This document shows, piece by piece, positions 1-64,000 of a stretch of DNA of 64,000 nt. The notes below the pieces were generated by a model. It was not told the origin of the DNA and searched no databases. It worked only from the letters and a program-made list of their open reading frames with translations. The DNA comes from Minwuiaceae bacterium (lineage in GTDB: Bacteria > Pseudomonadota > Alphaproteobacteria > Minwuiales > Minwuiaceae): positions 62,001-126,000 of the forward strand of contig JANQEE010000030.1 of assembly GCA_028278525.1 (NCBI GenBank), written 5' to 3'. Positions within the stretch are counted from its first letter, which is position 1, and every line of letters begins with the position of its first letter. A program made the position numbers and the translations under genes.

Positions 1-1
1 G

Positions 2-405
2 CGCTCTTTGCTGGAGGAACTCCGCACCCACGCGGTCGCCGGCCTTGCCGCGGCGCGGACTCCGCGCGAGCGGGCGGAAGCGATCCTCGACGCCAATTTC
101 AGCCTCGCCGGCTTCGAGCAGCCGGCGGTCACCGCCTGGCTCGCCTTCTGGGCCGAGGTGCGCCACGAACCCAAACTGATGCGCCTGCAGACCATCAACA
201 GCCGCCGGCTCGAAAGCAACCTGGTGCACGCGCTGGCGCAGATCGTGCCGCGCGATCGCGCCCGAACCGTCGCCGTCGGCCTGATGGCGCTGATGGACGG
301 TCTCTGGCTGAAATGCGCGCTCACCGGCGGCGGCCTCGACCAGGCCGAAGCCCGCGCCATCACCCACGATTACCTCAACGCCCTGCTCGCGATGGAGAAG
401 GCGGC

Positions 406-409
<4 letters not shown>
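2..409 (+). CDS. betI: BetI, TetR-family repressor of choline-betaine genes (5' end outside window)
   Basis: C-terminal 135 residues of a TetR-family protein; the reading frame is open back to the window edge, so the N-terminal helix-turn-helix lies upstream and is not seen. The visible part matches the BetI ligand/dimerisation domain (FWAEVRHEP, then a C-terminal DGLWLKCAL segment). BetI represses the bet genes when choline is absent. The stop TGA overlaps the betB start in an ATGA, implying translational coupling. Identity rests on the protein segment together with the betB-betA neighbours; without the DNA-binding domain the operator specificity cannot be judged. Confidence 0.88.
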
Positions 410-1869
<1,460 letters not shown>

Positions 1870-1876
1870 CTGCGCC

Positions 1877-3526
1877 ATGACCGCCGAGCAGTTCGACTAC
1901 ATCATCGTCGGTGCCGGCTCCGCCGGCTGCGTGCTGGCCAACCGCCTGACCGAGGACCCGTCGGTCAGCGTGCTGCTGCTGGAGGCGGGCGGCAGGGACA
2001 CCAGCATCTTCATCCAGATGCCGACCGCGCTCTCGATCCCGATGAACATGCCGCGCTACAACTGGTTCTACGAGACCGAGCCGGAGCCGCATCTGAACGG
2101 CCGCCGCCTGCACTGCCCGCGCGGCCGCGTGCTTGGCGGCTCTTCCTCGATCAACGGAATGGCCTACGTACGCGGTAACGCGCTCGACTTCGACAACTGG
2201 GCCGACCTCGGCGCCGCCGGCTGGTCCTACACCGACGTGCTGCCCTATTTTCGCAAGGCCGAGACTTACGAAGGCGGCGGGGACGCCTACCGCGGCGACA
2301 GCGGCCCGCTGCACACGTCTAATGGCACGCTCAGCAATCCGCTTTATGCCGCCTTCGTTCAGGCCGGCGTTCAGGCGGGTTACCCCGAAACGTCGGACAT
2401 GAACGGCTTCCAGCAGGAAGGCTTCGGCCGCATGGACATGACCGTGCACCGGGGCCGCCGCTGGAGCACTGCCAACGCCTACATCCGCCCGGCCAAACGC
2501 CGCCCCAACCTGAAGGTCGCGCTGCACGCGCTGGCCACGCGCGTCGCGGTTGAGGGCAACCGCGCCACCGGCATCCACTACCAACAGGGCGATGCCCAGC
2601 GCACCGCCACTGCCCGCCGCGAAGTCATCGTCTCAAGCGGCCCGGTCGCCGCGCCGCAATTGTTGATGCTCTCCGGCATCGGCCCGGCCGGCCAAATCCG
2701 CGAGCACGGCCTTGACGTCAAGGTCGACCTGCCCGGCGTCGGCGAAAACCTGATGGACCACCTGGAACTCTACATCCAGCACGAATGCACCCAGCCCATC
2801 ACCCTCTACGGCGCGATGAACCCGCTCGCCAAACTCGGCATCGGCATGCGCTGGCTGGCGATGAAAGACGGCCTCGGCGGCACCAACCATTTCGAGACCG
2901 GCGGCTTCATCCGCAGCCGGCCGGGCGTGCGCTGGCCCGACATCCAGTACCACTTCCTGCCGATGGCGGTTTCCTACGACGGCAACAGCCTGGCCAAGGA
3001 CCATGGCTTTCAAGCCCATGTCGGCCCGATGCGTTCGAAAAGCCGCGGCTGGGTCCGGCTCAACTCCGCCGACCCCCGGGACAAGCCCCGCGTGCTGTTC
3101 AACTACATGGCCGAGGAAGACGACTGGCTGGAGATGCGCGCCTCGGTCCGGCTGACCCGCGAGATCTTCGCCCAGCCCGCTTTCGATCCTTACCGCGGCC
3201 CGGAAATCGCGCCGGGCGCCGCCGTGCAATCCGACTCGGAAATCGACGCCTTCGTCCGCGACACGGTCGAAAGCGCCTACCACCCCTGCGGCACCTGCAA
3301 GATGGGCACCGACGCTCTGGCCGTCGTCGACCCCGAATGCCGCGTCCACGGCATCGAAGCGCTCCGCGTCGTCGACTCCTCGATCATGCCGCAGATCACC
3401 ACCGGCAACCTCAACGCCCCGACCATCATGCTGGCGGAAAAAGCCGCGGACATGATCCGCGGCGCGACCCCACTCCCGCCCGCCGACGCGCCTTGCTACG
3501 AAGCTCCTGACTGGCGGATCGAGTAA
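1877..3526 (+). CDS. betA: Choline dehydrogenase
   Basis: 549-residue GMC-family flavoprotein that oxidises choline to betaine aldehyde at the membrane. N-terminal Rossmann FAD motif VGAGSAGC (about residues 11-18) followed by LLLEAGG; GMC signature PRGRVLGGSSSING near residue 80; C-terminal YHPCGTCKMG and the TGNLNAPT motif that carry the active-site His and Asn. The ATG at 1877 follows the betB stop by 7 bp; the frame is open further upstream but overlaps betB. The last 230 bp recur as a damaged copy at 4501-4732. Confidence 0.95.
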   Translation: MTAEQFDYIIVGAGSAGCVLANRLTEDPSVSVLLLEAGGRDTSIFIQMPTALSIPMNMPRYNWFYETEPEPHLNGRRLHCPRGRVLGGSSSINGMAYVRGNALDFDNWADLGAAGWSYTDVLPYFRKAETYEGGGDAYRGDSGPLHTSNGTLSNPLYAAFVQAGVQAGYPETSDMNGFQQEGFGRMDMTVHRGRRWSTANAYIRPAKRRPNLKVALHALATRVAVEGNRATGIHYQQGDAQRTATARREVIVSSGPVAAPQLLMLSGIGPAGQIREHGLDVKVDLPGVGENLMDHLELYIQHECTQPITLYGAMNPLAKLGIGMRWLAMKDGLGGTNHFETGGFIRSRPGVRWPDIQYHFLPMAVSYDGNSLAKDHGFQAHVGPMRSKSRGWVRLNSADPRDKPRVLFNYMAEEDDWLEMRASVRLTREIFAQPAFDPYRGPEIAPGAAVQSDSEIDAFVRDTVESAYHPCGTCKMGTDALAVVDPECRVHGIEALRVVDSSIMPQITTGNLNAPTIMLAEKAADMIRGATPLPPADAPCYEAPDWRIE

Positions 3527-3722
3527 CGCCCGGGAACCCCTGCTCCCGCCACGGCTTCAGCGCGCGAACTCGTCTAGGGGCGTTTGAATACAACGCATTT
3601 TTCTATCGAAGCAACGCGCTTCCGCCTGTTTCCACGTCAGTTGCGATGCTCACCAACCGTTGCAAAAGCTGTTCTACGATTCGCGTACAACCATTTTTGG
3701 GAGAGTCAATCGCGCAAAGTGG
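3527..3722. other. Spacer after betA, left edge of the AT-rich insert
   Basis: About 200 bp without a gene. Base composition changes within it, from GC-rich sequence just after the betA stop to AT-rich sequence from roughly 3590. I see no convincing hairpin terminator, integrase site or tRNA here. It marks the left edge of a probably foreign segment that ends near 4500. Confidence 0.5.
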
Positions 3723-4331
3723 TTAGCTCGACACCACGGTTCTTGATTTGATAATGGCACGTTGCATGTCGCTGTTTTTTCTTATTATGGCTAGCTTTAA
3801 GTTGGACCAAGACCTTCCGTATTTGCCCCTCAGTTCATCGTTGTCGGATCGACGCCATTCTAAGTTCAAGAGGTTATCCGAATCTGGCGTTTCTAGCCCG
3901 ACATAGGCCTTCAGTTTGTTCAAAGTTCGAAGGCGATAGTCCAAAACGTTTGTGCCGGTGAGTGCATAAAACGACGATACATGTTCTGCGAATTCGTCCC
4001 AGGCTTTCCCAAGCTTCTCTTCTCGGAAGTAGGCTCGAATTGTGCTGCTGATGACGCCTTGTTGTATTTCCCATCTTTTATATGCGGCGTCGAAGTCGCT
4101 TTGAGATTGCGATTTCGCCCCGACTTCAGCCAACTGAGTTGCCATAAGAATGTTCATTACCTCTTCGGTCATACGAGCAACTAGAGAAGTCTTTAGCTCC
4201 CATTCCTTCGCTCGATTCTGCCATCGATTGGTAAGAAGTCCGCCGAATATTGTGGTCAATGCAAAGCCCAAAATCAGCAGTACAATTGGTGAGTTATTCA
4301 GGGTGTTCCAAAGTGAATAAAAGCCTTCCAT
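3723..4331 (-). CDS. Orphan membrane-anchored protein of unknown function
   Basis: 202 residues. One N-terminal hydrophobic helix (SPIVLLILGFALTTIFGGLL, about residues 15-34) is followed by a charged, mostly helical soluble part. No catalytic motif recognised; the topology resembles small anchored proteins often found alone in variable regions. I chose the ATG at 4331 because GAGAAG lies a suitable distance upstream and the membrane segment then sits near the N-terminus; an ATG at 4394 is possible. The gene is far more AT-rich than its neighbours and lies in an insert flanked by the betA end and a damaged copy of it, so recent acquisition is likely. A function cannot be given. Confidence 0.6.
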   Translation of the reverse strand: MEGFYSLWNTLNNSPIVLLILGFALTTIFGGLLTNRWQNRAKEWELKTSLVARMTEEVMNILMATQLAEVGAKSQSQSDFDAAYKRWEIQQGVISSTIRAYFREEKLGKAWDEFAEHVSSFYALTGTNVLDYRLRTLNKLKAYVGLETPDSDNLLNLEWRRSDNDELRGKYGRSWSNLKLAIIRKNSDMQRAIIKSRTVVSS

Positions 4332-4500
4332 GATGGTAGTCTTCTCAAGATAGAGGTTATCTCTGCAGCCGTGTAGTCGAGAAACACTACTCATACGATG
4401 TGATTTCGACAGACTGACACAATGGTTCTTCTAAAAATGCTAGCGCAGGTGGTTGCCTAAGGCCACGTCAAACGCCGAAATGCGAGAGTTCATTCGGATT

Positions 4501-4732
4501 TGCGGCACCTGTAAAAAATGGACACCGACGCCCTGGTCGTCGTCGATTCCGAAGGCCGCGTTCACGGCATCGAGTCTTTACGCGTCGTCGACTCCTCGAT
4601 CATGCCGCAAATCACTACTGGCAACCTCAACGCCCCGACCATCATGCTGGCGGAGAAAGCCGCCGATATGATCCGCGGCGCGACCCCACTTCCGCCCGCC
4701 GACGCGGCCTGCTTCGAAGCCCCCGACTGGCG
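4501..4732 (+). pseudogene. Truncated, frameshifted second copy of the betA 3' end
   Basis: Aligns base for base with betA 3287-3516. It begins at the GTCK codons, gains 2 bases in an A-run (TGTAAAAAATGG against TGCAAGATGGG), then continues as [18 protein letters not shown] and similar to the DW near the betA C-terminus before diverging. By hand I count about 26 substitutions over 230 bp (roughly 89% identity), mostly synonymous. There is no start region or FAD domain, so it cannot be an enzyme. The synonymous bias suggests it diverged as part of a working betA before being left here. Confidence 0.9.
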
Positions 4733-4952
4733 TGCTACTCAGCGCTCCGCATTCTCCGGATCGCAACGTCCTGGCACTTGGCCGCCCGATCCGGTTTCGC
4801 GGCCATGCACCGGCTCCGACAGGAGTGACAAAAAAATTTAGGCGTCATCGAACGAGAAGCGTGCCTCGAATCGTCTTTTCGGTTACCATCCCGGCCGTTA
4901 TTCGACACCTACCCGGCGAAAATACTTTCGCGCAATCATTCAGGGACCAGAC
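4733..4952. other. Spacer before the HhH/H1-like gene
   Basis: 220 bp with no supported gene. The betA-like frame runs on into it as noncognate sequence. It must contain the promoter of the downstream gene, but I could not pick a convincing -35/-10 pair. Confidence 0.4.
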
Positions 4953-5549
4953 ATGGCTTCGATTTCCGACGTAAAGGGTATCGGCCCGACCACGGCCAGG
5001 GCACTAGCAAGAAGAGGCTTCAAGACCGCTGCACAGCTTGCCAAGGCGAAAAGCGCCGACATCGTCGTCGTCTCCGGCATCGGCAGCGTGCGGGCGCGCC
5101 TTTTGATTGCCGCGGCGAAAGCGGCGTTGAGGACGGCCTCCCGCAAGCCCGCGGCGGCCAAAACCGCGGCGTCGCGAAAGAAGCCGGCCAGGAAGGCGGC
5201 AAAGGCCCGTAAGGCGCCGGCGCGCAAGAAGGCGCCCGCGAAGGCCAAGACCGCGAAGGCGTCTTCGAAGAAAGCCAAAACGGCGAGGAAGCCGGCCGCA
5301 AGGAAGACCGCGGCGAAGAAGACGACCGGCGCCAGGAAGAAGACGGCTGCCAAGAAGTCGACTGCTAGAAAGTCGACAGGCGCCAGAAAGACCGCGGCGA
5401 AGAAGACAACGGGCACCAGGAAGGCGACCGCCGCCAGAAAGCCCGCCGCCAAGAAAGCATCGCCCGCGAGGAAGGCGAAGACGGCCGCCAAGGCCAAGGC
5501 CCCGAAGCGGGCGACTGCCGCGAAACGGGGCAAGGCGAAGAAGCGCTAG
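4953..5549 (+). CDS. Helix-hairpin-helix protein with a histone-H1-like Lys/Ala/Arg tail
   Basis: 198 residues in two parts. Residues 1-56 hold two helix-hairpin-helix signatures (VKGIGPTTARAL and VSGIGSVRARLL), a fold that binds the DNA backbone without sequence specificity. Residues 57-198 are almost only Ala, Lys, Arg, Thr, Ser, Pro and Gly, with imperfect repeats such as ARKTAAKKTTG, like eukaryotic H1 tails and bacterial HctB/AlgP-type proteins. A nucleoid-associated or DNA-compacting role is inferred. ATG at 4953 is the only sensible start. It appears monocistronic. The low-complexity tail makes length variation between strains likely. No functional homologue is recognised with certainty. 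Confidence 0.75.
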   Translation: MASISDVKGIGPTTARALARRGFKTAAQLAKAKSADIVVVSGIGSVRARLLIAAAKAALRTASRKPAAAKTAASRKKPARKAAKARKAPARKKAPAKAKTAKASSKKAKTARKPAARKTAAKKTTGARKKTAAKKSTARKSTGARKTAAKKTTGTRKATAARKPAAKKASPARKAKTAAKAKAPKRATAAKRGKAKKR

Positions 5550-5657
5550 AGCGCCTTTAAGAATGAAGAGCAACGTCGTCCAAGCAGGTCGAGCCCATCG
5601 GGTTCGATCTGCTCGGATTGTTGCTTTGGCAGGCCGTTGAAGGATGACGGCCCCGCA

Positions 5658-5697
5658 GTCATTGCGAGCGAAGCGAAGCAATCTCGACGGGCCACGC
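5658..5697 (+). repeat. Partial copy of the GTCATTGCGAG dispersed repeat
   Basis: Starts GTCATTGCGAGCG and continues AAGCGAAGCAATCTCG, the same head as the elements at 6992 and 8345. The distal half with the CGATGAC end is missing; an unrelated repeat begins about 35 bp further on, so it was probably interrupted or deleted. Confidence 0.7.
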
Positions 5698-5731
5698 TTT
5701 GCCGTGCCGGGATTGCCATGGCATCGAATTC

Positions 5732-5798
5732 GTCATTCCGGGGAAGGCCGGAATCCAGCACAACGGTCGTTCTGGATTCCGGCCTTCGCCGGAATGAC
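5732..5798. repeat. Inverted-repeat palindromic element (GTCATTCCGG type)
   Basis: Arms at 5732-5758 (GTCATTCCGGGGAAGG, then CCGGAATCCAG) and 5772-5798 (CTGGATTCCGG, then CCGGAATGAC) are near-perfect reverse complements, 27 bp each, with a 13-bp loop. This resembles a dispersed palindromic repeat common between convergent genes of many proteobacteria. As RNA it would form a very strong hairpin. Confidence 0.8.
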
Positions 5799-5811
5799 TA
5801 TCGAGGTTGCG

Positions 5812-5837
5812 GCTCATCTTGAGCTTGTCGAAGGACC
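5812..5837 (+). repeat. Short dispersed repeat, CTTGAGCTTGTCGAAGG type
   Basis: CTCATCTTGAGCTTGTCGAAGG matches a third family of short repeats frequently seen in alphaproteobacterial spacers. Only one copy was noticed in this window, so the assignment rests on recognition. Confidence 0.45.
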
Positions 5838-5901
5838 GTCGGCAAGAGCGGTTCACTTCTTCACCAGCCGGCCCGTGAACATCGAAGTCGGCGTCGCCGC
5901 G

Positions 5902-6732
<831 letters not shown>

Positions 6733-6870
6733 GGTGCGTGTGGTTCCGTCTGCCGCGCGGGCGTAAGGCGCCGGCCGCCTCTGCCGCTGCGGCGAGCGCC
6801 GTTCCCGCTCTCTGACCGCGGAGTAAATCAATCGCGGCGCAGGGGCCGCTTGATCGGCGTCAACGGAACG

Positions 6871-6899
6871 ATTGCAGTTTTGTTAAATTTTCATGACAC
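6871..6899 (-). promoter_or_regulatory. Possible Pho box upstream of pstB
   Basis: Read on the minus strand there is GTGTCAT, then ATTTAAC, then CTGCAAT, each 11 bp apart with A-rich 4-bp gaps. The known Pho box is made of CTGTCAT-like heptamers at 11-bp spacing. Only the first and third units resemble the consensus, so this is a candidate, supported mainly by position upstream of a pst gene. Confidence 0.35.
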
Positions 6900-6991
6900 G
6901 CCGCGTCCGCGACCTTGATCCGAGTGCCTGTGCTCGGGCTTGACCCGAGTAGTCCATGGTCCCGCCGGCACCGCCCGTTCCGAAGCCGGCT

Positions 6992-7089
6992 GTCATTGCG
7001 AGCGCAGCGAAGCAATCTCGAACGGCAGTGCTCCGCGTTTTCCAGATCGCCACGGTGCCCAAGTCTCGTTTGGTGGGCCTCGCGATGAC
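6992..7089 (+). repeat. Complete small dispersed repeat with terminal inverted repeats
   Basis: 98 bp beginning GTCATTGCGAG and ending CTCGCGATGAC, imperfect inverted ends. Internal segment GCTCCGCGTTTTCCAGATCG is shared with the inverted copy at 8345-8429. It has no coding capacity and looks like a MITE-like or REP-like element. Confidence 0.75.
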
Positions 7090-7091
7090 GC

Positions 7092-8327
7092 TCAGGTCGC
7101 CCCACCAAGCAAATCGGCCAATGCCAACGCCACCACCTCGGTCGCCTTGCGCAGATCGTCCAGCGCCAGGTTCTCGTCCGCCCCGTGTCCGCCGGCTTCC
7201 TCCACGGTGCGCGGTCCCGCCCCGTACAGGATGGTGGGCACGCCGGCCAGGGCGTAGTGGCGGGCATCCGTATAGATCGGCACGCCGTGGGTCGCGACTG
7301 TCTCGCCTATGATCGCGCTGCCGTGCCGGACGAACGGTTCGACCAGCCGGTCGAGCCCCGGCACCGGCGCCAGCGGTTCAGCCAGCATGATGCGTCGGAC
7401 ATCGGCGCTCGCGCCGGGATAGCGCGACACCGCATCTCGAATGACGGCGCTGAGCGTCGCTTCGACCTCTTCGCCCGTTTCCTCGGGGATTAGGCGGCGG
7501 TCGAGCCGCAGCCGCACCCGGTCCGGCACCACGTTGGTGTTGATGCCGCCCTCGATCAGCCCGACCACCAAAGTCGGATGGTCGATGCCGGAGACCGCCG
7601 ACTTTTGTGCCGCGTAGCCTTTGCGCGCGTCATATAAGGCGGACAGCACGCCGTTTGCCGCTTCCAACGCATCGACCCCGTTCTGTGGCAGCGCCGCGTG
7701 CGACAGCCGCCCTTTGACCTCGACTTCCAGGTGCAGGCAACCGTTATGCGCGGTCACCACGCCGTAGGAGAAGCCCGCCGAAACGGCGTAGTCCGGCTTG
7801 CTGATACCCCGCTGCAGCAACCATTGCGGCCCGATGCCGCCGCCGACTTCCTCGTCGTAGGTCAGGTGCAACTCGACGGCGCCGTTTAATGCCGCGCCGG
7901 ACTCTTCCAATGCCTTCAGCGCGAACGCATAGGTAGCGAAGTCGGACTTCGACACGGCCACGCCCCGCCCATACATCCGTCCATCGTGGATTTCCGCGCC
8001 GTAGGGCTCCTTGGTCCAGCCGTCGCCCGGCGGCACCACGTCGCCATGCGCGTTCAACGCGACAACGGGGCCGTCACCGAACCGTCGCCTGACAACCAGG
8101 TTGGTCGCCGACACCATCCCGTTCGCCTCCACAGCGTCTGCCGGCACCGCATGCCGCTCGACCGCGAAGCCCAATCCCTCCAGCAACCCGGCCGCCACCT
8201 CTGCCGCCGCCGCGCAGTCGCCCGGCGGATTGTCGGTCGGCGTCTTGACCAGTTCGGCCAGAAAAGCGACCTGCTGGTCATGCGCGCTGTCCAGATAGTC
8301 GTGTATGCGTTCCGAAACTGTGCTCAT
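7092..8327 (-). CDS. M20-family metallopeptidase/deacylase (ArgE/DapE type)
   Basis: 411 residues. M20 enzymes hydrolyse amide bonds of small substrates with a di-metal centre. Seen: metal His and catalytic Asp in NAHGDVVP (H94, D96), catalytic Glu in TYDEEVGGG (E159/E160), late ligands in YTDARHYALAG and GGHGADENL. The usual bridging Asp of GRGxxD is replaced: the sequence is GRGVAVSKSD, with Val125 at that place. It points the same way as puuE and is separated from it only by a repeat element, so a role in breaking down a purine-derived or dipeptide-like amide is possible but unproven. ArgE/DapE annotation would be too specific. Confidence 0.8.
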   Translation of the reverse strand: MSTVSERIHDYLDSAHDQQVAFLAELVKTPTDNPPGDCAAAAEVAAGLLEGLGFAVERHAVPADAVEANGMVSATNLVVRRRFGDGPVVALNAHGDVVPPGDGWTKEPYGAEIHDGRMYGRGVAVSKSDFATYAFALKALEESGAALNGAVELHLTYDEEVGGGIGPQWLLQRGISKPDYAVSAGFSYGVVTAHNGCLHLEVEVKGRLSHAALPQNGVDALEAANGVLSALYDARKGYAAQKSAVSGIDHPTLVVGLIEGGINTNVVPDRVRLRLDRRLIPEETGEEVEATLSAVIRDAVSRYPGASADVRRIMLAEPLAPVPGLDRLVEPFVRHGSAIIGETVATHGVPIYTDARHYALAGVPTILYGAGPRTVEEAGGHGADENLALDDLRKATEVVALALADLLGGAT

Positions 8328-8344
8328 CCCATCTTCCCAACACT

Positions 8345-8429
8345 GTCATCGCGAGGCCCAAAGGGCCGTGGCGATCTGGAAAACACGGAGCGCGGCCCCT
8401 CGAGATTGCTTCGCTCCGCTCGCAATGAC
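8345..8429 (-). repeat. Inverted copy of the 6992-7089 repeat
   Basis: 85 bp, GTCATCGCGAGG at one end and CGCAATGAC at the other; the reverse complement matches the 6992 element through the GCAATCTCGA and TTTTCCAGATCGCCACGG segments, with a few bases missing. Together the two copies bracket the M20 gene in opposite orientation. Confidence 0.75.
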
Positions 8430-8435
8430 ATTCCT

Positions 8436-9374
8436 CTACCGTGCCTTCTTCTTGCGCCCCGCCGCCTTCTTATACGGGTGGTGCTTCCGCCAATGCCGCG
8501 CAATATCCACCCGCCGGCAGACCCACACATCGTCATGGCCCTGCACGTAATCCAAAAACCGCGCCAGGGACGCCGCCCGCCCGGGCCGTCCGATCAGCCG
8601 GCAGTGCAGCCCGACCGACATCATCTTCGGCGTCCGCGCGCCTTCCTCGTACAGCACGTCAAACGCGTCTTTAAGATACGCGAAGAACTGATCGCCCGAA
8701 TTGAAGCCCTGCACCGTCGCGAACCGCATGTCGTTGGCGTCCAGCGTATACGGCACCACCAGATGCGACTTACCGTCGACCTCCGTCCAATAGGGCAGGT
8801 CGTCGTTATAGGCGTCGGCGTCGTACAGGAAGCCGCCTTCCTCGACCACCAGCTTGCGCGTGTTCGGGCTCATGCGGCCCGTGTACCAGCCGAGCGGCCG
8901 GCTGCCGGTGACCCGCTCGATGCTCTCGATCGCCAGCCGCATATGCTCGCGCTCGGTGTCGATGTCGACGAACTGATAATCGATCCAGCGCCAGCCGTGG
9001 CTGGCGATCTCGTGTCCGGCTTCGACCATCGCCTTGGCGACCTTCGGGTTTCGCTCCAATGCCATCGCCACCGCGTAGACGGTCATCGGCAGCCCACGCT
9101 CCTCGAACATCCGCAGCACCCGCCAGACGCCGACCCGGCTGCCGTATTCGTAGAGCGATTCCATGTTCATGTTGCGCACGCCGCGCAGCGCCCGCGCGCC
9201 GACGATGTCCGACAAAAACGACTCCGACGCCACGTCGCCATGCAGAATGCTGTTCTCCGCGCCTTCCTCGTAGTTCAGCACGAACTGCACCGCCAGCCGC
9301 GCCCCTTTCGGCCAGTTCGCCTGCGGCGGCGTAGCCCCATAGCCCACCATGTCCCGCGGATAACGCTTAGCCAT
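8436..9374 (-). CDS. puuE: PuuE-type allantoinase (polysaccharide-deacetylase fold)
   Basis: 312 residues. Hydrolyses allantoin to allantoate; this family is unrelated to the amidohydrolase-type allantoinase. It has the NodB-like fold with ALERNPKVAKAMVEAGHEIASHGWRW-type helices and the EIASHGWRWIDYQ motif, plus LNYEEGAE and GWYTGRMSPNTRKL, which are characteristic of PuuE. A short Lys/Arg-rich C-terminus ends the protein. Start at 9374 (MAKRYPRD) lies 8 bp after the puuD stop, so puuD-puuE are co-transcribed; the open frame to 9419 would overlap puuD. Identity is strengthened by the neighbouring urate oxidase. Confidence 0.9.
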   Translation of the reverse strand: MAKRYPRDMVGYGATPPQANWPKGARLAVQFVLNYEEGAENSILHGDVASESFLSDIVGARALRGVRNMNMESLYEYGSRVGVWRVLRMFEERGLPMTVYAVAMALERNPKVAKAMVEAGHEIASHGWRWIDYQFVDIDTEREHMRLAIESIERVTGSRPLGWYTGRMSPNTRKLVVEEGGFLYDADAYNDDLPYWTEVDGKSHLVVPYTLDANDMRFATVQGFNSGDQFFAYLKDAFDVLYEEGARTPKMMSVGLHCRLIGRPGRAASLARFLDYVQGHDDVWVCRRVDIARHWRKHHPYKKAAGRKKKAR

Positions 9375-9382
9375 TTGCCCCC

Positions 9383-10591
9383 TCACTCCCCATCGATCTT
9401 GGCACCCTGATAGATCCACCGCCCCAACAGGAGGCGCTCTTCGTCGCTCATCTCGGTCTCGTTGCCGAGCGGCATCGTTTTCGTGACCACGGTTCGCGCC
9501 AGAATCCGCCCGGCCCGCTCCTTGATGTCGGCCGGCGTGTCGAACACCACGCCGTTCGGCGCCTTGTCGAACGATTCATGCGTCGGGTTGGCCGAATGGC
9601 AGGACGTGCAGTGGAAGCGGATGGTCGCGTGCGCCTGCGCGAAAGCCACCGGCTCGCCGTCGTCGGCCTCGGCGATCGCATCGTCGTCAACGCGGGGCGC
9701 CGTTGCCACGGCCAGGGCGACCGTGGCCGCTGCCGCCACCGGGATCAGCCAGCGGTTGCGGACGCCGCGGTTGCGCAGGTTGAAGTAATGCCTGACGCCG
9801 GCACCGACGGCGAATAGCGCCAGCAGGATGGCCCAGTTGTACGGATGGCCGTAGGTCATCGGGTAGTGGTTGCTGATCATGATGAACAGCACCGGCAGCG
9901 TCATGTAGTTGTTGTGGACCGAGCGCTGCTTGGCCTTCAGCCCGCGGCCGTAGTCGGCCTCGCGGCCCGCCTCGGTCGCGGCGATCATGGCGCTTTGCGC
10001 CGGCAGGATGCGGACCCAGACATTGATCACCATGATCGTGCCGATCAGCGCCCCGACATGGATGAAGGCGCCGCGCCCGCCGAACACCTGCGTCAGGCCA
10101 TAGGCTGCGCCGGCGAGCAGCAGGCAGGAGAGGACGGTCGCCCACGACTCGTGCCGCGCTGCCAGCGGCGAGATCCAGAGCAGGTCGTAGATCAGCCAGC
10201 CGACGACCAGGGTCGCGACGCCGATGCCGATCGCCGTGGCCGGGCCGATGTCGGCGACCGTACGGTCGATCAGGTAGACCTCCGCGCTTAGGTAATAGAC
10301 CAGCACCAAAAGCAGCAGACCGGTGATTAGCGTGAACGCCGCCTCCCACTTGAACCAGTGCAGGTCGGGCGGTACTTCACCGGGTACGAGCTTGCGCTTT
10401 TCGGTCAGGTAGAAGCCGCCGCTATGCACCATCCAGATCTCGCCCTCGATGCGTTCGCGCGGCGGGTTCGGCTTGGTCAGGTGGGCGTCGAGCCACATGA
10501 AATAGAACGACGATCCGATCCAGGCGATTCCCGTGATCACGTGAATCCAGCGGACGATCAGGCTGAGCCAGTCAAAGACGATCGGATCCAT
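9383..10591 (-). CDS. puuD: PuuD, membrane-bound urate oxidase with cytochrome c domain
   Basis: 402 residues. Oxidises urate to 5-hydroxyisourate and passes electrons to the respiratory chain rather than making peroxide. About eight membrane helices occupy residues 1-300 (starts WLSLIVRWIHVITGIAWIG), followed by a C-terminal cytochrome c domain with heme motif CTSCH (328-332) and axial Met in TMPLGN (M373). Length and arrangement match PuuD. It is first gene of puuD-puuE and diverges from hiuH across a 158-bp spacer. Confidence 0.93.
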   Translation of the reverse strand: MDPIVFDWLSLIVRWIHVITGIAWIGSSFYFMWLDAHLTKPNPPRERIEGEIWMVHSGGFYLTEKRKLVPGEVPPDLHWFKWEAAFTLITGLLLLVLVYYLSAEVYLIDRTVADIGPATAIGIGVATLVVGWLIYDLLWISPLAARHESWATVLSCLLLAGAAYGLTQVFGGRGAFIHVGALIGTIMVINVWVRILPAQSAMIAATEAGREADYGRGLKAKQRSVHNNYMTLPVLFIMISNHYPMTYGHPYNWAILLALFAVGAGVRHYFNLRNRGVRNRWLIPVAAAATVALAVATAPRVDDDAIAEADDGEPVAFAQAHATIRFHCTSCHSANPTHESFDKAPNGVVFDTPADIKERAGRILARTVVTKTMPLGNETEMSDEERLLLGRWIYQGAKIDGE

Positions 10592-10749
10592 CGAATAAGC
10601 TCATTGCGGTCTCGCGGGAGTGGTGTTTCGGATAAAGTGTCGTATAGTTGGAACCTTACATCGGTTTTCTAATTTGAAAACTGAATAATGGACGAGGTGC
10701 ATGGGCTCATTCCCCCGTATTCCATCGCACCCCCCTGGAGTGGACCCCC
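10592..10749. other. Divergent promoter region puuD / hiuH
   Basis: 158 bp between two divergent purine-catabolism units. The AT-rich middle contains the palindrome described separately. Promoter hexamers could not be fixed with confidence. Confidence 0.55.
10661..10684. promoter_or_regulatory. Palindrome, possible operator for purine-catabolism genes
   Basis: Arms TCGGTTTTC (10661-10669) and GAAAACTGA (10676-10684) are reverse complements at 8 of 9 positions, separated by TAATTT. It sits in the centre of the only AT-rich part of the divergent spacer, as expected of a shared operator. The cognate regulator is not in the window. Confidence 0.45.
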
Positions 10750-11100
10750 ATGGGCCGCCTGACCACCCACGTCCTCGACACCGCCAACGGCCGGCCCGGC
10801 GCCGGCATGCAGGTCGATCTGTACAGCTTGGCCGACGGCCGCCGCCTGCTCAAGTCGGTCGAGACCAATGCCGACGGCCGTGTCGACGCGCCGCTTCTGG
10901 AAGGTCCGGACTTCGCCCCCGGCGTCTACGAGCTGGTGTTCCACGCCGCGGCCTTCTTCCGCCGCGCCGGCGTGGAGTTGAGCGAGCCGCCGTTCCTGGA
11001 TGAGGTGACCGTGCGGGTCGGCATCGCCGACGCGGACGGTCACTACCACGTGCCGCTCCTGGTCTCGCCCTGGTCCTACAGCACCTACCGCGGGAGCTGA
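10750..11100 (+). CDS. hiuH: 5-hydroxyisourate hydrolase (transthyretin-like)
   Basis: 116 residues. Converts 5-hydroxyisourate, the PuuD product, to OHCU. Transthyretin-related signatures are present: [15 protein letters not shown] at the N-terminus with the active-site His, H-Y-H-V-P-L-L in the middle of the last third, and the diagnostic C-terminal tetrapeptide YRGS. No signal peptide, so cytoplasmic. It is the first gene of the plus-strand unit, ending 6 bp before xdhA. The next enzyme (OHCU decarboxylase) is not found nearby. Confidence 0.95.
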
Positions 11101-11106
11101 CGGGCC

Positions 11107-12543
11107 ATGGCCGAAACCGCGCTCCGTTTCGTGCTTGGCGGCGAGGTCCGAACCCTCGCGGACGTCGATCCAAACATGACCGTGCTCAACTATCTCCGCA
11201 CGGTCGAGCGCCGCACCGGCACCATGGAAGGCTGCGCCGAAGGCGACTGCGGCGCCTGCACCGTCGTGCTCGGCGAACTGGACGGCAGCCGCATCCGCTA
11301 CCGTGCCGTCAACGCCTGCATCCTGTTCCTGCCCGTGCTGGACGGCAAGCAGCTCATCACCGTCGAGGACCTGAAGGCGCCGGACGGCAGCCTGCATCCG
11401 GTGCAGCAGGCGATGGTCGACAGCCACGGCTCGCAATGCGGCTTCTGCACCCCCGGCATCGTGATGTCCCTGTTCGCCTTCCACAAATCCAGCGCGAAAC
11501 CGGACCGCGCGCTGATCGACGACATGCTGGCCGGCAACCTCTGCCGCTGCACCGGCTACCGCCCGATCGTCGACGCGGCAATGGCTGCAAACGGTGCGAC
11601 ACCGGACCGGCGGTCGGTCAAGCTGCTCAGGTCGATCCGGCGCGATCGCCCGTTGGCTCTGACCGGCAATGGCCGCCGCTACTTCGCGCCGACTACCGCG
11701 GCCGACCTGGCTAGGCTGCGCGCAGCCTACCCCGACGCCGTCATGCTTGCCGGCGGCACCGACGTCGGCCTTTGGGTCACCAAGCAGCAGCGCGACCTGA
11801 ATACGCTGATCTATGTCGGCGATGTTGCCGATCTCAAGAAGGTCCGTATGGGGGATGGCCGGATCGAGATTGGCGCCGCCGTCACCTACACCGATGCCAT
11901 GACCGCTGTCGCGAAGCACTATCCCGACTTCGGCGAACTGATCCGACGTCTCGGCTCGGTGCAGATCCGCAATGCCGGCACCATCGGCGGCAATATCGCC
12001 AACGCCTCGCCGATCGGCGATTCTATGCCGGCCCTTATCGCGCTCGGCGCGACCGTCGTGCTGCGCAAGAACGGCAAGCGGCGGGAGTTGCCGCTGGACG
12101 ATTTCTTTCTCGATTACCGCAGGACGGCGCTGGCGTTGGGCGAGTTCATTGAAGCGGTCCACCTGCCGCTGCCGGAGCCTGCGCGGCGGTTCCACGCCTG
12201 GAAGCTCTCCAAACGGTTCGATCAGGACATCTCCGCCGTCTGCGGTGCCTACAGTCTCGATCTGGGCGGCGGGCGGGTACGCGACATCCGGATCTGCTAC
12301 GGCGGTATGGCGGCAACACCGAAGCGCGCCGCGCGGTGCGAAGAGACGTTACGCGGCCGGCGCTGGAGCTACGATACGGTTGAGGCGGGCGTCGCCGCTT
12401 TAAGCGAAGACTACGCACCGCTCTCCGACATGCGGGCAAGCGGCCACTACCGAACGCTGGCGGCGCAGAACCTGCTGCGCAAGTTCTGGCTGCGCACCAC
12501 CGGGCAGGTCGGGGCTGGCGATGTCGCCACCTGGGGCCGGTAG
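11107..12543 (+). CDS. xdhA: Xanthine dehydrogenase small subunit (2Fe-2S and FAD)
   Basis: 478 residues. Carries electrons from the molybdenum subunit to NAD+. The plant-type 2Fe-2S cysteines are C43, C48, C51, C71 (EGCAEGDCGACTV), the second cluster is CGFCTPG (C111, C114) and CRCTG (C146, C148). The FAD-binding domain follows with LAGGTDVGLWVTK and RNAGTIGGNIANASP, then the CO dehydrogenase flavoprotein C-terminal domain. The fused 2Fe-2S/FAD layout is that of the XdhA-B type enzyme. Operon position hiuH-xdhA-xdhB-xdhC. Confidence 0.96.
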   Translation: MAETALRFVLGGEVRTLADVDPNMTVLNYLRTVERRTGTMEGCAEGDCGACTVVLGELDGSRIRYRAVNACILFLPVLDGKQLITVEDLKAPDGSLHPVQQAMVDSHGSQCGFCTPGIVMSLFAFHKSSAKPDRALIDDMLAGNLCRCTGYRPIVDAAMAANGATPDRRSVKLLRSIRRDRPLALTGNGRRYFAPTTAADLARLRAAYPDAVMLAGGTDVGLWVTKQQRDLNTLIYVGDVADLKKVRMGDGRIEIGAAVTYTDAMTAVAKHYPDFGELIRRLGSVQIRNAGTIGGNIANASPIGDSMPALIALGATVVLRKNGKRRELPLDDFFLDYRRTALALGEFIEAVHLPLPEPARRFHAWKLSKRFDQDISAVCGAYSLDLGGGRVRDIRICYGGMAATPKRAARCEETLRGRRWSYDTVEAGVAALSEDYAPLSDMRASGHYRTLAAQNLLRKFWLRTTGQVGAGDVATWGR

Positions 12544-12547
12544 CGCG

Positions 12548-14875
12548 ATGGCGGGCTCGGTACATCGCTCGCTGGTGCATGACAGTGCGCAAAAGCATGT
12601 CAGCGGCGAGGCGGTCTATGTCGACGACATCCCCGAACCGTCGGGCCTGTTGTTCGCGGCCTTTGGGATCAGTGATCGGCCGCACGCGCGGATCAGGAAG
12701 CTCGACCTTGCGCCGGTCCGTGACGCGCCGGGTGTGGTATCGGTGCTGACGGCAGCCGATGTGCGGGGGAGCAACAACATCGGCCCCGTTGTGCCGGACG
12801 AACCGATTTTTGCCGACGGCCTGGTCGAATATGCCGGGCAGTCGATGTTCGCTGTCGCCGCCGAGACAATCGAACAGGCGCGGCGCGCGGCGCGGTTGGC
12901 GGTGATCGAATATGAGGATCTGGAGCCGGTCCTGACGATTGCGGACGCCATGGCGAGGAAGTCGTTCGTCCTGCCGCCGCATGCGATGCGGCGGGGCGAT
13001 GCGGCGCGGGCTCTGAGCAAGGCGCCGAACCGGTTGCAGGGCCGGATCGAGATCGGCGGACAGGACCATTTCTATCTGGAGGGCCAGGTCAGCCTGGCGG
13101 TGCCGCAGGAAGACGGCGATATGCTGGTCCATTGCTCGACCCAGCATCCCTCGGAGGTTCAGCATCTCGTGGCAGCCGCGCTCGGCCGCCCAGACAATGC
13201 CGTGACCGTGGAGGTGCGGCGCATGGGCGGCGGCTTCGGCGGCAAGGAGACCCAGGCAGCCCTGTTCGCCGCGATCGCTGCCTTACTGGCGGACCGCACG
13301 GGCCGGCCGGTCAAGGCGCGGGTCGACCGCGACGACGACATGATCATGACCGGCAAGAGGCACGACTTCGTCACCGACTACGACGTTGGCTTCGACAACG
13401 ACGGCCGGATTGAGGGCATCGCGTTTACCCTGGCCGCGCGCTGCGGCATGTCGGCGGATCTGTCGGGCGCCATCTGTGACCGCGCCATGTTCCACAGCGA
13501 CAACTGCTACTACCTGGAAAACGCGACGATCACCTCGCACCGCTGCAAGACCAACACGGTTTCCAACACGGCATTCCGCGGCTTCGGCGGCCCGCAGGGT
13601 ATGGTCGGCATCGAGCAGGCGATCGACGAAATCGCGCGGTATCTCGGCAAGGACCCGCTGGATGTCCGCCGAACGAATTTCTATGGCACGACCGACCGCA
13701 ACGTGACGCCCTATCACATGACGGTCGAGGACAACATCGTCGCCGAGATCGTCGATGCGTTGGAACAGAGTTCCGACTACCGCGCCCGTCGCCGCGCTGT
13801 CGACGCCTTTAACGCGACCAGTCCGGTGCTGAAGAAGGGCCTCGCGCTGACGCCGGTGAAGTTCGGCATTTCCTTCACCACCACCCATCTCAATCAGGCC
13901 GGCGCGCTGATCCATGTGTATAAGGATGGCAGCGTCCACCTGAACCATGGCGGCACGGAGATGGGGCAGGGACTGTTCGTCAAGGTGGCGCAGATCGTGG
14001 CAGACGTGTTCGGTATCGATGTCGATCGGGTAAAGATTACCGCGACCAGCACCGGGAAAGTGCCGAACACCTCTGCGACCGCCGCGTCGTCCGGCACGGA
14101 CATCAACGGCGCCGCCGCGCAGATCGCGGCGCGCGAGATCCGTAATCGGCTCGCCCGGTTCGTTGCGGAAAAGCACGGTGTTGCGGCTAAGGCCGTGCGC
14201 TTCGAATCCAACCATCTCTACGCCGGCACAAGAAAACTCAAGTTCGCAGATGTTGTCGGCGAGGCTTATCTGGCGCGGATCTCGTTGTCGGCCGCCGGTT
14301 ATTTCCGAACGCCGGACATTCACTATGACCGGAAGACGGCCCGTGGTCGTCCGTTCCGCTACTTCGCCTATGGTGCGGCGGTTTCGGAAGTGATCGTCGA
14401 TACCCTGACCGGGGAGAACAAGCTGATCCGCGCCGACATCCTGCACGACGCCGGCAAGTCGATTAACCCGGCGATCGATATCGGCCAGGTCGAGGGTGGC
14501 TTTGTGCAGGGCATGGGCTGGCTGACCATGGAGGAGGTTTGCTGGGACGATGCCGGCCGGCTGACCACCCATGCGCCATCGACCTACAAGATCCCGGTCA
14601 GCAGCGACGTGCCAGCCGACCTGCGGGTGACGCTGCTCGAATCCGGCCGCAACAGGGAAGATGTAGTACATCGCTCCAAGGCGGTCGGCGAGCCGCCGCT
14701 GATGTTGGCGATTTCCGTGTTCCTGGCCTTGAAAGATGCGATCGCGAGCATCGGCCACAATCAGATCAGCCCGCGGCTGGATGCGCCGGCGACGCCGGAG
14801 CGGGTGCTGCTTGCCGTAGAAGACTTGCGCACACGACTGAAGCGGGGCGAGGGTGCCATGGCGGCCGCGGAATGA
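12548..14875 (+). CDS. xdhB: Xanthine dehydrogenase large (molybdopterin) subunit
   Basis: 775 residues. Holds the molybdenum cofactor and oxidises hypoxanthine and xanthine to urate. Visible motifs: HDSAQKHVSGEAVYVDDIP at the N-terminus, RRMGGGFGGKE (Moco contact), FRGFGGPQGM, SATAASSGTDINGAA, and the catalytic Glu in AVGEPPLML near the C-terminus. The ATG at 12548 follows the xdhA stop by 4 bp; an ATG at 12521 inside xdhA is possible. The stop overlaps the xdhC start in ATGA. Confidence 0.96.
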   Translation: MAGSVHRSLVHDSAQKHVSGEAVYVDDIPEPSGLLFAAFGISDRPHARIRKLDLAPVRDAPGVVSVLTAADVRGSNNIGPVVPDEPIFADGLVEYAGQSMFAVAAETIEQARRAARLAVIEYEDLEPVLTIADAMARKSFVLPPHAMRRGDAARALSKAPNRLQGRIEIGGQDHFYLEGQVSLAVPQEDGDMLVHCSTQHPSEVQHLVAAALGRPDNAVTVEVRRMGGGFGGKETQAALFAAIAALLADRTGRPVKARVDRDDDMIMTGKRHDFVTDYDVGFDNDGRIEGIAFTLAARCGMSADLSGAICDRAMFHSDNCYYLENATITSHRCKTNTVSNTAFRGFGGPQGMVGIEQAIDEIARYLGKDPLDVRRTNFYGTTDRNVTPYHMTVEDNIVAEIVDALEQSSDYRARRRAVDAFNATSPVLKKGLALTPVKFGISFTTTHLNQAGALIHVYKDGSVHLNHGGTEMGQGLFVKVAQIVADVFGIDVDRVKITATSTGKVPNTSATAASSGTDINGAAAQIAAREIRNRLARFVAEKHGVAAKAVRFESNHLYAGTRKLKFADVVGEAYLARISLSAAGYFRTPDIHYDRKTARGRPFRYFAYGAAVSEVIVDTLTGENKLIRADILHDAGKSINPAIDIGQVEGGFVQGMGWLTMEEVCWDDAGRLTTHAPSTYKIPVSSDVPADLRVTLLESGRNREDVVHRSKAVGEPPLMLAISVFLALKDAIASIGHNQISPRLDAPATPERVLLAVEDLRTRLKRGEGAMAAAE

Positions 14876-15852
14876 CGGCCTGGTACGACAGGCTGGCGTC
14901 GCTTGTCGCGGCCGGCGTCGACTGCGTGGTCGTGACCGTTGTCGCAACCAAGGGGTCGACGCCGCGAGAACCGGGTACGCGGATGATCGTGACGGCAGAC
15001 CGTCTTTTCGGCACTGTCGGCGGCGGTAACCTGGAATACCGGGCGACGGACATTGCAAGGCGGATCATCGGCGATGGGATGGATGCGCCCGCGCTACATG
15101 ATTTTCCGCTTGGCCCTTCTCTCGGTCAGTGCTGCGGCGGTCATGCGACCCTGTGTTTCGAACCCTTTGTCGGCGTGAAGGCCGACCAGCCCTGGATTGA
15201 TGAGGTTCGGCGTTCTCTGCCCTGCATGCTGGTATCCGAGCTCCGGCCCGGCGGCACGCGAACCGTGGCCGTCGGCGCAGGATCTTTCGACGGGCCGAAG
15301 CTGGTCGAAGACGGCGAGACAATACTTTTGGTATCGCCGGTCCGGCCACCGGAACTGACGGTCTGTCTGTTCGGCGCCGGCCATGTCGGTCAGGCTTTGG
15401 TCAGGGTGTTGGCGGATCTGCCGTGCCGGATCTCCTGGATCGATTCGCGGGCCGAGCAGTTCCCGGACGCACTGCCGGACAACGTCACCGCGGAAATCAG
15501 CGCCGCAGCGGAGCGCGACGTCGACGATGCGGCACCGGGCAGTTTCTTCTTGGTGATGACACATAGCCACCAGCTCGATTTACAGATTTGCGAGCGGATT
15601 TTGCGGCGCGGCGATTTCGCCTATCTCGGGCTGATCGGGTCCGCCACCAAGCGCAAGCGCTTCGAGGCGCGGTTGGCCCGCAAGGGTCTATCGCCGGCTG
15701 TCCTCGGTCGACTGATCTGCCCGATCGGGGTGCCCGGCATTTCCGGCAAGCATCCGGCGAAGATTGCCATTGCGGTCGCGGCGGAGATTTTGCAACGCTT
15801 GGAGGCGGCCGACAGGGAAGCCGGCTTCGAACAATCCACACTCAGCGCGTAG
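14872..15852 (+). CDS. xdhC: XdhC, molybdenum cofactor insertion factor for xanthine dehydrogenase
   Basis: 326 residues. Binds and sulfurates Moco and delivers it to XdhB; not a subunit of the final enzyme. N-terminal XdhC/CoxI domain with TKGSTPREPGTRMIV, FGTVGGGNLE and GQCCGGHATLCFE; C-terminal Rossmann-like domain with VCLFGAGHVGQALVRVL and GLIGSATKRKRFE. Start at 14872 overlaps the end of xdhB by 4 bp, implying coupling. The frame is open far upstream within xdhB but that part is not coding for XdhC. Confidence 0.95.
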   Translation: MTAWYDRLASLVAAGVDCVVVTVVATKGSTPREPGTRMIVTADRLFGTVGGGNLEYRATDIARRIIGDGMDAPALHDFPLGPSLGQCCGGHATLCFEPFVGVKADQPWIDEVRRSLPCMLVSELRPGGTRTVAVGAGSFDGPKLVEDGETILLVSPVRPPELTVCLFGAGHVGQALVRVLADLPCRISWIDSRAEQFPDALPDNVTAEISAAAERDVDDAAPGSFFLVMTHSHQLDLQICERILRRGDFAYLGLIGSATKRKRFEARLARKGLSPAVLGRLICPIGVPGISGKHPAKIAIAVAAEILQRLEAADREAGFEQSTLSA

Positions 15853-15882
15853 CCGGCACCAGACCGGAGCGGACAGGGGCCG

Positions 15883-16353
15883 ATGAAGGACAGCGATTTC
15901 ATGAGGCGGGCCATTGCGCTCTCGGCGGAAATGATGCGGGCGGGCAAGGGCGGACCGTTCGGCGCGGTCATCGTGAAGGGCGGTACGATCATCGCGGAAG
16001 GCCACAACATGGTCACCTCCGCCAACGATCCGACGGCGCATGCCGAGGTGGTGGCCATCCGCGCCGCCTGCCGGTCGCTGAAGAGCTTCAGCCTGGAAGG
16101 CTGCCGGATCTATACGAGTTGCGAGCCCTGTCCGATGTGTCTCGGCGCGATCTACTGGGCGCGGCTCGACCGCGTCTATTTCGCCAATACCCGTGCCGAC
16201 GCCGCGGCGATCGGGTTCGACGACAGCCATATTTACGACGAGATCCCTCTGCCGTTGGAACGCCGCAGTGTGCCGATGCGCAGGCTCTTGAAACGCGAAG
16301 CGCTGACGGTGTTCCGGGAATGGGACCGGATGCCGGGCAAAGTTCCGTACTGA
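15883..16353 (+). CDS. guaD: Guanine deaminase (cytidine-deaminase fold)
   Basis: 156 residues, the length of Bacillus GuaD. Deaminates guanine to xanthine, feeding the xanthine dehydrogenase encoded just upstream. Zinc site of the CDA fold: HAE (H53, catalytic E55) and PCPMC (C83, C86). The C-terminal region REWDRMPGKVPY is typical of guanine deaminases rather than tRNA adenosine deaminase TadA, and the xdh context agrees. Last gene of the hiuH-xdhABC-guaD unit; converges on phnN across 54 bp in which I saw no clear terminator. Confidence 0.88.
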   Translation: MKDSDFMRRAIALSAEMMRAGKGGPFGAVIVKGGTIIAEGHNMVTSANDPTAHAEVVAIRAACRSLKSFSLEGCRIYTSCEPCPMCLGAIYWARLDRVYFANTRADAAAIGFDDSHIYDEIPLPLERRSVPMRRLLKREALTVFREWDRMPGKVPY

Positions 16354-16407
16354 AGACGGCAGCGTTCACCCGGATTCGGAAAAGCCCGCATTCGTCGTTT
16401 GAACCGA

Positions 16408-16956
16408 TCAACGCAGCAGGTCGACAAACCGGCTGACTGCTTGATCGATGGGGGCGTCGTTCTGGAAATGCACGACGTCCCGGCCGACGGGCGCGGCGTT
16501 GGAAGGGCGATTGAGGCGCGCCTCGATTTCCTCGGGCGTTTCCCGGCCGCGCTGTTGCAACCGCGCAGCCAAAGCCTGCCGCGACGCGGTCACCGAAATC
16601 ACGCGGACGGGCGGGTAGAGCAGGCGGGCCAGATCGACCACCTCCCGCGATATGTTGGCCACGACGTTTACGCCATTGGCCAACAGATCGGGCACCTCGT
16701 TCGGCAGGCCGTATCGCATGCCATGAGCGCACCAGTGGAGGCTGAAACCGTCCTCGGCGGCGACACGATCGAATTCCTCCGGCGCGATGGCGATGTGGTC
16801 TTCGCCGCCGGCATCGGAGGGACGGGTTATGAAACGTTGCGGGAAGGCAAAGCGGCCGTCGTTTTCGAGCGTGGCCCGCGCGCCGGCAATCAGGGTGTCC
16901 TTGCCGACGCCGCTTGGCCCGACAACCAACAGAAGGGTACCGCGTCCGTTGGTCAA
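16408..16956 (-). CDS. phnN: Ribose 1,5-bisphosphokinase PhnN
   Basis: 182 residues. Phosphorylates ribose 1,5-bisphosphate to PRPP, the last salvage step of the C-P lyase pathway. P-loop GPSGVGKDT (13-21) and guanylate-kinase-like RFITRPSDAGGEDH; lid region around QQRGRETPEEIEARL. It is the last gene of the phn operon here, 7 bp after the HD-domain gene. Confidence 0.92.
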   Translation of the reverse strand: MTNGRGTLLLVVGPSGVGKDTLIAGARATLENDGRFAFPQRFITRPSDAGGEDHIAIAPEEFDRVAAEDGFSLHWCAHGMRYGLPNEVPDLLANGVNVVANISREVVDLARLLYPPVRVISVTASRQALAARLQQRGRETPEEIEARLNRPSNAAPVGRDVVHFQNDAPIDQAVSRFVDLLR

Positions 16957-16963
16957 CGCCGCC

Positions 16964-17512
16964 TCAATTGTACCGGATATGCGCTTCGAGACAGGGACGG
17001 AAGTGTTCCAGACCTGGCGTCTCCGCTGTCGGGTCTTTGGCCAGGTCGTCCCAACGGCGCAGGTTGGCCGCTTCCGCCGCGTAGGGCCGGTTTAGAAATA
17101 TCGCGGCTTCCCTCTCTGAGAAGATTCCGCCTTGCAACGCCAGCGATTGCTTCGATGCCGGGGAAAGGGCGTCGTAGTATCCGGATTCGTGGCGGCAAAG
17201 GAAACGCTTGGCGTCGACATGCAATTGAACCGGCGCGGCGACGGAGTCGTCGAACCATTGCGACAGATACCGTCGGCCCAAATCTTCGTGCCGGGCGTCG
17301 ATGCCGTCGCGGGCCAGGCCTTCGTCGCCGCCTTCGACCAGATGGCCGATATCGTGCAGCAGGCATGCCGCGATCAGGTTGGAGGATGCGCCGTTTTGCT
17401 CCGCCAGGTTGGCGCATTGCAACGCATGAGCGAGCTGGCTTACCCGTTCGTCACCGTAACGCCGAGCGCCGAGGCGGAGTAATATATCCAAAACCCGATC
17501 AACCGGTGTCAT
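16964..17512 (-). CDS. PhnZ-like HD-domain protein (predicted diiron oxygenase) of the phn operon
   Basis: 182 residues; family of HD proteins associated with phosphonate operons. PhnZ itself is a mixed-valent diiron oxygenase that cleaves 1-hydroxyphosphonates. From my memory of PhnZ numbering, every functional residue has a counterpart: Fe ligands H29, H53/D54 (HDIG), H75, H98 and D155; lid Tyr19/Glu22 (YGDE); substrate-contact H57, K102 and S120. That argues for an oxygenase rather than a phosphohydrolase. PhnZ needs a 2-oxoglutarate partner PhnY, which is absent here; a TauD-type enzyme at 49.6 kb is not adjacent. Located between phnM and phnN in a tight operon. Confidence 0.75.
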   Translation of the reverse strand: MTPVDRVLDILLRLGARRYGDERVSQLAHALQCANLAEQNGASSNLIAACLLHDIGHLVEGGDEGLARDGIDARHEDLGRRYLSQWFDDSVAAPVQLHVDAKRFLCRHESGYYDALSPASKQSLALQGGIFSEREAAIFLNRPYAAEAANLRRWDDLAKDPTAETPGLEHFRPCLEAHIRYN

Positions 17513-17527
17513 TGCCGTTCTCCCGAA

Positions 17528-18730
17528 CTAGACGACCCGTGTTCCCGTACGCCATACCGCGCGCACGATTTCGGCGTCGTCGACGCGTTTGACGCGAACC
17601 AGATCGGCCCGTTTCCCGGGTGCGATTTCACCTCTGTCATCCAACCCGGCTGCTTCCGCCGGCGCGCGGCTGACCATGGCGACAGCTTCCGGCAGATCGA
17701 TCATCTCCACCTCGTCGGCGATCTTAAAGGCGGCATGCAGCAGACTGGATGGCACGTAGTCCGACGATACGATGTCCAAGAGCCCTAGCCGCGCAAGGTC
17801 CAGCGCGGATACGTTCCCGGAGTGGGACCCGCCCCGAACCACATTGGGCCCGCCCATCAGGACTTTGAGGTCGTTTCCCGACGACATCTTCGCGGCTTCC
17901 ACCGTCGTCGGAAACTCGGCAATGGCCATACCGTCGGCAATCGCCTCTTCGACATGCGGCACCGTCGCATCGTCGTGACTGGCGAGGGCAACGTCATGGC
18001 TTTGACAGAGGGCGACAATGGCACGGCGGTTGGTTTCGCTATTTTGGGCCTGGGCGGCCATCGCCTCCTCGATGAAACGCTCCATGTCGTCGCCGGTCAG
18101 GCCGTACTTGCCGCCATAGTACTCGCGGTATTTTTCCATGTTGGCGAACTGGCGCTGGCCGGGCGTGTGGTCCATTACCGAAACCAGCCGAACTAACGGG
18201 TTCTCGACGAACTCAACCAGACCCGCGGCGGCGTCGCTGCAGCTCACCTCGCATCGCATGTGCAGGTAGTGCTGGGCGCGGAGGGAATCGTGCCGCTGCG
18301 CCCGCTCCACACAGTCGGCGATACCCTGCACTTGTTGGACTATGGCGTTGTCACCTCTTATGGTGCCGAGACGAAGCGCATCGAAAACGGTTGTGATGCC
18401 GGACACCGCAATTTCGGCATCGTGGGCGACAACAGCCGACATCGATGGCCAAACCACGCCGGGCCGTGGCGAGAAATGGCGCTCCAGATTATCGGTGTGA
18501 AGCTCGACCAGGCCGGGCAGGATATAGTCATCGTCGCAGTCGACGGCGCCTGGGATTTGGGACCGGCCTTCGTCGACCGCGACAATCCGTCCGTCGCTTA
18601 TCATTAGCGACCCGGAGATCACGGAATCGCCCGCCACAATTCGCGCGTTCGTCAGTACGATGTCGGAAGAAGCGGTGCTTGTCAGGTCGTTTACTTGGAT
18701 TTCCATACTTCGGATTTCCATTCCTCGCAT
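17528..18730 (-). CDS. phnM: PhnM, alkylphosphonate ribose triphosphate diphosphatase
   Basis: About 400 residues. Removes pyrophosphate from the 5-triphosphate of the ribosyl phosphonate before PhnJ acts. Amidohydrolase fold: LPGLVELHTDNLERH carries the HxD metal ligands, followed by ITTVFDALRLG, LASHDDATVPHV and IVSSDYVPSSLL. The start is uncertain: ATGs at 18730, 18721 and 18706 are all in frame; 18730 lies 5 bp after the upstream gene. The frame extends upstream to 18856 but overlaps that gene. Confidence 0.93.
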   Translation of the reverse strand: MRGMEIRSMEIQVNDLTSTASSDIVLTNARIVAGDSVISGSLMISDGRIVAVDEGRSQIPGAVDCDDDYILPGLVELHTDNLERHFSPRPGVVWPSMSAVVAHDAEIAVSGITTVFDALRLGTIRGDNAIVQQVQGIADCVERAQRHDSLRAQHYLHMRCEVSCSDAAAGLVEFVENPLVRLVSVMDHTPGQRQFANMEKYREYYGGKYGLTGDDMERFIEEAMAAQAQNSETNRRAIVALCQSHDVALASHDDATVPHVEEAIADGMAIAEFPTTVEAAKMSSGNDLKVLMGGPNVVRGGSHSGNVSALDLARLGLLDIVSSDYVPSSLLHAAFKIADEVEMIDLPEAVAMVSRAPAEAAGLDDRGEIAPGKRADLVRVKRVDDAEIVRAVWRTGTRVV

Positions 18731-18734
18731 TTGC

Positions 18735-19457
18735 TCAGAGTGATGTGACCGCCTGATGACCTGCCGGTCGGGATTGACTGGCCCCGTCGAGAGGAAATCG
18801 GCGGAGCAGCCTAAACGGCTGATCCTGGCGGGTTTGTGCAACAAGGCTGACCGCATCGACGATAAGCGGCTTGTCGCGAAACGGCTGGGTCAGTTCTTCG
18901 AGGCCGGCCAACAGCTTCTTGTTCTGGGCCCGATCGGTGGGACCGGCCAGTGTCATATGGAAACGAAACTCCTCGAACACATACGGATAGCCCCAGTTCT
19001 GCAGCAGCTCTTCCTGCCGCGCCGTCAGTCCGGCCGACCGGCGACGGTCCAGCTCCGAAACCGAGGGCTCAGCCCGGTGAGGTTCGAAGGCCGTCACGCA
19101 ATCGTCCGCCAGCCGGTTGAGCGCGACGCAGGGCTCGACCGGCACGAGCGCGACAAACGACGACAGTGCAACGGGTCGCATCGGCGGTGCCTCGAACGCG
19201 GCGTAGCCCGCCGCGAAACCTGCGACGCTCCGCGCCAGGTCCTCGGCGCTCGAGCGTGCTGCCAGTGCGAACGGCGGCTTCAGCGTCGCATGGAAACCGT
19301 AATGCCGGGCGGAGGCAGTGAGCCGCCGCAACGTCTGCTGCTCGAAACCCGAGATCTCGGGCGACTTTTCGGGCGAGAACCAATCGTTTCCGAACCGGCA
19401 CAGCACGCTGCCGGCCGGCGGCGTGTAGTAAATCGCGTAGCGCGCCTCTGTCGTCAA
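18735..19457 (-). CDS. DUF1045 phosphonate-operon protein (2H phosphoesterase-like)
   Basis: 240 residues. Member of the DUF1045 family found in C-P lyase operons. Two HxT motifs, HATL (H56, T58) and HMTL (H167, T169), spaced as in the 2H phosphoesterase superfamily, so action on a cyclic ribose phosphate is plausible; it may take over the job of PhnP, which is missing here. Experimental function is unknown to me. Sits between phnL and phnM, 18 bp after phnL. Confidence 0.8.
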   Translation of the reverse strand: MTTEARYAIYYTPPAGSVLCRFGNDWFSPEKSPEISGFEQQTLRRLTASARHYGFHATLKPPFALAARSSAEDLARSVAGFAAGYAAFEAPPMRPVALSSFVALVPVEPCVALNRLADDCVTAFEPHRAEPSVSELDRRRSAGLTARQEELLQNWGYPYVFEEFRFHMTLAGPTDRAQNKKLLAGLEELTQPFRDKPLIVDAVSLVAQTRQDQPFRLLRRFPLDGASQSRPAGHQAVTSL

Positions 19458-19475
19458 CCCCGGCTCCCGTTCAGA

Positions 19476-20174
19476 TCAGGCGGCAACATGGCAGTCTCGC
19501 ATGTCGAAGCGCCGGGTCGCGACGGCGTTACGCACCGCCGTGTCGTGGAAGATGCCCAGGATCGCCGTCCCCTGGGCCTTGGCTTCCTGGATCAGTTCGA
19601 TGACGGTCGCCGTATTGGCTGCGTCCAGGGAGGCGGTCGGTTCGTCCAGCAGCATCACGGGATAGCCCGCGATGAACCCCCGCGCGATGTTGACCCGTTG
19701 TTTCTCGCCGCCGGAGAACGTTACGGGCGAGAGTTGCCATAGCGGTTCCGGTATCCCCAAACGGGCCAGCAGGGTCATTGCCTTTGCGTCGGCTTCGGCC
19801 TTGTCGACGCCCAGGCTTCGCAGTGGCTCCCCGACGATGCTCAGCGTGCTGACGCGCGGAATGACCCGCAGGAACTGACTGACGTAGCCCATGGTCCGGC
19901 GGCGGATGTCCAGGACGGTTCGCGGCGACGCTTCGGCAATGTCGATCGGCGATCCATCGTGGCGAACCGAGATTCGTCCGTCCAGGCATCGATAGTTGGC
20001 ATATATCATACGCAGTAGCGAACTCTTGCCAATCCCGGACGGTCCGTCGAGCACGACGCATTCGCCGGGCTCGACGGCCAACGTGACGTTGTCGAACACC
20101 GGGATCGTCGCGCTGCCCTGGGTGTGCAGGGTGAATGTCTTGCCGACATTTTCGATGCTGATCATTTGCGTCAT
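19476..20174 (-). CDS. phnL: PhnL, ABC-type ATPase of the C-P lyase complex
   Basis: 232 residues. Soluble ABC protein that associates with the C-P lyase core; not an importer ATPase. Walker A DGPSGIGKSS, Q-loop YVSQFLRVIPRVS, signature FSGGEKQR, Walker B VMLLDEPTASLD and switch His in GIFHDTAV. The YVSQFLRVIPR segment is typical of PhnL. Start at 20174 (MTQMIS) lies 16 bp beyond the phnK stop; ATG at 20165 is an alternative. Confidence 0.94.
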   Translation of the reverse strand: MTQMISIENVGKTFTLHTQGSATIPVFDNVTLAVEPGECVVLDGPSGIGKSSLLRMIYANYRCLDGRISVRHDGSPIDIAEASPRTVLDIRRRTMGYVSQFLRVIPRVSTLSIVGEPLRSLGVDKAEADAKAMTLLARLGIPEPLWQLSPVTFSGGEKQRVNIARGFIAGYPVMLLDEPTASLDAANTATVIELIQEAKAQGTAILGIFHDTAVRNAVATRRFDMRDCHVAA

Positions 20175-20190
20175 CGGGTTTCCCTCGGCG

Positions 20191-20970
20191 TCAACTCTGC
20201 AGGATGGAGGCGACCAGGAGTTGAGAATATTCATGCTGAGGATCGTCCAGCACCTGGTCCGTCAATCCGGTTTCGACCACCCTGCCGCGGCGCATCACCA
20301 TCATCCGGTGCGACAGCAGCCGCGCGACCGCCAGATCGTGGGTCACGACGACCGCCGATAGCCCCAGGTCACCGACCAGCCCGCCGATCAGGTCGAGCAG
20401 GCGGGCCTGTACCGAGACGTCCAGGCCGCCGGTGGGTTCGTCCATGAAGACGAGGCGCGGTCCGGTAACCAGGTTGCGCGCGATCTGCAGCCTCTGGCGC
20501 ATACCGCCGGAGAAGGTTTCGGGCCGATGATCGACACGCCCCTGGTCGATTTCCACCCGGCCCATCCAGTCCAATGCGGTTTCCCGGATATCTCCGTAAT
20601 GGCGGGCGCCGACGGCCATCAGGCGTTCGCCGATATTGGCGCCCGCGCTGACGGCCATGCGCAGGCCGTCGCTCGGGTTTTGATGGACGAAGCCCCAGTC
20701 CGTCCGCATCAGCAGGCGGCGTTCCGCTTCCGACATGGCGAAGATATCGCGCAGACCTTCATGCCGAGTCCGGTAGCGGATCGTTCCGGCGGAGGGCTCC
20801 AATTGAGCGGACAGGCAGTTGAGCAGTGTCGTCTTGCCCGATCCGCTCTCGCCCACGATTGCAAGCACTTCGCCGGGCCAAAGCTCGAAACTGACCTGCT
20901 CGCAGCCGACCTGGGTACCGTATCGCTTGCCGACATCGTCGGCGACCAGCAGCGGTTCATCCAACGCCAT
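20191..20970 (-). CDS. phnK: PhnK, ABC-type ATPase of the C-P lyase complex
   Basis: 259 residues. Binds the PhnGHIJ core and couples ATP hydrolysis to opening of the complex. Walker A GESGSGKTT, Q-loop FVHQNPSDGLRM, signature FSGGMRQRLQ, Walker B LVFMDEPTGGLD, switch His in VVTHDLAV. Similar to oligopeptide-type ATPases, but the QNPSDGLRM segment and the gene order identify PhnK. Its start overlaps the end of phnJ by 14 bp. Confidence 0.95.
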   Translation of the reverse strand: MALDEPLLVADDVGKRYGTQVGCEQVSFELWPGEVLAIVGESGSGKTTLLNCLSAQLEPSAGTIRYRTRHEGLRDIFAMSEAERRLLMRTDWGFVHQNPSDGLRMAVSAGANIGERLMAVGARHYGDIRETALDWMGRVEIDQGRVDHRPETFSGGMRQRLQIARNLVTGPRLVFMDEPTGGLDVSVQARLLDLIGGLVGDLGLSAVVVTHDLAVARLLSHRMMVMRRGRVVETGLTDQVLDDPQHEYSQLLVASILQS

Positions 20971-21859
20971 CGGCTACCTCCTCGGATGCGGAACCCGGCA
21001 GCGTGCCCGCCATCGGACCGACATGGCCTTCGGCTTGCCGTGCCGTGCAGAAATCTGTGTCCGAGCAAACGAACATGCGGCCGCCGCGGTCGTCGATGAT
21101 GACCTCGTCCAGGAACGAGTCTCTCGCGTTGCAGAGGGCGCAGGCCGCGTCCCAGGTCTGTATCTCGAACGGATGGTCGTCGAAATCCAGGCTCTTCACT
21201 TCGGTGTAGGGCGGGATAGCGTAGATCCGTTTCTCGCGGCCGGCGCCGAACAATTGCAGGGCCGGCATGCGGTCCATCTTCGGGTTGTCGAATTTCGGAG
21301 TCGGCGACGGGTCGGTCACGTAGCGACCGTTGACTTTGACCGGATAGTCATAAGTGGTCGCAATATGGCCATGCGTCGCGATATCTTCGTACAGCTTCAC
21401 GTGCATCAGGCCGTATTCGCTCAGCGCGTGCATCTTGCGGGTCTCGGTCTCCCGCGGTTCCAGAAAGCGGAGCGGTTCCGGGATCGGGACCTGGTAGACC
21501 AGAATCTGTTTATCGCTCAGCGCCGTCTCGGGGATGCGGTGCCGGGTCTGCACGATGCTGGCTTCGTCGGTCTGCTCGGTAGTCTTCACGCCGGTTGTGC
21601 GGACGAAGAACTTGCGGATGCTGATGGCGTTGGTCGTGTCGTCGGCACCCTGGTCGATCACCTTCAACACGTCGTCCGGGCCGATGATGCCGGCGGTCAC
21701 CTGAACGCCGCCGGTGCCCCAACCATAGGGCATCGGCATTTCGCGGCTCGCGAACGGCACCTGATAGCCGGGGATGGCGACGGCTTTCAGGATCGACCGG
21801 CGGATCATCCGCTTGGTCTGTTCGTCCAGATAAGCGAAGTTATATGTACCGTCGGACAT
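20957..21859 (-). CDS. phnJ: PhnJ, radical SAM C-P lyase catalytic subunit
   Basis: 300 residues. Breaks the carbon-phosphorus bond of ribosyl phosphonate 5-phosphates using a 4Fe-4S cluster and S-adenosylmethionine. The unusual cluster cysteines are in ACALCNARDSF and VCSDTDFC: C240, C243, C265 and C271, one residue off the E. coli numbering, so all four are conserved, including the active-site thiyl cysteine. GVQVTAGIIG and the Gly32-like region are also in place. Cytoplasmic, part of PhnGHIJ. Ends overlapping phnK. Confidence 0.97.
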   Translation of the reverse strand: MSDGTYNFAYLDEQTKRMIRRSILKAVAIPGYQVPFASREMPMPYGWGTGGVQVTAGIIGPDDVLKVIDQGADDTTNAISIRKFFVRTTGVKTTEQTDEASIVQTRHRIPETALSDKQILVYQVPIPEPLRFLEPRETETRKMHALSEYGLMHVKLYEDIATHGHIATTYDYPVKVNGRYVTDPSPTPKFDNPKMDRMPALQLFGAGREKRIYAIPPYTEVKSLDFDDHPFEIQTWDAACALCNARDSFLDEVIIDDRGGRMFVCSDTDFCTARQAEGHVGPMAGTLPGSASEEVADGVG

Positions 21860-21863
21860 CGTA

Positions 21864-22958
21864 CTACTCCGCCGCAGATTTCATCGGCGTATCGATTGCA
21901 GCACGCATCTTGCGCACCAGTTCCAGTTCCGACTGGAAGTCGACGTAGTGCGGCAGCTTCAGGTGTTCGACGAAACCGGTCGACTGGACATTGTCGCTGT
22001 GCGACAGCACGAATTCCTCGTCCTGGGCCGGTGATCCGGCTTCCTCGCCAAACTCCCGGCACCTGAGCGACCGGTCGACCAGGGCCATGGCCATTGCCTT
22101 GCGCTCGCAATGGCCGAAGGTCAGGCCGTAGCCGCGGGAGAATTGCGGCGGCACCTCCGCCGAGCCCTGGAACTGGTTGATCATCTGGCATTCGGTGACC
22201 GCGATTTCGCCGATTTCGACCGGGAAGCCAAGCTCTTCCGGTTCGAATTCGACCGTGACGTCGCCGAGCCGGATTTCTCCGGCGAACGGGTGGGTGCGGC
22301 CGTAGCCGCGCTGCGTCGAATAGCCGAGCGCCAACAGGAAGCCTTCGTCGCCCCGGGCCAGGTTCTGCAAGCGCAGGTCGCGGCCGGCGGGAAAGGTGAG
22401 GGGATCACGAGTCAGATCGCCGACAGACGCCTCGGCGGGTTCCGGCCGCTCTTCCTCGATCAGGCCCTCGTGGTTCAGGATGTCGACCACGCGGGGAACC
22501 GGCGCATCGGACGGCTCGGCTTCGGCGGCCGGTTCCGGATGGGTGCCGCCGTCTGCCGCAAGCTGGAAGTCGAGCAGACGGTGGGTGTAGTCGAAAGTCG
22601 GCCCCAACACCTGGCCGCCCGGCAAATCCTTGTAGGTCGCGGAAATCCGACGCTGGATCGACATGTCGGCGGTTTCGATCGGCTCCGCGTAGCCGAAGCG
22701 CGGCAGGGTGGTGCGGTAGGCCCGCAGCAGAAAGATCGCCTCGATCAGATCGCCGCGCGCCTGCTTGATGGCGAGCGCGGCCAGTTCCCGGTCGTGCAGG
22801 GAACCTTCGGTCATCACCCGGTCGACCGCGAGGCCGAGCTGACCGGCGATCTGATCCAGCGTGACCTCGGGAATTTCCGGATCGCCACGCCGTTCTTCAT
22901 CCAACAGCCGGTGCGCATTCTCGATGGCCCGTTCGCCACCCTTGACGGCTACATACAT
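21864..22958 (-). CDS. phnI: PhnI, C-P lyase core subunit
   Basis: 364 residues, normal for PhnI. With PhnG, PhnH and PhnL it replaces the N-glycosidic base of ATP by phosphonate to give the ribosyl triphosphate. Typical beginning MYVAVKGGERAIENAH and motifs RRISATYKDLPGGQVLG, FAFGHCERKAMA-like YGLTFGHCERKAM, and FVLSHSDNVQSTGFVEHLKL. Four base pairs separate it from phnJ and three from phnH. Confidence 0.96.
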   Translation of the reverse strand: MYVAVKGGERAIENAHRLLDEERRGDPEIPEVTLDQIAGQLGLAVDRVMTEGSLHDRELAALAIKQARGDLIEAIFLLRAYRTTLPRFGYAEPIETADMSIQRRISATYKDLPGGQVLGPTFDYTHRLLDFQLAADGGTHPEPAAEAEPSDAPVPRVVDILNHEGLIEEERPEPAEASVGDLTRDPLTFPAGRDLRLQNLARGDEGFLLALGYSTQRGYGRTHPFAGEIRLGDVTVEFEPEELGFPVEIGEIAVTECQMINQFQGSAEVPPQFSRGYGLTFGHCERKAMAMALVDRSLRCREFGEEAGSPAQDEEFVLSHSDNVQSTGFVEHLKLPHYVDFQSELELVRKMRAAIDTPMKSAAE

Positions 22959-22961
22959 TCT

Positions 22962-23570
22962 TTAAACCTCTACCCGAATGGAACGTGGCAGCGCGGCAAG
23001 CCGATCCGCGGCGGCGAAGACCAGATCGACGCCGCGCGGGAACAGCGTTCCGTTGGCCCGCACCTGTTCCCAAAAATCTGTCGGCAACGGACCGGCATCG
23101 AGCGCCGTTTTGTGTTCGATGCCCGGCCCGCTGAGCGTGACGCCGGCCTGGTTGGAAAGCCGGTCGACCTGCAGCACGATGGTCGCAGACCGGTCCGGAT
23201 ACTCGTCACTGCCTTGCGCGAACGAGGCGAGCGGCGGCAACGTCGTCGGGTCCGTGGCTACGGCGAACACAGCCTCTCCATGCGCCTCCGGCAGCGAGCA
23301 TCCGCAATGGAACCTGAGGTGCCGGCGCGCCGCTTCGGCCGCGGCGGATTGATCGTCGATCCACAACGGCGTGTCGAAGTCGGCCAGCGTCAGGCAAACC
23401 GCGGCGGCCGTGCGGTTAAGCGGCAGCGGCGCGTCCGGAAGATCGCTTAGCTGAACGATCCGGCCAGGGTGGGACATCGCATCCAGCACCGCGCGGAACA
23501 GGCGTTGCGCGTCGAACACCGGGTCGGCGAACCCCGGATGCAGCGCCGCGGCTTCGGCAGACACCGGCAT
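22962..23570 (-). CDS. phnH: PhnH, C-P lyase core subunit
   Basis: 202 residues. Structural subunit of the PhnGHIJ complex. Recognisable FRAVLDAMSHPGRIVQL near the N-terminus, TLADFDTPLW, and the C-terminal ELEGPGI-like TLSGPGIEHK, FWEQVRANGTLFPRGVDL stretch. One base separates it from phnG. The gene order G-H-I-J-K-L removes doubt. Confidence 0.95.
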   Translation of the reverse strand: MPVSAEAAALHPGFADPVFDAQRLFRAVLDAMSHPGRIVQLSDLPDAPLPLNRTAAAVCLTLADFDTPLWIDDQSAAAEAARRHLRFHCGCSLPEAHGEAVFAVATDPTTLPPLASFAQGSDEYPDRSATIVLQVDRLSNQAGVTLSGPGIEHKTALDAGPLPTDFWEQVRANGTLFPRGVDLVFAAADRLAALPRSIRVEV

Positions 23571-23571
23571 C

Positions 23572-24024
23572 TCAGTCTTCTCCTCGCACCATCGTGAAGA
23601 ATTCCACCCGTGTCGCCGCCGCCTTGGCCTGCTTGCGGCGTTCGGTTTTCGACCGGGTCTCGGCCAAAGGCTCCAGCAGGGTTTTTTTCAGGTCGGGACC
23701 GTGCGGCGATTGCAGCAGAGCGTCGAAGACGGCCGCGAGCTCGGCGTGCCTGGCGTTGCGGCCGGCGACATAGCCGTAGCCCGTGGTGCCGGCATCGATG
23801 GTGAGCGCACACCGGGTAACCGTCATTTCGCCGAGATTGAAGGCGCCGCCGGTGCCGCCGGCGCGTCCGCGCACCATAACCAGACCGGTTTCCGGTTTAC
23901 GCAGCCATTGCCAGTCGGGCTTTTCGGGCAGAGCGTTCCAGGCGGTCTCCAGATCGTCGCAGCTGGCTTTGGCCAGTTCTCCCATCCATGCGCGGCGTTC
24001 GCTGGTCCGGTCGGCCGGCTGCAT
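23572..24024 (-). CDS. phnG: PhnG, C-P lyase core subunit
   Basis: 150 residues. First subunit of the C-P lyase core, with PhnI forming the nucleosidase-like activity. Contains RRAWMGELAKA, GLVMVRGRAGGTGGAFNLGE, VTRCALTI and TGYGYVAGRNARHAEL, all typical. ATG at 24024 chosen because AGGAAAAG lies just upstream; an in-frame TTG at 24045 is less likely. First gene of the operon, facing phnF. Confidence 0.95.
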   Translation of the reverse strand: MQPADRTSERRAWMGELAKASCDDLETAWNALPEKPDWQWLRKPETGLVMVRGRAGGTGGAFNLGEMTVTRCALTIDAGTTGYGYVAGRNARHAELAAVFDALLQSPHGPDLKKTLLEPLAETRSKTERRKQAKAAATRVEFFTMVRGED

Positions 24025-24089
24025 CGATTCTTTTCCTTGCACCAATTGATAAATTCATCTATACGTATAGATCATACTCAACCCTGTTT
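24025..24089. promoter_or_regulatory. Divergent phnG / phnF control region
   Basis: 65 bp, the only spacer between the C-P lyase operon and its regulator, AT-rich, with the phnG ribosome-binding site at its left and the palindrome at 24057-24072. Both promoters must lie in or overlap this segment. Confidence 0.7.
24057..24072. promoter_or_regulatory. Perfect 16-bp palindrome, probable PhnF operator
   Basis: ATCTATACGTATAGAT is identical to its reverse complement. It begins 33 bp upstream of the phnG start codon and ends 17 bp before phnF, so a bound dimer would block both promoters. GntR/HutC-family repressors, to which PhnF belongs, bind short palindromes of this kind with central TATA/GTAT-like halves. 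Confidence 0.7.
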
Positions 24090-24878
24090 ATGACATCAAG
24101 AGAAACGAGTAAAGCGGTGGCACATGAAACTTTGGTGACAGGCGGTGCGGGTGAGATGGAACGAGGCAGAGGCATCGCTCTTTGGCGCCAGATAGAGCAG
24201 CAATTGACGGCGGATATCGCCTCCGGCCTTTACCCGGAAGGCAGCCGGCTGCCGACCGAACCGGAATTGGCGGCGCGATTCGCGGTCAACCGGCACACCC
24301 TGCGGCGCGCGATTCGCGCGCTGGGCGATCAGGGCTTGGTCAGGGTCGAGCAGGGGCGGGGCACCTTCGTTCAGGAAAATGTGGTCGACTACATGATCGG
24401 GCGCCGCACGCGCTTCAGCGAGATCATCTCAAGTCAGAACAGAACGCCGAGCGGGCAATTGCTGCGGGCGTTCGAGGTTGACGCGACCGGGACGGTCGCC
24501 AAGGAACTGAAGCTGAAGCAGGGAACGCGCTGTGCCTGTCTCGAGACCGTCAGCGAAGTCGATTCGCGGCCGCTCAGCTTGGGGACCAGCTACTTTCCGG
24601 TGAAACGGTTTCCCAACCTGATCGCCGTCTATGCAGAAAACGGCTCGATCACCAAGACGCTGGAGCATTTCGGCGCCGGCGATTACGAGCGCCGCACGAC
24701 GAGGATCACCGCCAGACTGCCGGACAGCGAGGAAGCCAAGATTTTGCGTCAGCCGGTCAATCGGCCGCTTCTGATTTCCGAAAGCGTGAACATCGACCGG
24801 GATGGCGCGCCGATTCAATACGGCATCACACGGTTCGCCTCGGACCGCATTCAGTTGGTCGTGGAAACCGGCGATTGA
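24090..24878 (+). CDS. phnF: PhnF, GntR/HutC-family regulator of phosphonate genes
   Basis: 262 residues. N-terminal winged helix (LWRQIEQQLTADIASGLYPEG, LPTEPELAARFAVNRHTLRRAI) then the UTRA ligand-binding domain with ISSQNRTPSGQLLR, SLGTSYFP and a final FASDRIQLVVE. Probable repressor of phnG-N, relieved by a phosphonate or phosphate metabolite. ATG at 24090 chosen; the frame opens further upstream through the operator, which is not credible coding. Converges on hpnM. Confidence 0.9.
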   Translation: MTSRETSKAVAHETLVTGGAGEMERGRGIALWRQIEQQLTADIASGLYPEGSRLPTEPELAARFAVNRHTLRRAIRALGDQGLVRVEQGRGTFVQENVVDYMIGRRTRFSEIISSQNRTPSGQLLRAFEVDATGTVAKELKLKQGTRCACLETVSEVDSRPLSLGTSYFPVKRFPNLIAVYAENGSITKTLEHFGAGDYERRTTRITARLPDSEEAKILRQPVNRPLLISESVNIDRDGAPIQYGITRFASDRIQLVVETGD

Positions 24879-24933
24879 AGACGTAACGCCCCCATTCAGT
24901 CACCGTCATGTGCAGGCCGAGCGCTGCGCCGCG

Positions 24934-25539
24934 CTACTCCGTCTGGCCGTTCGATAGCTGCCGCACCTTGTCCCGGATGGTGCGGACTAGGCCATCCAAC
25001 CCCTCACGATCCATCACTGCGGTGAACTCCGACCGCTGCCGCGCCAGCTCGCTGTATTTCGCGTCCAGCGAAATGTCGATAATCCGCCAGCGCTCCTTGG
25101 CGCGGCGCATCACATAGTTCAAGGCGACCGGGTCGCCGTCCGGCGAGTTCAATTGCGTCTTGACGATCTTGCCGCCCCGCGCGGTCTCGTCCTCCGACAG
25201 CACTTGGAAGGTCTGGCCGGAATAGCCGTCGAACCGGGCGGCGAAGGTCGCAACGCTCATCCGCGAATAGGCGTCGACCAATTGCTCGCGGCCGTTTTCG
25301 TCGAGCTTTTTCCAATGCCGCCCCACGGAAACCCGCGCCATCAAAGGGAAATTAAAGGTCGCCGTCAGGACCGGCTCCAGGCGCTCGTAACGACCCTCGA
25401 AGCCGAGGGCGCCGGCCCGCTTCATGACGTCGAGCAGCGTATCCTGCAGAGTAATGACAACCTGTTGCGGCGAGTCCGCCGCCCTTGCCGAACCCAGCGC
25501 GGCAAACAGCGCCAATAAAACAATCGCTAATATGCGCAC
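24934..25539 (-). CDS. hpnM: HpnM, hopanoid-associated periplasmic MlaC/Ttg2D-like protein
   Basis: 201 residues. GTG at 25539 gives a clean signal peptide (VRILAIVLLALFAALGSARA) with AGGAAAG upstream; the ORF extends to 25593 but would hide the signal. MlaC-like fold: LEPVLTATFNFPLMARVSVG, GYSGQTFQVLSE, and YVMRRAKERWRIIDISLD. MlaC relatives bind a lipid in the periplasm and pass it between membranes; HpnM is the member linked to hopanoids. It diverges from the HpnN exporter gene, so the two probably act together in moving hopanoids to the outer membrane. Confidence 0.85.
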   Translation of the reverse strand: MRILAIVLLALFAALGSARAADSPQQVVITLQDTLLDVMKRAGALGFEGRYERLEPVLTATFNFPLMARVSVGRHWKKLDENGREQLVDAYSRMSVATFAARFDGYSGQTFQVLSEDETARGGKIVKTQLNSPDGDPVALNYVMRRAKERWRIIDISLDAKYSELARQRSEFTAVMDREGLDGLVRTIRDKVRQLSNGQTE

Positions 25540-25680
25540 GGTCGGTTCTTTCCTGGCAGCCTGTACAACCGAATTATATAAGGTGCCGGCCATGGCGATG
25601 CCATCGATTCTCCGGCCCGCAAGGTCGTGAATGCTGGTGTCGCCTGGGAAGCCGGAACGAAAAGAAATAGGGATGAACGC
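25540..25680. promoter_or_regulatory. Divergent hpnM / hpnN promoter region
   Basis: 141 bp. On the minus strand TATAAT occurs at 25573-25578, 34 bp before the hpnM GTG, a good -10 position, but no matching -35 is visible. The same AT-rich core (GAATTATATAAGG) could serve hpnN. Confidence 0.35.
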
Positions 25681-28314
25681 GTGTCAGTTTGGACGGACCG
25701 CCTTTTAGCGCGCTGGATGGACCTGCTTCGGCGCCGCGCGGTCCTGGTCCTGCTGGCCGGTCTGGCCCTCAGCGCCGTTTCCGCGACTTACGCCGCGCGC
25801 AATCTGGCAATCGACACCAGCACGACCAATATGATCTCGGCCGAGGTGCCGTTCCGGCGCAACTACATCGCGTTCCGCGCGGCCTTTCCCGATTTCGTCG
25901 ATCCGTTGGTCGTCGTCATCGACGCGCCGATACCCGAGCAGGCGCAGGCAACGGGCGAGGCGCTGGCGGATGCATTGCGCGCCCGGGACGATCTGTTTCA
26001 GGCCGTCTTGCGACCGGGCTCGGACCCGTATTTCCGGCGCAACGGATTGCTGTTTCTGGAGGTCGACGCGCTGTCCCGGCTGGCGGACCGGCTGGCCGGC
26101 GCCGAAGCGCTGCTCGCGACGCTGGCGGAGGACCCGAGCGCGCGCGGTCTGTACCAGGCGATCGGTCTGGCGCTGACGGAGGGGGCGGATCAACTTGGCG
26201 ACGGCGAGGATCTCGCCGACGTGCTCGACCGCTTCGGCGATGTCGTCGAAAAGCAGATTGACGAGCAGCCCGGCGCCCTGTCGTGGTCGACACTGGTTGC
26301 GCCGTCTCTGACGCGGTCCGACGCCGGCCGGGACATCCTGCTGGTGCAGCCGGTGCTGGATCATTCCGGCCTCAACCCGGCCGACGCCGCCATGAATGCG
26401 ATCCGCGATCTTGCAGCCGGGGCAGGCGTGACGCCGGACAGCGGCGTCACGATCAGGCTGACCGGCTCGGCGGCGCTGGATCAGGAAGAGTTGAAGGACG
26501 TGGAAGCGGGCGCCTCGACGGCCGGCCTCGTCTCGCTATTGCTTGTCACTCTGCTGTTGGTCGTCGGTCTGCGGTCCCCCGGGCTGATCGTCGCGACCGT
26601 GGCCACCCTGTTGATGGGTCTGATCTGGACGGCGGGGTTCGCGACGCTAACGGTTGGCCATCTCAACCTGATCTCCGTCGCCTTCGCGGTCCTGTTCGTC
26701 GGCCTGGCGGTCGATTTCAGTATCCATTTCGGGCTGCGGTGCCAGGAGGAGGGCGCGCAAGGGTTGAGCCGCGGCGACTCCCTCAAAGCCGCCGCGCCGC
26801 GCGTGGCCGGCGCGCTGCTGCTGAGCGCGGTATGCGCCGCAGCCGGATTCTATTCGTTTCTGCCGACGGACTATCTCGGTCTGGCCGAGTTGGGTTTCAT
26901 CTCCGGCAGCGGCATGTTTATCGCCATGCTGGCGAACTTCACGGTGTTCCCGGCGTTGATGGCGCTGATCGCCGGCAAACCGGCGAAACTCTCGGGACCG
27001 TCTGCGGCCAAGACGCCGACGAACGGGTGGACCGCGCGCCTCCACCGGCCGATCATCCTATGCGCCGCCATTGCCGGCATAGGCGCGGCGACCATGCTCC
27101 CGTTCGCGCGATTCGATTTCAACCCGTTGAACCTGAAGAACCCGGAGAGCGAATCGGTCGCGACGTTTCTGGATATCGCGGGACAGGACGGCGCGGTCTA
27201 CGCAATCGATTTGCTGACCGACAGCCTGGACGCGGCGGCCGAGGCGGCGGAACGGCTCGGCCGCCTGGATCAGGTCAGCCATGCGATTTCACTGGCCAGT
27301 CTGGTGCCGGCCGATCAGGACGAAAAGCTCGAGATCCTCGACGAGCTCGCTATTTTTCTCGCGCCGCTGTTGGAGGAGCCGCCGCCGCCGCCGGCTTTGG
27401 ACGCGACGGAGCATGCAACGGCGCTCCAGCGGTTTCGCGATCAAGTCGGCCAGTTTCTCGGCACGACTGCGGGCCGAACGGGCCGGTTGGAAACGAGCGC
27501 CAACCGCCTGGCGGGACTGCTCGACCGATTCGCCGGGGCGGACGGCGCGGATGCCTCCGCTCTGGCCGAACTGGATCGGCGGTTGACCGGCCACCTGCCG
27601 CGCTTGCTGACGGACCTGCGGACCGCGATGGCGGCCGGGCCTGTCACGGTGGCGGATATTCCCGACGCTCTGCGCCGGCAGTGGGTGACCGACGACGGCA
27701 AAGCGCGGGTGCAGATCCTGCCGGTGCCGGGCGCCTTCGACAATGCCGACCTCAGGGATTTCGCGGATGCCGTGTTCGCGGCGGAGCCGGCGGCGTCCGG
27801 CGGCCCGGTCACGATCAACCAGGCCGGCAAGGTGGTTGTTTCGGCGTTTCGCGAGGCGACCTTGTGGGCCGTTGCGTCGATTGTCCTGCTTTTGATGCTG
27901 GTGCTACGCAATCTGGCCGGTGTCATTTTGGTCATGGCGCCGTTGATCCTGGCGGCGTTGCTGATGACGGCCGTCGCGGTCTTGTTGGGCCTATCGTTCA
28001 ATTTCGCCAACATCATCGTACTGCCGCTGTTGTTTGGGCTGGGCGTCAGCAGCGCCATTCACTTGGTTGTCCGGCACCAAAAGGCCACCGATACCAGGGC
28101 CGTGATGACCTCGAGCACGCCCCGCGCAGTGTTGTTCAGCACGCTAACGACGATCGCGTCGTTCGGCAGCCTGATGGTTTCGGGGCATCTCGGAATGGCC
28201 AGCATGGGGCAGTTGCTGACCATCGCGCTCGGCTGCACGCTGCTTTGTACGCTGGTCGTTCTGCCGGCATTGATGACGTGGGTCGACAAGAGGACGTCGG
28301 TGCGCGGGGCATAG
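25681..28314 (+). CDS. hpnN: HpnN, hopanoid transporter of the RND/MMPL superfamily
   Basis: 877 residues. Inner-membrane RND-type protein needed to move hopanoids to the outer membrane. One N-terminal helix (VLVLLAGLALSAVSATYAA), a periplasmic domain, a first group of five to six helices (GLVSLLLVTLLLVVGL to FTVFPALMALIAG), a second periplasmic domain starting about residue 480, and a second helix group at the C-terminus. The FVGLAVDFSIHFGLR and FGLGVSSAIHLVVRHQKA segments are typical of the hopanoid RND group. GTG at 25681 has AGGGATG upstream; an earlier GTG at 25627 is less likely. Confidence 0.92.
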   Translation: MSVWTDRLLARWMDLLRRRAVLVLLAGLALSAVSATYAARNLAIDTSTTNMISAEVPFRRNYIAFRAAFPDFVDPLVVVIDAPIPEQAQATGEALADALRARDDLFQAVLRPGSDPYFRRNGLLFLEVDALSRLADRLAGAEALLATLAEDPSARGLYQAIGLALTEGADQLGDGEDLADVLDRFGDVVEKQIDEQPGALSWSTLVAPSLTRSDAGRDILLVQPVLDHSGLNPADAAMNAIRDLAAGAGVTPDSGVTIRLTGSAALDQEELKDVEAGASTAGLVSLLLVTLLLVVGLRSPGLIVATVATLLMGLIWTAGFATLTVGHLNLISVAFAVLFVGLAVDFSIHFGLRCQEEGAQGLSRGDSLKAAAPRVAGALLLSAVCAAAGFYSFLPTDYLGLAELGFISGSGMFIAMLANFTVFPALMALIAGKPAKLSGPSAAKTPTNGWTARLHRPIILCAAIAGIGAATMLPFARFDFNPLNLKNPESESVATFLDIAGQDGAVYAIDLLTDSLDAAAEAAERLGRLDQVSHAISLASLVPADQDEKLEILDELAIFLAPLLEEPPPPPALDATEHATALQRFRDQVGQFLGTTAGRTGRLETSANRLAGLLDRFAGADGADASALAELDRRLTGHLPRLLTDLRTAMAAGPVTVADIPDALRRQWVTDDGKARVQILPVPGAFDNADLRDFADAVFAAEPAASGGPVTINQAGKVVVSAFREATLWAVASIVLLLMLVLRNLAGVILVMAPLILAALLMTAVAVLLGLSFNFANIIVLPLLFGLGVSSAIHLVVRHQKATDTRAVMTSSTPRAVLFSTLTTIASFGSLMVSGHLGMASMGQLLTIALGCTLLCTLVVLPALMTWVDKRTSVRGA

Positions 28315-28438
28315 ACGGTCGCGGGGCCGTTTCGGCGGCGCGAAACCGGGGCGGAACGGTCTGTGCCACCAAGAGCACACATTCACGTTATTTTCAGTCA
28401 GCGGTAGCACATGTTACAGTTTTGCGTATAAGCTGAAG

Positions 28439-28466
28439 TCAAGAATCTGAAATGGGGGATTCTTGA
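28439..28466. repeat. Inverted repeat upstream of ispH
   Basis: TCAAGAATC (28439-28447) and GATTCTTGA (28458-28466) are perfect complements around a 10-base loop. It lacks a T-run, so it is not an obvious terminator; an operator or an RNA hairpin is possible. Confidence 0.5.
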
Positions 28467-28482
28467 AACAACAGAACAATAT

Positions 28483-28515
28483 ACTGAACTGCTTAATCAA
28501 TATTAGGTGTTCAGT
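28483..28515. repeat. Second inverted repeat upstream of ispH
   Basis: ACTGAAC (28483-28489) and GTTCAGT (28509-28515), perfect 7-bp arms with a 19-bp AT-rich centre, about 57 bp before the ispH start. The spacing, two turns of DNA between half-site centres plus a little, suits a dimeric regulator. Confidence 0.4.
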
Positions 28516-28571
28516 TCGGTCGGCATTCATCAATTTCTCGTAATAACGAGCCATCTGCAGGGGGAATACCG

Positions 28572-29528
28572 ATGTCGAAGAGTCCGTTACGCGTAATACT
28601 GTCGGAGCCCCGGGGATTCTGCGCGGGCGTGGAGCGCGCGATCGACATCGTTGAGAGGGCGTTGGAGATCTATGGGCCCCCCGTCTATGTCCGGCACGAG
28701 ATCGTGCACAACAAAAGGGTGGTGAACAAGCTGAAGGCCAAAGGCGTCCGCTTTGTCGAGGAGGTCGATGAGGTTCCGGAAGGCGCGATCGCCATTTTCA
28801 GTGCGCACGGTGTCGCCCAGGAGGTCGAAGAGGCGGCATCGACCCGGCGGCTACAGACGATCGACGCGACCTGCCCGCTGGTCAGCAAGGTGCATAAAGA
28901 AGGCGGCCGTTATGCCGCCAAAGGCTATGACGTGGTTTTGATCGGGCACAAGGGTCACCCGGAAGTAGTGGGGACCATGGGGCAGATCGACGGTGTGGTT
29001 CACCTAGTGTCCGATATCGACGATGTGGCTGCGCTGGCCCCTGTCAATCCCATGAAACTTGCCTATATCACCCAGACGACGCTGAGCGTCGACGATACGC
29101 GTGGGATTATCGAGGCTCTGACCCGTCGATTCCCCAGCATTGTCGGCCCGGATGTGAAGGACATCTGTTATGCAACGCAGAATCGGCAGACCGCGACGCG
29201 GGCGCTGGCAAGCGAGGTCGACGTGATCCTGGTGGTTGGCGCGCAGAACAGCTCGAACTCCAATAGGTTGCGCGAAATCGGCGAAAGCGAAGGCGTCGCC
29301 AGCTACCTGATTCAGGATTCGGAGGAACTGCGCCCGGAATGGCTGGATGCCGCCGAGGCGGTCGGCATTACGGCTGGCGCGTCCGCGCCGGAGGAATTGG
29401 TGCAGGAAGTGATCGCGAAGCTCTCGGAAGCCTTCGATATAAAGGTTGACGTCCTGCGCGGGACCGAGGAGAAGGTGCAGTTCAAATTGCCGCCGGAACT
29501 GGCGATGCCGGTCGCGGCGGCGGGTTAG
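28572..29528 (+). CDS. ispH: IspH, 4-hydroxy-3-methylbut-2-enyl diphosphate reductase
   Basis: 318 residues. Final enzyme of the MEP pathway, making IPP and DMAPP with a 4Fe-4S cluster. Cluster cysteines C17 (PRGFCAGV), C101 ([11 protein letters not shown]) and C199 ([10 protein letters not shown]) are present, as are HGV, GHPEV and SNSNRLRE. The ATG at 28572 has GCAGGGGG upstream. It lies 63 bp before hpnH in the same direction, placing precursor supply beside hopanoid side-chain synthesis. Confidence 0.97.
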
Positions 29529-29591
29529 GCTCCGGCCGGTATTGATATACCGCTGGACATTCGTTCTACGTTCCTTTCACTGGGGGAAAGT

Positions 29592-30737
29592 GTGGCTGTC
29601 CCGATCCGACAACAGGCAAGAGTTGGCGCCTATATTCTAAAGCAACGGCTGACCGGCCGCCGGCAATATCCGCTGGTGCTGATGCTGGAGCCGCTGTTTC
29701 GTTGCAACCTGGCCTGCCCCGGCTGCGGCAAGATCGACTATCCCGACAGCATTCTGAACAAACGCCTGAGCGTTCAGGCTTGCCTGGACGCGGCCGAGGA
29801 GTGCGGTGCGCCGATTGTCTCCATCGCCGGTGGGGAGCCGCTGATCCACAAGGAGATCGGCGAGATCGTGTCCGGGATGATCGCCCGCAAGCGGTTCGTC
29901 TACCTCTGCACCAATGCGCTGCTGCTGGAAAAGAAGCTGGATCTGTTCAAGCCGAGCCCGTATCTGACCTTCTCGATCCATCTGGATGGTTTGAAGGAAG
30001 AGCACGACCACGCCGTCGACCAGGAAGGCGTGTTCGAGAAGGCGACCGCCGCGATCCGCAAGGTGCGCGCCCAGGGTTTCCGCGTTAACGTCAACACCAC
30101 GATCTTCGACGGCTATAAGGCGGAGAACGTGGCGGAGTTCATGGACTTTGTCACCGACCTGGGCGTCGAAGGCGTCACGGTATCGCCGGGTTACGCCTAC
30201 GAGCGGGCGCCTGACCAGGAGCATTTTTTGCGCCGGCAGGGCGCCAAGCAGCTTTTCCGCGACCTGTTCGACCTCGGCCGCGGCAAGAAATGGCAGTTCA
30301 GCCAGTCGACACTGTTCCTCGATTTCCTCGCCGGCAACCAGGAATACCGCTGCACGCCGTGGGGCAACCCGACCCGCAACGTGTTCGGCTGGCAGCGCCC
30401 GTGCTACCTGCTTTCGGAAGGCTACGCGTCGTCCTTCAAGGAATTAATGGAAGAGACGGAGTGGGAGAAATACGGCACCGGCAATTACGAGAAATGCGCC
30501 GATTGCATGGTCCATTGCGGATATGAGGCGACGGCGGTGAACGATACGCTCGATCACCCGCTGAAGGCGCTGAAAGTCTGGCTCAAGGGTGTCGATACGA
30601 AGCAGCCGATGGCGCCGGACATACCGCTCGACAATCAGCGCCCGGCGGAGTTCGTGTTCGAACGAGTCGTCGATACGGCGATTTCCGACCTAAGTCAGGC
30701 GGAAGAGCGGCGGTCCAACGCCAGCGACGCGGCCTAA
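29592..30737 (+). CDS. hpnH: HpnH, radical SAM adenosylhopane synthase
   Basis: 381 residues. Attaches a 5'-deoxyadenosyl group to diploptene, starting bacteriohopanepolyol side-chain synthesis. Radical SAM cluster CNLACPGC (C38, C42, C45), followed by GGEPL, FSIHLDGLKEEHD and a C-terminal cysteine group ending CADCMVHCGYEATA. Begins with GTG at 29592 preceded by GGGGGAAAG. The 3' end overlaps the convergent hpnG by 48 bp. Confidence 0.95.
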   Translation: MAVPIRQQARVGAYILKQRLTGRRQYPLVLMLEPLFRCNLACPGCGKIDYPDSILNKRLSVQACLDAAEECGAPIVSIAGGEPLIHKEIGEIVSGMIARKRFVYLCTNALLLEKKLDLFKPSPYLTFSIHLDGLKEEHDHAVDQEGVFEKATAAIRKVRAQGFRVNVNTTIFDGYKAENVAEFMDFVTDLGVEGVTVSPGYAYERAPDQEHFLRRQGAKQLFRDLFDLGRGKKWQFSQSTLFLDFLAGNQEYRCTPWGNPTRNVFGWQRPCYLLSEGYASSFKELMEETEWEKYGTGNYEKCADCMVHCGYEATAVNDTLDHPLKALKVWLKGVDTKQPMAPDIPLDNQRPAEFVFERVVDTAISDLSQAEERRSNASDAA

Positions 30738-31385
30738 CGCGGCAAATCCCGCGCGGCTTTCCAGCGCCAATCGGATAAGCGCCGGCAATTGCCACGGCCG
30801 GGCCGCGAGGCGCGCGGCGACGGCAAGCGGGTGCGTGCGGCCGTCGCCGCCGAGTCCCGACAAGGCGACGCTCGGGATGCCATGCGAAGCTGGGTCGGCG
30901 ATGGCGCGCAGCACCAGAAACGGAATGCCGGCCGTATCCGCGGCGCGTGCAACGGCATGACTCTCCATATCCACCGCGGCGGCACCGGTCCGCGCTTGTA
31001 GTGCAAATTTGTCCGCCGGGGTGGCGAGGACCGTGTCCTCGCCGGCGACCTGTACGACCGCGATTGGGAGAGAGCCTGCCGCGGCGACAGCCCGTTGCCG
31101 CCATTGGTCGTCCGCCGTATAGACCTGCCCGCAGGGATCAACGACGCCGGAAGCGGTGATCAGGTCGCCGGGTTTTAGGTCGGGCGTCAGCCCGCCGGCC
31201 AGACCGAAGCTGACCAGGCCCAGGCATCCCTCGCCGACAAGGAACGTTGCCGCCGACGCGGCGTTCTCCGGCCGGCCGCCGGAACAGGCGAAGCGGAGGT
31301 CGATGTCAGCCTGTTCCAGTCCCTGATTTCGGCGCAGACAGTCGGCTTCCGCGATCAGGCCGGTGACGACGCCGATCCGTATCAC
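30690..31385 (-). CDS. hpnG: HpnG, adenosylhopane nucleosidase/phosphorylase
   Basis: 231 residues. Releases adenine from adenosylhopane, the step after HpnH. Nucleoside-phosphorylase fold seen in RIGVVTGLIAEADCLRR, LVSFGLAGGLTPDLKPGD, GAAAVDMESHAVARAA and FLVLRAIADPASH. GTG start at 31385 overlaps the shc stop in GTGA. The gene is on the opposite strand to hpnH and their 3' ends overlap, an unusual arrangement for two consecutive enzymes. Confidence 0.92.
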   Translation of the reverse strand: MIRIGVVTGLIAEADCLRRNQGLEQADIDLRFACSGGRPENAASAATFLVGEGCLGLVSFGLAGGLTPDLKPGDLITASGVVDPCGQVYTADDQWRQRAVAAAGSLPIAVVQVAGEDTVLATPADKFALQARTGAAAVDMESHAVARAADTAGIPFLVLRAIADPASHGIPSVALSGLGGDGRTHPLAVAARLAARPWQLPALIRLALESRAGFAALGRVAGVGPPLFRLT

Positions 31386-33316
31386 ATGCCGTACCGGACG
31401 GTGCGGTCGTTGCTCGCCATCAAATTACGGTAGCGGGAAACCGCCCATAGAGGGAAGTAGGCGCTGTAACCGTAATATTTAATATAGAACACGCGCGGGA
31501 ACCCGATGCCGGTATACAGGTGCTCGTTCCAGTTGGCGCCGGTTCTGGGGTGGTTTTCCAGATACGCGATGCCCCGCCGTACGGCGTCCGTGTCGACGTC
31601 GCCGGCCGCCATCAGCCCAAGCAGCGCCCAGGCGGTCTGCGATGGCGTACTTTCCTTGACAAGGTCCCGATGCTCCGACCAGTAGGTTGCGCAATCCTCG
31701 CCCCAACCGCCGTCTTCGCGCTGTCGAGAGACCAGGCAGTCGACCGCTTTGCGGATGTGCGGCGCCTGCATGTCTTCGCCAGCGGCGTTGAAGGCGCAGA
31801 GCGCCGACCATGTACCGTAGATGTAGTTGACGCCCCAGCGCCCGAACCAGGTGCCGTCCTCCTCCTGCTCGTTGCGCAGGAACTCCAGGGCGCGCGCAAC
31901 AGCCGGGTGATCGCGTTCGTAGCCCAACTGCGCTAGCATGCTGAGGCACCGCGCGGTCACGTCGACCGTGGGCGGATCCAGCAGGGCGCCGTGATCGGCA
32001 AACGGGATGCTGTTCAGGTAGTCGTGCGTATTCTCCGCGTCGAACGCGCCCCAGCCGCCGTTTTCGCTCTGCATGCCGATAATCCATTCGGCCGCGCGAT
32101 CGATTGCCGGGCGGTAGGCTGGGTTTTTCGTCCGCTCGAGCGCCATGACCACGACGGCCGTGTCGTCGACATCCGGGTAGTGGTCGTTCCAATATTGGAA
32201 TGCCCAGCCGCCGGGCTTGAGGTCGGGCCGGCGGTCGGCCCAGTCGCCGACCACGTCGGTGATCTCCCGTTCCAGCAGCCATTGGAAGGCGTCTTCCATA
32301 ACGGGGCCGTCGCCGGGTTCGCCCGATTCCAGCAGGGCATGCGCCGCGAGACAGGTATCCCAGATCGGCGAGAGGCAAGGCTGGCAATAGGCCCGGTCCG
32401 CCTTCTGGACGACCAGCTTGTCGACGGAGCGCTTGGCGATCACGTAATCGGGATGGTCCCGCGGATAGTCGAGCGCGTCGAACGCCATCACGGCGTTGGC
32501 CATCGCCGGAAAAATGCCGCCCAAGCCGTCTTCGCCGTTCAGCCGTTCGTTGACGAAAGCAACCGCGGCACCGATCGCGCGCTCACGCCGTTTGCGTGAA
32601 AAATGCGGCTCGATTTTGCGCACGACCTTGTCGAGAAGGACGAACAGGTTGCCCATGCGGTCCTTCGTCGGGTTGACGATATAGTCGCGTTCGCGCTCCG
32701 GCGCGGTGACGAACAGCTCGCGAATGGAGACGCCCCGTGGATTCCGCGCCGCTGGCTTCAGCGCCATGATGATCAAGAGCGGCGCGATCACGGTACGCGA
32801 CCAGTACGACACCTTTGACAAGTGAAACGGGAACCAGCGTGGCAGCAGCATGATCTCCGCGGGCATGACCGGCACGGCATGCCAGGGCACCTGGCGAAAC
32901 AGCGCCAGGCTGATTCGGGTGAACACGTTGGCGCGCGCGGCGCCGCCCCGCGCCAGGATCGCGGCTCGCGCCTTCTTCATATGCGGCTGGTTCGGATCGT
33001 CGCCGGCAAGTTTCAGTGCGAAGTAGGCTTTCACCGTCGCGCTAAGGTCCAGCTCGCCCTCGGGAAACAGCGGCCAGCCGCCATGGTCTGCCTGTATGCC
33101 GCGAAGATAGGTCGCGATCTTGGCTTCCAGGGCCGGATCGATGTCGTCGAGGAAATGCGCCAGCAGGATGTATTCGGCCGAGATGGTGGCATCGGCCTCG
33201 AACTCGAACACCCAGTGGCCGTCCGGCTGCTGGAGTTCGACGAGCGATTGCCGTGCGTCGTCGATCAAATCATCCAACGTTCCGGACGGGTCAGTGCTGA
33301 ATGCGGTTTCCGCCAT
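31382..33316 (-). CDS. shc: Squalene-hopene cyclase
   Basis: 644 residues. Cyclises squalene to hopene and hopanol at the membrane (HpnF). The acid motif PDVDDTAV supplies the catalytic Asp (D382, D384, D385), and several QW-type repeats are visible (QQPDGHWVFE, MQSENGGWGAFD, EEDGTWFGRWGV, REDGGWGEDC). A WFPFHLSKVSYWSRTV segment matches the membrane-inserted region. The central gene of hpnB-C-D-E-shc-G. Confidence 0.97.
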   Translation of the reverse strand: MAETAFSTDPSGTLDDLIDDARQSLVELQQPDGHWVFEFEADATISAEYILLAHFLDDIDPALEAKIATYLRGIQADHGGWPLFPEGELDLSATVKAYFALKLAGDDPNQPHMKKARAAILARGGAARANVFTRISLALFRQVPWHAVPVMPAEIMLLPRWFPFHLSKVSYWSRTVIAPLLIIMALKPAARNPRGVSIRELFVTAPERERDYIVNPTKDRMGNLFVLLDKVVRKIEPHFSRKRRERAIGAAVAFVNERLNGEDGLGGIFPAMANAVMAFDALDYPRDHPDYVIAKRSVDKLVVQKADRAYCQPCLSPIWDTCLAAHALLESGEPGDGPVMEDAFQWLLEREITDVVGDWADRRPDLKPGGWAFQYWNDHYPDVDDTAVVVMALERTKNPAYRPAIDRAAEWIIGMQSENGGWGAFDAENTHDYLNSIPFADHGALLDPPTVDVTARCLSMLAQLGYERDHPAVARALEFLRNEQEEDGTWFGRWGVNYIYGTWSALCAFNAAGEDMQAPHIRKAVDCLVSRQREDGGWGEDCATYWSEHRDLVKESTPSQTAWALLGLMAAGDVDTDAVRRGIAYLENHPRTGANWNEHLYTGIGFPRVFYIKYYGYSAYFPLWAVSRYRNLMASNDRTVRYGM

Positions 33317-33438
33317 CGTGAATCGGGTCTTTCAATTTCCAATTGCAGGTTTGAAACCGGGCATAATCCATACGCCCTTAGGCTGGCAAGTCCGATTTAT
33401 GACAGTGTCTGTGGTCTTTTTGGGCCAAATCCGGGCGG

Positions 33439-34689
33439 CTACGGATCGGTCAGGGCCGCCGCCGCGGCATGGCCGGACCGGATCGCGCCTTCGATCGTCG
33501 CCGGAAAGCCGGTATCGGTCCAATCCCCGGCCAGCAGCAGGTTGGAATAGCGGGTGCGGGTGCCCGGCCTGCGGCGGATTTCCTCGGGCGTCTGGGCAAA
33601 GGTGGCGCGCCGCTCCTTGATGACGCGAATCGGCGGCCGCTCAATGACGTTCAGGTTCAGGGCGCGTTTGGCGTCGTCCCAGACTCGGTCGGCGATGCTG
33701 TCCGCCGGCTCGTCCATCAGGTGGTCGGCGGCGCTGATGGTCGCGCTGATCACGTTGCGCCGGACGATCAGCCAATGGGCGGTGCCGCCGATCACGCCAA
33801 GGAAGGGGATGCCGTTCGGCATCTCGACCGTCTGATCCAGGCGGATATGGGCATTGAAGATCGTGCTGCTGGTCCGCGGCACGGTGATGTCCGTCAGGAT
33901 TGCCGCGGCACCGGATGGCGGTATGGCCAGCACGACCCGGTCGTCCGGCCGGATCGGCACGTTGTCATCGCCGAAGGCGAGCCGGGTGACTTTTCCGTCT
34001 TCGATTCCGGCAGCCCGCAGCCTTGCACCGAAGATCGGTTCGACGCCTTTCGACCGCAATCGCTGCAGCGCGGGATCGATGAAACTGATCGACAGCCCAT
34101 CCCTGGCGATCATCGGTTTGCTGTAGCGCGCGCCGCGCATGAAACTCTCGCGCAGGACCATCCAGACCAGCCGCGCGGAGGCGTCGGCCGCCGGCGTGTT
34201 AAGGACCGCGACGGTGAACGGCTCCCAAAACCGGTCCCAAAGCGGTCCCACGGTATCGACGCAATCGCCAACCGTCCGGTCGCGACCGGCAAGCGCCAGT
34301 TTGACCGCGCCGAGGTAGTCCGTAAGGCCGGTGTCGGGAACGCGCCGCGCGCGGTCCATCAGCCACCAAGGGATAGGTCCGTCGTTTGGCCGGACGGTCC
34401 AGCTCTGTCCCGTGCCGAGATCGATGAATGGAAACGCGGCATCCGGCTCGATCAGGCTGTCGCGGGTGCCGATCTCGGTCAGATAGTCCAGCGCGGCCGT
34501 GTTTGCGCTCAGCAACAGATGGTTGCCGTTGTCGATCTCGCATTCCAGCGATTGGTCGAAATACGACCGGCAACGTCCGCCAGCATGTCCGGCGGCCTCG
34601 TACAAGGCGACCTCGACGCCGCGCGCCGCGAGGCGCACGGCGCAGGCCAGCCCGGCCAGGCCGGCGCCTACGACATGTACCTTGCCCAT
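33439..34689 (-). CDS. hpnE: HpnE, FAD-dependent hydroxysqualene dehydroxylase
   Basis: 416 residues. Reduces hydroxysqualene to squalene, third of the three-step HpnC/D/E route. FAD-binding VHVVGAGLAGLACAVRLAAR, then EAAGHAGGRCRSY, and a C-terminal NLLLAGDWTDTGFPATIEGA FAD motif, interrupted here for length. Start at 34689 (MGKVHVVG) lies 5 bp after hpnD; the upstream extension to 34725 overlaps hpnD. Confidence 0.95.
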   Translation of the reverse strand: MGKVHVVGAGLAGLACAVRLAARGVEVALYEAAGHAGGRCRSYFDQSLECEIDNGNHLLLSANTAALDYLTEIGTRDSLIEPDAAFPFIDLGTGQSWTVRPNDGPIPWWLMDRARRVPDTGLTDYLGAVKLALAGRDRTVGDCVDTVGPLWDRFWEPFTVAVLNTPAADASARLVWMVLRESFMRGARYSKPMIARDGLSISFIDPALQRLRSKGVEPIFGARLRAAGIEDGKVTRLAFGDDNVPIRPDDRVVLAIPPSGAAAILTDITVPRTSSTIFNAHIRLDQTVEMPNGIPFLGVIGGTAHWLIVRRNVISATISAADHLMDEPADSIADRVWDDAKRALNLNVIERPPIRVIKERRATFAQTPEEIRRRPGTRTRYSNLLLAGDWTDTGFPATIEGAIRSGHAAAAALTDP

Positions 34690-34694
34690 GCGGC

Positions 34695-35588
34695 CTAAAA
34701 CAGTCCCCGCCGGGCGACGATCCACAGCTTTTCAGGTTTGGATAGCTTCACCGGCGGGTCCAGCTTCTGCCAGCCGCGCTGCACCAGCCGGCGCAGGATT
34801 CGCTCGTAGACATCCATCATGATCAGTGCCGGCCGCAGGGCGTGGCGGTCGCACTGCGCGGCCATGTCGCGCGCCTGCTCGAAACGCAGCGTGGCCGTTT
34901 CCGACAGGCTCTTGCAGACCGCCGGCAGGTTGGGGTGGTTCAGGATCGCATCGATATCGCCGATCTCGATCCCGTTTTCCACCAGCAAATCGCGGGGCAG
35001 GTAGAGGCGGCCCATATCGGCATCCTCGCGGACGTCGCGCAGGATGTTGGTAAGCTGCAGGGCGTCGCCCAGCGTCAGGGCGAACTCGTCGGCCGGCGGC
35101 TGCGTCGCGCCGAACACCCGGATCGACAGCAGCCCGACCGCGCCGGCGACGCGCCGGCAATAGGCGGTCAGTTGGTCGATGGGCGGCGCAAACATGGCGT
35201 TTTGCGCGTCCATCTCCATACCCTCGATGATCGCCAGAAATTCTTCCTTGGGCAGGTTGAACGACTCGATCGGCGTGGCCAGCGCCTGCGTGGTCGGGCG
35301 CGTCGGACGGCGTTCGTACAGGCGGTCAATTTCTACGCGCCATTCCGCGAGCTGCTCCGCCTTGACCTCGTCGGAGCCCGGCTCGTCGGCCACGTCGTCC
35401 ACTTCGCGGCAAAAGGCATAGATCGCGTACATGGCGTCGCGCCGTTCCTGCGGCAGGATGCGCATACCCCAGAAGAACGACGATCCGGAATCGGCGACAA
35501 CCTGGCGAACATGCGCCACCGGGTCGACGGTCGCGAGAGGCTGGCTGTCCGGTAGGCTGCGGTTGGTCTTCTGCTCGGGAGCGAGCAT
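34695..35588 (-). CDS. hpnD: HpnD, presqualene diphosphate synthase
   Basis: 297 residues. Condenses two farnesyl diphosphates to presqualene diphosphate. The two Asp-rich motifs of the squalene/phytoene synthase fold are YAFCREVDDVADE (D64, D65, D68) and LRDVREDADMGRLYLP. ATG at 35588 has AAGAAAGG upstream; an ATG at 35633 is possible. A promoter-like sequence lies at 35722-35749, so hpnD-E-shc-G may be transcribed separately from hpnB-C. Confidence 0.94.
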   Translation of the reverse strand: MLAPEQKTNRSLPDSQPLATVDPVAHVRQVVADSGSSFFWGMRILPQERRDAMYAIYAFCREVDDVADEPGSDEVKAEQLAEWRVEIDRLYERRPTRPTTQALATPIESFNLPKEEFLAIIEGMEMDAQNAMFAPPIDQLTAYCRRVAGAVGLLSIRVFGATQPPADEFALTLGDALQLTNILRDVREDADMGRLYLPRDLLVENGIEIGDIDAILNHPNLPAVCKSLSETATLRFEQARDMAAQCDRHALRPALIMMDVYERILRRLVQRGWQKLDPPVKLSKPEKLWIVARRGLF

Positions 35589-35756
35589 GCAGGCCCTTTC
35601 TTCTTGCAGAACTCGAATCGCCGGCGGCGTCATCTCGCAGCGGGTCTACATCACGCCCGCGTGGATCGGAACCGGGATTTTACGCAACGGCAAGTATAGA
35701 CCGCCGATCGTAGCTGGCGGAACCATAACCGGCGTTCGGGTAATGTCAAAAAACAG
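35589..35756. other. Spacer hpnC-hpnD
   Basis: 168 bp, the widest gap in the minus-strand hopanoid genes. Contains the promoter-like sequence below and no gene. Confidence 0.5.
35722..35749 (-). promoter_or_regulatory. Sigma-70-type promoter candidate for hpnD-hpnE-shc-hpnG
   Basis: On the minus strand TTGACA (35744-35749), 16 bp, TATGGT (35722-35727). The -35 is a perfect consensus; the -10 matches at 4 of 6. It lies about 135 bp upstream of the hpnD ATG at 35588. Confidence 0.5.
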
Positions 35757-36692
35757 TCATTTCGTTTCGTCGGGACGAGGCGTTGGGCCCTTCAACCGCC
35801 GCGGTCGTTGTACCAGTCGCCGGATCAGCAGGCTCGCGGCGCCCGTGCCTGCCGTCATCAGAAAGCTTGGCCTGCCGAGTTTAACCGGCTCGGCCAGCGG
35901 GTCGCGACGCCGCAGTTCCGTGGTCAGCCGTTTCGCAAGGCTCAGGATCGCCGCCGTTTCCATGCCGAGGCGCACGTCGCGGCAACTGGCAGGGAACAGG
36001 GAAGCCGCGGCGAGCCACTCTTCGACAAGGTCCAGGCATTGATCCAGAACCCGGCGCAGGCCGGGCTTGGCGGCCGGCGCATCCAGGTCGTGCACAGTGA
36101 CGCCGGCGTCTGCCATCCAGTCCTGAGGCAGGTAGACGCGGTCGAGAACACGGTAATCGTCGGCGCAGTCCTGGAGATGGTTGATCACCTGTAGCGCATC
36201 GCACAGCGGGTCGGAGATCGCGTAGATCTCCGGCGGCTCGCCGTGCAGATCCAGCACGTAACGGCCGACCGGCGATGCGGAGTAGGAGCAGTACCGCGCC
36301 AGTTCCGACCAATCGGCATAGCGGGTCTTCGTCGCGTCCTCGGTGAAGGCGATCAGAACGTCGCGGCAATGCCGGTTGGTGACGCCGGTTTCCGCCAGGC
36401 TCTGCCGCATTTTGATCGCCTTTTCCAACGCAGGGTCGTCGGACGCTTCGCCGATTAGCGCGGCATCGAAGGCGGCGAGACGGGCAACTTTTTCGGCGGG
36501 TTCCAGGTCGCCATTGTCGGCGATATCGTCGGCGGCCCGGGCGAAGGCGTAGAAGGTCGCGACATGCGGCCGCAACCGCGCCGGCAGCAGCCAGGAGCCG
36601 ACTGGGAAGTTTTCTGTTCCCGTATTCTTGCCCGACGGTGTTTCAATCGCTTCCGACAACGGCCTCTCCGATTCCTCGTATGCGGTGGACAT
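35757..36692 (-). CDS. hpnC: HpnC, hydroxysqualene synthase
   Basis: 311 residues. Converts presqualene diphosphate to hydroxysqualene. Begins after a short acidic leader with NFPVGSWLLPARLRPHVATF, then the first Asp motif FARAADDIADN (D55, D56, D59) and the second region HLQDCADDYRVLDRVYLPQD. These and its pairing with HpnD/HpnE identify it. The ATG overlaps the hpnB stop by 1 bp (TAATG). A much longer ORF in this frame crosses hpnB but is a frame shadow. Confidence 0.94.
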   Translation of the reverse strand: MSTAYEESERPLSEAIETPSGKNTGTENFPVGSWLLPARLRPHVATFYAFARAADDIADNGDLEPAEKVARLAAFDAALIGEASDDPALEKAIKMRQSLAETGVTNRHCRDVLIAFTEDATKTRYADWSELARYCSYSASPVGRYVLDLHGEPPEIYAISDPLCDALQVINHLQDCADDYRVLDRVYLPQDWMADAGVTVHDLDAPAAKPGLRRVLDQCLDLVEEWLAAASLFPASCRDVRLGMETAAILSLAKRLTTELRRRDPLAEPVKLGRPSFLMTAGTGAASLLIRRLVQRPRRLKGPTPRPDETK

Positions 36693-37882
36693 TAACGGTC
36701 TGCCGTCGGTGAATAAACACGGCCTTTCCAGGTCACGCTGCGGCCGCGCCAGTGCTGGATCGCCGAATCGATCGTCATTGCGGTGTAGAGCAGGCCGGCG
36801 ACCGGCAGCAGCGGCGCCAGATAGAGCGGCATGCGGTTCAGGCGGAGAGTCGGCCGAAAGGCGGCGGCCATCAACAGCCAGGCGGCGAGGCCGGCGCCGG
36901 CCAGGCCGGCATCGCCGGTGATCAGCCCGGCTACCGCCGCGACCGGCGGCGCGAGATAGATGACGGCCATGCCGACGACAGTGCCGGCCAGCAGCAAGGT
37001 CGAATAATGCAACTGCGTGAAGGCGGTTCGCCGAACCATGTCCCAGATATCCGCAAGGCCTGGGTAGGGGCGGAGGCTGCGGGTGGTGTCCGTCAGGCCA
37101 AGCCAGATGCCGCCGCTTCCCGGCTGGGCGAACCGTTTGATGCGTCGGCCCAGGGCGCAATCGTCGATCAGTTCGGTCCGGATCGATTCGATTCCGCCGG
37201 CCCGTTGCAGAGCGGTCCGGCGCACGAGCATGCAGCCGCCGGCGGCGCCGGCCTCCGGCCGGGCCGGATTGTTGACCAGCGGGAACGGGTAGAGCTTTTG
37301 GAAGAAGAACACGAAAGCCGGCACCAGCAACCGCGACCAGCCGCGCTCGCAGGCCAATAGCACCATCAGGGACACCATGTCGAACCGGCCGGCCTCCGCC
37401 TTTGCGATCAGACCGCGCAGGTTGTCCGGCGCGTGCGCTATGTCGGCGTCCGTCAGCAGGAGATACTCGGCATCCGGCGCGAGATCCGCCGCCCGGTCGA
37501 CGCCCTGCGCCATCGCCCAAAGCTTGCCGGACCATTTGGGCGGCAGTTCGTTGGCGTCGGCCACGACGAGGCGTCGGTCCGGGCGGCCGTGTTCTCGGGC
37601 GACGCGCGCCGCAACCTCGCGCGTGCCGTCCCGGCTGTGGTCGTCGACCAGGACAATCGTCAGCTTGCCTGCGTAGTCCTGGTCGATCAGCGAGCGAAGG
37701 GAAACCTCGATCACCTCCGCTTCGTCGCGCGCCGGGATGACCGCGGCGACTTCCGCTGTCGTACCGGGATCGGGGGTCGGCGCCGGCAGGCGCTGATCCG
37801 CGCGCCAGAAACCGCCTCGGAACATCATCAGATACAGCCAGATCGCCAGGGCGAGCCAGGCCATTGCGATCACAACTGCCAT
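36692..37882 (-). CDS. hpnB: HpnB, hopanoid-cluster glycosyltransferase
   Basis: 396 residues. Family 2 glycosyltransferase with an N-terminal helix (VIAMAWLALAIWLYLMMF), GT-A domain (AAVIPARDEAEVIEVSLRSL, VDDHSRDGT, LLTDADI) and three or four C-terminal helices. Associated with hopanoid clusters; its acceptor is not established to my knowledge. First gene of the minus-strand hopanoid unit, diverging from an MlaC-like gene across 78 bp. Confidence 0.9.
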   Translation of the reverse strand: MAVVIAMAWLALAIWLYLMMFRGGFWRADQRLPAPTPDPGTTAEVAAVIPARDEAEVIEVSLRSLIDQDYAGKLTIVLVDDHSRDGTREVAARVAREHGRPDRRLVVADANELPPKWSGKLWAMAQGVDRAADLAPDAEYLLLTDADIAHAPDNLRGLIAKAEAGRFDMVSLMVLLACERGWSRLLVPAFVFFFQKLYPFPLVNNPARPEAGAAGGCMLVRRTALQRAGGIESIRTELIDDCALGRRIKRFAQPGSGGIWLGLTDTTRSLRPYPGLADIWDMVRRTAFTQLHYSTLLLAGTVVGMAVIYLAPPVAAVAGLITGDAGLAGAGLAAWLLMAAAFRPTLRLNRMPLYLAPLLPVAGLLYTAMTIDSAIQHWRGRSVTWKGRVYSPTADR

Positions 37883-37960
37883 CGGTCGCCAAGGTTCCGT
37901 TGCGTCATGCGGCTATCTATACGACAGTGCGCCGACGTTTTCAGAGAGGTTCGCGTTCGC

Positions 37961-38602
37961 ATGTCAAAGATCAGTCGACTCGGTATTTTGTTGCTCGCAG
38001 GTCTCTTGCTGCTCGGCATTGTCGTTCCGACCGTTTCTCATGCCGCCAACCCGGCCGTCGATCCCGCGACGGTGGTACAGAACCTGGCCGGTTCGGCGAT
38101 CCGCATCGCGCGGGACCAAACGCTCAACCAAGCCCAGCAACACACCGCGTTCTATCAGCTTTTTGTCGAACATTTCGACATGTCCACGGTCGGCCGCTTC
38201 GTTTTGGCGCAGGATTGGAACCGCACCTCGGCGGCGCAGAAACGGCAGTTCGAAGACGTCTTTCCGAAATTCATGATCGCCAATTACGCCAGCCGATTTC
38301 AGTATTTCGGCGCGGACACCCTGACCATACAGGGCGTCAATATCTTCAAGACCGGGCAGGCGGCCGTTGCCAGCACGATCCAGCGCGCCGGCGCGCCGGG
38401 CATCAATGTGAGCTGGCGGCTGCACCAGGTCGACGGTCACTGGCGGGTCGTTGATGTGGTGGTCGAAGGTTTCAGCATGGTCATTACCCATCGCCGCGAG
38501 TTTTCGTTTGTGATCGAACAAAGCGGAGTCCGCGGTCTGTTACGGGCGCTGGCGAAGAAGACGGAAGGGTTTTCCGGCTGTCCGGCCACTCAAAGCTGCT
38601 GA
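37961..38602 (+). CDS. MlaC/Ttg2-family periplasmic lipid-binding protein (second copy)
   Basis: 213 residues. Signal peptide GILLLAGLLLLGIVVPTVSHA, then the MlaC fold: LFVEHFDMSTVGRFVLAQDW, FPKFMIANYASRF, GINVSWRLHQVDGHWRVVDV and a C-terminal FSFVIEQSGVRGLLRAL. It differs clearly from HpnM at 24934. Its place opposite hpnB suggests a role with hopanoid or phospholipid trafficking, but no MlaD/E/F partners lie here. ATG at 37961 gives the signal peptide directly. 3' end overlaps the next convergent gene by 13 bp. Confidence 0.85.
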   Translation: MSKISRLGILLLAGLLLLGIVVPTVSHAANPAVDPATVVQNLAGSAIRIARDQTLNQAQQHTAFYQLFVEHFDMSTVGRFVLAQDWNRTSAAQKRQFEDVFPKFMIANYASRFQYFGADTLTIQGVNIFKTGQAAVASTIQRAGAPGINVSWRLHQVDGHWRVVDVVVEGFSMVITHRREFSFVIEQSGVRGLLRALAKKTEGFSGCPATQSC

Positions 38603-39750
38603 AATCGCTGCGGCCGGTAGGGCGCCAGCATCTCGGGCATGGCACCCGTCACGATTTCTTGCGCTACAAGATCACCGAGCAGCGGCCCGAGCGTAATGCC
38701 GCTGTGGGTCGCCATGACATACAGCCCGGCAACGCCGTCGACCGGTCCGACGATCGGCAGCCCGTCCTCCAGCATCGGACGCACGCCGACCCGGGCGCTG
38801 GCCCGCAGTTTCGCCTCCGTCGCCGGCAGATCCGGGAGAAACTTGAGGGTTCGGCTGAGCAACTGCTGACGGCCATGGGCGATGGCAGTCGCTTCATCGG
38901 CATTGGCAAGAAAGCCCGCCAGGTCCTCTGCGCCGATCAGCAATCCGCCGTCGTCGCCGGGACGGAAATGCAGCCCACCGGGTTCCGGCGGATGTAAAAT
39001 ATGCCGGGCCAGCCCCCCGCCGAGATCGGGCGGCAGGTTGACCAACAACCCTTCCAGCCCATTGACCGGTATGTACGGACCGGCGGGCCCCGCCGCGAGT
39101 GCGACCAGCCGTGGCGAAACGACACCGGCGGCAACGATCACATGGCCCGTGTCGATCGTGCCGGCGTAGGTTTCGACCGAGGCGATGGCACCGTTCGCAT
39201 CGCGGGTAAACCCGGTAACGGCACAGTTCTCCAGGATCGTGCCGCCAAGCCGTTCAACGTCCTGCGCCATGAGGCGCACCAGGCGGGGCGCGTCCAGCCA
39301 GCGATCCGGCATGGACATCAACCCGACCGCGCCGTCGGGAAAGGCGACCGACGGTTCCAGTTTCGCGAGGTCGCCGGCATCCAGCCATTCGACCGGATAA
39401 TCCAGCTCGATCAACTGTTTGGCGCGTTCCGTTAACGCGGTATCGCTGCCGGAAATCGAGGGGTCGGACCAACTGATCTCGCCCGCCTCGCCGTGATCGA
39501 CCGCGTCCTCGCCGAAGATTTCGGCCAGATCGCCGTAACGGTTCATGCCGGCCCGGTTTAGACGGTGGTAGGTCGCGTCTTCGGTTTTCGACGTCGCGTT
39601 AAGCCATGCGAAGCTGTTGCCGGTCGTGCCGCCGGCAAGTCCGCCGGCTTCGACGACGACCACATCCAATCCTTGGGTCGCCAGCGCATGGGCGGTGCTG
39701 ATTCCAAGCATGCCGCCGCCGATCACCACCGCGTCCGCTACTTTACTCAT
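38590..39750 (-). CDS. FAD-dependent amino-acid oxidoreductase (DadA/DAO family)
   Basis: 386 residues. FAD motif DAVVIGGGMLGISTAHALA with VVVVEAG, DAO-family middle region, and the C-terminal GLYVMATHSGITLGPLLGDL that closes over the flavin. Such enzymes oxidise amines or D-amino acids; substrate not determinable. Start at 39750 (MSKVADA); the extension to 39777 is unneeded. It diverges from a cupin gene; with the indolepyruvate oxidoreductase nearby, a role in producing 2-oxo acids is possible. Confidence 0.8.
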   Translation of the reverse strand: MSKVADAVVIGGGMLGISTAHALATQGLDVVVVEAGGLAGGTTGNSFAWLNATSKTEDATYHRLNRAGMNRYGDLAEIFGEDAVDHGEAGEISWSDPSISGSDTALTERAKQLIELDYPVEWLDAGDLAKLEPSVAFPDGAVGLMSMPDRWLDAPRLVRLMAQDVERLGGTILENCAVTGFTRDANGAIASVETYAGTIDTGHVIVAAGVVSPRLVALAAGPAGPYIPVNGLEGLLVNLPPDLGGGLARHILHPPEPGGLHFRPGDDGGLLIGAEDLAGFLANADEATAIAHGRQQLLSRTLKFLPDLPATEAKLRASARVGVRPMLEDGLPIVGPVDGVAGLYVMATHSGITLGPLLGDLVAQEIVTGAMPEMLAPYRPQRFQQL

Positions 39751-39855
39751 TCGAAATCGCCACCTTACGCTTTGCACCGTTCCACGACGCTGTTTAGCAT
39801 GAACCCATCAGCGTCCGGAAAGTCTCTCAGAGGACAAAAGGAGCGAGGTCCGATC

Positions 39856-40353
39856 ATGACGGAGCGCGCAAAAGGCGGCGCGATTGTGGTGCAACCCGAC
39901 GAAGGCGAGAGCTATTGGCAGCCGGAACCGGCCAACGGCTATGCGGAGGTTCGGATATCCAAGCGAAACGTACCGGTCGGCAACCGGTTCTCCTCCGGCA
40001 TTCAGGTGATCGCGCCGGGCTGCCACATCCGCGAGCACCAGCATGACGCCAACGAGGAACTGCTGTTCTTCTTCGAAGGCCGTGGCAAGGTGCTGGTGAA
40101 TGGCGAGGAACACCCGGTCGTGCCCGGCACCACCGTCTATGCCGGGCCGTGGAACACCCACAAGATTGTCAATGAGGGCGACGAGGACATGAAGATGCTG
40201 TGGGTGTTGATGCCCGGAGGGCTGGAGGACTTCTTCGAAGGAATCGGCCGGCCGCGCCGGCCGGGAGAGGCGCCGCCCGAGCCGTTCGCGCGGCCGGAAA
40301 ACGTGGCGGAAATCGAAGCGGCCACCGTGTTCGCCAAGATTGGCGGCGACTGA
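39856..40353 (+). CDS. Cupin-domain protein
   Basis: 165 residues, one cupin barrel. Metal-binding pattern PGCHIREHQHDANEELLFFFEG supplies His/His/Glu and PWNTHKIVNEG the last His; the quoted stretches are separate motif parts. Small single-domain cupins may be isomerases, dioxygenases or sensors; none can be chosen. ATG at 39856 has GAGCGAGGT upstream. It is 18 bp before the alpha/beta hydrolase and probably co-transcribed. Confidence 0.78.
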   Translation: MTERAKGGAIVVQPDEGESYWQPEPANGYAEVRISKRNVPVGNRFSSGIQVIAPGCHIREHQHDANEELLFFFEGRGKVLVNGEEHPVVPGTTVYAGPWNTHKIVNEGDEDMKMLWVLMPGGLEDFFEGIGRPRRPGEAPPEPFARPENVAEIEAATVFAKIGGD

Positions 40354-40371
40354 TCGTGAACGCCATGTCAG

Positions 40372-41175
40372 ATGCCGTTTCATAAGCTGACCGACGGCGA
40401 CCGGCTCTACTACGAAGTCCATGGCAACGGCCCGCCGCTGATGCTGGTGACGGGCCTTGGCGGCACCGCGTCGTTCTGGGCGCCGCTGGTGCCCGCGTTT
40501 GCGGAGCGGTTCACGGTCGTTTTGCACGACCATCGCGGCACGGGACAAAGCAGCCCGTCGATCATCGATTATTCGGTCGATCAGATGGCGGACGATGTCC
40601 TGCAGCTCATGGACGGGCTGGGGATAGAGAGTGCGGATTATGTCGGCCATTCGACCGGCGGCGCCATTGGCCAGACATTGGCGATAGACCGGCCCGAACG
40701 CATCGACCGGTTGGTCCTGAGTGCGAGCTGGACCGCCGCCGACGGCTATTTCCGGCGGTTGTTCGAGGTGCGCGGGAATATCCTGCGGCAGGGCGGGGTC
40801 GAAGCCTATGTGCGGTCGCACGCCTTGTTCATGAATCCGAGCTGGCGGATCCGCGATACGATCGACGAGATCGAGCGGCGGGAGGCCGACGCGATCGTGA
40901 ACTTTCCAAAGCCTGAGATCATGCTGTCGCGGATCGACGCGATTCTGCGCTTCGACCGCCGTACCGACCTGTCCGCGATCAAGGCTGAGACGTTGGCTAT
41001 CTGTGCGCGAGACGATATCACCACACCGCCTTATTTCACGGAGGAGCTCGGCCGTCTGATTCCCGGCGCACATGCGGTGATCCTGCCGAGCGGCGGCCAT
41101 TTCTTCCCGCGGTTGTTCGCGGATGACTTTGTGCGAACGGTCGGCGATTTCCTCGAAGCGCCCGGTGAAAACTAG
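40372..41175 (+). CDS. Alpha/beta hydrolase
   Basis: 267 residues. Nucleophile elbow GHSTGG (S94), oxyanion region VTGLGGTASFW, acid in ICARDDITTP and His in LPSGGHFFPR. Resembles RutD/3-oxoadipate enol-lactonase-type enzymes of ring and carbamate breakdown, without evidence for a particular substrate. Follows the cupin gene; converges on the indolepyruvate oxidoreductase with only 6 bp between stops. Confidence 0.82.
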   Translation: MPFHKLTDGDRLYYEVHGNGPPLMLVTGLGGTASFWAPLVPAFAERFTVVLHDHRGTGQSSPSIIDYSVDQMADDVLQLMDGLGIESADYVGHSTGGAIGQTLAIDRPERIDRLVLSASWTAADGYFRRLFEVRGNILRQGGVEAYVRSHALFMNPSWRIRDTIDEIERREADAIVNFPKPEIMLSRIDAILRFDRRTDLSAIKAETLAICARDDITTPPYFTEELGRLIPGAHAVILPSGGHFFPRLFADDFVRTVGDFLEAPGEN

Positions 41176-41181
41176 ACGGGA

Positions 41182-44100
41182 CTACTCCGCCGCGCTGGCT
41201 TGGGGCGCCGGTGCGCGAAATGCCGCCAGTAGCCTTTCCCGCTCGGCATTCGCCTGTTCCAGATTGGCCGCCTTGACGTGCCCGAAGCCACGAATCCGGT
41301 CCGGAATTTGGGCGATCTGTACCGCCAGACCGTGGCTGTCGACGGAAAGGCCGTCCAGAACTTCGGCCATCGTGGCTTCGTAATCACGGATCGACTGCCG
41401 TTCCGCCCGGCGCTCCTCGGAATAGCCGAACACATCCCATCGGCTGCCGCGCAGTCCACGCAGGCCTGCCAGCAGGCCAAAGGCTTTCATCATCCATGGC
41501 CCGTATTCGCGTTTCTGCAACGCCCCGGTCTCCAGATCTCGGGTGGCGAACAAGGGCGGCGCAAGATGAAAACTCAGCCGGAAGTCGCCCTCGAACTGCT
41601 GATTGAGTTTTTCGGCGAACGTGCCGTCCGTGTAAAGCCGCGCGACTTCGTACTCGTCCTTGTAGGCCATCAGCTTGAAATAATTGCGGGCGACCGCCTC
41701 CGCCAGACCGGTGCGGCCCTTGGCGCGGGTTTGCTCCGCGTCGGCTACTTGATCGACCAGGGACCTGTAGCGCGTCGCGTATGCGGCATCCTGATAGTCG
41801 GTCAGGAACGCAGCCCGGCGGGCAACGATGCTGTCTAGATCCTGTGGCAGGGCGTCCGGCTTCACGGTGCCACGGATCAGCGGGCCGGCGATCGCGTCGA
41901 CTTTCTCCGGCTGGTGGGCGGCCAAACGTCCCCAGGCAATCGTACGCTTGTTGGCGTCCACGGCCACGCCGTTCAATTCGACGGCGCGTTCGATAGCCTC
42001 CAGGTTCAGTGGGATCAGGCCTTTCTGGAACGCATAGCCGACCATAAACAGGTTGGTGGCGATGGAATCGCCCATCAACGCCGTGGCCAGCTTGGTGGCG
42101 TTTACGAAATCGGCGCGCCCGTCGCCGGCAGCTTCCGTGATGCTGCGCTGCATCGGTCCGCCGGACAGGTCGATGGCCTGATCCATGACGAACGCGGCGG
42201 GCGGCGTCACGTGGCTGTTGACCACCGCCCGGCTGGCGCCCTGGTTGAGTCGCGACAGCGTATCGGGCGCCGCGGCCACGACGATGTCGCAGCCGAGCAG
42301 CAGGCGCGCGCCGCCGGCCGCGACCCGCACTGAATGCAGGTCTTCGGCCTTGTCGGCGAGCCGCACATGGGTCGCCACCGCGCCGTTCTTTTGCGCCAGG
42401 CCGGTTTGGTCCAGCACGGTGACGCCTTTTCCTTCCAGGTGCGCGGCCATGCCGAGCAGCGCGCCGATGGTGATGACGCCGGTACCGCCGATGCCGGTGA
42501 CGACGATGCCATAGGGTTCCGCCGTCGACGGCAGGGTTGGCAGCGGCAGGTCGGCGAACGGATCGCCGTCTACGGCTGCCGGTCCGGCCGGCGCCGCTTT
42601 GCGCACCTGGCCGCCATGCACGGTGACGAAGCTTGGGCAGAAACCCTTGATGCAGGAATAGTCCTTGTTGCAGTTGGACTGATCGATCTGCCGCTTGCGG
42701 CCGAATTCCGTTTCCAGTGGCTGCACCGAAACGCAGTTCGATTTGGCCGAGCAGTCGCCGCAGCCTTCGCAAACCAGGTCGTTGATGAAAATACGTTTCT
42801 GCGGGTCCGGGTAGGTCCCGCGTTTGCGGCGGCGGCGCTTTTCGGCCGCGCAGGTCTGGTCGTAGACCAGCACGGTAACGCCCGGTTCTTCGCGCAGATC
42901 GCGCTGCACCCGGTCCAGCGAATCCCGGTGGTGGACGGTGACGCCCGGCGGAAATCCATAGCCGGCCGGATACTTGTCTGGCTCGTCGGTCACCACGACC
43001 ACTTTGTTGACGCCTTCCGCGGCGACCTGCCGGGTGATCGCGTCGACCGTCAGGCCTTCTTCCAGGGGCTGACCGCCGGTCATGGCGACCGCGTCGTTGT
43101 AGAGGATCTTGTAGGTGATGTTGACTTTGGCCGCCACCGCGGCGCGGATCGCCAGAATACCGGAATGATAGTAGGTGCCGTCGCCGAGATTGGCGAAGAT
43201 GTGCTTCTCCTCGGTGAACGGCGCCAGACCGATCCAATTGACGCCTTCGCCGCCCATATGCGTCGCGTATTCCGTGCGCCGGCGTTGGTCGAAGATCGCC
43301 ATCGCGTGGCAGCCGATGCCGGCCATCGCCCGGCTGCCTTCCGGCAGCCGCGTGCCGGTGTTATGCGGGCAGCCGGAGCAGAAGAAGGGCAGGCGCACCA
43401 GGGTCGCGCCGCCGATCTTGCGCTGGTCCAACGATTCGATGCGCGCCAGCCGCTGTTTGAATTCCGGCCGTTCTTCCATCCGGTTGACGCGGCCGGCGAT
43501 CACCTGGGCGATCATCGGCGGCGACAGTTCGCCTTTGGCAGGCAATAGTGTATTGCCCTGTTCGTCGGTCTTGCCGACGATCCGGCGCGGCGCGTTTTCC
43601 AGGTTATAGAGCAGGCGGGTCAACTGGGTTTCTATGAAGCCCTGCTTCTCTTCGATGACCAGGATTTCTTCCAAACCCTCCGCAAAGGCCAAGGCGCCCT
43701 GCGGTTCCAGCGGCCAGGTCAGCCCCACTTTGTACAGGCGAATGCCAAGCTCGGCGGCGGCCGCTTCGTCGATGCCGACTTCGTCCAGCGCCTGCCGCAC
43801 GTCCAGGTAGGCCTTGCCGGTCGTCACGATGCCAAGCCGCGCCTTCGGGCTGTCCATAACGATGCGGTCGATGGGATTGGCCCGTGCGAAGGCGAGGACG
43901 GCCGGCAGCTTATGGTCGTGTTGTATGGCCTCTGTGCCGAGCGGGTCGTAGCGGATGCCGATATGCATGCCGTCATCCGGCAGGTCCATATCGTCGGGTT
44001 CGCGGAACCGCAGACGCTGCGGATCGACGGAAACGGACGCCGAGCTTTCGACCGTGTCTGACACAGCCTTGAAACCGATCCAGCAGCCGGAATAGCGCGA

Positions 44101-44667
44101 CAGCGCGAACCCATAGAGACCGAAGTCTAAATATTCCTGCACGTTAGACGGATTGAGCACGGGGATCAGCGCAGCCGCGAACGCCTGCTCGCTTTGATGC
44201 GGCACGGCCGACGACTTTGCGCCATGATCGTCACCGGCAATCAGCAGAACGCCGCCATGCTTCGACGGCCCGGCATTATTGCCGTGCTTGAACACGTCGC
44301 CGGACCGGTCGACGCCCGGCCCTTTGCCGTACCAGATCGCGAAAACGCCGTCATACTTCGCGCCCGGATGCAGGCCGGTCTGCTGGCTGCCCCAGATCGC
44401 GGTCGCGGCCAGGTCTTCGTTCAGGCCAGGCTGGAAAACGATGTGACTGCGTTCCAGAAAGGGCTTCGCGCGCCACAGCGCATGGTCGTAGCCGCCGAGC
44501 GGCGAACCGCGATAACCCGTGACCAGTCCGGCGGTGTTCAACCCCGCCGCGACGTCGCGCTGGCGCTGCATCATCGGCAGGCGAACCAGCGCCTGCATGC
44601 CGGTCAGGTAGACTTTGCCCGATTCCAGCTCGTACTTGTCGTCAAGGGATACGTTGGCCAGCGCCAT
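41182..44667 (-). CDS. Indolepyruvate ferredoxin oxidoreductase, one-polypeptide form
   Basis: 1161 residues. Oxidatively decarboxylates aryl 2-oxo acids to acyl-CoA with thiamine diphosphate and Fe-S clusters. Order: transketolase-like N-terminus (TGYRGSPLGGYD), TPP-binding domain (FANLGDGTYYHSG, YNDAVAMTGGQP), ferredoxin-like cysteine motif LVCEGCGDCSAKSNC plus CNKDYSCIKGFCPS, gamma domain (VVTGIGGTGVITIGALLG) and a C-terminal alpha region. The archaeal enzyme is split into IorA and IorB; here both are fused, as in many alphaproteobacteria. A GGAGG site precedes the ATG. Apparently a single-gene unit. Confidence 0.9.
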   Translation of the reverse strand: MALANVSLDDKYELESGKVYLTGMQALVRLPMMQRQRDVAAGLNTAGLVTGYRGSPLGGYDHALWRAKPFLERSHIVFQPGLNEDLAATAIWGSQQTGLHPGAKYDGVFAIWYGKGPGVDRSGDVFKHGNNAGPSKHGGVLLIAGDDHGAKSSAVPHQSEQAFAAALIPVLNPSNVQEYLDFGLYGFALSRYSGCWIGFKAVSDTVESSASVSVDPQRLRFREPDDMDLPDDGMHIGIRYDPLGTEAIQHDHKLPAVLAFARANPIDRIVMDSPKARLGIVTTGKAYLDVRQALDEVGIDEAAAAELGIRLYKVGLTWPLEPQGALAFAEGLEEILVIEEKQGFIETQLTRLLYNLENAPRRIVGKTDEQGNTLLPAKGELSPPMIAQVIAGRVNRMEERPEFKQRLARIESLDQRKIGGATLVRLPFFCSGCPHNTGTRLPEGSRAMAGIGCHAMAIFDQRRRTEYATHMGGEGVNWIGLAPFTEEKHIFANLGDGTYYHSGILAIRAAVAAKVNITYKILYNDAVAMTGGQPLEEGLTVDAITRQVAAEGVNKVVVVTDEPDKYPAGYGFPPGVTVHHRDSLDRVQRDLREEPGVTVLVYDQTCAAEKRRRRKRGTYPDPQKRIFINDLVCEGCGDCSAKSNCVSVQPLETEFGRKRQIDQSNCNKDYSCIKGFCPSFVTVHGGQVRKAAPAGPAAVDGDPFADLPLPTLPSTAEPYGIVVTGIGGTGVITIGALLGMAAHLEGKGVTVLDQTGLAQKNGAVATHVRLADKAEDLHSVRVAAGGARLLLGCDIVVAAAPDTLSRLNQGASRAVVNSHVTPPAAFVMDQAIDLSGGPMQRSITEAAGDGRADFVNATKLATALMGDSIATNLFMVGYAFQKGLIPLNLEAIERAVELNGVAVDANKRTIAWGRLAAHQPEKVDAIAGPLIRGTVKPDALPQDLDSIVARRAAFLTDYQDAAYATRYRSLVDQVADAEQTRAKGRTGLAEAVARNYFKLMAYKDEYEVARLYTDGTFAEKLNQQFEGDFRLSFHLAPPLFATRDLETGALQKREYGPWMMKAFGLLAGLRGLRGSRWDVFGYSEERRAERQSIRDYEATMAEVLDGLSVDSHGLAVQIAQIPDRIRGFGHVKAANLEQANAERERLLAAFRAPAPQASAAE

Positions 44668-44752
44668 CTGTCCGCCTCCGCCGAATGCATCGGATCGCTA
44701 CCAATGATACCGGGGCCGGCAGTTGGCGCACAAGTTGGCCAAAAGTGCCGCG

Positions 44753-45493
44753 TCAGCCGGTACGTCCGGGCAGGTGCGCTCCGCCATCGCGCAAGGACTC
44801 GACATAGTGGGCGAAGATCACTGTCAGGATTTTCTTGCCGGCAAGATAGCTGCCTTTGACCGTACCGGAAATCTTCGACGTTCCGATCCGCGGCCGATAG
44901 GCGACGGGCACCTCGGATATCGCCAGGTGGGCGCGCGCCGCTTTCACTTGCATCTCGACCGTCCATCCGAAATCCCGGTCGTTCATGCCCAGTTCGTCGA
45001 GCCGGCCGTAGCGAATTCCGCGGAACGGTCCAAGGTCCGAATAGCGGACGCCCCAGATCATTCGGATAAGCGTCACCGCGAGCAGGTTGCCGAGCCTTTG
45101 AACGGGCGTGAGGGAACCGGGCTCCGGGTTTCCCAGAACCCTTGAGCCGATCACCAGGTCGCTTTTTCCCGCGGCGATCGGGTCGACGATACGGGCCATC
45201 TCGCCAGGTTTGTCGCTGAAGTCGCCATCGAGGAACACCACGATTTCCGGCCGACGGCTGCAATTCTCAACTGCGGCCAGGCCGGCCAGACAGGCGGCGC
45301 CATAGCCGCGCCGCGGCTCGCTGACCACCGTTGCGCCATGCGCGCGCGCGACGCGCCGGGTTCGATCGGTGGACCCGTTGTCGGCGACGATGACGGTATC
45401 GACCCAGTCGGGTATTGCCGACAACACCAAGCCGATTGCCTGCTCCTCGTTGAGCGCGGGAATGATCACGGCGACGGAAGCGTTACCGCGCAA
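44753..45493 (-). CDS. Family 2 glycosyltransferase (polyprenyl-phosphate hexose synthase type)
   Basis: 246 residues. GT-A fold with VIIPALNEEQAIG, IVADNGSTDRT and DXD-like VFLDGDFSD, resembling dolichyl-phosphate mannose/glucose synthases but without C-terminal membrane helices. Its start overlaps the preceding membrane glycosyltransferase gene by 11 bp, so it may make the lipid-linked sugar donor that the partner uses. Acceptor unknown. Confidence 0.82.
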   Translation of the reverse strand: MRGNASVAVIIPALNEEQAIGLVLSAIPDWVDTVIVADNGSTDRTRRVARAHGATVVSEPRRGYGAACLAGLAAVENCSRRPEIVVFLDGDFSDKPGEMARIVDPIAAGKSDLVIGSRVLGNPEPGSLTPVQRLGNLLAVTLIRMIWGVRYSDLGPFRGIRYGRLDELGMNDRDFGWTVEMQVKAARAHLAISEVPVAYRPRIGTSKISGTVKGSYLAGKKILTVIFAHYVESLRDGGAHLPGRTG

Positions 45494-46925
45494 GGCCGAA
45501 CCCTCCGTTTTTGGGAGCGGGCAGCAATGGCCGCCTCGCGCGAAGCCACTCCCATCCCAAGAGGCCCAGCACCGGCAGGTATTCGATCCAGACGACGCCG
45601 TGGTCGAACCAGCCAGGTTCGCCGCGCGCTTCGAAATAGAATCTGAGGTAATAGAGCGGCAGAAGCGCCGTCAGACTCAGCAGCGACAGCCTGGGCGCCA
45701 GCGCCAGCAGCGGCAACAGCCACACGTAATACCAGGGATATTGCGCCGGACTGAACAGGAACAACGCGGCGACCACGATCGTCGCGTGGCGGCAGAGGCT
45801 TTCGGCATCGCCCGCGCCGCGGCGCGCGAGCCAGAGGCTTGTCGCGATCAGCCCCGAACCGGTCAGAAGTTTTGCGAGAGCCGTCGTGTCGAAACCCGCT
45901 CCGGCGAAAGGCGCTGCGGCTAGGTTCACGAGCCAGGCAACGGTCATGAACAGCGCGTCGTTGACCTGCCAATGGCGGCCGTAGGCCAGGAAGCCGGATG
46001 TCTCATCCAGACCGGCATACAGCACAGGGGTGGCCAATAGGCCCGCCGTAATGGCGAAAACGGCGAGCGCTGTTGCTGTCTTTCGCCAGTCGGACAGGGT
46101 GGGGGCGAGCAGCAACGGCACTAAAAGAACCGGCCAGACTTTTACCCCGACAGCCAGTGCGAGCGAGGCGCTCGCCCAGATCGTTCGGCCTCTGGCCGCA
46201 AGCCAGATGGCGCCGAGCACGAACGGCAGGATGAGCGCATCCATATGGCCGGCATTGACCAACTGGACGATCGCGAGGGGGTTCCACCAGTAGAGCGCGG
46301 CCCAAAGCGGCGAGCGGTTCAAGTCGCGAAGCAGTGCGAACAGCAGGCTGAGCGCCGCGAGTTCGAAGACAATAACCGTCAGGCGCCAGCCCGTCAGGCT
46401 CCATGGCGCGAGCCAATGCGCGGCCGCGAAGGCGGCTTGTGCGACGGGCGGATAAATCGTCCGAAGACCCGGGTAATTCACACGTTCGACCACCGCGCCG
46501 GATTGGGCGGCAAGCAAATCGAGTTCGGAGTCGACGGCGGCCATGCCGGGTGCGTGGGCGTATGGATTGATACCCTGGTTCACCACCGCGCCATCCCAAA
46601 GGTAGCGGTAGAAATCGTCCTCCAGGATGGGCGTCGACGGCAGCATCGCGGCCCGCATCACCAGGCCCAACCCGATGACCCAGAGAACGAGGCCGGATCG
46701 CGGCGTGGTTTTCGGCACGATCCGGAGCAGTGTCAGGAAGATGGCGCCGGTTACCGCCAGCAGTGCGGCCAGATACCAGACCGGCGCTTCCCGTGGATCG
46801 GTCCCGTAAGCGAACGAGTCCGAGACCAAAAGCACCATGAACTGCGCGGCAAGAAGCACGCAGCCCACGGCGACCCAGACACCGGTCCCACCGAGCGGTG
46901 AGCGTCGTTCGGAAAGACCGGTCAC
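45483..46925 (-). CDS. Multi-pass membrane glycosyltransferase (GT-C type)
   Basis: 480 residues with about ten to twelve hydrophobic helices. An acidic motif in the first loop (ILEDDFYRYLWDGAVV) and the NPYAH region are typical of GT-C mannosyl/arabinosyl transferases that use polyprenyl-phosphate sugars. GTG at 46925 assumed; no strong ribosome-binding site is visible. Pairs with the GT2 gene downstream, suggesting addition of a sugar to a lipid or cell-surface molecule. Confidence 0.75.
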   Translation of the reverse strand: MTGLSERRSPLGGTGVWVAVGCVLLAAQFMVLLVSDSFAYGTDPREAPVWYLAALLAVTGAIFLTLLRIVPKTTPRSGLVLWVIGLGLVMRAAMLPSTPILEDDFYRYLWDGAVVNQGINPYAHAPGMAAVDSELDLLAAQSGAVVERVNYPGLRTIYPPVAQAAFAAAHWLAPWSLTGWRLTVIVFELAALSLLFALLRDLNRSPLWAALYWWNPLAIVQLVNAGHMDALILPFVLGAIWLAARGRTIWASASLALAVGVKVWPVLLVPLLLAPTLSDWRKTATALAVFAITAGLLATPVLYAGLDETSGFLAYGRHWQVNDALFMTVAWLVNLAAAPFAGAGFDTTALAKLLTGSGLIATSLWLARRGAGDAESLCRHATIVVAALFLFSPAQYPWYYVWLLPLLALAPRLSLLSLTALLPLYYLRFYFEARGEPGWFDHGVVWIEYLPVLGLLGWEWLRARRPLLPAPKNGGFGLAR

Positions 46926-46946
46926 CCCGGTGCACCCGGTGTTGGG

Positions 46947-47876
46947 TTAGCTGCCGCCGCCGCCGAACCCGCGGTCGTAGACCCGCCGGGCCCTGGCGGC
47001 TTCCACTGCGCGCACGCCGTTGAGGTCCCAGTTATAGTCGTCACCCGATACACGTGTGATCCGCGCCAGCTTGGCGCCCAGTTCCGGCGACGCGTACTGG
47101 CGGAGATGCGCGATGACGCCGGCGTCGGTGCCGCCGAAGTCGTCCTCGAACCAATCGTAGATGCTGGAGACGTAAAGCCGGCCGTTTCTTACGGTGACGC
47201 CGCGCGGGCTGTTGATGTAGTCGCGTGCGCCGGCGGTCAGCAGTTCGTCGACGTTGGCCCCCGTGAACGCCATAGTCATGAGGTTCGGGCAGGAGATCGA
47301 GGCGCAGTTGACCGCGTAGTGAATGCGCGGATCGCGCCAGATCGGCCGCAGGATGCGATGCTCGATATCGTTCAGCGTGAGCTCTTCGCCTTCTATGCGG
47401 ATCAGCTTTTTATCCCACGGCCCCACCGAAAACAGGCCGGGCGAGATCGAGATCTTGCGAATGCCTTCGACCGGATAGTGGTCGAGGATTACCTTGACGG
47501 TCAGAGCGTTATAGAGATTGACCCAATAGGCCATCTGTTCGGCGCGATTGAACCGGCTGATCGGCGTTGCCGCCAGGGCGCCCAGATAGGCTTCCAGCGC
47601 GCGTCGGTCCTGCGCGGTCACTTCGGAATAGGCGACGAGGTTCAAGCCCGATCCGTTGGGCCGGATATAGGTGCGGAGGAATCGATCCCACGCCCCATGG
47701 TCGATCTGATCGGTCGCGCTCTGGTCGTGGGCGGTCCAGCGCTCCCATAGTTTCGCTTTCGGCGCCGCGCTGGCCTGTCCGTGGCTCCATAGAAGTAGTC
47801 CGGCCAGGACGGCAACGGCGACCGCCAGGTTGAAGCCGCCGGTCAGGTTTCCGGCCGGAGCGTGTGCATTGCGCAT
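46947..47876 (-). CDS. DUF547-family secreted protein
   Basis: 309 residues. Signal peptide LAVAVAVLAGLLLWSHGQASA, then the DUF547 domain with AYWVNLYNALTVKVILDHYP, IRIEGEELTLNDIEHRILR and IHYAVNCASISCPNL. Function of the family is not known; the conserved Asn-Cys-x-x-Ser-Cys-Pro suggests a papain-like fold. ATG at 47876 has AGGGGAG at good distance. Upstream of the two glycosyltransferases in the same direction, 21 bp away. Confidence 0.82.
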   Translation of the reverse strand: MRNAHAPAGNLTGGFNLAVAVAVLAGLLLWSHGQASAAPKAKLWERWTAHDQSATDQIDHGAWDRFLRTYIRPNGSGLNLVAYSEVTAQDRRALEAYLGALAATPISRFNRAEQMAYWVNLYNALTVKVILDHYPVEGIRKISISPGLFSVGPWDKKLIRIEGEELTLNDIEHRILRPIWRDPRIHYAVNCASISCPNLMTMAFTGANVDELLTAGARDYINSPRGVTVRNGRLYVSSIYDWFEDDFGGTDAGVIAHLRQYASPELGAKLARITRVSGDDYNWDLNGVRAVEAARARRVYDRGFGGGGS

Positions 47877-48101
47877 GTCGATTACTCCCCTGCTCGAATT
47901 TGGCCCGAGGGCGATCGGGCGGAAATCATCACCGTTCAAACGTGGGGTCGGGCCGTGGCAATGGCAGCCGGGCACCGGTCACGGTTGATCACGATGCCTT
48001 CAGGCGGATTCGCGCCGGGGCGGTGGTGATCGGCGCGGCGGGACCGTGGTAAACTGACTCCGCCGAACGGTGGGATCAGGGAACAACGAAAGGGACAGAG
48101 C
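47877..48101. other. Divergent spacer DUF547 / M81 peptidase
   Basis: 225 bp; holds promoters for both directions. I found no clear palindrome or hexamer pair. AAAGGGA before 48102 is the M81 ribosome-binding site. Confidence 0.4.
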
Positions 48102-49586
48102 ATGCGCGTCGTCATCGCGATGATGAAACACGAGACCAACACTTTCTCTCCGGTGCCGACGCCGATAGAGCGGTTCGCGAGGGGCCAGGCGCTGCCCTTC
48201 TACGGGGAGGAGGCGTATCGCGCCTACAAAGGGACAGGCAGCGGCATCGGCGCCTTCATCGACATCGCCGAGGAGGAAGGTTGGGAGATCGTCACGCCCA
48301 TCGCGGCCAACGCCTGGCCGAGCGGTCTGGTCCACGACGACGCCTATCGGCAGATGGTCGATGCGATCTGTCAGGCTGTCGAACAGGGCTGCGACGCAGC
48401 GATGCTGGACCTGCACGGCGCGATGGTCACCCAATCGTACGAAGACGGCGAGGGGCAATTGCTGACCCGGCTGCGCAAGATCGCGCCGGATCTGCCGATC
48501 GCGACCGCGCTGGACATGCACACCAATCTCTACGAAGACATCGTCGCCAACTCGACGATCGTCGCCGGCTATCAGACCTATCCCCACATCGATACTTACG
48601 AGACCGCCATGCGCGCCGGGCGACCGCTGGTGCGGGTGCTGAAAGGCGAGGTCATCCCGACGATGGCCTGGGGCAACCGGCCGATGCTGCCGCATGTGAT
48701 GCGTCAGGGCACCGACGACTATCCGAATAAGGATCTGCAAACCCGGACCAAGGAAATGGAGGCCGGCGAGGCGCTGGCCGCGACCGTGTTCACCGGCTTC
48801 CCCCATGCGGATATTCAGAATGCGGGACTGAGCGCGGTGGTCGTGACGGACAACGATATGGCGAAAGCCGAAAAGCTGCGCGACGAACTGCTCGACACGG
48901 CCTGGGGCGCGCGCGAAGCGTTCGTCTATCGGATCGAACCATTGGAGACGTCGCTGGCGCGGGCCAAGACTGTGGAGGATGGGCCGGTCGTCCTGCTCGA
49001 CCACTACGACAACGCGGCATCCGGCGGGACCATGGACACCATGACCGTGCTTGGCGCTATCCTGCGCGAAGGGTTGGAAGACGTGGCGGCGTTCGCGATC
49101 CACGACCCGGAAGCCGTGCAGCAGATGATCGCCGCCGGCGTCGGCGCGACGGTGACCGTCAGCCTCGGCGGTAAGATCGACATGCCGTCGATCAACCTGA
49201 AAGGCGAGCCGCTGGAGGTGACGGGCAGGGTCAAGCTGATCTCCGACGGCCAATACCGCAACCTTGGGCCGGCGTCCAAAGGCGTGCTGATGGATATGGG
49301 GCCGAGCGTCGTGCTGGATACCGGCAAGGTCGAGATTGTCGTGATCTCCCGGCATCAGGAACCGAACGATCTCGGCTGCTTCCTCAGTCTGGGGATCGAC
49401 CCGCGCACCAAGCGCTATCTGATGCTGAAGAGCCGCATCCATTACCGCGCCGGCTTCAAGCCGATCGCCAAGGAGATCATCGAATGCGCCGGCACCGGCG
49501 TCTGCACCTCCGACTACGATCAGCTTGAGTTCAAGAACGTGCGCCGGCCGATCTATCCGCTGGATCTGATCAATGAACCGGGATAA
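48102..49586 (+). CDS. M81-family metallopeptidase (MlrC type)
   Basis: 494 residues. MlrC, the founding member, cleaves linearised microcystin; the family hydrolyses small peptides or amides. Two domains: N-terminal with MKHETNTFSPV, LDLHGAMVT, ALDMHTNL and YPHIDTYET (zinc ligands), and C-terminal beginning near LLDHYDNAASGGTMD. It does not prove microcystin breakdown; M81 proteins commonly sit beside dipeptide ABC transporters, as here about 8 kb away. First gene of a plus-strand group, 5 bp before the dioxygenase. Confidence 0.85.
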   Translation: MRVVIAMMKHETNTFSPVPTPIERFARGQALPFYGEEAYRAYKGTGSGIGAFIDIAEEEGWEIVTPIAANAWPSGLVHDDAYRQMVDAICQAVEQGCDAAMLDLHGAMVTQSYEDGEGQLLTRLRKIAPDLPIATALDMHTNLYEDIVANSTIVAGYQTYPHIDTYETAMRAGRPLVRVLKGEVIPTMAWGNRPMLPHVMRQGTDDYPNKDLQTRTKEMEAGEALAATVFTGFPHADIQNAGLSAVVVTDNDMAKAEKLRDELLDTAWGAREAFVYRIEPLETSLARAKTVEDGPVVLLDHYDNAASGGTMDTMTVLGAILREGLEDVAAFAIHDPEAVQQMIAAGVGATVTVSLGGKIDMPSINLKGEPLEVTGRVKLISDGQYRNLGPASKGVLMDMGPSVVLDTGKVEIVVISRHQEPNDLGCFLSLGIDPRTKRYLMLKSRIHYRAGFKPIAKEIIECAGTGVCTSDYDQLEFKNVRRPIYPLDLINEPG

Positions 49587-49591
49587 CCGAC

Positions 49592-50458
49592 ATGCGCAAC
49601 AGCAGGATTGACGTTTCGCCGATTGCCGGCTCGCTCGGCGCCGAGGTGTCGGGCGTCGATCTCTCGAAACCGTTGGCCGACGCCGCCGCGGACGAAGTCC
49701 GTGCGGCGTTCGTCGAACATCAGGTGTTGTTCTTCCACGACCAGCGCCTCACACCGGAGCAGCAGATCGCGTTCTCCGGTCTGTTCGGGCCTGTGACCCA
49801 GGTGCCTTACATCAAACCGCTGGACGATTACCCGGAGATCGTCGCGGTCCTGAAAGAGGCTGACGAAAACAAAATCGCCACGTTCGGCGGCGACTGGCAT
49901 TCCGACTTCAGCTATCTGGAGGAACCGCCGGCGGCGTCGGTACTGTACGGGCTGGAAATCCCTGCCTTTGGCGGCGATACGTTGTGGGCCGACATGTATG
50001 CCGCGTTCGAGGCCCTGTCGCCCGGCATGCAGCGCAAGCTGGAGCGGATCAACGCCATGCATAGCGGCCATGTCTATGGTGCCGCCATGCAGGACACCGA
50101 CCTGCGCCTCAGCCGGTCGATAGAGATCAGCCGCGGCAATGCCGAGGCGGACGTAGAGCGGCCGCATCCCGTGGTCCGGGTTCATCCGGACTCCGGCCGC
50201 AAGGCGTTGTTCGTCAACCCGATCTACACCACCCGTCTGGAAAACATGACCAAGGCCGAAAGCCGGCCAATTCTGAGGTTCTTATACGATCATTGTACAA
50301 GGCCGGAGTTCACCTGTCGCTTCCGCTGGCGGCCCGGCGATGTGGCGGTGTGGGACAATCGCTGCACGCTGCACTACGCGGTCAACGACTATGACGGTAG
50401 CCGGCGCCTGCTGCATCGGACGGCGATTGCCGGCGACCGGCCGATTGCCGCGGCCTGA
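49592..50458 (+). CDS. TauD/TfdA-family Fe(II)/2-oxoglutarate dioxygenase
   Basis: 288 residues. Iron ligands in GGDWHSDFSYLE (H103, D105) and distal His in LHYAVNDY (H261), with the 2-oxoglutarate Arg at R271/R272 in GSRRLLHR. Family members hydroxylate sulfonates, phenoxyacids, amines or phosphonates; substrate cannot be assigned. Translation is likely coupled to the M81 gene (5 bp gap). Confidence 0.86.
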   Translation: MRNSRIDVSPIAGSLGAEVSGVDLSKPLADAAADEVRAAFVEHQVLFFHDQRLTPEQQIAFSGLFGPVTQVPYIKPLDDYPEIVAVLKEADENKIATFGGDWHSDFSYLEEPPAASVLYGLEIPAFGGDTLWADMYAAFEALSPGMQRKLERINAMHSGHVYGAAMQDTDLRLSRSIEISRGNAEADVERPHPVVRVHPDSGRKALFVNPIYTTRLENMTKAESRPILRFLYDHCTRPEFTCRFRWRPGDVAVWDNRCTLHYAVNDYDGSRRLLHRTAIAGDRPIAAA

Positions 50459-50563
50459 AGCCCGCCGGAAAAAGGCGTCGCCTCTGTATCGACTCCCGTG
50501 ATGCGACCGAGCATTATTCTCGGTTCATAAAAATCGTAGTCCGATTCATCTGGGAGGAAACGA
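50459..50563. other. Spacer upstream of the cyclase-family gene
   Basis: 105 bp with a short inverted repeat ACCGAG (50506-50511) / CTCGGT (50519-50524) and a strong GGGAGGA ribosome-binding site. Probably contains a promoter. Confidence 0.4.
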
Positions 50564-51508
50564 ATGAAAGTATCAAGAATTCTGCTTAGTGCAGGCCTTG
50601 CCGTCGCGATGACGGCGGGCACGGCCGTAGCGCAGGAATGCAAGCCGTCGAAATGGGGCGCCGACGACGAGATCGGCTCGGCCAACCTGGTCACGCCGGA
50701 GCGCGTTCTCGCGGCGCTTAAACTGGTCAAGCAGGGAAAGACCCATCCGCTCGGCATTATCATCGATCCTTCCACGCCGGCGTTCCCGCCGCGTAGCCTT
50801 TCTTTGCAGGTGGTGCAGCCGAACCAGCAGGGCGGTCAGACGCTGTTCGCCTACAAGGGCAGCTACAACGACGACCTGATGCAGACATGGCTCGGCATCG
50901 GTCCGCAACTCGACGGTCTCGGCCATCTCGGTCAGGACGGCATGTACTATAACTGCAACAAGGAAGAAGACTTCGCCGGGATCACCGGCCTGAAGAAGCT
51001 CGGCATCGAGAAGGTGCCGCCGATGGTCGGCCGCGGCGTCCTGATCAACATGGCCAAGCATTTCGGCGTTGATAACATGGAAGCCGGTCAGTACTTCAAG
51101 GCCGCCGACGTGCAGGCTGCGGCAAAGGCCCAGAACGTCGAAATCCGCGAGGGCGACGTTGTCCTGTTCCACACCGGCTGGACCGAGGCGAAACTGGGAT
51201 CGGACCCGAAGGCCTGGGTGAGCGGCGAACCCGGCGCGGCCGAGGACACGAGCGAATGGCTGGCGTCGAAGAACGTGATGGCGGTCGGCGCCGACAACTG
51301 GGGCCTGGAAGTTGTGCCGCCGGAGAAGGAAGGCCGTCCGTTCATCGGCCACGTCACCCTACTCAAGGAAAACGGCATCTATATCCTGGAGACCATGAAT
51401 ACCGGCCAACTCGCCAGGGAAGGCGTGACCGAGTTCATGTTCGTGCTCGGCCAGGCGCGGATTCGCGGCGCGGTGCAGATGATCATCAATCCGGTTGCGA
51501 TCTACTAA
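50564..51508 (+). CDS. Secreted cyclase-family (kynurenine-formamidase-like) hydrolase
   Basis: 314 residues. Signal peptide ending TAGTAVAQE, then the PF04199-type fold. The usual HxGTHxD metal motif is replaced by QLDGLGHLGQDG, a variant seen in long periplasmic members, so metal binding may differ. Later motifs GRGVLINMAKHFG and VVLFHTGWTE fit the family. Members hydrolyse formamides, lactones or isatin-like rings. Transcription ends at a clear terminator 22 bp after the stop. Confidence 0.8.
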   Translation: MKVSRILLSAGLAVAMTAGTAVAQECKPSKWGADDEIGSANLVTPERVLAALKLVKQGKTHPLGIIIDPSTPAFPPRSLSLQVVQPNQQGGQTLFAYKGSYNDDLMQTWLGIGPQLDGLGHLGQDGMYYNCNKEEDFAGITGLKKLGIEKVPPMVGRGVLINMAKHFGVDNMEAGQYFKAADVQAAAKAQNVEIREGDVVLFHTGWTEAKLGSDPKAWVSGEPGAAEDTSEWLASKNVMAVGADNWGLEVVPPEKEGRPFIGHVTLLKENGIYILETMNTGQLAREGVTEFMFVLGQARIRGAVQMIINPVAIY

Positions 51509-51530
51509 ACGACGGGCAATCGAGGTGTGT

Positions 51531-51560
51531 AAGGGGGCGGCGATTGCCGCCTCCTTTTTT
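51531..51560 (+). terminator. Rho-independent terminator after the cyclase-family gene
   Basis: Stem of 11 pairs: AAGGGGGCGGC (51531-51541) with GCCGCCTCCTT (51546-51556), one G-T pair, 4-base loop GATT, followed by a T-run to 51560. It overlaps the stop codon of the convergent Fe-S gene, but the T-run fits plus-strand transcription. Confidence 0.85.
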
Positions 51561-52524
51561 ATGAGCGCTGCCGCCGGCTCATCTTCTCGGCCAGGTTTGG
51601 CGCGATGCCGGGCCGGCTCCATGGACAGACGGCGATGCAGATGCCGCAGCCATGAGTCTCGTTGAAATACGGCACGCATTTGTCGAAGTCGACATACCAT
51701 TTCTTCTCGCCGCGCACGGTCTGTTTCTCGCGGAAGATGGCGTCCGGCGGACAGGCCTTTGTGCAAAGCTGACAGTTCTGGCAGAAGTCGTCGGCGCCGA
51801 AGATGTCCGCCTGATCAGCGACCAGCGGCATGTCGGTCAGTACGCAAGCGAGGCGAAACGACGAACCGTAAGTCCGGTTGATGATCGAGCCGTGCTTGCC
51901 CAACTCGCCGAACCCGCAGGCCAGCGCCGCCGGGATCATCACCACCGGCCCGGCCTGCGGTCCGCCATGGGCCAACGCGTCGTAGCCCTGGCTCAGGACC
52001 CAGTCGGTCAACGCCCGCGCCGCGCGGGTGCCGCGATTATATTGGCGCATCACTTCGATCACCGACGGCGGCTCCGGCGCGGTCGCCAGTTCGGCATGGT
52101 CCATCTCCAGCCCCAGCACGATCATCCAGGGATAGTCCGCATCGTACCCGTCGAACACCCAGGTCGGATCCATCCGCGCGACGCCGACCAGGTCGGACTC
52201 GTTGGCAAGCGCGAATTCCTTCGCCTTTGCCGTCCATTCGGTCGGTGTGCCATCTGCCGGCGCCGATGCCTTGGCCGCCCGCTCTTCCGGGCCGCGTCCG
52301 TCCAGGCTGGCTTTCAGGTCGGCGGTCTCGGGCACCAGCCGGCTGGTCCGTTCAAGCATCCACTTCTGCAATTTGCCGTGCGCCAGCTTTCTCGGAGAGT
52401 GCCAGTAAATCGGTGTCGGCCGCCGGCGGGCTTCCTCTCCCAGGCCATTGAGGGCATTGCCGGAAATGTCGGGAACCAGCCGCTTCTGTTCCTCGCAGGG
52501 TTCGAATACAGATTCGCTACTCAT
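51559..52524 (-). CDS. Soluble RdhA/QueG-like corrinoid and 4Fe-4S protein
   Basis: 321 residues. C-terminal pair of cluster motifs FCQNCQLCTKACP and HGCGICIAVCPW, and before them GFGELGKHGSIINRTYG with RLACVLTDMPL, the corrinoid-domain pattern shared by reductive dehalogenases and epoxyqueuosine reductase. There is no Tat signal or membrane-anchor gene, so it is not a respiratory dehalogenase, and the N-terminal part differs from QueG. Cytoplasmic; probably a reductase of an unsaturated or halogenated intermediate. Located 7 bp after the acyl-CoA synthetase gene, same strand. ATG at 52524 preferred to the long low-complexity extension. Confidence 0.78.
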   Translation of the reverse strand: MSSESVFEPCEEQKRLVPDISGNALNGLGEEARRRPTPIYWHSPRKLAHGKLQKWMLERTSRLVPETADLKASLDGRGPEERAAKASAPADGTPTEWTAKAKEFALANESDLVGVARMDPTWVFDGYDADYPWMIVLGLEMDHAELATAPEPPSVIEVMRQYNRGTRAARALTDWVLSQGYDALAHGGPQAGPVVMIPAALACGFGELGKHGSIINRTYGSSFRLACVLTDMPLVADQADIFGADDFCQNCQLCTKACPPDAIFREKQTVRGEKKWYVDFDKCVPYFNETHGCGICIAVCPWSRPGIAPNLAEKMSRRQRS

Positions 52525-52531
52525 TTGTGCC

Positions 52532-54139
52532 TCATCCGGGGGTAAGGGCTGACTGGGCAAACGCTGCCGCCTTCTTGTAGTCGGCCTTGCCGTTCGGTCC
52601 GCGCGCCATATCGCCGATCGGCAGGATGCGTTTCGGCGTCTTGTAGCCGGCCAGATGGCCGCGCACATAGGCGCGCAGATTCGTCTCGTCGAACGTCGCG
52701 CCGTTGCGCGGCTGTACGATGCCGGTAACGGCCTGTCCCCAGCGCGGGTCGGGCACGCCGACGACCAGTGCGTCGGCGACGTCCGGGTGCTGCTTCAGGA
52801 CTTCCTCGACCTCCTCCGGATAGACCTTCTCGCCGCCGGTATTGATGCAGACGCTGCCGCGGCCCAGCAGCGTCAGGCTGCCGTCGGCTTCCACCTGGCA
52901 CCAATCGCCCGGCATCGAATAGCGCACGCCGTCGATGGTCTTGAACGTCGACGCCGTCTTTTCGGCATCCTTGTAGTAGCCGACCGGGATCGGCCCGCTG
53001 CGCGCGACCTGGCCGGGCTCATTGCTGCCGGGCGTCACTTCGCGGCCGTCTTCGGTGAATACCTTGACCTGTTCTCCGAGTTCGAACTTCGCCGTGCGCC
53101 ATTCGCCCTCCGCTGTCGTGATGGAAAGGCCGAAGCCGACCGCTTCGGATGCACCGAACGAATCCAACATGGCGGCCTGCGGCAGATGCTTGAGCAGGCC
53201 GCGTTTGTTTTCGATGCTCCACATCACGCCGGACGACACGATGGCGGCCAGCGCGCTCAGATCGTAGGCGCCGGGGTTCCGTTCCAGCGCTTCCAGCATC
53301 GGATTGGCGAACACGTCGCCGACAATCGCGATCTGTTGTACCTGATGCTTGGCGGCGGACCGCCACAGTTCATGTGCGTCGAACGTCGCGCCTTCCATGG
53401 TGACGACGGTGCCGCCCATCGCCAATGCGCCGATCGACGTCACCAGCCCGGTGCCATGCATCTGCGGGCAGGCCGGCAGCAGACAGGTGCCGGGCCCGTC
53501 AGTGGCGACGATGTCGACATGCTCCGCGAGGTCCCCGGGCACCTTCTCCAGGATCGGAATTTGAAGCTGCGCGCGCCGCAAATCGTCGGCGCGCCACATC
53601 ACACCCTTGGGCATGCCCGTCGTGCCACCGGTATAGATGAAGAACAGATCGTCGGGCGACCGCTCGATCTCGAGCGGGCTGTCGTCGCCTTCGCCAGCGA
53701 AGCCTTCATAGCCGTAGGCAAAGTCCGGTGCCGGACCATCCGCCCAGGTCTGCGCCCAGATCTGAACCTTCGGCTGTCTTGGTTGCAAGGCCGTCGCGAG
53801 CTCGGCGAACTCGGGCTCGAAGATCACCGCGGCCGCGTCGGAATCGTCCAGCAGATAGTGCAGTTCCTCCTCGCGGTAGCGATAGTTGACGTTGACATGG
53901 ACCAGCCGCGCTTTGAAGCAGGCGGCGACGCATTCCATGTATTCCGGCCGGTTGCGCATATAGACGGCAACCTTGTCGCCAGCGTTCAGCCCATGCGCCA
54001 GCAGGGCGCGGGCCAGCCGGTTGGTTCGCCGGTCGAAGCTCTCCCAGGTGATTGTCCTGCCGTTATGCACCAGCGCGGGGTGATCCGGCGGCACCACCAG
54101 CGCAACGGCATCCAGGATGTCGCCGTAGTTCCAGCCCAT
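52532..54139 (-). CDS. Acyl-CoA synthetase (AMP-forming, FadD19-like)
   Basis: 535 residues. Activates a carboxylic acid to its CoA ester. ATP-binding YTGGTTGMPKGVMWR, then FGASEAVGFG, GDWCQVEADGSL and catalytic Lys in GPNGKADYKK. The PKGVMWR form is typical of synthetases for steroid side chains and other bulky acids in actinobacteria. Likely co-transcribed with the downstream Fe-S protein; diverges from the LLM monooxygenase. Confidence 0.88.
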   Translation of the reverse strand: MGWNYGDILDAVALVVPPDHPALVHNGRTITWESFDRRTNRLARALLAHGLNAGDKVAVYMRNRPEYMECVAACFKARLVHVNVNYRYREEELHYLLDDSDAAAVIFEPEFAELATALQPRQPKVQIWAQTWADGPAPDFAYGYEGFAGEGDDSPLEIERSPDDLFFIYTGGTTGMPKGVMWRADDLRRAQLQIPILEKVPGDLAEHVDIVATDGPGTCLLPACPQMHGTGLVTSIGALAMGGTVVTMEGATFDAHELWRSAAKHQVQQIAIVGDVFANPMLEALERNPGAYDLSALAAIVSSGVMWSIENKRGLLKHLPQAAMLDSFGASEAVGFGLSITTAEGEWRTAKFELGEQVKVFTEDGREVTPGSNEPGQVARSGPIPVGYYKDAEKTASTFKTIDGVRYSMPGDWCQVEADGSLTLLGRGSVCINTGGEKVYPEEVEEVLKQHPDVADALVVGVPDPRWGQAVTGIVQPRNGATFDETNLRAYVRGHLAGYKTPKRILPIGDMARGPNGKADYKKAAAFAQSALTPG

Positions 54140-54264
54140 CGTAACGCGTTCCTCCCGTGGGTCTTTTGCCCATCATACCGGCACCGACACCTATCTGTCA
54201 GGGTGGGGCTGGCGCGACCTCCCGGCCGTGCTACTCTTGCCTTGGTTGTTGCGAGGGAGTGCCC

Positions 54265-55371
54265 ATGAAGTTCGGAATTTTTTTCGAGATCAGCGTGCCC
54301 AGGCCGTGGGATGCCGGCCGGGAGAAACAGGTCTACGACAATTGCATGGAACAGACGGTGCTGGCCGACGAGCTCGGCTTTCACAGCGTCTGGGCGGTGG
54401 AGCACCATTTTCTCGAGGAGTATTCCCACTGCTCGGCGCCGGAGATCTTCCTTACCGCCTGCGCCATGAAGACCAGGAATTTGCGTGTCGGGCACGGCAT
54501 CGCGGTCTGCGTGCCGGAGATCAACCACCCGATACGCTTGGCGGAACGGGCCGCGACCCTGGACCTGATTTCGGACGGGCGACTGGAGTTCGGCACGGGA
54601 CGCAGCGCCACCTGGACGGAGATCGGCGGTTTCGGCGGCAACCCGGACACTACCAAGGCGACCTGGGACGAATTCGTCCGCGCGATCCCGCAAATGTGGA
54701 TGCAGGAGCGCTACGCCCACGACGGCACTTACTTCTCGATGCCGGAACGGGCGGTGCTGCCGAAGCCGATCCAGAAACCGCACCCCCCGCTGTGGGTCGC
54801 TGTTACCAGTCCCGGTACTGAATTGGACGCGGCGGAGCGCGGCATGGGCGCACTCGGCCTTACTTTCGGCGATCTGGCGGAGCAGGAGCGCAAGGTAAAG
54901 GCGTATCGGCAGCGACTGGAGAACTGCGAGCCGGTCGGCGCCTTCGTCAACGACCGCATTGCGTCTGTCAACTTCCTGTTCTGCCATGAGGACGATGCAA
55001 CCGGCGTCGAGACCGGCAAGCGCCTGCAGGGCACTTTCCGCTACCTCGCCGCGCAGCTGGTCTCCGCGCGCGAAGCCTACGCATCGCCGTCCTATGCGAG
55101 CTTCGGCCTGTTGCCGCAGCTTCGCCGCGCGCCGTCCGGCCCCGACGATACCGGCGCGTTGCCGCCGGCGCTTTGCATCGGCGATCCGAAGCGCATCGTC
55201 GAAACCCTCAAGGGCTGGGAGTCCACGGGCATCGATCAGGTCAACTTCCTGCTCAACGCCAACGAGACGGTGCCGCAGGAAGAAGTGATGGCGAGCCTTC
55301 GATTGTTCGCCAAGGAAGTGATGCCGCATTTCCGGGATGAGCCGGCGGCGGCCGGCGAAGCGGCGGAGTAG
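54265..55371 (+). CDS. LLM-class flavin-dependent monooxygenase
   Basis: 368 residues. Bacterial luciferase-like TIM barrel: MKFGIFFEISVPRPW start, GFHSVWAVEHHFLEEYSH, RVGHGIAVCVPEINHPIRLAE, GRLEFGTGRS. Uses reduced flavin from a separate reductase to hydroxylate or cleave an organic substrate; reductase not seen nearby. GAGGGAG precedes the ATG. Followed after 4 bp by the decarboxylase-fold gene, so the pair is an operon. Confidence 0.88.
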   Translation: MKFGIFFEISVPRPWDAGREKQVYDNCMEQTVLADELGFHSVWAVEHHFLEEYSHCSAPEIFLTACAMKTRNLRVGHGIAVCVPEINHPIRLAERAATLDLISDGRLEFGTGRSATWTEIGGFGGNPDTTKATWDEFVRAIPQMWMQERYAHDGTYFSMPERAVLPKPIQKPHPPLWVAVTSPGTELDAAERGMGALGLTFGDLAEQERKVKAYRQRLENCEPVGAFVNDRIASVNFLFCHEDDATGVETGKRLQGTFRYLAAQLVSAREAYASPSYASFGLLPQLRRAPSGPDDTGALPPALCIGDPKRIVETLKGWESTGIDQVNFLLNANETVPQEEVMASLRLFAKEVMPHFRDEPAAAGEAAE

Positions 55372-55375
55372 GGCG

Positions 55376-56116
55376 ATGCCATTGTTCGGAAGCCTCGATG
55401 TTTCGGCGCGCGGCGGGCAATCGCCGGTCGTCGCCTCACTCGCCGACGATACCTGGGAAGCGGAAGACTCGGAGATCCTGTATCTGATTTTCGAGTACGC
55501 GGCGGATGCGGCGTTCCAATGCATTCCGCCTGCCTTGCATCCGGCGCTGCCGCCCTTCGGCGGCCTGATGTTCCGCCACCACCCGACCAGCCCGGTAGGG
55601 CCCTATACGCTGGCGGAGCTACGGGTCACGGCTCGGGCCGGTGTGCACTATGTCGGTTACTGCACAGGCGGCTTCGTCGACAATCCGGACGCGGTTGAGA
55701 TGCTGCGCGATCGTTACGGCTGGCCGGTCAGGCAGGCCGATGTGCGCCTGCGCCGGCGCTACTACGGCGTTGAAGGCCGCGTCGAACTCGACGGGAAGAC
55801 GGTCGCCGATTGCCGTCTGGAAAAGCCGCAGATCATTTCCGGCAAGGATGTGCTCTACACCGCCAACATGCACTTGGCGCAGATCGATGGTCGGCCGCGG
55901 CTGGCGCAGGTCGAAGCGGAGTACACCTTCCACCGTGCGGAACGCGGCGCGGCGCATATCGCGACGCTGGACACCGGCGCGTTCGGCGAGCCGCGCCTGA
56001 AGCCGACCAACCCGCTGCCGGCGACCATGACGCAATCGACCGTGAAGTATCGGGAAATCCGCTTCCTGGTGGAGCCGGACAAACCCGCCCTGCACAATAC
56101 CGAGCGGATTGCCTGA
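55376..56116 (+). CDS. Acetoacetate-decarboxylase-fold protein lacking the catalytic lysine
   Basis: 246 residues. Belongs to the ADC-like superfamily (FGGLMFRHHPTSPVGPYTLAEL, YCTGGFVDNPDAVEMLRDRYGWPVRQ in separate parts). In acetoacetate decarboxylase the segment after GxP carries two lysines, the first being the Schiff base; here the equivalent is GWPVR, with Val118 and Arg119. It is therefore unlikely to decarboxylate by that mechanism. Directly after the LLM gene, it may bind or isomerise the oxidised product. Confidence 0.65.
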   Translation: MPLFGSLDVSARGGQSPVVASLADDTWEAEDSEILYLIFEYAADAAFQCIPPALHPALPPFGGLMFRHHPTSPVGPYTLAELRVTARAGVHYVGYCTGGFVDNPDAVEMLRDRYGWPVRQADVRLRRRYYGVEGRVELDGKTVADCRLEKPQIISGKDVLYTANMHLAQIDGRPRLAQVEAEYTFHRAERGAAHIATLDTGAFGEPRLKPTNPLPATMTQSTVKYREIRFLVEPDKPALHNTERIA

Positions 56117-56135
56117 AGCCGGCGGCCGGGTCGGT

Positions 56136-57584
56136 TTAGTTCAGGCGGTCCAAGGTCGGCAGGGCCATCGGCGCGAGCTGGTCGGCGGTGCGGCCGGCCC
56201 AGTCCTGTGCGGGCACTCCCTCGAGCGATCGCGCCTGCGCTTCCTGCAAGGCTCCCGATGCCGCTTCCAGGTCGATGGTCAGGACCTTGCCGTCGGCGAC
56301 GACCTGCTCGCCATCCACAAACACATCGCGCACGGCACGGTCGCCGGCGACATAGATCAGGCTGCGCAGCGGTTCGCGGACCGGCATCATCGACGGGTGC
56401 TTCAGGTCGACCAGGACCAGGTCCGCTTTCGCGCCGGTGGCGAGCCGGCCGATATCGTCGCGCCGTAATGCCCGGGCGCCGCCGATGGTGGCGGCGTTAA
56501 AGACGTCGATGGTTTCCAGGTCGGCGACGGTCTCGGCGATGGTGCGCGCGTAGTAGAGCGCGCCGCGCATCTCTTCCAGGAAGTTATGCGGGTAGGTATC
56601 GGTGCCGATGCCGAGATTGATGCCGTTGCGAACGTACTCGCCGAAACTCCTGAGCGTGATGCCGCGGCGGACGAACACTGTCGGGCAATGGGCGACCGTG
56701 GTGCCGCTGTCTGCCAACAGGCCCAAGTCCTTGCGCGTCGTCCAATGCAGCCAGGGGTGATGATCCAGGAAGATGCCATGGCCGATGATGCTGTGCTCGC
56801 CCAGGGCGCCGATGGAGTCCATCCATTGGATCGGCGTCATGCCGTGGCGCCGGGTCATCTCATGGAACTCGGTGACGCTTTGCGCCGCGTGGATCTGGAA
56901 TGGCAGATTGCGCTCGCGCGCGTAATCGTAGCTGTCGCGGATCAGTTCGGCGGAACAGGTATCGACCTGGGCCGGCGACACCATGCCGAACAATCGGCCG
57001 GACGGGTGCTGGCGCGCCAGCTCTATGGTCCGCATCGCGTTGTCGAAGCCTTCGCGTCCGCCGGCAACGTTCCAGTCGTACTCCAGGCTATGGCCGTCGC
57101 GGGTGAACCAGCGCGCGTCCCGGAACATCGGCGCCGCGCAGGCGCGAATGCCGCTGTCGGCCAGCGCGTCCAACCAGCCGTCGAACGCCATAGAGATGTC
57201 GACGACCGTGGTCACGCCGCTCTTCAGCAGTTCGGCCAGCGCCACCTGCATGCAGGCGACGGCGCCTTGGGTATCGGTGTTGAAGACGGTAAGGAATTCG
57301 AACAGCGAGCTGTGCCAGAATCCCGGGCTGCGGATCTCGTCAGTGATGCCCTTGCGCAGCGGTTCGCTGGTCGGGTGTGTGTGAATGTTGACCATGCCCG
57401 GCATCACCATCCGGTCGCGGCCGTCGATTTCGCGGTCCGCCGGCCCGTCGTAGTTCTTCCCGACAAAGGCGATGGTGCCGTCGGCGAACGCGACGTCGGC
57501 ATCGCGGAGATAGGCGTGGCTGCCGCTGCTGGCGTCCCACACCACCGCCCAGGCGGCGTTTCGGATAACGGTCGTTTCGGTCAT
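56136..57584 (-). CDS. Amidohydrolase (TRZ/ATZ, cytosine-deaminase-like family)
   Basis: 482 residues. Metal sites GMVNIHTHP (H68, H70), FQIHAAQS, IIGHGIFLDHHPW and GIGTDTYPHN of the subgroup that deaminates or dechlorinates N-heterocycles (guanine, triazines, S-adenosylhomocysteine). Start at 57584 (MTETTVI); the extension to 57614 overlaps the transporter gene. It is the last gene after dppBCADF, 22 bp downstream, so the transporter probably brings in its substrate. Confidence 0.85.
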   Translation of the reverse strand: MTETTVIRNAAWAVVWDASSGSHAYLRDADVAFADGTIAFVGKNYDGPADREIDGRDRMVMPGMVNIHTHPTSEPLRKGITDEIRSPGFWHSSLFEFLTVFNTDTQGAVACMQVALAELLKSGVTTVVDISMAFDGWLDALADSGIRACAAPMFRDARWFTRDGHSLEYDWNVAGGREGFDNAMRTIELARQHPSGRLFGMVSPAQVDTCSAELIRDSYDYARERNLPFQIHAAQSVTEFHEMTRRHGMTPIQWMDSIGALGEHSIIGHGIFLDHHPWLHWTTRKDLGLLADSGTTVAHCPTVFVRRGITLRSFGEYVRNGINLGIGTDTYPHNFLEEMRGALYYARTIAETVADLETIDVFNAATIGGARALRRDDIGRLATGAKADLVLVDLKHPSMMPVREPLRSLIYVAGDRAVRDVFVDGEQVVADGKVLTIDLEAASGALQEAQARSLEGVPAQDWAGRTADQLAPMALPTLDRLN

Positions 57585-57606
57585 GGCTGAACCTCCGTCT
57601 GGTACG

Positions 57607-58713
57607 TCAGGCACGCGCGGCAGCGGCCTTGGCCAAGGCTTCGTTGTAGACTTTCAGGCGTGTGGTGTAGGGCCCGTCGGCGGAAGAATTCTCCGCGCTG
57701 AATGTCGGGATCTCTATTTGCTCCGCGAAATGGCACGCGGCCATATGACCGCCGCCCATATCGCGTAAGCCCGGTTCCTCCTCTCGACACCGCTCCTGCG
57801 CGTAGGGGCAGCGTGTATGGAACCGGCAGCCGGTCGGCGGGTTAAGCGGGCTCGGCACATCGCCTTCCAGCGCGGTTCGTTCGCGTTTGACACGTGGGTC
57901 GGGAATGGGAATGGCCGACAGCAGCGCCTGCGTATAGGGGTGTCGTGGGCTATCGTACAGCGCCTTCTTGTCGGCCAGTTCGACAATCTTGCCGAGGTAC
58001 ATCACGGCGACGCGGTCGCTGATATGCTTCACCACCGCCAGGTCGTGGGCAATGAACAGGTAGGCGAGGCCGAGGCGGTCCTGCAGATCCTTCAACAGAT
58101 TGATCACCTGCGCCTGGATGGAGACATCCAGGGCGGAGACCGGCTCGTCGCAGACCACCAGGGTTGGGTTCACCGCCAAAGCCCGGGCGATGCCGATGCG
58201 CTGGCGCTGTCCGCCGGAGAACTCGTGCGGATAGCGCAGGGCGTGCCAGGGCGACAGGCCGACCAGCCCGAGCAGTTCGTCGATCCTCTTCTGCAACTCC
58301 GCGCCGCGCGCCAGGCCGTGCAGTTTCAGCGGCTCGCCGATGATGTCGCCGACCGTCATCCGCGGATTGAGCGACGCGTAGGGGTCCTGGAAGATAATCT
58401 GCATCTCCCGCCGTAGGGCGCGCACGTCGCGCCGCGACATGCCGAAGACATCCTTGCCGCGAAAAGCGACCTGACCCGCCGTCGGCGTCTCCAGATGCAG
58501 CACCAGCCGCCCGGTCGTGGATTTTCCGCACCCGCTCTCGCCGACCAGCGCCAGGGTCTCGCCGGCGCGCAGCGTGAAGCTTATGTCATCGACCGCTTTT
58601 ACCGCGCCGACCTGGTGCGAGATTACAATTCCCTTGGTGACCGGAAAGTGTTTCACCAGGTTGTTGACCGTGAGAAGCGGTTCGCCTGCCTGCGCCTTGG
58701 TCTGGTGTTCCAT
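57607..58713 (-). CDS. Oligopeptide/dipeptide-type ABC transporter ATPase (DppF-like)
   Basis: 368 residues. Walker [11 protein letters not shown]-loop [13 protein letters not shown], signature [10 protein letters not shown], Walker [13 protein letters not shown], switch His FIAHDLAVV, and the C-terminal oligopeptide-type cysteine motif [15 protein letters not shown]. Energises import with DppD. One base separates it from the dppD-like stop. Confidence 0.9.
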
Positions 58714-58714
58714 G

Positions 58715-59710
58715 TCACGCTACCTGCTGTTCCAACGGCGCCTTCCAGCAGGCGGCGAAGTGGCCGGGCTGGATCTCCCGCGGCGGCGGCGCTTCCGCGC
58801 GGCACTTTTCGTCTGCGAACGGACAGCGCGGGTTGAATTTGCAGCCGCTCGGCATGTCGTACGGATTGGGCACGGTCCCTTCCACGGTGGAGAGGGTTTC
58901 CTCCTCCAGATGCAGTTTCGGGATCGATCCCAGCAGGCCGAGTGTGTAGGGGTGCTGCGGATCGGCGAACAGGCTGTCCACGTCAGCTTCTTCCACGACT
59001 TTGCCGGCATACATGACGACGACGCGGTGGGCCAGTTCGGCGATGACGCCGAGGTCGTGGGTAATCAGGATGATCGCTGTGCCCGTCTCTTCGCGCAGGT
59101 CGCGCATCAGGTCCAGGATCTGTGCCTGGATGGTCACGTCCAGCGCCGTTGTCGGCTCGTCTGCGATCAGCAGTTTCGGGTTGCAGGCTAGCGCGATCGC
59201 GATCATCACGCGCTGGCGCATACCGCCGCTCATCTGGTGCGGGTAGTCGTCGATCCGTTGTTCGGGAGAGGGGATGCGGACATGGCGCAGCATCTCGATC
59301 GCGCGTCGCCGCGCTTCGCCTTTCCCGACGTCTTCGTGCATCAGGATACCTTCGATGATCTGGTCGCCGACCGTGTAGACCGGATTCAGCGACGTCATCG
59401 GCTCCTGGAAGATCATTGAAATCTCGTTGCCGCGGATGCGCTGCATCGCGGCCGGGTTCAGCTTGGACAGATCCTGACCCTCGAACAGGATCTCGCCGCC
59501 GGCGAACTCGCCGGGCGGCTGCGGGACCAGCCCCATGATGGAAAGCGAGGTGACGCTCTTGCCGCAGCCCGACTCGCCGACGATACCCAGCGTCTCGCCG
59601 CGGTCGACGGAGAAGCTGACGCCGTCGACGGCGCGGAACACGCCCTCGGCAGAGCGAAATTGCGTACAAAGGTCTATGACCTGAAGCAGGCTACCGTTCG
59701 GTCCGGACAT
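58715..59710 (-). CDS. Oligopeptide/dipeptide-type ABC transporter ATPase (DppD-like)
   Basis: 331 residues. Walker [11 protein letters not shown]-loop [13 protein letters not shown], signature [10 protein letters not shown], Walker [13 protein letters not shown], switch His LITHDLGVI, and C-terminal [15 protein letters not shown]. Partner of the DppF-like ATPase. Lies after the binding-protein gene and its hairpin. Confidence 0.9.
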
Positions 59711-59738
59711 TCCGTGCCCTGTAAACTTCGTTGAAAAT

Positions 59739-59769
59739 CGGCACGGCCGGAACAGGTCCGGCCGTGCCG
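59739..59769 (-). terminator. Strong hairpin between binding-protein gene and dppD-like gene
   Basis: Perfect 12-bp stem, CGGCACGGCCGG (59739-59750) against CCGGCCGTGCCG (59758-59769), 7-base loop, 3' side on the minus strand followed by ATTTTC. Probably a partial terminator or mRNA 3'-end stabiliser that keeps binding-protein message higher than that of the ATPases. Confidence 0.7.
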
Positions 59770-59782
59770 TCTTTGCTTCCGG

Positions 59783-61366
59783 CTACTTGAACGCGATGCC
59801 CAAGCCCTTGTAGAGGCCGGCGCCGTAAATGCCGTGCGCCTTGACAGGTTTCAGCTTGTCGCTGGCAACCACGAACAGCGGCTCATGCACGGTCGGCACC
59901 CAGACCGCCGCGTCATGCACCTTGCGCTGTACCTTGGAGAGGATTGCCGCGCGTTCCTCGCCGGACAGTGCCGCCGAAGCTTCTTCGAGCCATTTGTCGG
60001 TTTCCTCGTCGTCCCAGTTCATCCGGTTCGGCGTCGGCATGTTGGCCGAACGGAAGTACAGGTTGAGCGCATCGCCGGCACTGACATACGGGTAGCTCAT
60101 CGTGTACATGTCGAACTCCTGGGTGGCGAGCTTGCCCCACACGACGGTCGCATCGAACAACTGAACTTTCAGATCGATGCCGACCTTGCGCAGGTCGCCC
60201 TGGAACGCCTCCAGCACGTCGCGCGCCGTGGTGCCGGTGAACCCGTACGAAATCAGTTCGAACTTCTTGCCGTCCTTCGACCGAACGCCGTCGTCGCCGA
60301 CTTTCCAGCCTGCTTCGTCCAGCAGCGCCTTGGCCCGATCCGGGTCAAAGGCGAAATCGTCCAGTTTCATGCCGTCGTCGAAATCCAGCACGCCGGGCGC
60401 GATGTAGGACCGGGCCGGCTTGGCCAGGCCGAAATAGACGCCTTCGGCGATCGCATCCTGGTCGATGGCAAGGTTGATTGCCTTACGGACCCGCACGTCG
60501 CCCAGGAATTCGCGGGTTATCTTCATGCCCACATACGCGGTCCAGAAGTAGAATTCCGCCTGGTTCACCTGCAGGTTCGGCATGGCCTTGAAGTCCCGGA
60601 TCGCCCAGTTCGGAACATATTGGGTCACGTCGCTCTGGCCGGTCTGGATGGAGGCGACGCGCGTGCTCTCTTCCGGAACGATTTTCCAGACGACCTTATC
60701 GACCTGCGGGCTGACGCTGTCATAGAACGGCGGGCCCCATTTGTAGGCCTCGTGCTTGGTCATGACGAGTTGGTTGCGTGGCTCCCAGTTATCCAGGCAG
60801 AACGGGCCCGTGCCGTTGAAGCCTTTGACGCCGAAGTCCTCGCCCAGTTCGTTGACCTGGTCGATGTCGATCACCGTGTGATTGTGCTGGGTCATCTGGA
60901 ACAGCAGTTCCGAGTAGGGCTTTTTCAGCTTGTATTCCAGCGTGTGATCGTCGACTGCGACCAGTTCGTCGACCGGTCCGGCGCGCCACTTGGTGACGCC
61001 CTTCTCGTGGTTTTGCCAGCGGTCGATCGAGGCGACGACGTCGTTCGCCGTGAACTTCTTGCCGTCGCAGAAGGTCACGTCGTCGCGCAGTTTGAAGGTG
61101 TAAACCAGGCCGTCGTCGGAGACCGACCAGCTTTTCGCAAGGCCTGGCTGGATCGTCTTCATGTCGTAGTCGAGGGTGACCAGGGTGTCGCCGGCCATGA
61201 ACATGATCTCGGCCGTTGACCGCGCCGTCGAGATATGCGGGTCGTAGCGGTCCGTGTCGATGGAGCGGGCGATGGTGATCGCCTGTTCAGCATGCGCCGG
61301 AAGCGCGGCAAGCATGCCCACGGCCACCGCGCCGGACAATATCGCCGGTAATCTATTGGGACTCAT
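59783..61366 (-). CDS. ABC transporter periplasmic substrate-binding protein (family 5)
   Basis: 527 residues. Signal peptide SGAVAVGMLAALPAHA. Family 5 binding-protein features: RYDPHISTARS, LAKSWSVSDDGLVYTFKLRDDVTFCDG, NGTGPFCLDNWEPRNQL and AINLAIDQDAIAEGVYFGLA, given here in separate parts. Binds peptides, opines, or other small amides. ATG at 61366 has a perfect AGGAGG; the longer ORF to 61471 overlaps the permease gene. Unusual gene order: permeases first, then binding protein, then ATPases. Confidence 0.9.
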   Translation of the reverse strand: MSPNRLPAILSGAVAVGMLAALPAHAEQAITIARSIDTDRYDPHISTARSTAEIMFMAGDTLVTLDYDMKTIQPGLAKSWSVSDDGLVYTFKLRDDVTFCDGKKFTANDVVASIDRWQNHEKGVTKWRAGPVDELVAVDDHTLEYKLKKPYSELLFQMTQHNHTVIDIDQVNELGEDFGVKGFNGTGPFCLDNWEPRNQLVMTKHEAYKWGPPFYDSVSPQVDKVVWKIVPEESTRVASIQTGQSDVTQYVPNWAIRDFKAMPNLQVNQAEFYFWTAYVGMKITREFLGDVRVRKAINLAIDQDAIAEGVYFGLAKPARSYIAPGVLDFDDGMKLDDFAFDPDRAKALLDEAGWKVGDDGVRSKDGKKFELISYGFTGTTARDVLEAFQGDLRKVGIDLKVQLFDATVVWGKLATQEFDMYTMSYPYVSAGDALNLYFRSANMPTPNRMNWDDEETDKWLEEASAALSGEERAAILSKVQRKVHDAAVWVPTVHEPLFVVASDKLKPVKAHGIYGAGLYKGLGIAFK

Positions 61367-61409
61367 AGGTACCTCCTGATGTTGATCGTTTTCTCGTTGT
61401 TCTCCGGAT

Positions 61410-62303
61410 TCATTGCCGGAGTCTCGGGTCCAGCACATCGCGCAGTGCATCGCCCAGCACGTTGGCGGCAAGCACGATGGCGAAGATGGTAACGCTCGGC
61501 AGGGTCGAGACGTGCGGCGCGAAGAACAGGAAGTTGCGCCCCTCCGCCGCCATGGTGCCGAGTTCGGCGGTCGGCGGTTGCGCGCCGAGGCCGAGGAAGC
61601 TCAGCGCGGCGCCGAGCAGGATAGTCTGGCCGAATTGCAGCGTTAGATAGACCATGATGGTCGACAGGCAGTTCAGCGTCAGATAACGCCAGATCAAGGT
61701 GAAGTCACTGACCCCGACGGCGCGGCCCGCTTCCATGAAATCCTGCTGCATCACGACGGTCGCGGCGCCGCGCGTGATGCGGGCGACGGACGGCACGGCG
61801 GAAACCGTCAAGGCCGCGAGCAGGCTGTCGACGCCCGGCCCGAGCACGGCCGCGATCGCCAGGCCGAACAGGATCGACGGGAACGACAGCAGCACGTCCA
61901 CCAGACGCATGATCGGGTTGTCCAGCCGGCGATAGAATGCCGCGAGAATGCCGAGCAGGGCGCCAATGAAACCGCCCATGATGACCGCGGAAACCCCGAT
62001 CATCAGCGTGGTGCGCGTGCCGTAGAGCAGCCGGGTCAGGATGTCGCGGCCGCCGGTATCCGTGCCGAGGATGTGGACGTCGTCCGGCGGCTTCAGCCGC
62101 ATCCGCATGTTGGTGTCGTAGGGGTCGAATGGCGTCAGCAGTGGTGCGAAGATTGCCGCCAGCACCACCAGTATCAGAAACGAACCGGCCAGTACGGCGG
62201 CTTTGTCGCGCAGCAGGCGCCGCCAGGGCGACTGCCGTTTCAGCGCATCGGCCGCCGTTGTCGTCGCCGCCGGGGAGGCCGCATCCTGTGTCGCGTCCGT
62301 CAT
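61410..62303 (-). CDS. ABC transporter permease (DppC-like)
   Basis: 297 residues. N-terminal helix after a 30-residue tail (VLAGSFLILVVLAAIFAPLL), the OppC N-terminal domain GTDTGGRDILTRLLYGTRTT and a five-helix core with the EAA loop EAGRAVGVSDFTLIWRY. ATG at 62303 overlaps the dppB-like stop. The longer reading frame continuing to 63275 is a shadow of the other permease. Confidence 0.9.
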   Translation of the reverse strand: MTDATQDAASPAATTTAADALKRQSPWRRLLRDKAAVLAGSFLILVVLAAIFAPLLTPFDPYDTNMRMRLKPPDDVHILGTDTGGRDILTRLLYGTRTTLMIGVSAVIMGGFIGALLGILAAFYRRLDNPIMRLVDVLLSFPSILFGLAIAAVLGPGVDSLLAALTVSAVPSVARITRGAATVVMQQDFMEAGRAVGVSDFTLIWRYLTLNCLSTIMVYLTLQFGQTILLGAALSFLGLGAQPPTAELGTMAAEGRNFLFFAPHVSTLPSVTIFAIVLAANVLGDALRDVLDPRLRQ

Positions 62304-63241
62304 GCGCGTCCCACCCGTGGATCGAGGTAGGCGTACAGCACGTCGACCGCCAGGTTGACGGCCAGGAACGACAACGCCAGGACCAGTATGGCGCCCTGCG
62401 CCAGCGGAAAGTCGCTGGATACGATGGCGCCGACCGCCAGCCGCCCGACTCCGGGCCAGGCGAACATGGTTTCCGTCACCACGGCGCCGCCGAGCAGGAA
62501 TCCGATCTGCAGGCCGACCAGGGTGACGATCGGGATTAGCGCGTTGCGCAGCGCATGACGCATGATCACCCGGCCTTCGCCGACGCCCTTGGCCCGCGCC
62601 GTGCGCACGAAGTCGGCGCCAAGCACCTCGAGCACCGCCGTTCGGGTCATGCGGGCGACCGGACCGACGAAGATGCCGCCGAGCGTGATGGCCGGCAGTG
62701 CGATATGGGAAAGCCCTTCCAAAGTCCAGAGAGGGCCGGCGCGGCCCTGGAACGGCAGCAGCTGCCATTTGAAGCCGACATACTGGATCAGCATCAGGCC
62801 GAACCAGAAGATCGGCATCGAAACGCCGGCGACGGAGAAGGCCATGATGGCTCTGTCCAGCAATCCGCCGCGTCGTACGGCGGCCAGCGTGCCGAGCAGG
62901 ATACCCAGCGGCACCGCCCAGATCAGGCTGGCGATCATCAGTTCGATTGTCGGGACGATGGTGTTGCCAAGTTCCGACAGGACCGTGGTGTTGGAAATAA
63001 ACGAGCGGCCGAGATCGCCCTGTAACACGCGGCCGATATAGATCAGGAACTGGTACCAGACCGGTTCGTTCAGGCCCATGGATTCGCGGATACGCGCGAC
63101 GTCCTCGGCGGATGCGGTCGGGCCGGCCAGCACCGTTGCCGGATCGGTCGGCACCACCTGCAGCAGCAGGAACCCGATCAGCAATACGCCGAGCAGAACG
63201 GGCACCGATATTAAAAGGCGTTCGACAATGTGCCGTGTCAT
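62300..63241 (-). CDS. ABC transporter permease (DppB-like)
   Basis: 313 residues. Six helices, starting LLISVPVLLGVLLIGFLLLQ, with the EAA motif VRTARAKGVGEGRVIMRHALRNA (given as parts) and ETMFAWPGVGRLAVGA. Pairs with the DppC-like permease; stop and next start overlap. First gene of the transporter operon; weak ribosome-binding site. Confidence 0.9.
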   Translation of the reverse strand: MTRHIVERLLISVPVLLGVLLIGFLLLQVVPTDPATVLAGPTASAEDVARIRESMGLNEPVWYQFLIYIGRVLQGDLGRSFISNTTVLSELGNTIVPTIELMIASLIWAVPLGILLGTLAAVRRGGLLDRAIMAFSVAGVSMPIFWFGLMLIQYVGFKWQLLPFQGRAGPLWTLEGLSHIALPAITLGGIFVGPVARMTRTAVLEVLGADFVRTARAKGVGEGRVIMRHALRNALIPIVTLVGLQIGFLLGGAVVTETMFAWPGVGRLAVGAIVSSDFPLAQGAILVLALSFLAVNLAVDVLYAYLDPRVGRA

Positions 63242-63467
63242 GACGGTTCATGCCGATTTGCGGTGGGGCTCTCACCCACCTGCATTACTCTACTGGTCGT
63301 CGCCGACATCCCCATTCCCTGCATCAGCGCATACGAAAACCACCGGCCCGGCGGTCGCTCACCTCTTTGTGTTTTTGCTGGTTGGCTCTTCCAAGATAAT
63401 CATGCCATCAACCCGATTTTTGTGCGACCCAGGCTAACCCATTGATTTCTCAGAAGGTCGCCCGCCG
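63242..63467. other. Leader region upstream of the transporter operon
   Basis: 226 bp between the dehydrogenase stop and the dppB-like start. It contains one short inverted repeat (GGTGGG 63262-63267 / CCCACC 63275-63280) about 20 bp before the start codon, which could sequester it. No known riboswitch recognised. Confidence 0.4.
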
Positions 63468-64000
63468 TTAAGGCTCCAGCACGATTTTGCCGAAGACCTT
63501 TCGGTCGATCAGTTCCTGGATCGACATCGGCGTTTCCGACAGTGGTCTGACGGCGTGCAGCGCCGGCTTCACCCGGCCGTCGCCGACCATGCGCATGATC
63601 TCCGCCTGGTCCTCCATGGTCCAGCCGTTGGAGCCGATCAGGGACAGTTCGTAGGTCCAGATGTAGCGAATGTCGTTGTCGGTCGCGTAGCCGGCCGTCG
63701 CGCCGCAGGTCAGCATCCGCCCGCCGGGCCCGAGCGACTTGCAGCCGTCTACCCAGGTGTCGCCGCCGATATAGTTGATCACCATGTCGACGCCGCCGCC
63801 GCCGCGCATGTTCGGCTTGCCGTAAAGATCCCAGACCGCTTGGCGGAAGTCCTGCTCGGATGTGTTGATGACGTGGTCGGCGCCGATTTCCTTCAGCTTG
63901 TCCAGCTTCCAGTCGGCGCTGCCGCAGGCGACCACCTCCGCGCCGGCCGCCTTGGCGAGCTGCACGCAGCAGGTGCCGACGCCGCCGGTCGCGCCGAGGA
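63468..64000 (-). CDS. Zinc-type alcohol dehydrogenase / quinone oxidoreductase (N-terminus outside window)
   Basis: C-terminal half only; the frame stays open to the window edge. The nucleotide-binding motif LGATGGVGT lies in the last 40 bases of the window, followed by AAGAEVVACGSADWKLDKLKEIGADHVINT, read as separate parts, and GGGVDMVINYIGG. The C-terminus ELIDRKVFGKIVLEP is typical of medium-chain reductases. Zinc ligands would lie outside the window. Same strand as, and 226 bp upstream of, the transporter operon. Confidence 0.85.
   Translation of the reverse strand, partial: LGATGGVGTCCVQLAKAAGAEVVACGSADWKLDKLKEIGADHVINTSEQDFRQAVWDLYGKPNMRGGGGVDMVINYIGGDTWVDGCKSLGPGGRMLTCGATAGYATDNDIRYIWTYELSLIGSNGWTMEDQAEIMRMVGDGRVKPALHAVRPLSETPMSIQELIDRKVFGKIVLEP

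Follow-up and report, generated by a model that had tools for sequence, protein, structure and literature searches.

A predicted PhnZ/TmpB-type oxygenase encoded inside a complete C-P lyase operon, and the recurrent linkage of its family to C-P lyase

The closest described relatives of the gene analysed here are PhnZ (HF130_AEPn_1, PDB 4mlm/4mln/4n71) and TmpB (Leisingera caerulea, PDB 6npa), which have a YxxE loop as a common feature (PMC8177086); PhnZ is paired with the hydroxylase PhnY*, and TmpB adjoins TmpA. Homologues of phnZ are also found within phnWX and phnWAY clusters, never with the lyase PbfA, which acts on (R)-2-amino-1-hydroxyethylphosphonate (HAEP); PhnW-PhnX does not process HAEP properly, and inhibition of E. 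coli has been reported (PMC8154272). A PhnHD of Achromobacter (TIGR03276) has phosphonatase (phnX) and HpnW genes as neighbours and lacks PhnY*, and HAEP was proposed for it from modelling in 2024 (PMC11203657). That C-P lyase operons can hold a substrate-specific C-P gene has already been remarked on (PMC9381506). Two plasmids have, within or adjoining their phnC-N genes, a gene annotated as "phosphonate degradation HD-domain oxygenase": in Variovorax sp. SRS16 it follows phnCDE, and in Nostoc sp. ATCC 53789 it is flanked by a phnM-like gene and phnJ, with FosA and GNAT genes close by. The Nostoc plasmid is conjugative, and besides the HD oxygenase its C-P lyase cluster (L253, 4487-13382) contains FosA, GNAT and a pair of phnM-like genes. 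The family is therefore already named, and the idea of an orphan PhnHD consuming HAEP has been published for phosphonatase operons (2024; PMC11203657); what we add is a measured, recurrent linkage of the family to C-P lyase, the exclusion of the protein as a substitute for PhnP, and a pointer to endogenous aminophosphonate synthesis.

The gene compared with these systems lies in a window of 64,000 nucleotides, the whole stretch of DNA that was analysed, from a Minwuiaceae bacterium (assembly GCA_028278525.1, contig JANQEE010000030.1, positions 62,001 to 126,000). It occupies 16964..17512 on the minus strand and encodes, from an ATG start, a protein of 182 amino acids, here called PhnHD; the original prediction had placed the open reading frame correctly, without giving its strand, and had also correctly placed it inside a C-P lyase operon, where phnM and phnN flank it. 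The operon is complete, in the order phnGHIJKL-DUF1045-phnM-PhnHD-phnN, and all of its genes are on the minus strand: phnG (23572..24045; TIGR03293, 185.8 bits), phnH (22962..23570; TIGR03292, 191.1 bits), phnI (21864..22958; 61% identity to E. coli PhnI), phnJ, the C-P lyase catalytic subunit (20957..21859; 79% identity to E. coli PhnJ; PF06007, E 2.1e-147), phnK (20191..20970; TIGR02323, 386.9 bits), phnL (19476..20234; TIGR02324, 324.8 bits), a DUF1045 gene (18735..19457), phnM, for the RPnTP diphosphatase (17528..18856; NF011983/TIGR02318), PhnHD itself, and phnN, for ribose 1,5-bisphosphokinase (16408..16956; TIGR02322, 202.5 bits against a cut-off of 156). PhnG, PhnH, PhnK, PhnL, PhnM and PhnN each score above their own NCBIfam cut-off, the match in phnM beginning only at residue 63-67 of an open reading frame whose 5' end is probably over-extended. 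A divergent phnF-type GntR/UTRA regulator (23988..24878, plus strand; PF00392 and PF07702) stands at the head of the operon. PhnHD begins 15 nt after phnM and ends 7 nt before the annotated phnN start, a tight spacing that makes its co-transcription with the C-P lyase genes likely. A scan for promoters and terminators, uninformative for this organism, gave nothing above shuffled expectation.

By profile search, PhnHD adds one more member to a family that is known and already named. It matches TIGR03276, "phosphonate degradation HD-domain oxygenase", over residues 4-178 at 216.9 bits, a margin of 2.3 bits over the cut-off of 214.6, and it lies in the setting that goes with this profile, a phosphonate catabolism cluster. 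Among PDB sequences, phmmer returned PhnZ (E 1.6e-28) and TmpB (E 3.4e-27) and no others, and at these values the similarity is not due to chance. Its scores against the narrower equivalogs for PhnZ1 (hydroxymethylphosphonate dioxygenase, NF052439; 143.7 bits) and TmpB (NF049941; 142.6 bits) fall short of the cut-off of 300 in both cases, and TmpA is absent from the operon. Like the Achromobacter protein, PhnHD belongs to the TIGR03276 family and is an orphan with respect to PhnY* in a phosphonate-degradation cluster; unlike it, its neighbours are C-P lyase genes.

The active site was read from a multiple alignment of 132 family members with PhnZ (4mlm) and TmpB (6npa). In this alignment, PhnZ Tyr24, Glu27, His34, His58, Asp59 and His62 correspond to Tyr19, Glu22, His29, His53, Asp54 and His57 of PhnHD, and PhnZ His80, His104, Lys108, Ser126, Arg158 and Asp161 to His75, His98, Lys102, Ser120, Arg152 and Asp155. 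PhnHD thus has six metal ligands (His29, His53, Asp54, His75, His98 and Asp155), a YxxE lid (Tyr19-Gly-Asp-Glu22), and equivalents of what we take, with the help of the alignment, to be the substrate contacts of PhnZ beyond Tyr24 and Glu27 (His57, Lys102, Ser120 and Arg152). The same set is present in PhnZ and, identically, in TmpB. All six ligands, the Tyr/Glu lid pair and the His, Lys and Ser contacts had been predicted, and the alignment agrees, adding the Arg; the constant offset from PhnZ that had been claimed holds at 5 up to His80 and becomes 6 from His104 on, through one single-residue gap. Across the 37 C-P-lyase-linked members (PhnZ numbering), Tyr24, His34, His58, Asp59, His80, His104, Lys108, Ser126 and Arg158 are invariant, Asp161 is kept in 36 (Glu in the remaining one), His62 likewise in 36 (Arg in one), and Glu27 in 31 (Ser in five, Gln in one).

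The six ligands on their own were rejected as proof of an oxygenase, because the HD core is also present in PgpH-like hydrolases and in the closest paralogues. Among the matches listed, the nearest non-family HD proteins retain this H...HD core, have the YxxE motif replaced and do not align an Arg with Arg158; one of them retains the His at position 62. It is the YxxE, Lys, Ser and Arg set, together with the ranking of folds, that separates oxygenase from hydrolase. An AlphaFold2 model of PhnHD (mean pLDDT 95.7) matches TmpB with Z 27.0 (rmsd 1.6 over 171 residues, 36% identity) and PhnZ with Z 26.4 (33% identity over 176 residues). Structures of the PhnZ/TmpB type span Z 24.4-27.0 against this predicted model, compared with 11.0 for myo-inositol oxygenase (MIOX) and at most 9.6 for non-oxygenases and hydrolases, a gap also seen with Foldseek alone (E about 1e-10 or better versus 0.04). 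MIOX resembles PhnHD in its HD-domain diiron oxygenase fold and differs in having no YxxE loop, in cleaving a C-C bond and in its low identity. A structure-based comparison with PhnZ and TmpB had been proposed as a check: both were top matches to the predicted model, and in the sequence alignment no ligand is missing. Sequence, active-site set and predicted fold together make it well supported that PhnHD is a mixed-valent diiron oxygenase of the PhnZ/TmpB type. Of the original prediction, a PhnZ-type phosphonate-oxidising enzyme within a C-P lyase operon, the predicted class and the location therefore stand, and what falls is the description of such genes as usually known only as HD proteins: the NCBI name is "phosphonate degradation HD-domain oxygenase", including for annotated copies in C-P lyase clusters.

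The family is not uniform at these positions. A supported subclade has Ser, Ala or Thr in place of Glu27 (L129, L131, L132, L134, L136, L240, L227, L242, L243 and L125); it includes C-P lyase copies from the window organism's own family relatives, and its members possibly act on a different substrate. A strongly diverged member (L139, in genome G041) has Gln, Ala and Cys at the positions of His62, Ser126 and Asp161 and so has lost one metal ligand; copies related to it occur in G155 and G235.

The association with C-P lyase was measured in 289 genomes sampled evenly from the same class as the window organism, with family members counted by the related NF052439 profile at E below 1e-20; the frequencies come from this survey only, and 80 loci collected by patterns of the window protein are a biased sample. 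The survey found phnJ in 53 genomes, the family in 72 and both in 44, so that the family is present in 44 of the 53 genomes with phnJ versus 28 of the 236 without it (Fisher p 5e-24, a statistic that ignores relatedness). In 20 of the 53, the family gene is linked to phnJ, on the same contig and within 12.2 kb (within 5.4 kb in 19 of these). Its position differs among C-P lyase clusters, where it may follow phnM, separate phnM from phnN (the order also found in G189 and G266) or lie between phnC and phnF, and relatives of the window organism (G002-G008) carry a copy from another subclade at another place in the cluster. When family members on a maximum-likelihood tree are labelled as C-P lyase-linked or not, the label switches 16 times, and at least 7 of the switches fall on well-supported branches. 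The label changes and the different copies of the relatives make the association a recurrent one, in which linkage to C-P lyase has, as far as the tree reflects it, been gained or lost repeatedly; a single origin of the linked group is not supported by the tree. PhnHD falls outside the supported clade of TmpA-linked genes that contains TmpB, and it does not group with PhnZ either. Among 132 distinct rows, 17 family genes lie directly beside TmpA-type genes and 30 occur with an HpnW-family FAD enzyme, often with a phosphonatase-like hydrolase; context labels are incomplete where flanks are short, which inflates the class "other". One arrangement, in L012 and similar loci of Bacteroidota and Planctomycetota, combines an HpnW-type FAD enzyme, a phosphonatase-like hydrolase, an HpnZ-type alcohol dehydrogenase and an MFS transporter.

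The same survey bears on whether PhnHD could belong to the C-P lyase pathway itself, as an HD phosphohydrolase that replaces PhnP and opens the ribosyl 1,2-cyclic phosphate before PhnN acts. HD proteins are mostly phosphohydrolases (PMC8177086), phnP is absent, and the position between phnM and phnN is where a gene for a PhnP-like step would be expected. However, the PhnP cut-off is reached in none of the 53 phnJ genomes, with or without PhnHD, and linked PhnHD is absent from 33 of them, whereas DUF1045 is found in 52, including all 20 with linked PhnHD; an apparent lack of DUF1045 at linked loci, judged from local neighbourhoods, did not hold once whole genomes were searched. The 2H-family gene of operons without phnP is a proposed PhnP replacement (PMC10574752). 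In the window that gene would be DUF1045, which is 2H-phosphoesterase-like (TIGR03223, 235.2 bits, below the cut-off of 248.95; PF06299, 181.1; LigT/2H matches weak). Its persistence, with the role proposed for the 2H family, indicates that the cyclic-phosphate step is covered, and PhnHD was rejected as the PhnP replacement on the retention of DUF1045 in all 20 linked genomes. The conserved YxxE/Lys/Ser/Arg oxygenase set and a predicted fold that ranks among oxygenases also argue against a hydrolase, and from these gene and residue distributions we consider it highly unlikely.

PhnY had been described as missing. This is correct for the operon, in which no adjacent 2-oxoglutarate hydroxylase was found, so that the two-gene layout of PhnY and PhnZ does not apply; the genome does have an unlinked PhnY-like gene on another contig (C70). 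The TauD-family gene of the window (49592..50458, plus strand), which had been put forward for checking as a partner of the PhnY/TmpA kind, is not a credible one: it is taurine-dioxygenase-like (PRK09553, 264.7 bits; only 23.1 bits against the TmpA profile) and has an MlrC-like neighbour. At 48102-50458 an MlrC/M81 metallopeptidase-like gene is followed by this dioxygenase gene, with no phosphonate genes alongside. A TmpA-like gene elsewhere in the genome (contig C14) was also rejected, as gamma-butyrobetaine dioxygenase scores higher (383.1 versus 357.8) and a choline ABC transporter adjoins it. Among the 20 linked genomes, TmpA scores above its cut-off in only 4, each of which carries, 35-50 bp from it and in the same orientation, a second copy of the family, and a PhnY-like match above 100 bits occurs in 3 (G000, G091 and G295); by these counts, C-P-lyase-linked copies are usually without a hydroxylase. 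One 1.6-Mb genome of the window organism's class does have a PhnY1-like and PhnZ1-like pair, which lies downstream of phnDCE (L224:6018-7356).

PhnHD might still be the second half of a relay of the PhnY/PhnZ type, supplied by the unlinked PhnY-like hydroxylase (L244:9795-10580) or by another 2-oxoglutarate oxygenase of the genome. In this genome the methylphosphonate hydroxylase profile has a single strong hit, the C70 protein (164 bits, the next being 41.6), which is 27% identical to the PhnY1-like protein that is paired with a family member in L224. Yet its score is far under the 500-bit cut-off, its gene is on another contig beside hopanoid genes, and a match above 100 bits occurs in only 2 of the 19 other linked genomes; we regard such a relay as doubtful.

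The reading that we prefer, with a probability of about 0.68, is that PhnHD is an oxygenase of the PhnZ/TmpB kind that forms an accessory branch of C-P lyase for a pre-hydroxylated, HAEP-like phosphonate, without a dedicated hydroxylase. For its iron content, oxygen use, substrate, co-transcription and physiological role, we infer the following scheme. An (R)-1-hydroxyphosphonate would bind one iron of a mixed-valent diiron site, the YxxE loop would give O2 access to the second iron, and cleavage of the C-P bond would yield phosphate and a carboxylate. The likeliest substrate would bear an amine, as HAEP does, because Glu22 is kept and its PhnZ equivalent, Glu27, contacts the substrate amine. 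PhnHD would handle directly a pre-hydroxylated phosphonate that is imported or otherwise available, with release of phosphate and possibly removal of an inhibitory substrate, making a dedicated hydroxylase unnecessary. Direct use of pre-hydroxylated aminophosphonates is favoured because linked copies are usually without a hydroxylase, and a HAEP-handling role for C-P-lyase-linked PhnHD would be analogous to that proposed for the orphan in phosphonatase operons; the Nostoc plasmid cluster with FosA and GNAT is in keeping with an accessory function directed at particular phosphonates. Against this, Glu27 is lost in 6 of the 37 linked members, so that the substrate may differ within the group, and the organism's own genome has PhnW and the unlinked PhnY-like hydroxylase, which leave room for a hydroxylase-dependent route.

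A phosphonate oxygenase for a substrate other than HAEP, such as an N-methylated AEP derivative, hydroxymethylphosphonate or another 1-hydroxyalkylphosphonate, is a possible if tentative alternative: characterised relatives use HAEP, trimethyl-HAEP and hydroxymethylphosphonate (PMC10574752), and PhnHD, as noted, groups with neither TmpB nor PhnZ on the tree, but the retained amine-contacting Glu weakly disfavours amine-free substrates. If the accessory-branch reading is true, many C-P lyase operons hold a second route to C-P cleavage, dependent on O2 and independent of a hydroxylase, and 1-hydroxyphosphonates would be common or harmful enough in nature to merit a dedicated enzyme. Metagenome counts of phnZ as "2-AEP degradation by PhnYZ" would also be partly wrong, because many phnZ copies are without PhnY, and what orphan PhnZ enzymes consume becomes a testable question.

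The genome itself may supply an aminophosphonate. Contig C15 (L248:8239-13024) encodes PhnW/AepZ, phosphonopyruvate decarboxylase and a PEP mutase fused to an NTP transferase, adjoining polysaccharide-type genes, and from this gene set the organism probably makes 2-aminoethylphosphonate. That it also makes its own 1-hydroxy-aminoethylphosphonate, with the PhnY-type enzyme being biosynthetic for hydroxylated phosphonolipid head groups and PhnHD serving in their salvage, is an outside chance. Two neighbourhoods, in two genomes only and with a profile score far below its cut-off, suggest that hydroxylated phosphonolipids may be made and that HAEP may arise within the cell. On contig C70 (L244:7180-10580), the PhnY-like 2-oxoglutarate oxygenase gene lies by genes for a CDP-alcohol phosphatidyltransferase, hpnA and hpnL. 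In G091, one of the linked genomes, a hydroxylase 52% identical to the C70 protein is encoded beside hpnB, hpnC and hpnD, and a CDP-alcohol transferase with 41% identity to that of C70 is encoded beside that genome's own PEP mutase.

Follow-up and report, generated by a model that had tools for sequence, protein, structure and literature searches.

The window, the whole stretch of 64,000 nucleotides analysed here, carries on its minus strand, from 52524 to 51559, a stop-free frame for a 321-residue protein that resembles reductive dehalogenases (RdhA) (Table 1). The first-pass annotation had given the span 51559-52524 to a protein of this kind; the coordinates hold and the strand is minus, the plus-strand reading of the same interval containing a stop. 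A longer frame could open at an upstream ATG at 52668, but this start is disfavoured because the extension would enter the acyl-CoA synthetase gene; homologues align with the start at 52524, and GAGG stands 5 bases before its ATG. The overlapping plus-strand open reading frame at 51652-52545 is unsupported, and it is the minus frame that is joined by 50 others in its clade (see the tree below) and shares 61-67% identity with seven relatives from the same family. A gene fusion, as read from open frames of 678 and 747 residues in relatives, was dropped after reading L058, L061 and L063, since in these a long stretch free of stops simply ends in the usual protein.

Directly upstream, across a 7-base gap on the same strand, lies an acyl-CoA synthetase gene whose stop codon overlaps the GAGG before the rdh start, and the two genes are probably co-transcribed in this genome. 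No rdhB was found at the locus, where the synthetase gene lies upstream and, downstream, a gap of 50 bases that leaves no room for rdhB is followed by a convergent cyclase gene. At 41182-44667 on the minus strand, roughly 7 kb away from rdh, the window also encodes a POR-family oxidoreductase with DUF6537, possibly a ferredoxin-reducing enzyme, which we take to be of the indolepyruvate ferredoxin oxidoreductase type. The whole window gave no Rfam match at the gathering score.

Table 1. Coordinates of the RdhA-like gene, its predicted functional residues, the adjoining features and the tandem arrays of genome G744
Feature	Coordinates	Strand	Basis
Short soluble RdhA-like protein, 321 aa	51559..52524	-	Translation, best NCBIfam match (reductive dehalogenase), PDB matches, AlphaFold2 model with fold matches, tree
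SGNALNG, N-terminal signature (SGNxxNG), residues 21-27	52444..52464	-	Pattern scan
V158, position of NpRdhA S422 (hydroxyl binding)	52051..52053	-	PDB-sequence alignment
Y162, predicted proton donor, position of PceA Y246 / NpRdhA Y426	52039..52041	-	Alignment
R224, position of PceA R305 / NpRdhA K488	51853..51855	-	Alignment
First [4Fe-4S] motif CQNCQLCTKACP, residues 248-259 (C248-C258)	51751..51783	-	Translation, Pfam, motif scan
Second [4Fe-4S] motif, C283 and CGICIAVCP at 293-301 (C283 to C300)	51625..51678	-	Translation, Pfam, motif scan
F287, position of NpRdhA R552 / PceA W376	51664..51666	-	Alignment
Gap of 50 bases to convergent cyclase gene	51509..51558	.	List of open reading frames; cyclase by Pfam
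Acyl-CoA synthetase, PRK07798 type, directly upstream	52532..54139	-	NCBIfam NF005863, 678.2 bits, above cut-off
Arrays of short-clade genes in genome G744	L140:1455-7546 and L141:2053-8359 (contigs C11 and C3)		

The affinities of the protein lie with the reductive dehalogenases. Its best NCBIfam match is the reductive dehalogenase model TIGR02486, at 100.8 bits against a cut-off of 160.35, so that we do not count it in that curated family, and the second is the QueG model TIGR00276, at 53.1 bits against a cut-off of 200. In Pfam, at E values up to 1, only iron-sulfur families were matched, with no dehalogenase domain and no C-terminal reductase (PDOR) domain along the 321 residues, and a search of PDB sequences placed PceA (4.6e-24) and NpRdhA (1e-23) far ahead of the best QueG (2.4e-8). 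Features that mark the RdhA superfamily are present, namely two ferredoxin-type [4Fe-4S] motifs in the 321-residue protein, the full core fold round the corrinoid site in its AlphaFold2 model, and a catalytic tyrosine accompanied by an arginine or lysine (Y162 and R224). All eight cluster cysteines occur in the query, and across the 51-row clade alignment six show no variation and two (251 and 300) almost none. The reading of these cluster motifs as RdhA-like in the first-pass annotation is thereby borne out and reflects no chance resemblance, as is its description of a soluble protein devoid of Tat signal or anchor: no Tat motif (RRx[F/L/I/V/M]) was found within the first 45 residues and no N-terminal transmembrane helix, the highest 19-residue hydropathy mean being 1.4, at residue 191. 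Exceptions among the 51 clade rows are L040, with an RR pattern within its first 45 residues, and one row from genome G744, with a 19-residue window of mean hydropathy 1.95.

The AlphaFold2 model, built on the 51-row alignment, reached a pLDDT of 95.0 and a pTM of 0.93. In VIA-align comparisons, residues 31-321 of the model matched NpRdhA with Z 27.5 (rmsd 2.8 over 281 residues) and residues 28-318 matched PceA with Z 27.2 (rmsd 3.2-3.3 over 279-280 residues), against Z 15.8 for the best QueG, where the match began only at model residue 93 (rmsd 2.4 over 195 residues). Residues 31-321 of the model correspond to NpRdhA 279-591, and the query therefore lacks the vestigial first core seen in catabolic RdhAs. 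According to PMC10463259, this vestigial core mimics the PceA dimer interface and renders NpRdhA monomeric. A PceA-like homodimer is thus predicted for the 321-residue protein, which, by analogy, probably adopts this form.

A tree of 110 RdhA and QueG rows was anchored by BhbA of Comamonas plasmid pBHB, two Sulfurospirillum plasmid rdhA genes, the fused enzymes of Ruegeria and Nitratireductor, and E. coli QueG, in a set that holds no Dehalococcoides, Desulfitobacterium, Asgard or Ros_A3X954 sequences. The query belongs to a 51-member clade of short proteins with support of 95/94 (UFboot/SH-aLRT), whose members, as cut for the alignment, span 315-352 residues with the exception of L027 (224 residues). 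This clade is separate from QueG, from the BhbA/NpRdhA type, from the respiratory enzymes and from a soluble group of 11 rows (open frames of 403-481 residues) that lies with the Sulfurospirillum rows. The latter group, to which the query does not belong, includes L139, which has both cluster motifs printed for the debrominase Ros_A3X954, and is called Ros-type below. A branch of 3.28 changes per column, with support of 100/100, separates the four QueG rows from the rest. Removal of eight rows with flagged long branches left 46 clade rows on one side of a branch supported at 78/50, and this drop makes the outer limit of the clade uncertain while leaving its separation from QueG unaffected; the unity of the 51-row clade is only moderately supported. 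A further RdhA-like group from Alphaproteobacteria (L050, L051, L052, L095, L103, L104, L106 and L107; open frames of 306-347 residues, one of 452) also stands apart in the tree, along with L084, and has CHxCxDxCP as its second cluster motif and serine at position 287 in 8/8 rows. In L054, L056, L057 and L130, RdhA-like sequences with open frames of 408-431 residues on a long branch, serine replaces the catalytic tyrosine in the alignment.

The residues predicted to line the active site set the clade apart in a second way. Columns were counted over all 110 tree rows, with PceA and NpRdhA residue numbers counted by hand in the PDB-sequence alignments. Position 162 is tyrosine in 51/51 clade rows, as in 29/29 catabolic-type, 11/11 Ros-type, 2/2 respiratory and 4/4 QueG rows, so the tyrosine is no discriminator. 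Only the arginine speaks for RdhA chemistry: position 224 is arginine throughout the clade (51/51) and in the Ros-type (11/11) and respiratory (2/2) rows, lysine in 29/29 catabolic-type rows and phenylalanine in 4/4 QueG rows. Valine prevails at position 158 in the clade (46 V, 4 I, 1 T), where 29/29 catabolic-type rows have serine. Phenylalanine does so at position 287 (41 F, 5 M, 2 V, 2 I, 1 L), where arginine is found in 28/29 catabolic-type rows (the other has a gap) and tryptophan in 11/11 Ros-type and 2/2 respiratory rows. For the roles of NpRdhA Y426, K488, R552 and S422 we follow PMC7565698, in which S422, K488 and R552 hold the phenol hydroxyl. By these counts, the clade has kept the PceA-type Tyr/Arg pair and lacks the hydroxyl-binding triad of NpRdhA; with V/R/F in the query in place of S422/K488/R552, ortho-halophenols need not be the substrate. 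Strict SGNxxNG near the N-terminus occurs in 43/51 clade members and in 0/59 of the other RdhA and QueG rows, and, as far as these aligned sequences reach, the V158/R224/F287 pocket signature together with this motif is the clade's own.

The genome that holds the window also has a separate queG (C31:17813-18811; 456.1 bits, above the cut-off), and a gene for the cobaltochelatase CobN scores 1194.9 bits. The tree, the structure and this separate queG uphold the earlier view that the protein is not QueG, and the case named there as refuting it, a clear place within QueG in a genome with no other queG, does not arise. Other genes of the wider superfamily occur in the same genome. At L091:6264-8345 (contig C8 of G000) is a second RdhA, of 693 residues and of the NpRdhA type without the reductase domain, adjoined by two genes that by eye resemble cytochrome c peroxidases. 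At L093:7748-9802 (contig C35 of G000) two adjacent QueG/RdhA-like genes of 339 and 341 residues score weakly against both the reductive dehalogenase and QueG models, alongside a gene that by eye resembles a phenylacetate-CoA ligase. Within its own GTDB family, 8/9 genomes, including its own, have a match to the query (G001 does not), and in the class sample 22/385 genomes have one above 200 bits. Several of these carry at least two or three copies, the numbers being lower bounds since scoring was limited to five candidates in each genome. Across the phylum sample, 3/398 genomes passed 1e-25 (its own, G030 and G744), none of them from another class, and outside the class we found Granulicella (L017) and a fragment of 56 residues in an acidobacterial record (L019). 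The phage and plasmid collections held no clade member, the plasmid matches having at most 33.3% identity and being RdhA/BhbA types, QueG or unannotated.

The best contextual clue to function comes from G744, a genome of 2.4 Mb in which ten genes of the short clade form two tandem arrays, five in each; their products are 35-41% identical to the query. One array lies within an island of genes for aromatic-ring catabolism (L148, L149). Above the NCBIfam cut-offs, this island encodes a catechol 2,3-dioxygenase, a 4-hydroxybenzoate 3-monooxygenase and a 3-oxoadipyl-CoA thiolase; below them, it holds a catechol-type intradiol dioxygenase nearest to chlorocatechol 1,2-dioxygenase, a biphenyl-diol-type extradiol dioxygenase and a 2-oxo-3-hexenedioate-decarboxylase-type protein. 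Pfam adds a LigB protein, an FAD ring hydroxylase, a [2Fe-2S] protein of reductase size, an iron-containing alcohol dehydrogenase (Fe-ADH), two CoA transferases, a Rieske protein and a TonB receptor plug. The [2Fe-2S] protein, for which Pfam gives Fer2 only, is presumably a reductase of the PDOR/VanB type, and the Fe-ADH, for which Pfam gives that family only, we take to be a maleylacetate reductase; NCBIfam at 1e-40 returned nothing for either. Near the second array are a DmpG-type aldolase and an acetaldehyde dehydrogenase. Ten island proteins compared by BLAST with 50 other stretches gave no match, so that among these the aromatic context belongs to the G744 copies only.

Taken together, these observations lead us to propose that the gene encodes a reductive dehalogenase of minimal size that works in the cytosol with cobalamin, or an enzyme functionally very close to one, a reading to which we assign a probability of roughly 0.6. 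In this proposal, base-off cobalamin would sit in the core, and a separate reductase or ferredoxin would supply electrons, which would reach the cobalt by way of the two [4Fe-4S] clusters. A natural organohalide, mostly non-polar and probably aromatic, would then have its carbon-halogen bond cleaved, with a proton from Y162, tuned by R224, and the dehalogenated product would enter ordinary catabolism. By analogy with characterized relatives, the core chemistry is well supported and the clade as a whole probably strips halogens from organic molecules, though we acknowledge that the substrate assignment is weakly supported and that of the electron donor hardly at all. Among the matches listed, the best 20 in the larger searches, we found no assayed member of the short clade in the literature, nor, among those from the open-licence literature, a description of a short single-core clade with its own pocket.

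The first-pass annotation had read the adjacent acyl-CoA synthetase gene as a sign that the substrate may be a CoA thioester or free acid; such a compound would be passed by or to that enzyme, and the tight spacing of the two genes on one strand is in keeping with this idea. Conservation of the coupling gives it no support. The ligase was compared by BLAST with 50 stretches (the window, L094 from the same region, three others from its own genome and 45 more) and matched itself and five ligases at 24-32% identity (L065, L068, L074, L076 and L093, one of them elsewhere in its own genome), with no orthologue. Among the five, only the ligase of L076 shares an apparent operon with a clade member, in a tight run at L076:8522-14349 of CoA ligase, alpha/beta hydrolase, FAD-binding oxidase and short-clade rdh, and this run speaks for the idea. 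Three of the seven relatives from the same family (L059, L060 and L064), by contrast, have in place of the ligase another gene that overlaps rdh by four bases, in L060 an aminotransferase gene. We sought a conserved operon around clade members and found none: a scan of 20 neighbouring proteins of other members matched, among others, argininosuccinate synthase, a MiaB-like protein, Dus, an aminotransferase, a histidine kinase, a ThiD-like kinase, RpiB, SHMT, TauD and, in L076, the AMP-binding ligase. The 321-residue core, moreover, appears to have no extra domain for a CoA moiety. Since the coupling to the ligase is not conserved, the clue to the substrate is weak, and although a CoA thioester or free acid is possible for this one genome, we consider such a substrate improbable as the general explanation.

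The varied neighbours also bear on whether the RdhA core might have been recruited for another cobalamin-dependent reduction in which no halogen takes part, such as that of an epoxide or an activated double bond, or the cleavage of a C-O or C-S bond. QueG provides a precedent, as the same fold is able to reduce an epoxide. The clade's own pocket (V158, F287) and N-terminal motif would suit such a departure, as would the many scanned neighbours with housekeeping or unrelated functions. At L013:4541-7910, for example, a short-clade rdh lies between MiaB-like and Dus tRNA-modification genes and overlaps the latter. Against this, the PceA-type Tyr/Arg pair is invariant in the clade, the G744 arrays stand among genes for aromatic-ring catabolism, and at least two or three copies in several genomes would suit catabolic diversification better than housekeeping. 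A reduction of this kind is thus conceivable, though we regard it as doubtful. That the protein might instead be a QueG paralogue acting on tRNA is suggested by its weak similarity to TIGR00276, the common core fold and the tyrosine at the same place. The fully resolved split and long branch of the QueG rows, their lack of arginine at position 224 (0/4) and the full-scoring queG of the genome itself make this reading very improbable.

If the preferred reading of a reductive dehalogenase is correct, these compact, single-core proteins with their different pocket would call for tests on a broader range of substrates and might lend themselves more readily to expression. They would also mark as possible halogen recyclers genomes that would not be taken for those of organohalide respirers, and the G744 arrays would provide pocket variants of natural origin, half of them next to ring-cleavage genes. 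PMC10463259 (2023) states that every catabolic RdhA characterised to then acted specifically on ortho-halogenated phenols, and describes a duplicated core in the catabolic RdhAs. More tentatively, we suggest that the clade represents an architecture beyond the four RdhA subfamilies set out in that paper: single-core, lacking Tat signal, anchor and reductase, with a separate clade and pocket, and acting as a cytosolic homodimer on a shared cellular reductase. With it, Alphaproteobacteria capable of oxygen-dependent ring cleavage may have a compact, B12-dependent means of removing halogens from natural organohalides beyond ortho-halophenols, in one 2.4-Mb genome expanded to ten tandem paralogues.

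Soluble RdhAs without a Tat signal are already known from NpRdhA, BhbA, Ros_A3X954 and the Asgard enzymes, as PMC10463259, PMC13101508 and PMC6737245 describe. The earlier emphasis on the lack of export signals was overstated in this respect, while the protein's single-core length, separate clade and pocket are indeed unusual. With NpRdhA, BhbA and JtRdhA the query shares a cytosolic location free of Tat signal, the predicted core and the catalytic tyrosine; it differs in its single core, where these enzymes carry a vestigial duplicated one (in NpRdhA before about residue 279), and in lacking the PDOR reductase domain of BhbA and JtRdhA (PMC10463259). Their pocket Ser/Lys/Arg for the hydroxyl is likewise replaced by V/R/F. 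With the respiratory PceA of Sulfurospirillum multivorans it has in common the single core, the Tyr/Arg pair (Y246/R305) and the full-length fold, whereas it has no Tat signal and no rdhB, has F287 where PceA has W376 and is shorter by more than 100 residues. QueG shares a related core fold and two [4Fe-4S] clusters with the query, yet forms a separate clade (100/100) and has phenylalanine where the query has R224. The Roseobacter debrominase Ros_A3X954 is likewise soluble and free of a Tat signal, according to PMC13101508. Its type shares with the query the single-core outline without Tat signal, anchor or reductase and, in 11/11 rows, the Tyr and Arg, but it occupies another branch of the tree and presents tryptophan at position 287 (11/11) in contrast to the phenylalanine of the query.
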